NCBI GenBank assembly: GCA_011109175.1
Contig: RDEW01000013.1
Location: forward strand, 1 to 33,174
DNA: 33,174 nucleotides
Reading direction: 5' to 3'
Source of the DNA: Dicyema japonicum
Lineage: Eukaryota; Dicyemida; Rhombozoa; Dicyemidae
The translations under genes and the position numbers were made by a program. The first letter of the stretch is position 1, and every line of letters starts with the position of its first letter. Under the pieces are notes generated by a model. It saw only the letters and a program-made list of their open reading frames with translations, was not told the origin of the DNA and did no database searches. This document shows positions 1 through 33,174 of the stretch, piece by piece.

Positions 1-190
1 GTTTCAATTGTTACAGAATCAAAGTCCTTCAACGTCACCCAAATCCATCAAGAACCAGCATAAAAGGTAAGGACGTCCATTCATTGATGTTGTGGAGAAC
101 CCTCCAGTGAAGTGGGGAGAGCAAATAATCCTTTTAACATGCCAGAATGGCAGTGAGACATGTGGATCACATGACGCACTTTAGTAGAAA
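1..190 (-). repeat. Dispersed retroelement-end repeat, copy A (cut by window edge)
   Basis: This stretch aligns with 3881-4045. Shared blocks include ACGTCCAT, the run around CCCTCCAGTG, GAGCAAAT followed by GATCCTTTT or AATCCTTTT, and the run TGCCAG or TGCCGG ahead of GGCA. The better copy B ends in a stem-loop and an ATT-rich tail on its left, so I infer that the family reads on the minus strand and that this copy's 3' end lies beyond the left edge. No protein is recognised in it. Confidence 0.7.
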
Positions 191-1143
191 GGAATAGTTA
201 GAAAAGTTCAAAATAAATTTGAAGTCATTGACCCAACAATATCATCATTCTGTAGAACAAGGTGAATGACAATTAAAAATCAATGATGAATGCCAATTTA
301 AAATGTCATTAACGAGTGTGCACAGAATTAATAATAAACCGTGTCAAATTGTTGAAAACTCACGTCTCAATCATATTAAACGCAAATATGAATGTGACAG
401 ATAAACATGATTTATTATAATTATATAATTTCAAAATGCTTGATGTGATTGTGCTCAGTCACCATACCTTCAAAAGTTCTCTTCAACACGACTTATTGAA
501 TGCAAGTCTTCGTTGCTTGTTCGATGGATAGGTTCTCAACATTATCCGACAACTTCATTTAACTAATAACCGGTGGACTTATTTTTACTTGACAGTCATA
601 GAGAAGCGAGAATTCTCTTGCAAAAAATAATCTTGTGACATATAACTCAGCTTGTTTGATGTTTGATATGACCATATGAAGTATAAATCTTGTGGTCTAT
701 TTGGTGATTTTCTCTTATTTCAGAACTTATCAAATTTACTTTGATACACATCCAATAACTTAACCATTTCCCAAAATAGGCATTTACAGAACCGGGAGAG
801 CAAAGTATGTAGCCGATAACATGAAGCACCCACATATATATGCTTTCGCCACACACCCTTTCTCTCTTCTCAAGTTGTCTCTAATCTGACTTTTACATTT
901 TTATAAGATAGTAGGATTCGACGAGTACTACAAGGTCACGATCTAAAAGTCATGATTTCGATTCGGGGGAACTACATACTTACGAAAAATTAAAGAATGA
1001 GACAAAAAGAACATTATTCGATTTAAACACCAAAGAATATTTGAAAAAAAATCGGACATAAACTGGGAGTATCCGAAAAACAAGACAATTTATAGGATCT
1101 TTTATAGAACTTGAATAACTTGGAAACTCTGAGTGAGGAATTC
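191..1143. other. No recognisable gene
   Basis: AT-rich sequence. The short open frames on the minus strand (647-856 and 980-1165) show no family motif and no codon pattern that I trust. I see no transposon end or RNA gene here. Confidence 0.6.
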
Positions 1144-2412
1144 TAAAAGGACAATTTTGAGACATATTTGTTGACTACGTTTGTTTCAGCAAATATAACT
1201 TTTCTACGAGACTTTATAAGATCCAGATTATCTCCAAGTTATGATATTATTCATGATAGAAGATACCTCGACAATATTAACATTATGACTTGTGACTACC
1301 ACGAAGAGTTTTCGAATGTCGTTCGCCATCCTTCCGGGCTCTTTTGCCACAATAGTAATCACCAACTGTGTGCTGTATTTAACCGTGAAATATCTAAAGA
1401 CTACTCTGTTGAATATTGGTACTCCAACGGAGCTTTTCTTTCGAAGTTATAATTGGAGTTCCAACTCATGCTCTAGGATACAAAACTACCACCAAGAATA
1501 CCAAAATATAGGACTTGATAGTTGGCACAACTCCCCTAAGAAACACTCTACATCATCCCGGAAAATGGCTTATTCTGAAGTATTAAACAGAGTTTATTTT
1601 AGTGTTGCAACGAGGATTACCTAAATATATGGAACGACACACAAAAAACCGTACGTGGTGTTAAGGCCTATTATTGGTTGGAGTATAAAACTCACCAGTG
1701 CAATCGAGAGAATGTTAAAGGTTTACTAAAATAAGGAAAATTTGCTGGTACAGTAAAGTCTCTCGAATTCGCCAATTTCAGAGATCGGCAAATTTGGCGG
1801 ATTCGTCCATCCATTAATAATGTAAATCAAAAAAAAGTTATTTATAAGCAAAGAAATCAGTAAGTTTTGATTTGTTTCTTTTTAGAGTTCGTATCATTGA
1901 AGATCCAAGCTTTTCGACATTAAAGAATTCCTGATTTTATAATTCTTTTAATTTATTTAAGGCTAGAAAAGCCTCGTTAATAGTCGCACCTTTCTGACTT
2001 TCTTCAAGGGTGAATAATATTGCATCTTTTAAGTTTAATTTTTTTATGCAAAATAGGAATTTATCCGAGCTTCAATTTTCTGAATAATATTAAAAAATTT
2101 AACAGAATTGAGAATGCATTTGTACGATTTGATGTTTTACTATCCCTTGCTTCCTTGAAAATCAATGATCCTTCGTTTCGATGCAAATGTTTTGGATTTC
2201 TTAGTAATAATTTCATCGTTTAAAATGGCTCCTTTAACTGCATTATATTTTTTGGAAAAAATTTCTGAAATTATTTTTCGAAGGTAATTCAACATTCGAT
2301 TTAATAGACTTTAAAGTGGCAATTTTTTCTTTGTTTTTTAATCGTGTACAGTTACGTTTCATGAAAACAACAATAAACAACGACAACGTGTTAATAAATT
2401 ATTTAAAAAAAT
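1144..2412. repeat. Tandem duplication unit 1 (1269 bp)
   Basis: The unit from TAAAAGGAC at 1144 to 2412 repeats at 2414-3675 with an offset of 1270 bases. I count roughly 17 substitutions plus one 7-base indel (near 2286 against 3556), so the copies differ by only about 1-1.5 percent. The two units are separated by a single N at 2413. Unit 1 stops inside a Tigger-type element that unit 2 carries whole. The frames of 94 and 67 codons that recur in both units match no family I know and are probably not genes. Confidence 0.9.
1751..2412 (-). mobile_element. Truncated Tigger/pogo-like element in unit 1
   Basis: Starts with the inverted-repeat sequence CAGTAAAGTCTCTCGAATT directly after a TA dinucleotide, as in the whole copy at 3021-3776. 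It stops at the N at 2413, about 100 bases before the opposite inverted repeat would appear. The transposase remnant seen in the other copy is broken here by the 7-base insertion near 2286. Confidence 0.75.
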
Positions 2413-2413
2413 N

Positions 2414-3675
2414 TAAAAGGACAATTTTGAGACATATTTGTTGACTACGTTTGTTTCAGCAAATATAACTTTTCTACGAGACTTTATAAGATCCAGATTA
2501 TCTCCAAGTTATGATATTATTCATGATAGAAGATACCTCGACAATATTAACATTATGACTTGTGACTACAACGAAGAGTTTTCGAATGTCGTTCGCCATC
2601 CTTCCGGGCTCTTTTGCCACAATAGTAATGACCAACTGTGTGCTGTATTTAACCGTGAAATATCTAAAGACTACTCTGTTGAATATTGGTACTCCAACGG
2701 AGCTTTTCTTTCGAAGTTATAATTGAAGTTCCAACTCATGCTCTAGGATACAAAACTACCACCAAGAATACCAAAATATAGGACTTGATAGTTGGCACAA
2801 CTCCCCTAAGAAACACTCTACATCATCCCGGAAAATGGCTTATTCTGAAGTATTAAACAGAGTTTATTTTAGTGTTGCAACGAGGATTACCTAAATTTAT
2901 GGAACGACACACAAAAAACCGTACGTGGTGTTAAGGCCTATTATTGGTTGGAGTATAAAACTCACCAGTGCAATCGAGAGAATGTTAAAGGTTTACTAAA
3001 ATAAGGAAAATTTGCTGGTACAGTAAAGTCTCTCGAATTCGCCAATTTCAGGGATCGGCAAATTTGGCGGATTCGTCCATCCATTAATAATGTAAATCAA
3101 AAAAAAGTTATTTATAAGCAAAGAAATCAGTAAGTTTTGATTTGTTTCTTTTTAGAGTTCGTATCATTGAAGATCCAAGCTTTCCGACATTAAAGAATTC
3201 CTGATTTTATAATTCTTTTAATTTATTTAAGTCTAGAAAAGCCACGCTAATAGTCGCACCTTTCTGACTTTCTTCAAGGGTGAATAATATTGCATCTTTT
3301 AAGTTTAATTTTTTTATGCAAAATAGGAATTTATCCGAGCTTCAATTTTCTGAATAATATTAAAAAATTTAACAGAATTGAGAATGCATTTGTACGATTT
3401 GATGTTTTACTATCCCTTGCTTCCTTTAAAATCAATGATCCCTCGTTTCGATGCAAATGTTTTGACTTTCTTAGTAATAATTTCATCGTTTAAAATGGCT
3501 CCTTTAACTGCATTATATTTTTTGGAAAAAATTTCTGAAATTATTTTTCGAAGGTATTTCGATTTAATAGACTTTAAAGTGGCAATTTTTTGTTTGTTTT
3601 TTAATCGTGTACAATTACGTTTCATGAAAACAACAATAAACAATGACAACGTGTTAATAAATTATTTAAAAAAAT
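2414..3675. repeat. Tandem duplication unit 2 (1262 bp)
   Basis: Near-identical second unit of the duplication described at 1144-2412, lacking 7 bases near 3556. To its right the sequence continues through the end of the Tigger element, so unit 2 is the one whose right flank is natural. Unit 1's left flank is the natural left side. That is the pattern expected if two overlapping contigs or two haplotypes were laid end to end. Confidence 0.9.
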
Positions 3676-3776
3676 ATTTAAAATTAAAAAACATGGAATC
3701 GAGAAATTTTGTTAGTAAAAATGGCGGATTAGAGAATTTAGTCGTTATAATTGGCGGATTCGAGAGACTTTACTTG
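3021..3776 (-). mobile_element. Tigger/pogo-like DNA transposon, internally deleted, about 756 bp
   Basis: The left end reads TA|CAGTAAAGTCTCTCGAATT and the right end, reverse-complemented, reads CAAGTAAAGTCTCTCGAATC followed by CGCCAATTAT. This is an inverted terminal repeat of about 28 bases with few mismatches, flanked by TA at 3019-3020 and 3777-3778. TA target duplication and CAG-type ends are known for the Tigger/pogo branch of Tc1/mariner. The interior holds only an N-terminal transposase scrap on the minus strand, so the element is non-autonomous. A second GGCGGATT/AATCCGCC pair lies inside each end. Confidence 0.8.
3410..3649 (-). pseudogene. Tigger/CENP-B-type transposase N-terminal remnant
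   Basis: The frame encodes about 79 residues. Residues 9-27 (KRNCTRLKNKQKI) resemble the first helix-turn-helix of Tigger and CENP-B proteins. Residues 47-79 fit the second, CENP-B-type DNA-binding domain: AVKGAILNDEI, then KTFASKRGI, then DFKGSKG, where the family has 'fa...gi..FkaSkGWl'. The expected tryptophan position is a stop codon, and the segment between the two helix-turn-helix domains is missing. No DDE catalytic part remains. Lying between matched inverted repeats supports the family call. It is a fossil and not a working gene. Confidence 0.55.
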
Positions 3777-3810
3777 TACTTATCCAGTCGATAACCGCCA
3801 CTTTCTTGCA

Positions 3811-4045
3811 ATTATTATTATTATTAATTAACCCGGATACACCGAGAAAGAAGTTAAAGTAACCAACTTATTAAGTGTATCCAGTTTCCACTTCTACAGA
3901 ACAGAGTCCATCCGGAATCAACATAAAGGGTAAAACGTCCATAGTTGCAGTTGTGGAAACCCCTCCAGTGGAGTGGGAAGAGCAAATGATCCTTTTTCAT
4001 GCCGGCCTGGCACTGGGCGTCACCTAGACAGGTGGATTCCTGCAA
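3811..4045 (-). repeat. Dispersed retroelement end, copy B, with stem-loop and ATT tail
   Basis: Reading on the minus strand, the element ends with GTGTATCC pairing to GGATACAC (GGATACAC at 3834, GTGTATCC about 40 bases to the right on plus) and then a TAA/ATT-type simple repeat at 3811-3825. The stem-loop region recurs at 22096-22150 and the body recurs at 1-190. A conserved 3' hairpin plus short tandem-repeat tail is typical of RTE-type LINEs and the SINEs they mobilise. Which of the two this is cannot be decided here. Confidence 0.65.
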
Positions 4046-4224
4046 TAAAATCAATATATGATATTTTTTTAGTTAATTTTATTCGCTTACGAATAATTTT
4101 ATTTTCTATTTAATAATTTTGCCTTATTGTTAATATTCGCTGGAGTCTTCTGGATAAGTGCCATGTGACATTTAATATCTGTAGTCCTTTGGTGAAGACT
4201 TGTTTGGCATGTTAGGTAAAATTA

Positions 4225-4845
4225 AGCAGCTTGTCGTCACTCCTAGGATTGAAGGGTTTCTTGTGACAGGTATACGAGTATGTCCGATGAAGATTTCTGG
4301 TTCTTCTTTGGACTGTCGGTCGGAGGTGAATAAAGTGCATGTTGATTTGGAGCCGATACCGAAAGACGGTTAGCTATCAAACAACGTGGATACAGTCCAC
4401 TTTCTTCTGTGCTATTGAGACTGCTTCTGACGTCGAACTGCTTCTTGTTGCAATGATGATATCGTCAGAATAAGAAAGCAGTAGGAAATTCTTGTCAATG
4501 TCTGCTGGCAGGTCGTGGAGGAAAAGTTGAATAGACTAGGGAACAAAAGCGAACCTTGGGGCACTCCGTTTGGTAGTAAACATGATCACGATCTGAGGTG
4601 GCCACAGATAACCCTCCCACGTCTTCCAGATAAAAAATTGGCCGACCATAGCTTCAATCTAATATTTTTCCAATTAAATGTTTCCTCGTACCGAGTCAAA
4701 CGCCTTGTTGATGTCAATCAGACCATTGTTGTCCGCATATGTTTTAAGGTAGTGTTAAAACCATCCACAATTAACTGTTGAAGCGTTGATAAGAAAGTCG
4801 TAGTTTATCTTCAAGAACGGAATCTGTGTTGGAAATTCGGTTGAG
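4225..4845 (-). pseudogene. Jockey-like LINE reverse transcriptase remnant
   Basis: Minus-strand reading in shifting frames gives an ordered RT domain. First comes LPNFQHRFRS and TTTFLSTLQQ (fingers). Motif A follows as LIDINKAFDSV near 4700, then SGRRGRV, then motif B as NGVPQGSL near 4560, then the catalytic YSDD near 4465. After the palm come NRLSVSAPK, CTLFTSD and NPSILGVT near 4240, which are typical of Jockey-type elements. At least one stop and several frameshifts break it, and the endonuclease half is absent. Nothing in the sequence before 4225 or after 4845 extends it. It may belong to the same family as the 2A-bearing LINE at the right end of the window, whose RT lies outside the window. 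Confidence 0.85.
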
Positions 4846-4849
4846 TTAG

Positions 4850-5690
4850 GGAAGGAGTAATTTCATATAGGATTAATTTTCCAACTTGATATCACAAACT
4901 TGGAATTACAAAAAAACAATATTCTGTACTTAACTCCGATGCACTATGACATAATTGTCTTCATCTTTTATAAAGAAGCGTCTCCCTTCTTAGTCTACTC
5001 ATGAGATATCAAATACTAAAACTCGAAGAAATAAATAAGTATCGAATGCTCCAATGTCTGGGTCTTAACCTGCCTTAAATTGAAAGAACTTTCCTTGAGT
5101 AGGGGAACAAGAGAGTTATTTGTTAACTACGAAATCTCTATTGTTCTAGTAGCAACATTATCTGAAAACTAAAATAATTCGCGTAGCGCCATGTGGTGCT
5201 ACGTGGATAGTTTGTCAAAATTATTTTCTTTCCTTCCGATGGCGTCTTACTGAGAAGGCGCCTAATGCCTGGCCGGCATCAAGAGGATAAAACAATTTTT
5301 CCCGGAGACAACGTCGTTAACTGGTGACAAGTTCTGGAGTGCTGGAACGAGTCAGGATCGGAGTTATTTAGTCTGGTTACCTTGGTCTTTGGAAATAATT
5401 TTAATTTTTTTAATTTTAGACTATAAATTTCTTAATTTTAATTTTTTTGAATGAATTATAATTACATCCACTGGGTTATGAGCAAGATTCCTTGCACTGC
5501 AATTCTCCTTGAATGGCAGTATATTTACTTAAATAACAAATCTTTATTAAGCTTCAAAAGTGTTATAAATTAGTAAGCAGCCTTCGTGAATGAGCCCATT
5601 TTTTGATACAATTTGTGTGGGAATAACTTAATCAGCCATCATTAATATATATTAAGCACGTGTCTAAGCTAGAAAATTTAAAAATTTAGA
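4850..5690. other. No recognisable gene; one strong hairpin
   Basis: AT-rich apart from about 5180-5390, which is GC-richer. CGTAGCGCC at 5182-5190 can pair with GGTGCTACG at 5195-5203 around a 4-base loop (eight Watson-Crick pairs and one G-T pair). No protein motif was recognised. Confidence 0.5.
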
Positions 5691-5699
5691 CACTGAAAA

Positions 5700-6515
5700 A
5701 ATTTAACTAGTTTGTCAGCCCCAAGTGGTGAAACATGTGTGTACTTAAAACTAATCGGGTTCCATTTATATTTTTGGGAGCACCTTGAGAGCATTCAGGA
5801 TGCGAGAAGACATGCATGCCTCAAAGCGGCTAACTGCCATTCAACAGGTGCCTGGCTGAACGTCTATCTTTGTGCCGACATTGACAACCTTCTGGACGAT
5901 TAGGCATTGAGAATGGCCACCTCGCTATGTCTTGGTCTTAAAGTGTGTGGAGCTTAAATGTCTTTTTGGACGTTTGATTGGTCAATATGGCTAGCATCCA
6001 CTGTTGTGAGGGTTGAACGTGGGCTGTATCCCAAGACATGCTTGTCTCAACGTGACGTTAAAAAACGCATTTTCCTCTGCTGCCCACAACTGCATTTTGG
6101 AGCCGACTGGTCTCACCGGAGAAGATGGCAAACGCCTCGACGGGATGACAACATTCCTTTTTGCTAATGGTCGGAACTTGGTTTGGGATGCTACAAGTGT
6201 TGATACATTCTCTCGAAAAATTTTTCCGCTTCAGTCTCAGACCCAGGTCATGCTTCTAAACAGAGGAGAATGAAATATAGAAGCATCTCGGAGGATCACT
6301 TGTTTGTCTCATCTTCTGTTGAGATGTCAGGAATTCTTGGCCCACAAGCTAACAATCTAGTCCCAGATCAACTCAATGATCCCAAGGGCCACTAAGGATC
6401 CAAGTGAAACGGATGGCTTCGATTGAAATATAAAGCCCGTTGTCGTCAAGACGAGCGGAGTATTCAGGCCTAACAATTGTCAAGGGAAACAGCCATTCCA
6501 TCCTAAAACCTGGAT
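5700..6515 (+). pseudogene. LINE-K C-terminal domain remnant
   Basis: Pieces in different frames line up in order with the C-terminal part of a LINE-like RT family found widely in invertebrate genomes. They are HSTGAWLNVYL near 5840, HACLNVTLKNAF near 6040, ILEPTGLTGEDGKRLDGMTT near 6090-6150, GRNLVWDATSVDT near 6170, the block HLFVSSSVEMSGILGP near 6300, and VKGNSHSIL near 6480. The signature DGKRPDGMTL followed by LVWDxTxVDT is what I recall of that family. The RT domain itself is absent here, but a partner copy at 29312-31085 carries it on the other strand. Stops and frameshifts rule out function. The biochemical role of this domain is not known to me. Confidence 0.75.
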
Positions 6516-7068
6516 TATTTTGCTTGTCAGTTACGTAATAAATTGTTTATGTGTTTAAAAAATTGAAATATTTTAATCAAATTAATAAATAAGCTTATTA
6601 AATGGATTTAATAAATATCTTTTAATTTCTATAGCCAAATTATTAAAATTGCCGAATTGGGTTTAAACAAGCACTTTTTCAGAGTGCCTTACAAATACAG
6701 AATTTTTAGATTCAATCCTACTTCCCAAACGTTCTTGAGGTAACACTTTCACATATGTTGCTTCTTTAGGACTGGCATAGTTTTCTGGACTTTCGGTCTC
6801 CCAAAGACCAGATATGAAAACTTTGAGTTTCAGCAATTTTTGATCGATATAACTCCTGTTAAGTGGCGTGACCTTCAATGATAATTTACAATTTCCAAGA
6901 GTTTCAACTATAATCATTTCTAAGCATTAATACAGGATCCAGAGATGAGAACAACCCACGTGGGTAAAAAATCAAAAACTTTATTTTTTCAATAAGACTA
7001 TTTAATTACTATTCTTCTTATAAATGCAATATTAATTTACTTGTTTCAATCCTCTAACTATGTTCAAT
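6516..7068. other. No recognisable gene
   Basis: AT-rich sequence. The minus-strand frame at 6663-6917 (84 codons) has no recognised motif. It could be a scrap of a repeat protein, but I cannot support a call. Confidence 0.5.
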
Positions 7069-7081
7069 AAATAAATGTGTC

Positions 7082-7380
7082 GCCGCGTAGAGACGCAGCC
7101 GACCAGGTGGAGGTCAAGAAGATCCATAAGAACGAATCCCTCGGAGACCATTACCATTTCGTCCCCATTGCTGTGGAGACAACTGGAACTGTAGGAGCGA
7201 AGACTAAGGCCTTTCTCCACAGCATTGAAAGCAAACTCGCCTCAAAAAGGTGCGAACCACGGGAGGGACTCTAGTTGAGACAGAAACTCGAAATGGCGAT
7301 TATCAGAAGTAACGCCTTCGCTATTCTGTCGTCCTAATTATTGCCTAATTTTCATTATTTAAAAATAATTTTTGTCAAAA
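7082..7380 (+). mobile_element. 5'-truncated LINE-K copy with 13-bp target-site duplication
   Basis: The sequence AAATAAATGTGTC occurs at 7069-7081 and again at 7381-7393, flanking this 299-bp insert. The insert encodes the last part of LINE-K in one frame: YHFVPIAVETTGTVG, then TKAFLHSIESKLAS, then CEPRE, and after a stop, QKLEMAIIRSNAFAIL up to the final stop near 7337. It then has a short A/T-rich 3' tail. A 5'-truncated copy between direct repeats is the usual product of target-primed reverse transcription, so this copy supports LINE-K being a non-LTR retrotransposon. The A-rich repeat could inflate the apparent duplication length. Confidence 0.7.
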
Positions 7381-7393
7381 AAATAAATGTGTC

Positions 7394-8130
7394 CCACATA
7401 AAACTTAAAAGCTCGTGGTCAAAAGGTTTTTCAAAAGTGAAAAATAATATAACTGAAATTCATTATTATTGTAAGTAATACTAAAGCTGAAATTCAGTCT
7501 GGTTACAATAGGTTGCTTTTAGAGGAAGTTTTGGTCGAACATTTTGAACCCTCTATGAAGGGTAACTGACAAATCTATGTACTCTGGGGTGTTTAATAAG
7601 CTATGTAGTGTTTTAGGTAATGTCATTAAACTTAATTAGTTTCAAAAAGCTTTTAAGTAATCTTTATCAGTTCCAGGACCCTTAAAAACTTGAATGATTT
7701 GCAAAATAGTCAATCATCCATGTCAAAAATAATCGAAATTATTTTCCTGGTTATTTAGATCTCCCAAACTAATGGACGGATTAGCCAAATTATTTAGGAG
7801 GATCTATATTTTAAAATTTTTGGGGAGATCGGACCCTGCGAGCGGGAGATGCAGGAACTTTTGGGATGTTTTCAAAAATTCATTTATATTTAAGCAATCT
7901 TTAATAAATTAATATTCGGTATTTATTTACGTTATTAAAGTATAACATATTTGATAATTTTTTAGGGATCAATTACTTTATTGGTGAGATCCATCATATA
8001 GGAGGGTCAATTTGACCACCTTATATTTCCACAATAGCAAGAAGATTGAAAAAAGGCTGCGGAATCTTCGAGTTAACGAGGGAAGAAAATGTATCATAAA
8101 GCTATGTCGATTTATATGCACAAACCCAGA
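7394..8130. other. No recognisable gene
   Basis: AT-rich, stop-rich sequence in all frames. I see no transposon ends or RNA genes. Confidence 0.6.
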
Positions 8131-8906
8131 AAACTTTAGACCTAGTTGCAGACTTTTAGTTAATTAGTAAGTTAGTTAAGTAAACTCGACCTCACTAACT
8201 TGTAGGAGGCAAGTAAAATAGGTAATTTGTTGTAACTCGTAGATGTTGCAAAAGGGACAGAAGTTATCGTACGTCAGTTGAGAGGGTAGTGCCCACATTG
8301 TAGACGATTAAGGTTTACCCCGGATGTCCCTCATAAAAGAGTATTCTGATTGGTCTATTGGAAGAACGGAACGGTGTAGTATTATATAATCGAGTCTTTG
8401 ATGGTTCTCGTAGAAATAAAATTGTGTATCTGTTTCAGACGACTCAGGTCATTGGAGATGATAGCATTCGAGACACGTTACTGATTGTCATAATAATTTT
8501 TTTTGTTTTGGGGTTTGCATAGATGGTCTGGCTATAGGCTGGGAGAAGAACTGCAGAGCTTTTATTTCTAAATGGTCTCAATTGGAAGGATCTTTGATTC
8601 CCAGTGAAGATGATCAATAGGGGGTTGATCTGAGTCTTCCAATTATCGTTCGAGAGCGGTGTTTTATCTTCAACCTATCATTAACACGATACAATCCCTG
8701 AAAGATGTAAGAAGATTATAATCAAACCTATTAGAAAACCATGAATTATCACAAAGTTTGTCAACCAATGCCGAGACTCACCGATCTATGAAATCGAAAA
8801 ACATTGCTGCGTTCTATTTAATAGCTGCTGATCTCCTACAAGTTAGTTAGGCGAATGTTACTTAACTAATTAACTAATTGTCGACAAGACTTGGATTAAA
8901 CAGTTT
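8131..8906. mobile_element. MITE-like element with long terminal inverted repeats
   Basis: The left arm (8131-8207) contains AGTTAATTAG, then TTAGTTAAGTAA, then ACTAACTTGTAGGAG. The right arm (8832-8906), reverse-complemented, has the same blocks in the same order: AGTTAATTAG, TTAAGTAAC, CTAACTAACTTGTAGGAG. The arms are about 75 bases with moderate divergence and enclose about 620 bases without a recognised protein. I could not find a clear target duplication, so the superfamily is not assigned. A fold-back structure of other origin is possible. Confidence 0.65.
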
Positions 8907-11312
8907 TTTGTCGCCCTCCACGAGCATCGATGTCAGTGAATGTTCTTATTTCCTTGTGATATTTGGATAAACCTGACGCTCCCCCGCTGCGGTCATTACG
9001 TGGTTCTCAACGTTTACCTGTACAAGACCGGATAGGCAAAGTATCCATTCTATTCTTCATGTACATTTGATGACCACGGGACAGATGAATTTTTCTAGTC
9101 ACCTGGCCCACCTTCTGTGTTTTCTTCTCACGGGATTTACCTTTTAGAAATCTGGGAACGTCCCTCATTTGTTATCTATTCGTTTACTTGACTTAAAATT
9201 ATTAGTCTAATTTCTTCCCGAGAACACTTCCAGCGTTAATGTGATCGTCATATTTTCCGCTAAGGATTTCGCAGACTCATGCATATAAGTGGTCGGATGA
9301 CTAACTAATTATAAATTTTGCATTACCTTTAACGTTGATTACGCTTTAAGATACTCAAAAAATAATACAATTGGAAATTTTCCCTGATTTAAAATATCGA
9401 TATTTTTTAAATGAAGACATTCTCGTCTGTAGAGGAACATTTGGTATGGGAACATTCTTACGTAACAATATTTTAAGATAAAACATCAGAAACTTCTATG
9501 TCTCACGTAGGAGTTCATTTCAAGTAAGTATCTTTTAAATTAACTCATCAACGCTAGTAAGATCCACGTCTGGAATAACTGGAAAAGCAGAGCCTCACGA
9601 TTCACAAATAGAACGCCTTCGAGACGTCCTGGCACATCACATTCAGAAAGCACGTGAAATTTATGGCCTTAGCTATTTCTGAACTAAAGTTGTCAAACAA
9701 TTAACCATGGACTGACGCGGCTGAAAATCATGAGTCACCATGAGGTACAGTTTATCCTAATAGCGAGGTCCCTGTATAAGATATTTCGTGGGGAGATATC
9801 TCCAAAATTTTTTGAGTTGAGCATCATAAACGACACCTCGTCAGGGAGATGGTCGAAAGATCCCTTTCACAACCATGTTGTGTCAGATGACTTGTCACGT
9901 TACGTGTGGAATCTGCGTAAAAGTTTTCTATTAACCTCTGTAAAAGTCCCTCTTTCATATTCGAACGCATGACTGTCAGATCACATGAAACAGCGCTCAA
10001 CCAAGAAGGCCAACGATTAAAATTATTCATTTTGTAACAGATGACAATTCAACTTAAACACGTAGGCATCTTTCAAATTACCTTAATAAACTTTATCCTT
10101 TTTACATATTAAATATTTTGCAAATCAGCAATATTATATTTAGATGCTCTATTTAGATCTTCAATAAAATATCTGTAAATTTTATAATTTCCTATTATTT
10201 CTTGTCATAACTCTATAAAATGGAATCCCTCATAAATGCAGGCTATTTGAATGTCACGAAGATTCATTTTTTCATTTTAGGGTTGGCCGGTTAGATAAGA
10301 CGAATCTTTTGTTTTAACTTGGCTTAGGGAATAAATTATTGACGTGTGTTTAAACACGAGAATTTTTTGGGTATTCGTTGACTGGAAAGGCTTATTATGT
10401 AGGGAAAAGTATGACTATAGTTGAATTACTTTAAGTCCTTAGTAAATGAGGTAACTGAAGTTCTGAAAGTGAAATGGTAATCCAATTCGAAGATTTAGGT
10501 CATGTTAAGCGTTATTTTAAGATTAGAAAATGATTGGATTAGTTGTGGGCATGTCACTGAGGTGATGATAAAAAAGGAAAGGGATGATCACGAAGGGCAT
10601 CATATGAAAAATTGCTGAAACGAGAGATATGGAAGTGTAAACAAGTTTGACCAGTCGCCCACAAAAGAATTAGACCAAGGCATACAGACATAATGAATAT
10701 GGAGGAATTTAATATAGTTGAATAAACCATAGGGATTTGGGATCAGTAGATGGAAGCCACAACAGTTTTTAGACCGAAATAAATAATTAAGCCTGCTACG
10801 ATTTAATTTGGGTAAAGTCGAACGGGGAGTGGTTCAATGAAGAAGAGAAAAAACCATATTGTGACTTAAATAGATGGAGAGAGTAGAAATGATATTTTTC
10901 CTAAATCTTCGATACCACTGAGATAAGAGAGATAGGTCTGTAGAATGGATTTTGCTAGTCAAGCAGAGAAAGATAATGATCGACTTTTTCTAGATCATTA
11001 GTATGTAACATGCATTTATGGAGAATTCGAGGAATATTTGACTGCATCAAGTCAGTTTTGTCCGAGATGTTACAAATGGATGATACACGATCTTTTACGG
11101 GTCTTGGTAGAAGTTTTGACTGTTTTTGATTGGATCATAGATGAGGCTTTAGGTTGATAGCGACAGTCTGAGTTACATATGTGCATCGTGTAAAGATTGC
11201 AATACTGTTCACATTTTAGTTTCGAAAAAGAAGATCAATGTATGAGGCTGATAAGATCATCACCATAAGAAATGCTGAGTTGTTTTTCAATTTCGATGTT
11301 GAAAAAGAGATA
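8907..11312. other. No recognisable gene (about 2.4 kb)
   Basis: I read both strands and recognised no family. The 80-codon frame at 9730-9972 and the overlapping opposite frame at 9824-10030 have no motif. Parts near 9600-9660 and 10550-10730 look faintly coding-like (runs of polar residues between stops), which suggests old repeat remnants too decayed to name. Confidence 0.5.
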
Positions 11313-12238
11313 GTCTAGAGCATGGTTTCCGACCTGGTTTCCGTGAAACTTATTATAAATTATTTAATAATAGTATTTAATTATTATCTACAAGGTGCAA
11401 GTAGAAATGTCCAAAGTTGCGAAATACGACAACTTAAATCGACCATCTTATGAAGTATATAATTATTTTAATTCAACAGGTGAGTTATCTTGTAGCACGC
11501 TGTGTAGAGGCACATACAATTGCCGAAAATTTAAAAGCCATGTTCAAAAAAGACCATCGACTGTATTTATGGCGAACAAATTTTGACGGTCATCCGTAAA
11601 TATAAATAGCATTACACATTACATGCTGCAAGAGTATCTTGATGAATCAAAATGCGCATTAGATGATACAGTACTTCAGGACATCAAAGATCATTTGGTA
11701 CTTTTGGACGATGACATTGCGAGATATTTTCCGGATAAATTTGATGACGCTTTAGTTCAAAATCGATTCAAAATTAAAGTAATGCCAGCAAATCTAGCAT
11801 CAATCGAATATGAAACTCTTATTGACATCAGAATCATCGTCAAATCAGTTATATAAAATGAATCCGTTTTCAATTTTTGGATAACATACATTTCAAAATA
11901 TCCTGATTTCTCAGAAAAAGCTATACATACACTATACCTTTTCCAACGTCTTAATTGTGCGAGTCGGGGTTTTCAATATTTACATTTTCTAAAAACAAAA
12001 TATAAAAATATACTCAATGCTTCCACTGAGAAAATGATGCAGTTGTCAACAGTAACTCCTAACGTTACACAACTCTATGATAAAAAGTTACTCAATATTC
12101 ACATTAAAACTGTTTTTGGTTAACACTATTATGTTTTAAGTGAAAATTGTAATAATTGAATTAGAAGGGTTCCGGAAAAAATGAATTATCCAAAAAGGTT
12201 CCGCGAGCACCTTAAGGTTGGGAACCAATGGTCTAGAG
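11313..12238. mobile_element. hAT (Charlie/ZBED5-like) transposon, 910 bp, with 8-bp TSD
   Basis: GTCTAGAG stands at 11313-11320 and again at 12231-12238, an exact 8-bp target duplication, the size known for hAT elements. The element proper is 11321-12230. Its right end, reverse-complemented, reads CATTGGTTCCCAACCTT and then GCTCGCGGAACC, very close to the Charlie-type hAT end CAGTGGTTCCCAACC. Its left end starts CATGGTTTCCGACCTGG. Inside is a C-terminal transposase remnant on the plus strand. The length, far below a full hAT element, shows that most of the transposase is deleted. Confidence 0.88.
11503..12123 (+). pseudogene. hAT transposase C-terminal remnant (ZBED5/FAM200-like)
   Basis: Upstream the reading starts in one frame with HTIAENLKAMFKK and LYLWRTNF, matching the helix before the acidic segment of these transposases. 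From 11623 it runs in one frame: DDDIARYFPDKFDD, then EYETLIDIRI, a single TAA stop at 11854-11856, then VFNFWITYISKYPDFSEKAI, LFQRLNCASRGFQYL, FLKTKYKNIL and the end near VTPNVTQLY. This order matches the C-terminal hAT dimerisation domain (FW..yP.ls..A, f...c..GFs.L..iKtkyrn.L). The catalytic DDE core and the BED finger are missing. The one remaining stop and the preserved frame suggest a relatively recent loss. Confidence 0.8.
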
Positions 12239-12615
12239 TCAACAAGTTCACCATACTTTGTTAAATTCCATTTATATAAATTTGTGAGATTATGCTTTGT
12301 TTGTTAGAAGGCACGGAGATGGATCCACCATATCTTAGTTTGAGATGATCTCTTCAGAAAAAAAAAACTTCGTTCCCGTTTAATGACCGTGAAGTAAAAT
12401 GTCTATATGGACACGAAAGCTATTGATACCTCGGTGTTTTAGAGGACAAATAAAGTAATATGAAGTCTTGAACACTATTGCTGAAAATATGAGAAAGAGG
12501 GTAATAAACTTTGTACATAATAAGTTCAATACTGTAAATCTATAAAGCGGTTAACATACATGCTTTTACCCTTTACAAATTACTATATTTGCTTAATTAA
12601 CATTGCTTTCAAGTA

Positions 12616-13320
12616 TAAGATGGACCTCACCCAAATAAGCCTTAACGCTATCAAGGAATATCAACAGAAATCCATGATGGATAGTATCAGGAGAAAGTCG
12701 CTCCACTATACTTTTTAATTGCTGCGGAGACGAAATTATTAATGTTGCTGGATCAGCTGAGTGGTTGGTGAGCGGAAATAATAGTCCAAGATCTGAGACT
12801 TTATTGTCTTCTTCGAGACTGGAATCTGTTTTTTCTGATAAATAATTACTATGTAATCATTTAAGAAGTCGATATAGTCGGCAGATCATGTGGCTCCACG
12901 TTTTAATAGGATGCTTAACAGTGACTAAATTAGAAGACACGATGAGGTGGTTACATTAGCACTTATGCAGAATCAAAGGCGTCAAAAAGTCTAAGAGACT
13001 GAAGACGCATTCTGTCAATTCCATAGTCAATACTCAGAGAGTTGAAATCCGGGTGGACTCATCCATAAAGACTGATACTCAGGTCAGGTCCAACAAACCT
13101 GATATTTTTTGTGTCCACGATAAGGTGAAGAATTAAATTGTACTTATTGAAATTGGAATTACTTCTCAAGAATTATTGAAGCAAACTAAAGTAGAAAAGT
13201 CACGGTATTTGCTGGAGAGCTCTAGCTGGTACCAGCTCCAGTTAAAGTCGTACATTTGTTCTAATCTAAGATGGTGTCGTTTCGAAGACTTATAAATCTT
13301 ACTTGGGAGCCATCGCAATC
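12616..13320 (+). pseudogene. C-terminal end of a LINE with restriction-like endonuclease (R2-superclade type)
   Basis: Plus-strand pieces in order: QISLNAIKEYQQKSMMD and SIRRKSLHY near 12630-12710, then AEWLVSGNNSPRSET near 12760, then GCL and RRHDEVVT near 12910-12950 where the family has a Cys/His knuckle, then VEIRVDSSIKTDTQVRSN near 13040, KPDIFCVHDKVKN, IVLIEIGITS, and QTKVEKSRYLLE near 13190. In the known family, PD followed by D or E and a further K region is the PD-(D/E)XK nuclease that nicks the target during target-primed reverse transcription. Here the PD and IEIG parts remain, but stops and frameshifts break the frame. The RT domain is not in the window. Confidence 0.72.
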
Positions 13321-14390
13321 GATGAACTAATTAGAGCCGAGCATGTTGGTGGAGTATAATATGGGTGCACACCATCGAAGAAGATTTAATCGCAGCAACC
13401 AATTATCTGCTGTAATTGACAGTTCAATGACGTTCCAGGTAACCTGAATGAAGTGGAAACGGATAGGATTCAGGTCAACGACATTTTTCTAAGAAAGGAA
13501 AGGTTTAAAAGCGAGTATTAATTTTTTATTTAATTATGTTTTATTATGTTTTCTGTAAAAATAAAACTCGATTAATTTAATTATAAATGACCTTTCTCTG
13601 GAAAATAGAAGAGTTTCACTGCAAAGATTAGATAGCGATACAATCGACTTTTTGGTTTTAAGGCAAAAATAAATCAAGAACTACACGACCGAAAACCGCA
13701 TTGGGAAATTTATCAAAACAAGTTTAAAAAAAATCCAGACGAATTTCGAGTTATTAGAAATTTTTTTTAAATAGGAAATATATCAATAAAATCGGCTGAA
13801 AAACCCACTTTTTCTTATTTTATTTTGTAGGTTATTCTTGGGTTTAAATAAATAAAACTATTATTATTGAAAATTAGTGATTAGCGTCATGTGGTCTACT
13901 AGTTGTGAAGTTCTGGATGCGCTCAGGGTGCACCTAATGCATCGCGAAAAAGGACTATTTGCTCTCTTCCATTGGATAAACATTTTGATCCGATCTTTGT
14001 TATTCTTGAATTGGATTAAGAGGAAAATTATGGACTTAGAGCCCTTATTTCAAAATTCAAGATTGACATAATACCAATTCAAAAATCACATTTATCATGA
14101 ATTCCCTGAAAAATGAAGACACTTAACAAGAAATAAACTCTTGGGAAATTAAGAAATAACTGAGATTATTGTAATGTCTGTCGGTTCTACAAGAGAAAAA
14201 TTGTTCTTAATATTTATGTACCTCCTGGGTTATGCCCAAAAAATACTCAACGGTGTCCTGTCAGTTCTGAAAAGTTTAAATTACGTTTTGATCTGTTGAG
14301 ATCTGTCTGACGCCAAGCCCTCTGGCTGACAGGTCAATCTACCGATGCAGGGGAAATTTACGGCTGTCTTAGTCGGGCCGGGCCCTGAGA
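13321..14390. other. No gene; one dispersed AT-rich repeat tail
   Basis: At 13805-13868 the sequence TTATTTTATTTTG, then GGTTATTCTT, then TTTAAATAAATAAAA and a run of ATT recurs in similar form at 18297-18350. It looks like the 3' tail of a retroelement, but no protein is attached to it that I can identify. Confidence 0.4.
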
Positions 14391-14397
14391 GTCATAA

Positions 14398-14836
14398 ATG
14401 ATCCCTTTCAAAACAGGAAAATACCATGCAGGATCTCAGATCAGCGAACCTCACCGGACATCAAGCTCTTCCCCTTTTCTTTCTACAAGAATAAATTGGT
14501 CCGTCATATATGACACTAGAGGCGACTATAACCATATTTTGTCGAAGATCAAGGGCGAGATCATTCGAGACAAGTTGAAGCTATCTTATATATCAAACTC
14601 ACAAATTTTCAACACTTAGGAATTTAACAAACAGAAGTTTGAGTAGTGTACAGCTGGAGAGTGTCTCCTCCATTGACAAAGCAGTTACCTATATCAATAA
14701 TGTCCTTCTAGAAGCAAGATATATGACTACATTTTCAGAAGAGAGTACAACATTTCAGAATTGTTTGCTTGCGTGGCTGAGCGAAAACGTTACATCCCTA
14801 TTCATCTTTGGACAAGAAAATGTGTATATAAGTTAA
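14398..14836 (+). pseudogene. Possible LINE endonuclease/linker remnant
   Basis: Two plus-strand frames (14398-14619 and 14639-14836). The first contains SSPFLSTRINWSVIYDTRGD, which resembles the end of an APE-type LINE endonuclease (sp.l...i.W.v..d..GSDH.pi). The second, SSIDKAVTYINNVLLEAR, resembles the helical linker between endonuclease and RT in Jockey-like elements. Neither catalytic histidine nor an RT motif is visible. The call rests on resemblance of short segments only. Confidence 0.35.
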
Positions 14837-14839
14837 TTG

Positions 14840-15540
14840 AAATTGAATCGGATGGAAAACATTACCATTTAAGAAATGGCAAAAAATCTTAGGAGTGGTC
14901 TATAACACTCAATTTTGTTTCTCGCGATAAGTTGTAAATGTATAAACAAATGTGAGAAAAAATCAACCTGCTAAAAAGCCTAACCTTACATATCTTCGAC
15001 TAATACACAGAAAATCGCAGCTACAAAAAAGGGCTTTTATGATGACAAAGAAATGGTCTACGAACGAAATCTTGGAGATCCTATCAGAAGGAAGTAACGG
15101 TGATGACCTGATCCAACATGATCAGGAGAAAGCTCAACTCCAACAAGCTTGTGTAAGATCGACGAAGGAGCATTGAGCCATGCTGAGAGCCTGGATTAAT
15201 TTTTTTAGTATCACTTAGTTTGTTTTTTTTTCAGTTTAACGGTGCTCTTAGGATAAAGATTGGATTTGATTATCTAGCCGGCCGAGTGGGCAGAGTGTAA
15301 CGAGTTCTGGCTGTCTGGGAGGAGCTATATCTAATATGACTTTTTGTTTATAGAATGTCACGGTCGAGAGCTGAGAAGTCAATGCTCAAAATACAAAAAA
15401 ATAATTTTTCAGAAAGCATTTCATTGAAAGAAATTATTAATAATAATTAATAATACTTATGCATAGTATTTTTTAAATATCAATTATGCAATATGGTTCT
15501 AGTGGAATTAACAGTAAGCAATAAAAAACTAAAATTTTTA
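14840..15540. other. No recognisable gene
   Basis: The frame at 14952-15176 (about 74 codons, with KKWSTNEILEILSEGSNGDD) is lysine-rich at first and acidic later. It has a faint resemblance to the start of piggyBac-like transposases, which I do not consider sufficient. The rest is AT-rich. Confidence 0.4.
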
Positions 15541-16018
15541 GTGACTCGGGACAACTTGATAAATTCATTGACTGGAAAGAAAGGTCAAAAATCAAGCGAT
15601 ATGCTCAAAATTTTATCTTAAAGGAATCCGCGGTCTACATTACTAAAAATGGTCGAGAGTTACGATTTTTTGTATTGAGAAAGCTGAACTAAAACTAAAA
15701 TACATTGAAGTTGTATATTTGTTGATTTAAATTAGGCTCAACACAATCTTAATCACTTTGGATGTAATAAATTATATAGTTTATTCTCACTTACCATTTA
15801 TGGTGCAAGACGTAGTGAAGTGGCTACTGTGGTATCTAAATGTGTTTATTGTCAGGTAAATTATTAATTCTAACAATTTTTAGTCTAAACGAGTAATTAC
15901 ACATATTATTGCTTATGGGCCGAGAGACCGATACAATGTAGATCTTGTCGATTTAAGGAATATTTCCTACGTTTCGAGACGACCACAAGCTCCATGGATA
16001 CAGGGACAAGTCGAACGG
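15541..16018 (+). pseudogene. Integrase remnant (zinc-binding domain plus deleted core), Ginger/Ty3-like
   Basis: Near 15590-15680 the reading KRYAQNFILKESAVYITKNG fits the region ahead of retroelement-type integrases. At 15736-15856 AQHNLNHFGCNKLYS and CVYCQ form an H..H..C..C zinc-binding domain with the spacing and 'yyG..r.eV...v..C..Cq' pattern of KRBA2/Ginger-type or Ty3-type integrases. At 15917-16018 one open frame reads GPRDRYNVDLVDLR, which contains the first catalytic aspartate, and then runs directly into PQAPWIQGQVER, which contains the catalytic glutamate. The whole middle of the core, including the second aspartate, is missing without loss of frame. It cannot be catalytic. Confidence 0.7.
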
Positions 16019-16090
16019 TAACTTTTTTGTTTAATGTCAATAGATATAATAAATCAATAAAATGATGGATCTCATCGGCGAGTGCATTGA

Positions 16091-16531
16091 GAGGCAATTT
16101 TGGATCCTATATTAATTTGCGGCGCAGAATCATGGACATTGAAAAAGGCGGATAGGCGAAGAATTAATGCTTTTGAGTTGTGGTGCTGGAGGAGGTTACT
16201 AAGAATCCCTTGGACTTCCAAAGTAACAACCATCAATGTACTCAAACGGGTAGAGACTGACATTTCGCTAGAAAAAAGAATCGTAAAACACAGATTGGCG
16301 TTCTTTGAGCATGTTGTCCGCTCTGATTCACTGGAAAGAACCATTATGCTGAGCAATATTACTGGGAAGAGAAGACCTGGCCGACCAAGGACTCGGTGGC
16401 TATCCACGATGGAAGACGTCACGGGAATGCCTATATCATGGCTACTCCAAATTGCAACGGATCGGGGAGAGTGGAGGAAACTCGTTCATGAGATCTCCAA
16501 GGGTCGGACACGACTAAATTGGACAACATAA
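16091..16531 (+). pseudogene. C-terminal domain of an RTE/BovB-type LINE polyprotein
   Basis: The frame encodes about 143 residues from 16100 (a non-ATG position, so the true start is upstream and lost), ending at TAA 16529-16531. ESWTLKKADRRRINAFELWC, then WRRLLRIPW, then LAFFEHVVRSD, then GKRRPGRPRTRW are hallmarks of the post-RT C-terminal domain of RTE-type elements often annotated as endonuclease-reverse transcriptase. It has no internal stop and is better kept than its neighbours. The RT is absent, consistent with a 5'-truncated insertion. An imperfect repeat of TTGGACAA and ATAACATA follows the stop and may be the tail. It is a different family from the RTE at 25661-28662. Confidence 0.88.
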
Positions 16532-16584
16532 CATATTAATTTGATAATTGGACAAGATAACATAAGATAGAAAAGTTCTGGCGG

Positions 16585-17060
16585 TTGCCTCTTTCGAAAA
16601 AATTGGATGCGGCGAAACTAATAAAACTCGCCTTCGAATTCGGTTGTACAACTCCTTCATCGAACCAATTCTACTTTATAACGCGGGGACTTGGGGCTAA
16701 CCACCAAAGAACTGGAGAACCTCAACTTTTGCCAAGAAAACAACTACGACTTCTACTGGGAATCTACTGGTCAAAACGGATGACTAACGACGAGCTCTAC
16801 AGAATCACTCAAACAACAAAGATTGGAAATAAAGTGACTTGGGCGAAATGGCAAGCTCTTTGGACATATTCTAAGAGCTATGGAAATGTCACCGGCCAAT
16901 CAGTCCATGGAATCATAATTTTTTATATTAAACAAAAATACGTATCGAGGCCGACAAAGAACAACGTTGCCGTCGACGCTTAACAAAAGAACTCACTTGC
17001 ATAAGAATAAAGCTTTAAACAGCAGAGGATCTGGATGATCTGAAGGTTGTTGCGGAGAAA
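16585..17060 (+). pseudogene. RTE-type LINE C-terminal fragment
   Basis: RKQLRLLLGIYWSKRMTNDELYR near 16735-16805 aligns with the C-terminal domain of the well-kept RTE at 25702-26181 (there, DRSMLRKALNIHY and NEQLYKLSKTE). A frameshifted stretch then parallels the RW..FGHILR and GRPRTTLP region. The fragment ends with DDLKVVAEKQIQ near 17060. Several frameshifts are needed. It lies immediately upstream of an RT fragment of the same kind, in the wrong order for a single element. Confidence 0.75.
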
Positions 17061-17129
17061 CAAATCCAAACAGATGATATCTATACACCCACATTCATTG
17101 GGCATTCGCGGAGCTTGTCAGACGAAAAT

Positions 17130-18060
17130 AACACAGTTTGAGGTGTTAGAAGCATTTTACCATATGAACAACAACAGAGCTGCAGGATGTAATGGAGTCT
17201 TAGAGCAATTACTCAAATACGCTCCCAATAGTCTTGCGAGCTTTTTCGCACAAATACTGAACAAGGCTAATGCTTTACACTGTTTTTTTCAATCGGTCCG
17301 GAATATTAATACCGCGTTTATAAATCGGCAAACGACGGGCACCCTTTGGAAGATAGATCTATTGTGCTAATCACACTCTAAGGTAAACTCAATCGACCCT
17401 TGTTCGAGGTCTTATAACAATATCGGTCTATCGATATCCCTCTTGCTGTCAGAGTGGTTTCAGGTCTAGAAGATCCACAGATGATGTAATCTGGAGCCAT
17501 TGCTGGATCATCGCAACATGTCAGAAGTACAAAAAATCCTTTCATATTCTGCAAGGTTTTTACAGCATCAACATGAATAAATTACTTATCGTGTTGAATG
17601 ACGTCATCGACGAAGACATTCTGCGCATTATACATACACTGTTATCTGAAACAGAACTACTTGTTCGAGTTTACTCTAAGGAGTCTAGACCATTTTCTAC
17701 CAATATTGGAACCCCACATGGGGACACTCTCTGTATTATCATCTACCTGGAGGAAGCTTTGAGAGATATAAGAGAACAAATTAGATGTCCGGACAACCAC
17801 TTTATGGAACTACTTTATGGTCGATTTTATCGCTGAAAATCGAGAATTTTTAGACGTTATTATGGAGAAAGAGAAAACATTTTGAGCAAATGGTTTCTCA
17901 AGGTCAATGAAGATAAAACTGAAATAACCACGATTGAAAGAACGTGAACCCGCCTTGATAAATAGTAGAAGAACACCCGTAAACTCGAATCTTCATTTAC
18001 CGATTCAGAAGATATCACAAGAAAGATATTGGCCACGATAGCACTTAAAAGTTACAATCA
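17130..18060 (+). pseudogene. RTE-type LINE reverse transcriptase fragment
   Basis: In order: YHMNNNRAAGCNGVLEQLLK near 17160-17220, matching KLNYRKAAGPDNIPAELIK of the kept RTE; AQILNKANALH; then VLNDVIDEDILRIIHTLL near 17590 and FSTNIGTPHGDTL with IYLEEALRDIR near 17690-17770 (motif B, GVPQGDSL in the kept copy). The YADD box is lost in the changed end near 17815. WFLKVNEDKTEIT near 17890 and RKILATIALKS near 18025 follow. Frameshifts and stops break the reading. It retains enough to place it in the same clade as the element at 25661-28662 but it is much older. Confidence 0.82.
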
Positions 18061-18296
18061 ATTTTGATGAGAAAGAATCAGGTCTGCTAGTGTGGTAGTT
18101 CTTGTGAAAAGTAGTGTATCATTCATATCTTATGGAACGAGTCCAGCCTCTCTATTTCCTATTTTGAAGTAGCCTAGTTCCCAACGTTGTATAGTGAAAA
18201 GCGAATCTACGATACAGGAAACTCTCGGGAGGAACACCGAAAAAAAAATGAGGAGCTGCTTAAGGAGGCTCGAATTACCAGACGGTTCCACTCTCT

Positions 18297-18350
18297 TTTA
18301 TTTTATTTTGCGGGTGATTCTTATTTTTTAAATAAAATTAAATAAATAGC
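18297..18350. repeat. Dispersed AT-rich tail, second copy
   Basis: TTATTTTATTTTG, then GGTGATTCTT, then TTAAATAAA resembles 13805-13868. It follows the RTE fragment that ends near 18060 but is separated from it by about 230 bases, so I do not assign it to that element. Confidence 0.4.
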
Positions 18351-18439
18351 AGAATAGGCTTTCTAAGCAAATTGTATAGCAGTATATTTAGTTTGATGAT
18401 AATAACTTTTCGTTTAAGTTATAAATTCCTAATTTTATG

Positions 18440-18810
18440 CATAGACGCATTTACCAAGGTTTTTCTATGTATGACATCCTCACTCTCTCCAAGAAGCGAA
18501 CCAAGTTTTTTTTACATACCGCCTCTTCCAATCGAGTGTTAGTCATTCTTCTTATTTCCGTTAAATCTGTTTTGTCTTTTCTTACAGTAAGAAACCATTT
18601 CCCAAGTATATCCGGTGCTTTTTCTAGTACATGTTCCAAGAGCGCTCTGTTTCTGAAATTTAGTTGACGTTGTCTGCATAGATTAATTCTTTTTTTCCCC
18701 TTGCTATAGCGGTCTGAGTTCCTTCATAGCTGCTTCCAATTATATCATGGACAGTAGGGGAGAGTCGTCTTGAGGAACGCCTGTTTTTGTGTTAATTCAT
18801 TATATGGGAC
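18440..18810 (-). pseudogene. RTE-type LINE reverse transcriptase fragment, opposite strand
   Basis: Minus-strand reading gives NTKTGVPQDDSPLLSMI near 18780 (motif B, GVPQGDSLSPILF in the kept copy), LEAAMKELRPL near 18730, ELIYADNVN near 18690 (motif C, normally YADD, with the second aspartate changed to asparagine), and DILGKWFLTVRKDKTDLTEI near 18590-18620. Order and spacing match the RTE at 25661-28662. It is truncated on both sides and catalytically dead. Confidence 0.8.
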
Positions 18811-19184
18811 CGAAATTTTTTTTATTTACCCCCGGTCTCTTCAAGTTAAAGAAACTGGTGATAGCAAGAACGTGGCCGGACATCTTGTAAAAAAAGCCTT
18901 TGTTTGACAAGGATAACCTTCTTGATTGAAGACAGATATGTTCTTTTAAAGTTTTTGTCACATAAAAGGTATTTTTACTGTAGGGTATTATTAAAATAAA
19001 AAAAGGGTGTATCCATTCAATGAAGCTATTTTTTCGGTGTGGGCAATTGTCAGCTGATTATAAAAAGACGGTCATATATTACAGTGATACGCTGTTATGT
19101 GCAGTGTACTGCATCATTTGTTAACTAGTGCATTTAGCACACATGCATAAATTAATGTAAGTGTGGGTTATTGCTATGAAAAGG

Positions 19185-19690
19185 TAGATGGTTGATCCTG
19201 CCAATAGTAATAAGCTTATTTTACAGATAAGCCTTTCATGAGCAAGTGCAACTTCATGCTCTCTAATGAACGAGACCGCTGACGGCTCATTAAATCAGAC
19301 ATAACATACTAGTTTTTGTCAAACTACGGAAATTGCTGTTATAAATTTAGAACTAATACACATGTAAAGCTTATTAATTCTGGTCTTATTGGTCTCTTGT
19401 TATTTAATATTAAATGATTTGGTTTATAAAATATTAATTCTAATAAAAATATAATTTTATTTATATTTACTGGATAACCTAAAAAGTAAATAAAATTTAA
19501 AACTTAAAATTAAACGAACGACAATTTACATGTTTAGTGTACGACAACATTTACACAAACGAACTGGAAAATTTGGAATTATTTGGTAATAAACTTATAG
19601 TAATCAAAGGCTCGCTGCCACTAATTATGGAAAAATAAAGAAGAATGACTACTGCAAATTAGACATAGTTGAAAACTGGTTAAGATCATG
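19185..19690 (+). rRNA. Small-subunit (18S) rRNA, 5' part, strongly diverged (pseudogene)
   Basis: The sequence opens with TGGTTGATCCTGCCA at 19189-19203, the universal 5' end of eukaryotic 18S rRNA, continues with AAGCTT and CAGATAAGCC where the gene has ATGCTT and AAGATTAAGCC, then GGCTCATTAAATCAG at 19284-19298 and AGAACTAATACA at 19349-19360. A later match is weaker: GCTGCCAC, GGAA and GCAAATTA at about 19610-19661 parallel the GGCTACCACATC, GGAAGGCAGC and GCAAATTA region. Beyond 19690 the similarity fades, and the central domain and the decoding-site end are not recognisable. The many substitutions at normally invariant positions make a working rRNA unlikely. Confidence 0.82.
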
Positions 19691-20104
19691 ATTAACATAC
19701 AGTTATGAATTGTTAGCACACATGGAAGGATTGAACCAATATAGCAGAATATCGTTGTATTTTTCGGGAAAACTATTTATTGGAATCGTTAGAATTCATT
19801 TCAAACAGATTTCGCTGTTAATCGGTAAATCATTAAGTAATAATAACAGAGGATATTATGAATTTGATTAAATCGTTCAGACGAAAAAAGACAAAATCTA
19901 AAAAAAAGTCACAATTATGTTCAGAAATTCGTTATATTGACTTTGATATAGAAGATCTTCCCAATATAGTATTATATTATTTAATATTTAGTCAATTTCA
20001 GGTTGTTCTGNTGGTGTGCATGGTTGATTCTGTTAAACGAAGCATTAATTTTTAAATAACTAAACCCGTACCATGCATCCTCTGGTAAATCAATAAACGA
20101 TGAT
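19691..20104. other. Unresolved join between SSU and LSU pieces, with an N at 20011
   Basis: AT-rich sequence holding no 5.8S, ITS or first half of the LSU that I can recognise. Just after the N, GGTGTGCATGG may echo the GGTGGTGCATGG of the 18S 3' domain. The open frame across 19858-20055 contains the N and has no coding support. Confidence 0.45.
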
Positions 20105-21485
20105 AAAGGAATTCGGCAAAATAGATCTGTACCTTCGGTAGAAGGAATGGCTATACGGGTTGAGTCTATATTGTTCTATTTCTGTTAATCCAGTTTGATA
20201 TTCCTTGATATAGAAGGGGTAGAACTGGCATTAAAAAGCCGTAGCCTTTGACGGTTTTTACGCAGTGTGATTTCTACCAGTGCATTAATTTTAGCGTGAA
20301 GAGAATCATTTACGCACTGGTAGACGGCGGGAGAAACTATATGATTCTCGTAAGTTGTCCGAGTGCCTCGTAATTTAATTGATGACGCACATAAATGGAT
20401 TAACGAGATTTCCATTGTCCCTATCAGCACTCTAGCGAAATTACAGCCAGAGTAATGGGCCTGCGAAATAAGGGTGAATGACCCTTTTGCGCTTGAACTC
20501 TAGATTGGCATTGTAAGAGGACATTGATATAGTGTTGATGGGAATTGATCTATAGACGACAATTTGAAATCACTCCACAGTCATCTTCTTACTAATTTAT
20601 TAATGCTTTACTATCCGCCAGGAAGGTTATACCGCAAGCCCTAAATGGGTGGTTCAGATCCGAAAACAGTGTCATTTGAGAGTTTAGCTAGGGTGGTAAA
20701 TCTTCAAAACGATAACGAAGGTTCTAAAGGTGCGCTCAGGCGTAATAAAAATCTGGCATGGAGCGAAAATGTAAAAGTTTGCATTATTTGCATGTTCAGT
20801 TCGTATGAAAAACTCGAAAGCGTAACCTATCGATCCTTTTACTTTTAAAAACTTTAAGCTATAGGTCACAGAAAAATAACCACAGGAATACAATTGGCTT
20901 TTGGCGCCCGAGCGTACATAACAAAGGTGCTTTTTGATCTTTCGATGTTGGCTCTTACTATCATTTCAAAGCATAAATCGTAAAGTGTAGGATATTCACC
21001 TACTAACAGGGAACGTGAGTTGAGTTTAAACCATCGTGAGATAGGTTAGTTTTACTCTACTGATTTGGTGTCGTTGCAACAGTAATTCTGCAAATTACGT
21101 GAGGAACTGCAGAGTCAGAAATTTTATTCATGCACTTGACTGAAAAGTCAGTGGTGCGAAGCTATCCTCTTAAAGATAACTGGACGCATCTAAACTAGGA
21201 TCTTGACTGGAAGTAACGACATTGTGCAGTGCACTACTATAGAAAGAATATGCTTTTATCTTGGTATCGAGGTTTTCCCCAAAAGTATATGTGCTTCAAT
21301 ACATTGGTGGTGTACTCTAATCTTGGTTTAGGCATTCATTTGAGGCATTATTATTGATTATTAAACAGTGCAGTAAAATTAATTTATCAACAGATTTGTG
21401 TCTCTAATTGTCTAGAGTGCGATAGCTAGTGTGTTGGCTGTGTTATTCACACAAGATTTGGTTAGAGAGTATCACCTGTTATAAA
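20105..21485 (+). rRNA. Large-subunit (28S) rRNA, 3' half (domains V-VI), degenerate (pseudogene)
   Basis: Ordered landmarks of the eukaryotic LSU: GGCAAAATAGATCTGTACC near 20116, GCAGTGTGATTTCTACC at 20272-20288, GACGGCGGGAG at 20323, AATGGATTAACGAGATT at 20394-20410, TTTTTGATC and TTCGATGTTGGCTC at 20930-20956, AGGGAACGTGAG at 21008-21019, TCGTGAGATAGGTTAGTTTT at 21034-21053, and AGTCAGTGGTGCGAAGCTA at 21146-21164. Bases that never vary in working ribosomes are altered. The peptidyl-transferase loop (CACAGGGATAACTGGC in the gene) reads CACAGGAATACAATTGGC at 20881-20898 with two extra bases. The sarcin-ricin loop AGTACGAGAGGA reads ATTACGTGAGGA at 21094-21105. CTCTTAAGGTAGC is lost near 20345-20360. 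The 3' limit is approximate. Confidence 0.9.
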
Positions 21486-21828
21486 ACTTATAATAGAGTC
21501 AATACAACATGAAACAATTATCACTTCAAGTTTTGATTTATTATTATTTCAGTTTATGGCTATTTTTCCTGTATTAGTTGCGAAAACATCCAAAATAAGC
21601 TTTAAAATGTTTGATAATTCAAAGATGGGTGTTCCAATGGTTTATAAGATTCTTTGTGCGCCATGATTGGTGGTTACTTAGACGTGTTTTGATTCATCCA
21701 CGACGTTTGCCTTTTTGTTTCCTGAATGGTTTTATTATCCCGCTATTCAGCAGTTTTTAGGCCCTCAAAAGTTCTGGTTTTTATCCACCTAAGTAAGTTT
21801 TGCTGAACCACTCAATAACGCATTTTAT
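21486..21828. other. No recognisable gene
   Basis: AT-rich sequence between the LSU remnant and the tRNA-like element. No motif seen. Confidence 0.6.
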
Positions 21829-21898
21829 GGTCGGGTGGCGCAGTGCTACTAGTGACAATCCAAAATTATGAGATCCCTGTTCGAATCCTCTGCTGTCC
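21829..21898 (+). tRNA. tRNA-like element with A and B boxes (tRNA pseudogene or SINE head)
   Basis: Placing GGTCGGG at positions 1-7 puts T at position 8 and A at position 14. It also places GTTCGAATCC (21879-21888) as the B box at the right distance from the A box GTGGCGCAGTG. The acceptor halves GGTCGGG and GCTGTCC pair at about five of seven positions, but the T stem pairs poorly, so this is not a working tRNA. It is either a decayed tRNA gene or the head of a tRNA-derived SINE. No second copy is visible in the window. Confidence 0.5.
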
Positions 21899-22082
21899 AT
21901 TCGTTTGAAGGTTCCACGCAGGCTGTGAGTCAACTCGCCTGGAAATAACATGTAATAAATATTATTTTTCCACACTTCATATTAGGTATACGAGGATTAT
22001 GGAAGCAAAGATAGGATTTTCCCCCATGGAGTCCGTACATACGACCCCCTACTTGTTATGACAAATTCCTGAATGTGTGTAC

Positions 22083-22179
22083 ATTATTTATTTATTAAGC
22101 CCGGATACACCGAGAAAGAAGTAAAGTAAACAACTAATTAAGTGTATCCAGTTTCCACTTTTACAAAAATAGAGTCCAT
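22083..22179 (-). repeat. Dispersed retroelement 3' end, copy C
   Basis: CCCGGATACACCGAGAAAG, then AAGTAAA and AACTAATTAAGTGTATCC, then AGTTTCCACTT matches 3831-3900 closely, with the same GGATACAC/GTGTATCC stem-loop. It is preceded on the plus strand by a TTTA/TTA tail. The remainder of the family seen in copies A and B is cut off after about 22179, so only the minus-strand 3' end is present. Confidence 0.75.
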
Positions 22180-22850
22180 ATTTTTATTTTTTAAGCATTA
22201 TCATGTAAATTTACATCTAAACATTTAAGGCAGTATAAAAATTTGAGGGAGAATTTTTTAATCGACGTCTTTATGTTTTTCAAAGAAAGTTATAGCTTGT
22301 TTTCATTCAACTATTAAAAAATAATCGATAATAAAGAGGATTGCCTGTCCGATCTAGTATGCTGTACCAAAATGTACTTATATTTGATGTCCAACTTTTT
22401 TGAGATCTTCAACACGTATAATTCTGCTACGGAAAAAGTTGTTAAGACGGTTTCAGTTTATTTAATTTAAAAGAAAGTTAGTAGAACTGTTGTTGAAAAG
22501 AGAGTACTTTTGCTTTTCTGGAAAGAAAATTGTAGTAATCTGATTACCTTATTCTGGAAATTAGTGAAATATCTAGTCTTTTGTCATCTCCTTAGGTGGA
22601 ATCTTCTCTTGTAAAATTAGACTTGTGAAGATATGACAGGTTGATCTGAAATTGTACATTAAAAGTTTTTTTTTCCAATTCTAATGTCAACAATTCAACG
22701 CTTAAGGATCTTGATTACAATCTATTTGATATCGTCGGATTCTTTCGAACCATCATAATTTTTTCTCTGGTCGAATTTTGCACCCAGTCCGTCAATACGT
22801 TTGTTAGTGTAAAAGACATCATATTGTGGTGAAGCAGATTGTTCCTTTTT
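22180..22850. other. No recognisable gene
   Basis: AT-rich sequence with stops in all frames. No motif seen. Confidence 0.6.
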
Positions 22851-22855
22851 GTAAT

Positions 22856-22937
22856 ATTATTAATTATTTTATTAAATTTTATTTAAATTATTTATTTTAT
22901 TAAATATTAATTATTTTATTAAATTTTATTTAAATTT
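22856..22937. repeat. AT-rich short tandem repeat, two units
   Basis: A unit built on TATTAATTATTTTATTAAA followed by TTTTATTTAAAT occurs twice with a period of about 49 bases, giving a near-pure A/T tract immediately left of the repeat-protein remnant that starts at 22944. Confidence 0.7.
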
Positions 22938-22943
22938 ATTCTA

Positions 22944-23145
22944 ATTTTGCCTTTTGTGCAAGGAACTGGGAAACCCATTAAAGAAAAAGGTGCCCCATGC
23001 AGAGGAATTCGGATTGTTATAAAAAAAGTGCACGCCGATTGAATTTCTATGCAGAAAGAAGAGAAGGCGCTTCCGGAATGTGGTTTGGTCATCAGAAAAC
23101 CAGACGAAGAGAGTTCGGATGTTGTTGGAGGATGGGATCACTTAA
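22944..23145 (+). pseudogene. C-terminal end of an unidentified repeat protein, copy 1
   Basis: One frame reads CLLCKELGNPLKKKVPHAEEF, a stop, then KKCTPIEFLCRKKRRRFRN, and ends RMLLEDGIT with TAA at 23143-23145. A second copy at 29048-29238 has LCKELRNP, HEEEF, GTPIEFLCR and LLEAEIT with the same end, so this is a real protein-coding repeat and not chance. After the stop, a short stretch with a TAAATAAAT tail (23187-23195) follows, which suggests a retroelement 3' end. I do not recognise the family. The sequence is basic with a possible Cys pair. Confidence 0.6.
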
Positions 23146-23194
23146 TTAGTTAGTTGTGATCTATCTTTCTTGGTGTCTTGGAGTTAAATAAATA

Positions 23195-23476
23195 ATGGGA
23201 CCTAACCCCACAAGTGATAGTAGTTTTACGAGCTACCTCATTGTATCAACAAAATACATAAAGTCCAAAACAATTAATGGATGTATCAGATCGTTTGAAA
23301 CAGATCTACTTGAACATCGGAAGACTCTACAGACTCTAATAAAATACTACAGTAGCTCCCTCGAGGAATCAACACCGAGAGAATATGAGAGCCTTGATCC
23401 AATTGGTCGGGATCACTTAGTTACTTTTTTCGGTTTAACAGTGATCTTTGGAATTAATTTATTTTTAATTAAAAGG
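23195..23476 (+). other. Open frame of unknown nature
   Basis: The frame starting with ATG at 23195 runs to 23509 (104 codons). Its stretch LEHRKTLQTLIKYYSSSLEE looks helical and coding-like, and LDPIGRDHLVTFFG ends next to GGGATCACTTAGTTA, which resembles the terminal GGGATCACTTAATTA of the preceding repeat protein. It may be a third, more distant relative of that repeat. The final part overlaps the start of the Tigger remnant, so the frame is unlikely to be a true gene end. Confidence 0.25.
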
Positions 23477-24240
23477 CAGTTTACCCTCTGTTTCTCGCCA
23501 TTTTTTTAAAAAAATCCAATTTTACTAAGGAAATTCCATTGCTCGCCAAATACTACTTACTCGCCACGTTTTAGTATTAAAAATTAAAATTTATTATTTA
23601 AGAAGAATAATTATTCAAAATATTTATGCGGCGTGTCTTTTTTCGTAACATGAGGAAGTGTTCAAGATTATATCTTATGATCAACAAAAAATCATAAATT
23701 ATCTTATTGCACAACTCTCTCTAAGTTTAAGGCGTGTCTCAGAAATTTTTTCAACGCGTTTCAAAAATCAATTTCGAGACGTTCAATAAACAATCTTAAA
23801 TTGAAAAAGAAAAGATTCTTGAAATCAACCCAATTTATGGGACACGTTCTTGTTTTTCAAAACTCAGACATCAATTGATACTGAAATCATTACATGGATG
23901 TACTACATGGAATCAATTCGAGTTTGCCTCAATGATAAGATCATTTTATCGAAAGCAACTGAATTTGCTGCATTAAATGGACTCTGAATTTAAATCCAGT
24001 AAAGGATGACTGGCAAAGTTTAAAAAAGGCACAATGCAAAATTACAAATTTTCAAGGTTAATTGGGTTATACTGCGGATGAGTTTAATATGAAAATTGAA
24101 GACTTAAAAAAATTATCTTCTCAAAAATAAATATGCTTCGAAAATGTTTATGATGCTGATTTTTTTAATACATTGATTATTTCTAATACTCGCCAATTTT
24201 TGTTTGGTCCCAAAATGTATTAGAAAAAATTAATCGCCTC
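23477..24240 (+). pseudogene. Tigger/CENP-B-type transposase remnant
   Basis: The left boundary CAGTTTACCCTCTGTTTCTCGCCA resembles the CAGTAAAGTCTCTCGAATTCGCCA end of the element at 3021. The plus strand then gives an ordered transposase: RKCSRL and YDQQKIINYLIAQ with RRVSEIF near 23650-23760 (first helix-turn-helix); DTEIITWMYYMESIRVCLND and SKATEFAALNGL near 23870-23980, EFKSSKG and LAKFKK near 23990-24030 (CENP-B domain, the tryptophan again a stop); then KIEDLKKLSSQ, CFENVYDADFF near 24095-24165, corresponding to the YNaDE start of the DDE core. The rest of the core and the right inverted repeat are not recognisable. Several frameshifts and stops are present. Confidence 0.65.
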
Positions 24241-25650
24241 TTGATCCGTTTAAGTAACCACCAGGGAAATTAAATCGACCAATTAGTATTTATACGACTC
24301 ACTTTATCATCAATAATCTAAATAATAACATGAATGCTGAAACTGGTGATATTACAAAAAGACAATAGAAATTAAATCTGATTTTGTCTCTCAATTTCCA
24401 TGAAATTGGACTTTAATGCTTCAAATGTATTTGTTCCCATTTTAATGCTTCTTATGTATACTGAACAAAACGATGTTAAAATTCTTGGAACTCTTTACTT
24501 TATAGACACTGTTAGTTTTCAAATAAATCCATTCTACAAAAGTCAAGATATCGACAAGTTCAAATAAATTTACGAGACAATTTCTATGAAACTGGACTCA
24601 CTGATCTGCATGTAACTTATCCAAACTATCGGACCGAGCTTACAAGAAGTTCATCAATGCACAATTGGAGATATGATAAGCCATAATGTCAATATTAGTC
24701 TATAAACTCCCAGATTATATCATCACATAATAGAAAATATATAATATTCCCAGCTAATATGACATAAAATAAGCTGTTCAAAAATACGAAATCCAATATA
24801 CTGAAAAAATAAATTCTTCTTATAAATGTAAATATTATAGTTCATCGCAAACATAGAAGATTAGCACGGACATCGGGTTTATGCACAATAACTTTATCCT
24901 AATTATGGGGGTCTGTCATCAAAATGTCTAATAGTTTGACAATTATTTGGAATTACTGAATTTAACTGAGGTAGGTCTACTGAATATGACANACACTAGC
25001 GAAGTATGGCGATCCCCACCTGTATTTTTACAAAATGTTTTCACTGTACGAGCTCTCTTGCGTGGTAATCATGTGGACTTGAGAGATATCTTTGATGCAG
25101 AGCTTAGTGTACACTCCAGTATTGGAAGTTAATTAGAAATTTGAAGACGTTTCCTATATAGCTATTGATAGGAGCGATCACTCGGCTGTAGAGATAAGAA
25201 ATCGGCAGGACAATCCATTGTGAAAACGATTGGGAGGTAGTATAGCAGATTAATTCGTTCCACATACCCAATGATAACTCTACGTTTTTAATGGTTTGTC
25301 TACCGGAACATTCGTGAATGAGTCAGCTGAGAAGAGAAACCGATTTGTACTTGTCTTGTGATAATCTCGATACACTTGGATGATTTCTATGTATAACTAC
25401 TATATACTTCACCTAATTGAATAATATTTAACTTTGATGCCTCAGATATGCGGTATTTGTATCCTTTCCGTCTTTAGATTAAAGGATGAGAGGTATCTCG
25501 ATTGCTTAGCCAATCACTAGGCCATAATGGAACCTTTACTTTCATTGACATTTTTGTGACTAAAATTTCATTAGAATTTGCGGTGACCACTGCTGAATGA
25601 TCCAAAGGACAAGGATTCATGTGAGGCTAGATGGCTTCGAGAGCGTATCT
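24241..25650. other. No recognisable gene (about 1.4 kb)
   Basis: AT-rich; contains an N at 24992. The frame at 24947-25132 crosses the N and has no motif. This stretch includes whatever remains of the Tigger element's right side, if anything. Confidence 0.5.
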
Positions 25651-25701
25651 CAATAGCTATTATTATTATCAGCACTGCCGAGAACACATAAAAAACAAAA
25701 G

Positions 25702-28628
25702 TCAATTAAGGTTCCCTTGTGCCGCGCCGGCCACCCTTTGCACCAATCGCATCCAAAGGCCTCTCCGTTTCGCAAGATCTCTTAGTTCATCGAGGTCATC
25801 CATTGTTTTCAACTCCCTGCCTATGGCTTTTAGGTCCTCATTTAGCGTGATAGGTAAGGTTGTTCTAGGCCTTCCTCGGAATGATTTTGTTTTTTCCATG
25901 AAATATTCATCTATTACGTGATTTGCCGGGACATCCAGGTCCATCCTCAGAATGTGACCGAACAGTCTCCATCTCGATCTTCTGATTTCCATGGATAATG
26001 GTTCTGTTTTGCTCAACTTATATAATTGTTCGTTTTTGATCTTCATTTTGTAGTGAATATTAAGTGCCTTCCGAAGCATACTGCGGTCGAAACTGTCAAT
26101 AGACTCCATTGCCCGTTTAGACAAACCCCATGTCCCACAGTTATATATTAGGATGGGCACAACAAAGTATTTGTATATCATAAGCTTTATTTTTCCACAA
26201 AGTCTTCTTCCCGAACTCCATATTTTAGATAGGCTTCTGAAAGCACCAGATGCAAGGATTTTCCGTCGAGCTACATCTTCCTCGTCCCCAAGAGCGATCC
26301 GACCTTCTTATGTCTTCTCCACGTCTCGTCGGATATCCTCTCTGCACGGCTGAATGATGTAAATTCCGTTTTGTCAGTGTTTATCTTCAAGAACCATTTT
26401 TGGAAAATGTTAGGAAGATGTTCGTTTATGTACTTGAGAAATTCAGAATCATCCGATACAAAGTCCAGATCGTCTGCGTAAATCAACTCATAATATTGTC
26501 CTTTAATGGATAATCTGAAATCCCTCAGTGCAGCCTCAAGATAAATAATAAATAGAATAGGAGACAACGAATCCCCTTGTGGAACTCCCCGAGTGGTTTT
26601 AAAAAAATTGGAAGCGGTATTTCCGATTTTGACAGCCAGGTGAGTATCTTCTAGGAGCAAGGAAATAATTCTAACATCATCCGTGTCTAGAAATGTATTC
26701 AGAATGTTAATAAGTAGTCCCCTGTGTACAGAGTCGAATGCACGACTCATGTCGATCCCCAGAACTTCTATGCATTTTTTGTATTTCTGACATATAGCGC
26801 CAGACCATCTGTGCGTCCATACTATGTCGGCGGTTGATCTTTTTTCCCTGAAACCGCTTTGTCCAGGCGATAAGAATTTGTCGACTTTCCCTTTGATTCG
26901 ATTTAATACAATGATAGAGAGGGTTTTCCGTAAGACCGATAATAGAATTATTGGTCTTAGACTGTTTGCGGGACCTCTAGGTTTCCCAGGTTTTGGTATT
27001 GGAATTAGCCATCCTCTCCCAATTCCAAGATCGTTTTTGTCTTCAAATGCTTTATTGAGTATGATGGTGATTATTTCACCCAATTCAGTGGGTCCACATT
27101 TTATTAACTCTGCAGGTATATTATCAGGACCAGCCGCTTTCCTGTAGTTTAGTTTTCCTATTGCCTTGATAGTTTCCGCGATAATAATGGGGCAGTTAAG
27201 AGGAGCCGTTGATGTTATTGGAGATTTGTTTTCAATTTCTTGATTGTTAAAGATGTCATAGTAGTGTGAAGAGACTATGTTCGCCTTTTCAATAACATTC
27301 AATACTGATCGTCCATGTTGGTCGTGAATAACAATATTCCCTGGTCGTTTCTTTTTGCTAATAATCCGAATGGCTTTGAACATTTTGGATCCGTTCTTAT
27401 ATTTCTTGATTTCATCGACCTGTTCCTCCACTTCCTTTTTTACTTGATATTTTTGAAGTTTTTTGATTTTTGTTAAAATTGAGTTACGAACTATCCTTAG
27501 CTCTTTTTTTAGACTCGGTATATTTGAATTATTAATTCTAATCCTCAAATTCTTTTGTTCTGAAGATAAGTATGATATTTCTTCGTTGTTATATTTGAAT
27601 TTGTTTTTGTGAGTAGTCCCCAAAACCAACGACGCGGTATTCTTCATTGCAACTCCAACGTCATTCCACAAATCCTGTGCACTATTGTTTGTATTCATCT
27701 TGCTTAATTCCTTTCTGAGTTTTTCGCCATACTCTTTCATCTTTATTTCATTGCTTATTAGAGTTTCTGTATCCAATCTTTCGAATTCCGTTTTTCCATA
27801 TCTTCCAGGTTTGTACAAACTTCCCAAAGAGAACCGAGTGATCACCAATTTGTGATCACTTGATGTTTCAAGCCCATCGTATGATCTCGAGTTTCGTATT
27901 AGGTTTTTGTTCCTTCTTCTGCACAAGATATAATCAATTTGATTATATATTTTAATCAAGTTGCCATTTTTGTCCTTTCGTGAACCAGTCCAGGTAGTTT
28001 TATGTCTTGCTGGGTGTTCAAAAGCAGTGTTCGTAATAAATAAGTTGTAGGATTCGCAGAATTGAACCAATGAGACACCAGAGGAATTTCGACGATTCCG
28101 AGCATGTGATCCAATACAAGTCTCCCCATTCCGTACTTTACCAACTCTGGCATTCCAGTCTCCACCAATAAACGTCAGATATGACGACGAAAGTGAGTCA
28201 TATGTCCCTGTCAAACATGAGTAAAACGCACCAAGTTCTTCAGGATTGGCATCAGCCCGGACAGCGGTCGGAGCATAAACATTGACGATAGAAATAACAG
28301 AGTTGGGCTTTGTTCCAAACTTCAGTTGCATGACTGCAATACGATCCGAGACAGCCCATACGCGTGTCACACGGTCGTAAAGATCCCTGTGAACCGCAAA
28401 TCCAAGACCATAATGTCGGCAGTCAGAGTCCAAAGTGATCATGTAGTAATCATCAAATTTCGTAATAGAATATGCTGTAATCTTTGTCTCTTGAATGCAG
28501 CAAATACTGACACCATGGATAGATAAATCACGTGCGAGTTGATGTTTTTTGGTGATGAACTTCAAGCCTCGAGTGTTGAAAGTACCAAGAGAGAATGGGC
28601 AACGGGTAATTAAGCGCCAAGAAGACAT
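25702..28628 (-). CDS. RTE-type endonuclease-reverse transcriptase, one frameshift
   Basis: The ATG at 28628 (MSSWRLIT) is the first methionine after an upstream stop and begins a frame of 785 codons. The APE-type endonuclease fills about residues 13-280: FNTRG, QETK, NVYAPT, GDWNAR, DYILCRRR and SSDHKL supply the Asn, Glu, Asp and His catalytic set. The RT follows: KAAGPDNIPAELIK, PIPKPG, SGFREKRST, motif A GIDMSRAFDSV, motif B GVPQGDSLSP and motif C IYADDLD, all catalytic aspartates intact. The reading then breaks at a C-run on plus (26284-26287); the next frame continues without other damage through GTWGLSKRAMESID, RWRLFGHILRMD and GRPRTTLP to the stop at 25702. One missing base would explain the break. 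About 975 residues in total, normal for RTE. It is damaged or contains a sequencing error in a homopolymer. Confidence 0.92.
26284..26287 (-). other. Frameshift site in the RTE polyprotein
   Basis: Up to this run of four Cs (Gs on the coding strand) the frame is that of the RT; directly after it the frame one base off continues with GDEEDVARRKILASGAF and the C-terminal domain. The older RTE fragment near 18025 has the comparable RKILATIALKS, which confirms that the second frame is the ancestral one. Confidence 0.8.
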
Positions 28629-28671
28629 ATTTTCAAAGAGGGACGTCACCACCTCAACCAAAAATAGCTAT

Positions 28672-29047
28672 CGTCAGAAGAAACAACTTTTATTAAATTA
28701 TTATTAAATTTAGTAAATTAAAAAAATAATTATTAAAGAATATATTTTTGTAGGTAAATTTTAATATCGCATAAATCTCATATCAAAGTTAACTTTATCA
28801 GATTAATTTCAAAGTTCAATTCAAGGGCGTTGTATCCACATGAAAATAAGTGGCTTAATAGTAAATAAATATAGGAAAGAAAAACAATACGACCTTACGA
28901 AGACAGTTCATTTTAACCCCGTCGCGGTCGAAACCTCGGGAATTCTAAACCAAAATCCCTTTCTTACCCACATGGCGTTTGTTGAAAGCAAAAAGAAGGA
29001 GGGAGGCCGAGAATAAGGATGACTGATAGAACACAATCGTAGAAGGG
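28672..29047. other. No recognisable gene
   Basis: AT-rich stretch between the RTE target duplication and the repeat-protein remnant. No motif seen. Confidence 0.5.
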
Positions 29048-29238
29048 AATTCCTCCTTATGCAAGGAGCTAAGAAACCCATTCAGAGAAAGGGTGAGTCA
29101 CGAAGAGGAATTCTAAAGAAGGGCACTCCGATAGAATTCCTTTGCAGACACAACAAAAGGCACCTCAAGAATGCAGTTAGATCACTGATGGAACACTTAA
29201 GGATAGTTCGGGAGCTATTAGAGGCTGAGATCACTTAA
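29048..29238 (+). pseudogene. C-terminal end of an unidentified repeat protein, copy 2
   Basis: The plus strand reads SSLCKELRNPFRERVSHEEEF and then, shifted by one base, GTPIEFLCRHNKRHLKNAV, MEHLRIVRELLEAEIT, with TAA at 29236-29238. Each block has its partner in the copy at 22944-23145. Because this copy lacks the stop seen there and the other copy lacks the frameshift seen here, both derive from a protein open at these points. The function is unknown to me. A short LINE C-terminus is the most likely origin given the retroelement surroundings. Confidence 0.6.
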
Positions 29239-29311
29239 ATAGTTGGCTTAACCTTTAAGAACATTCTCTCCCTTGGGAAAGAAAAACTATGGCAGAATTT
29301 AACTTAAANGT

Positions 29312-30800
29312 TGTTCCATCCGGTCTTTGGTTAGCTGGGGCGAGTCCGAGCGGATCCAATTGGACAGAAAATACGACCGCCTCAAGTCCCCAAGAAATAA
29401 CTCCGTTGATGCGCCGTTTCTTGGACTCCTTCCAGCACTCCTCCGGCAGGAAAGAGTGTGAAGACATTTCTCGTAGACCATTCCTTTACATCTACAGCGA
29501 TGTATCCAAAAACATTCATTCCGAGGCGGACGGAAGACCCAATCCTTTAAAAATTCATGTCCCTGAAACTTGGGCTGTCCATAGAAGAAAAAGAAGTCGA
29601 ATAAAGACGTGTGGATTCCAGGGTTTTTAAGTCTGATGTGAATAGTTGGACGGATCCATTATTCTCTTCCAGAAGAGTTGACATATTACTGCCATATAGA
29701 GGAGAGCCGAAAACATTGCATTTTCGAATGGGGTGACTGAGACATCCCAGAGATAAGTAGAATTCGTAGCCACTCAAGTCGTCTCTCTGAAAACAACGTT
29801 AATGATTTCACATTTATACGGATTTGGTTCCAATCCAGGTGCTGTAAGTGCAAAAATAGCGGACTCGACCTCTGCCAAAACAATTTCTCAATCCCCTCCG
29901 ATGGTCGCATTATCCAGGTACCATAAGCTCAGTGGGGTTCCGATCGCTGATGCTGTACAATCGATGCCAACGGCAAGGAGTAGGAGGCCAAGGGGGTCGC
30001 CTTGTTGGACCTCAGTCTTGGATTCGATGATGTGTTGTCCTAAGATTAGCGTGCAAATAGAACCATATGAGAGTTTCACCAATCTGTTAATTTCCGGGAT
30101 CATGGAGATGATAGCTTCTATGATTCTATCTCTGCGAATGCTATTGAAGGCAATGCGGATGTTTAGTTTGACTATTATAGCATTTGTAGTGTCTGGCGGA
30201 CTGACAGCGAAGTTCCGGATTGAGTGGATTATTGCCTCGCATCCATGAGAAATTCCAACCCCAAGTTGATTAGGGCTCAGTCGTGGACTTGCTCGCTATA
30301 CTGGCAGCAATCTCAGGTGCCTGAATACATTGTCTATAGCGATGAGTCTTAACTCACTACAAGGCTTTCTGAAGGTGATCAATTTGAATGCAAAAAGGAG
30401 TCCTCTGGCATAGTCGGAAAAATCATCCCGAAGAATGATGTAAGGGTCTTTATTGAATTAATGAGGGAATTCCCCATATCGGCGGTTGTGGAAAAAATAA
30501 GGTCTTTCATATGGCTCGGACGTAGGCCGTCCAAGATATATGAAATAGCAGATCGTATATCACTTGTGGTGGTTGCCAAATGTGGAATGTCCTTCCCAAT
30601 TTCTGTCTCGCGAAGATCCGACGGGGCGGGTGGATGTTTTTTGGTGATGAGCTCGAGGGTTTCGGTAGTTGGTGAAAGAACCTTGTCATTGCTATAGAGC
30701 GTACGCAGGGCACCTCGAATGTCCCCGACCATGACCTTCTTATTCACTTCTTTGCGTATCTCCCACTTGTCTTTTTTGATCCTGGAGGATGAGGTGATTC
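29312..30800 (-). pseudogene. LINE-K reverse transcriptase, catalytically dead
   Basis: Minus-strand order: VNKKVMVGDIRGALRTLYSND near 30740-30690, ITKKHPPAPSDLRE near 30640, LDGLRPSHMKDLI near 30530 (missing the usual AGGP ahead of it), LRLIAIDNVFRHL near 30340, LSPNQLGVGISHGCEAIIH near 30270, motif A as IVKLNIRIAFNSI near 30170 with the catalytic Asp replaced by Asn, motif B as VQQGDPLGLLL near 30010, motif C as WYLDNATIGGD near 29900 with the second Asp replaced by Asn, then AEVESAIFALTAPGLEPN and KCEII near 29850. KHPPAP, QQGDPLGP and WYLDDGTxGG are marks of one LINE-like RT lineage I recognise by sequence but cannot name. Its C-terminal domain is found separately at 5700-6515 and 7082-7380. 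Loss of both aspartates means no polymerase activity. Confidence 0.8.
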
Positions 30801-30899
30801 AAACGCCCTAAGCATTCATCCTTGTTAGATAGCTCTCCACACAAGCTGATTCAAACGGCGTAGGCATTCATCCGTGTTAGATAGGTCTAAGACAAGTCC
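30796..30899. repeat. 52-bp tandem duplication, two units
   Basis: Units 30796-30847 and 30848-30899 both begin GATTCAAACG and contain GCATTCATCC and TGTTAGATAG with about 10 differences. On the minus strand both encode DECLRRLN/DECLGRLN in the leader of LINE-K. The 52-base period is not a multiple of three, so the duplication shifts the frame. Confidence 0.75.
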
Positions 30900-30919
30900 A
30901 GAGAAAGGCTTCTTACGCC

Positions 30920-31085
30920 CACTGTGATTCCCAAAGCATGAGGGGGCATGACCAATTTGGCAAAGATCGTGCGTCCTTCTTGTTAGCTTATAGGACCCAA
31001 GGTGTCCAAAATTTAGGAAACGGGAACATTGAATACCGAATTTCTTCTTGTTTGCTTTGCCACAGATTATGCAGGGAAGAAACGT
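30920..31085 (-). pseudogene. PHD-like zinc finger at the N-terminal end of LINE-K
   Basis: One minus-strand frame reads CIICGKANKKKFGIQCSRF, then NFGHLGSYK, then LCQIGHAPSCF. The pattern C-x2-C, then GIQC, then H, then C resembles a PHD finger (C..C......giqCd.C..W.H..C), with the fourth metal ligand changed from Cys to Phe. The frame continues as GRKKPFSGLVLDLSNTDECL toward the RT remnant, so I take it as the N-terminal domain of the same element. PHD-like fingers occur in some LINE proteins. One missing ligand means it would not fold normally. Confidence 0.5.
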
Positions 31086-31293
31086 GGGGAAGCATGGTTT
31101 ATTACGTCCACTTTGAGTTCAGTGTCGTTAGTTCTAGCAGTGAGGTTTACCATTTTAATCGAGACTCAAAAAGGAACCCACTAGAACAACAATAATTTAA
31201 AATTCCTTTTGTGAATCATAAGAAGCAGGTCACTGATTCTGTTAAACAGAATCGGATCATCATCGCGAAGAAAAATGATAGAAATGTAGCTGG

Positions 31294-31357
31294 CATTTCC
31301 TTGCAAATGGTTAGGGGAAATGCGTTCTCAATTATGAGAGCAGCCAGTAGTTGTTAA
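31294..31357 (+). pseudogene. LINE-K extreme C-terminus fragment
   Basis: ISLQMVRGNAFSIMRAASSC followed by TAA at 31355-31357 resembles the LINE-K end LEMAIIRSNAFAIL at about 7300 and VKGNSHSIL at about 6480. The family's usual end is an 'Q(R/M)x..A..RGNA.SI' segment. It is plus strand, opposite to the RT piece to its left, so it is a separate insertion. The fragment is short, hence the modest confidence. Confidence 0.45.
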
Positions 31358-31576
31358 CTGTTAGTTTAACTGTTTTTAGTACAAAATAATTCAGGAATGA
31401 TATAAGACGATTAAAAGTGTTTTTAAATTCTTTTCTTTTTTGTTGCGTGTGTCTCTGAAGAAATCAGGTTCCAGAAGTATAAATACGTAGGAAGAAGTAC
31501 TCTCGAATTTTCTGTGTAAGAAGCAGTCTTTTGTGAAGCTGGTCGGAACCATATCAATCAATCACTATCATAGAGA

Positions 31577-31640
31577 GGTTATACAAAACTCAATTCTGAA
31601 CCCTGATTTATTCAACATATTCATGATGAGCCTACGTTGA
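31577..31640 (+). pseudogene. Jockey-like RT motif B fragment
   Basis: VIQNSILNPDLFNIFMMSL resembles the RT block GVPQGSVLSPxLFNIFMxxL. Neither motif A nor the YADD box is recognisable around it. It precedes the 2A-bearing LINE on the same strand and could be the tail of an earlier copy of that family. Confidence 0.45.
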
Positions 31641-31984
31641 GTATTGAGAATTTCTGTCAAGTCCTTAGGAATCAGCTTTTAAAGTAATACTTGAGACGTG
31701 ACTACATACTTCCAGTTAAAACTGCTTATTTTCTATATATTTGTTAAATGTGAGAAAGAAGGCTTTCCAAGCTCTTCTTGAATGTTGTGTCTGAAGAGAA
31801 ACAACATTCTCTTCATTTTTTGGGGTTATACTGGCTACTTTGGTTTACAAATGCTAGGAAAACATGTGCGTGTTAGCGTGGTGTCAAGTGGCTCACTGGA
31901 AAAGCTGTCACCCATTCCTAATTGGAACAAAAGAGCCTCATTCCTCCCCCATCTAAATTGACTTGCATTTGGGATGATTCCCCA

Positions 31985-32050
31985 GACTTATGTTCAAAAC
32001 TTATGTTGTGTGGAGACATTGAAAGCAATCCAGGCCCTCATGAAAACTGA
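31985..32050 (+). pseudogene. 2A-type ribosome-skipping peptide at LINE N-terminus
   Basis: The frame reads DLCSKLMLCGDIESNPGP. It contains the full D-(V/I)-E-x-N-P-G-P consensus and the preceding Leu-rich stretch with Gly before the Asp, as in 2A peptides that make ribosomes skip a peptide bond between the last Gly and Pro. 2A sequences are known near the N-terminus of certain APE-type non-LTR retrotransposons, where they separate the leader from the endonuclease-RT protein. Here the frame ends with HEN and a TGA at 32048-32050, and the endonuclease starts one base back in the next frame, so a single small indel separates them. Function is inferred from the motif only. Confidence 0.8.
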
Positions 32051-32600
32051 CTATTCTACAACTCAATGTGAACGGTATCAGAAGGAAGATCCTAGAACTT
32101 CTGGCATTCCTTGCAGAAATGAACGCTGATTTTGGACTAATCCAAATTATCACTAACCACTCCAACACCTTGCTTTTCCGGATACACGGTGATCCGATAC
32201 ACGGTGCCTTTAACGACATAAGCCCTCAGGTTTCAAACCTTTTGGACTCAGATTGTACTTTGGAGCAGATCACTATTAAGTTTCAATTATTCTCTTTTTT
32301 CTGGATCATTTTAGTCAATGTGTACATCCCTTCACAGGGGTCCTGTCCAACTTCCTATGTTCCCCAAATATTCCGCCTTTCCGGACTGAAAAATTTTTCT
32401 AATATGTAGCGATCTTATAAATCGTCATCCCTTGTGGCTAACTTCACATTCTGCCAACAACCGAGGTGAACTCTTTGCAAATGGCCATAGAGACATGATT
32501 GTCCCTAATGACCTAACGCCCATACAATAACTCCACTTAGGACCACATATGGTTGTGCATATATTTTTTCCAGTGACCTATATCTCTACATCTAAGAGGA
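32047..32600 (+). pseudogene. APE-type LINE endonuclease remnant
   Basis: LTILQLNVNGIRRKILELLAF opens the domain (the Asn after Leu is the first catalytic residue), MNADFGLIQIITNHSN stands where the family has IxxIQETK, so the catalytic Glu is lost. IILVNVYIPSQG near 32310 is the NVYxP strand. Then, in another frame, DLINRHPLW and ANNRGELFA near 32410-32480 match the GDFNaHHplWgs...NarGe.l part of Jockey-type endonucleases, with the GDFN itself gone. The SDH end is not seen. At least three frame changes are required. Confidence 0.82.
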
Positions 32601-33174
32601 CTTCGGCGGATCCGTATGCCCTAAGTCAAGTGAAAAAATTCAAGAATTATGGCAAGTCAGACTGGACAGGCTTTAGTAATTATGTCAATGATGTGTTGGT
32701 CAACCTTCAGTTGACGAGGCTGCAAAACTTATCAGTGAGGAAGATTTTGATTCCTCTCTCGTCATATACAAAATTTGTCCCTACTTTAAACTCACGCACC
32801 CTTCAGCTCATAAAACGAAGAGACCTTCTAAAACGATCCAAATTGATGGTCGCAAACTCCTTGGGAGCAATCAGAGGACTAAACAAGGAAACCAGTCTGA
32901 ACATTAGAGAACATGGAAAATGGATGTCGCCTACATAAAAAGAGCTCATCTTCCCAATTTTGGAGAACTCTAAAACAAGTCAACATCGAGTTGGAGACGC
33001 TCACGGGCAGTAATATCTAAAAAATGAATGCCATATACACCCAAACTTATTCATGAAACATTATGCTACAATCAGTTTTAAAACATTCTCAAAACAACTG
33101 ACATCAAGGTGAAAAAACCGAAGAAGAGCAATACCAGGAACTATTCTCAGAAAAAAGGTTCCTAGAAGCTATCA
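32549..33174 (+). pseudogene. LINE linker and start of RT
   Basis: The frame 32549-32938 holds KKFKNYGKSDWTGFSNYVND near 32640-32690 (family: adW..f...i...) and LIPLSSYTKFVPTLNSRTLQLIKRRDLL (family: iP.g......p.w......l...Rd.l). After frame changes, SSSSQFWRTLKQVN near 32945 and EEEQYQELFSEKRFLEAI at the very end match the run into the RT fingers. The RT catalytic motifs lie beyond the window. Confidence 0.7.

Follow-up and report, generated by a model that had tools for sequence, protein, structure and literature searches.

The window, by which we mean the whole stretch of 33,174 nucleotides analysed here (positions 1-33174 of contig C34 in a genome of 64.7 Mb and 191 contigs), carries towards its right end, judging by sequence comparison, the start of an APE-type LINE that is dead and comes from a group of related families in an animal genome. 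The best reading of these families is that they carry an L1Tc-type set of features, namely a putative HDV-like ribozyme, a 2A (StopGo) motif and a protein with endonuclease (EN) and reverse transcriptase (RT), in an animal and nearly without a 5' UTR. The host is regarded as an animal because its genome gives a Wnt match (E 1.4e-69) and 67 homeodomain matches, against 0 in 14 control genomes.

Positions 32000-32038 of the forward strand encode the motif LMLCGDIESNPGP, in which the sequence-only reading had seen a match to the full 2A consensus, and this holds: the degenerate 2A pattern GGNGAYNTNGARNNNAAYCCNGGNCC, with up to two mismatches allowed, has one match in the window, which is exact, whereas 100 shuffles gave a mean of 0.00. 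The 2A motif of the window copy is real. The expanded StopGo core, (D/G/C/N)(V/I)ExNPGP (PMC12846837), is present as DIESNPGP. The upstream part of the motif is rich in Leu and has CG at its end, with Asp at p12 and Ser at p15. Among 2A sequences there is an LLLLSG-like upstream class ending in (A/S/C)G, and KLMLCG of the window resembles this context in a by-eye comparison (PMC12846837); relatives have ILLLSG, LILLCG and ALILCG. The remains of the element are distributed as follows.

31870-31879, forward strand: 5'-terminal extension of the element, GTGTTAGCGT; the alignment with copy L003 begins here, and the flanks of the copies differ further upstream.
31880-31938, forward strand: remnant of an HDV-ribozyme-like 5' fold, which is supported across families and not by the window copy alone.
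31886-31999, forward strand: decayed leader frame, with AAG where relatives have ATG and TAA at 31919-31921, otherwise in the 2A frame (from translation and relatives).
32000-32038, forward strand: 2A (StopGo) motif LMLCGDIESNPGP (from translation and the pattern search against shuffles).
32044-32409, forward strand: start of an APE-type endonuclease in a frame other than that of 2A, with a stop at 32407-32409; the homologous stretch of relatives has Pfam endonuclease matches.
32048-32050, forward strand: TGA closing the 2A frame, three codons past NPGP (from translation).
32410-33174, forward strand: remaining EN and EN-RT linker, split over several frames and truncated where the window stops; as far as 32900 the DNA matches other copies.

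That the motif sits directly before an APE endonuclease, as had been claimed, is right for position and wrong for frame. The EN start, KLTILQLNVNGIRRK, lies at 32044, 5 nt past the motif, and in another frame (32015 and 32044 are 2 and 1 modulo 3, respectively); the EN frame also has TGA at 32041-32043, just ahead of EN. No Pfam match was obtained with the window pieces of the 2A element. The leader frame reads KWLTGKAVTHS*LEQKSLIPPPSKLTCIWDDSPDLCSK up to 2A. In several copies of the sister family F7 (F1-F14 are our own labels for families, assigned by motif and 5' sequence), ATGTTAGCGT takes the place of GTGTTAGCGT and provides a start codon for the 2A frame. Given the EN out of frame, the AAG in place of ATG and the TAA in the leader, the window copy is dead, a relic. 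Two relatives, L002 and L003, which are 77 and 74 per cent identical to 31841-32420, keep NPGP (in L002 as DIDSNPGP) out of frame with EN, and in a more distant decayed copy, L008 (DSGKNPGP), EN is likewise out of frame. At the junction between 2A and the downstream protein, 0/4 of these copies are in frame; NPGP is kept in 4/4 and the entire core in the window copy and L003.

The proposal that the element family used the motif finds its support in the wider group and not in the window copy. Genome-wide, the degenerate GDxExNPGP has 302 exact matches and its reversed control has 0. A sample of 71 different sites was taken, which is non-random and motif-chosen (25 via similarity to the window leader, the others first-listed motif matches and our own choice); 20 of them, pieces of 281 nt, were too short downstream, and 51 had at least 75 nt downstream and were assessable. 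A regex sort placed 36 of these 51 in frame into the EN start (12 of the 36 being near-identical copies of the single family F10), 8, including the window and L003, out of frame, and 7 in neither class; the regex is crude, since by eye two of the 7 (L026 and L056) seem to be in frame and two of the 8 (L031 and L084) are doubtful. Absence of NPGP or an out-of-frame motif in most copies, which the sequence-only reading had named as the outcome that would speak against it, was seen for the window copy and its near relatives (0/4 in frame) and not for the wider set (36/51). When F7 EN copies on contigs C1-C98 were found without use of the motif, 9 of 13 carried the motif in its exact form some 270-310 nt upstream in a by-hand comparison, the others being C12:48174, C23:132275, C88:810026 and C94:141590. 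The motif is also kept in frame in the nearby families L034, L039 and L046.

The domains that define an APE-type non-LTR element, endonuclease and RT, are present in the relatives, whose open frames match Pfam PF14529 and PF03372; for RT the match is PF00078. In L051, PF03372 begins 8 residues past the proline of the skip site. Two 3' stretches, L114 and L115 (F7 and F9), match RT, and the same two gave no Pfam match to RNase H. Neither L051 nor L063 is intact over its full length, as both change frame inside RT; a protein search with the open relative L051 scored 7995 candidates, none of which reached E 0.001. Predicted from the copies compared, the use of 2A by such elements is supported.

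The sequence common to the copies of a family mostly starts at a block such as CGTGGCGTCATGTGGTTCACC, and upstream of it the flanks mostly differ. The exceptions are three of the four F1 copies, which also have ATTTTCTC directly before the block, and the F10 pairs L021/L024 and L023/L029, which have longer common flanks, of the kind that a duplication leaves. The comparison covers families with several copies, F12 and F13 being represented by one each. Where the border is visible, the in-frame ATG is no more than about 10 nt away from it, or about 18 nt in F1 if ATTTTCTC is counted as part of the element. The first ~75 nt agree with an HDV-like double pseudoknot in the order P1-P2-P3-P1'-P4-P2'. 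By eye, P1 is found as GGCGTC/GGCGCT, ATCGTC/GACGAT, AATTTTC/GAAAATT, AATGTCA/TGGCATT, ATGACG/TGTCAT, AATGCC/GGTGTT and, with a U.U, GGTGTC/GTCACC, and P2 as TGGTTC/GAACCA, TGGCTC/GAGCCA, TGGTCT/AGACCA, CGGTTC/GAACCG and TGATCC/GGATCA; J1/2 is usually ATG, P3 is of the kind ACC/GGT, and P4 and an A-rich J4/2 follow. In the window remnant P1 pairs 31880-31885 with 31907-31912 (one U.U) and P2 pairs 31889-31894 with 31933-31938 (last pair lost), the P4 hairpin TTCC/GGAA occupies 31915-31927 and J4/2 is CAAAA at 31928-31932; no P3 is recognisable in it.

The fold was assessed on 16 representatives, comprising 15 LINE rows and one SINE-like row. The automatic best fit beat all of 60 shuffles in 10/16, and 1-2 of 60 shuffles reach it in F5, F9 and F11; the best fits that fail are those of L003 (22/60), F12 (22/60) and the window (5/60), where the automatic best fit differs from the assigned fold. 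Automatic P1 and P2 agree with the by-eye fold in 9/16, in some cases with a shift by one, and differ from it partly or wholly in F3, F5, both F8 rows, F9, F11 and F12. Covariation was scored on the 16 rows with the 5' strands dealt and the 3' strand free: P1 scores 210 against 177.0 ± 8.2 and P2 219 against 174.7 ± 8.6, and in both cases 0 of 20,000 permutations are as high. Related families are not independent, and reduced row sets were therefore used as well. With one row per distinct strand, the score is reached by 37 of 20,000 permutations for P1 (8 rows) and by 33 of 20,000 for P2 (6 rows), and for P4 by 8 of 20,000 (15 of the 16 rows, F9 being dropped as too short); for the distinct-strand and P4 tests three representatives were swapped (L011 for L003, L062 for L047 and L050 for L025). 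Among single copies of the window's own group, P4 TTCC/GGAA of F7 becomes TTAC/GTAA in L011 and L033, and P1 of L008, GGTGTC/GACACC, is by eye fully paired where F7 has U.U. An HDV-like double pseudoknot was thus found for the set of families, and not for the window copy alone.

In HDV-like ribozymes J4/2 follows the rule CNRA, beginning with the expected C. By eye, this C is present in most families (CAAA, CGAA, CTAA); it is lacking from F9, F10 and a copy of the SINE-like element, and the CNRA form is incomplete in F2, F3, F6 and F11. PMC3774820 names a catalytic C for HDV-like ribozymes. The by-eye search for P1.1 and for active-site residues of L3 gave no consistent pairing, and searches against Rfam HDV families, with E thresholds of 5 for 20 loci and 10 for 14 short loci, gave no match. 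In F1-F8 the sequence common to the copies extends some two to eleven nucleotides to the 5' side of the point where cleavage is predicted. These observations count against the ribozyme reading. A loose HDV descriptor, applied to all loci and the window, gave 115 fits, with 2A downstream only at L035, and is too permissive to count as evidence.

The same 5' end as in the LINEs is found in a SINE-like element of about 200 nt, which occurs in L025, L050 and L003. Its P1 is GGCGTCA/TGACGCC and its P2 TGATCC/GGATCA, and J4/2 reads CGAAAAA in L003 and L050 and TGAAAAA in L025. The first 20 nt have 422 exact matches in the genome (control 0), and a 23-nt internal word has 601 matches at up to two mismatches (control 0); these two counts are preferred over the 1,242 matches to the 20-nt word at up to two mismatches, because the latter also counts LINE 5' ends that are one or two bases off. 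In viral and prokaryotic collections the first 20 nt have 0 matches. Decayed or truncated copies of this element, the tail of which is a TAAA-like repeat, lie in the window at three places.

1-180, reverse strand: SINE-like copy.
About 3810-4036, reverse strand: SINE-like copy.
About 22077-22188, reverse strand: SINE-like copy.

Nineteen leaders, picked as the most readable, represent 12 families and the window. In 14/19 the frame that begins at an ATG close to the 5' end stays open as far as 2A, with 41-57 residues before the core; F6_L030, F9_L047, F13_L096, F14_L066 and the window are not open. The separate leader peptide that had been proposed is supported for relatives with open frames (14 of the 19 picked) and not for the window copy, which has no start codon, contains a stop and has EN out of frame. 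No domain was recognised in the leader. Certain peptide words are common to many leaders (MW(F/S)T, KRT and an L-rich end), and in most families J1/2 or P1 contains the start codon, usually as GTC-ATG-TGG in J1/2. Since the start codon falls within these elements of the fold, the shared words are RNA strands read as codons and not conserved protein. The block is also read in other frames, as MPRGSPVWWCC- in F10, MTLWFTK- in F11 and MLAWCHVAHQ- in part of F7; among the seven F7 copies with both 5' end and 2A, the upstream ATG is open in L013, L034, L046 and L058, and the J1/2 ATG is the one in L014, L085 and L090. The nature of the leader, which the first description had left unclear, is probably largely explained as a reading of the conserved, ribozyme-like 5' RNA; the rest of it varies.

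Two other observations concern the 2A-bearing copies. The F7-like L014 (C68:958908-959006, reverse strand), with GEVETNPGP, has a J1/2 ATG whose frame, with 236 aa from stop to stop, continues across the motif and reaches EN. A further 2A family with GDVEPNPGP is represented by L054 and L113 (C23:247226 and C94:305154), and in the 230-330 nt inspected upstream of it a recognisable 5' block is absent.

Taken jointly, these features are rather probably parts of one arrangement, in which an HDV-like 5' end contains a nearly leaderless AUG that opens the leader, and a 2A skip would release EN-RT. The 5' end of the RNA would be freed by self-cleavage, or transcription would begin there from an internal promoter. 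Translation would then initiate at the nearly leaderless AUG inside the fold, the ribosome would skip at NPG/P, and the EN-RT protein, whose EN begins a few residues past the skip site, would be freed with an almost native N-terminus. The upstream peptide would be mainly a by-product of placing the start codon within constrained RNA, and 2A would serve to strip it. The F7 copies with the upstream ATG (L013, L034, L046 and L058) fit this scheme least, because cleavage at P1 would remove that ATG; as their P1 contains a U.U, cleavage may have been abandoned in these copies. A more far-reaching version, which we put forward tentatively and hold to be somewhat less probable than its opposite, is that self-cleavage and translation start are merged in one RNA: the AUG would lie in the ribozyme core, the start of translation would melt the ribozyme and the intact ribozyme would hide the AUG, 2A would be there for stripping the ribozyme-encoded peptide, and the short element would exploit the same 5' module.

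The elements might instead be ordinary 2A-bearing LINEs whose 5' block is an internal DNA promoter only, with helices that arose by chance. Pr77 of L1Tc is itself also a promoter (PMC4748587), and its DPE word CGTG (there at +25 to +28) is present at the 5' end of many copies here (PMC4748587); the lack of any Rfam HDV match in the loci searched would also agree with a mere promoter. However, compensatory changes from family to family, as seen in P1, P2 and P4, are not expected of a promoter, and we regard this alternative as unlikely. It is similarly improbable that the leader is a functional protein, either a dual-targeting signal peptide (compare the 2A of sea urchin NLR) or a chaperone-like ORF1. 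In favour of a protein, besides the 14 open leaders among the 19 picked, are the changes at codon positions 1, 2 and 3 outside the ribozyme (12, 9 and 19 for F2-F3; 14, 5 and 16 for F1-F5; 12, 9 and 17 for F1-F2; 13, 10 and 16 for F1-F4; 19, 10 and 20 for F4-F5), where position 2 is lowest in all pairs, a coding-like pattern that is favoured by the protein-based alignment, which also takes in the 2A core up to its fourth residue. On the other hand, the open leaders have no residue that all of them share outside the ribozyme strands and 2A, the frame in which the conserved block is read varies (MWFT-, MPRGSPVWW-, MLAWCHVAH-, MTLWFT-), and by eye the hydrophobic residues adjoin 2A rather than the N-terminus.

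The last alternative concerns the window motif itself, which would be a remnant, decayed and unused in the subfamily of the window copy. The 0/4 junctions in frame agree with this, but NPGP in 4/4, the entire core in the window and L003, and the in-frame motifs of L034, L039 and L046 do not, and we consider such a remnant very unlikely.

The preferred L1Tc-type reading has its closest counterpart in L1Tc of Trypanosoma cruzi. In that element the first 77 nt contain both an HDV-like ribozyme and a promoter, and a 2A and an AP endonuclease are present as well (PMC4748587); its Pr77 is shared by short non-autonomous elements (PMC4035085, PMC8190864). The likeness to L1Tc (L1Tc/ingi clade; Pr77/L1TcRz, L1Tc2A) is one of features and not of sequence alignment, and comprises the 5'-terminal HDV-like fold of about 77 nt, 2A, AP endonuclease with RT, and short elements sharing the 5' end (PMC4748587, PMC4035085, PMC8190864). 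The differences are that the host here is an animal, that the two 3' stretches here have no RNase H match, and that the start codon here lies inside the fold, whereas L1Tc has a 5'-UTR (PMC4035085), which changes structure after cleavage (PMC4035085). The HDV-like ribozymes of R2, with P1 of 6-7 bp, P2 of at least 5 bp and variable P4, show a similar looseness in P1, P2 and P4 (PMC3774820); unlike R2, the element here is APE-type, has its start codon in J1/2 or P1, and was not seen in site-specific 28S insertion. PMC5972666 names elements of trypanosomes and sea urchins. The 2A of sea urchin NLR is also near the N-terminus, where 26 residues act as a signal sequence (PMC4981915), whereas the leaders here have 41-57 residues before the core and by eye no N-terminal hydrophobic stretch.

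In the open-licence literature searched, an HDV-like ribozyme and 2A together in an animal LINE were not found, and the best reading of the sequences would place the ribozyme-plus-2A set known from trypanosome L1Tc in an animal genome. Odon et al. 2013 reportedly described animal APE-type LINEs with a 2A that lies N-terminally and precedes the endonuclease, which is also its position here. A possible reason for an N-terminal 2A in LINEs is the removal of a peptide that is dictated by RNA and not by protein. The arrangement raises the question of how a ribosome starts on a nearly leaderless, folded 5' end, and with about a dozen divergent families, covariation, cleavage and skipping are directly testable.

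The window holds several other features. On the reverse strand, 26271-28661 holds an open frame of 796 aa that matches endonuclease and RT (PF03372, PF00078), a much better-preserved LINE of another kind, near which the window has no 2A pattern; 25702-26181 (reverse strand) and 16100-16528 (forward strand) resemble by eye the 3' parts of LINEs of this type. A match to eukaryotic LSU rRNA at 20089-21381 (forward strand; last 1.5 kb of the model, 553 bits) is possibly a divergent or decayed piece of 28S. Finally, 1139-1438 and 2409-2708 form a direct repeat of 300 nt with 99 per cent identity and a spacing of 1270, with a second pair at 2295/3558, and the repeat is perhaps a recent tandem duplication.
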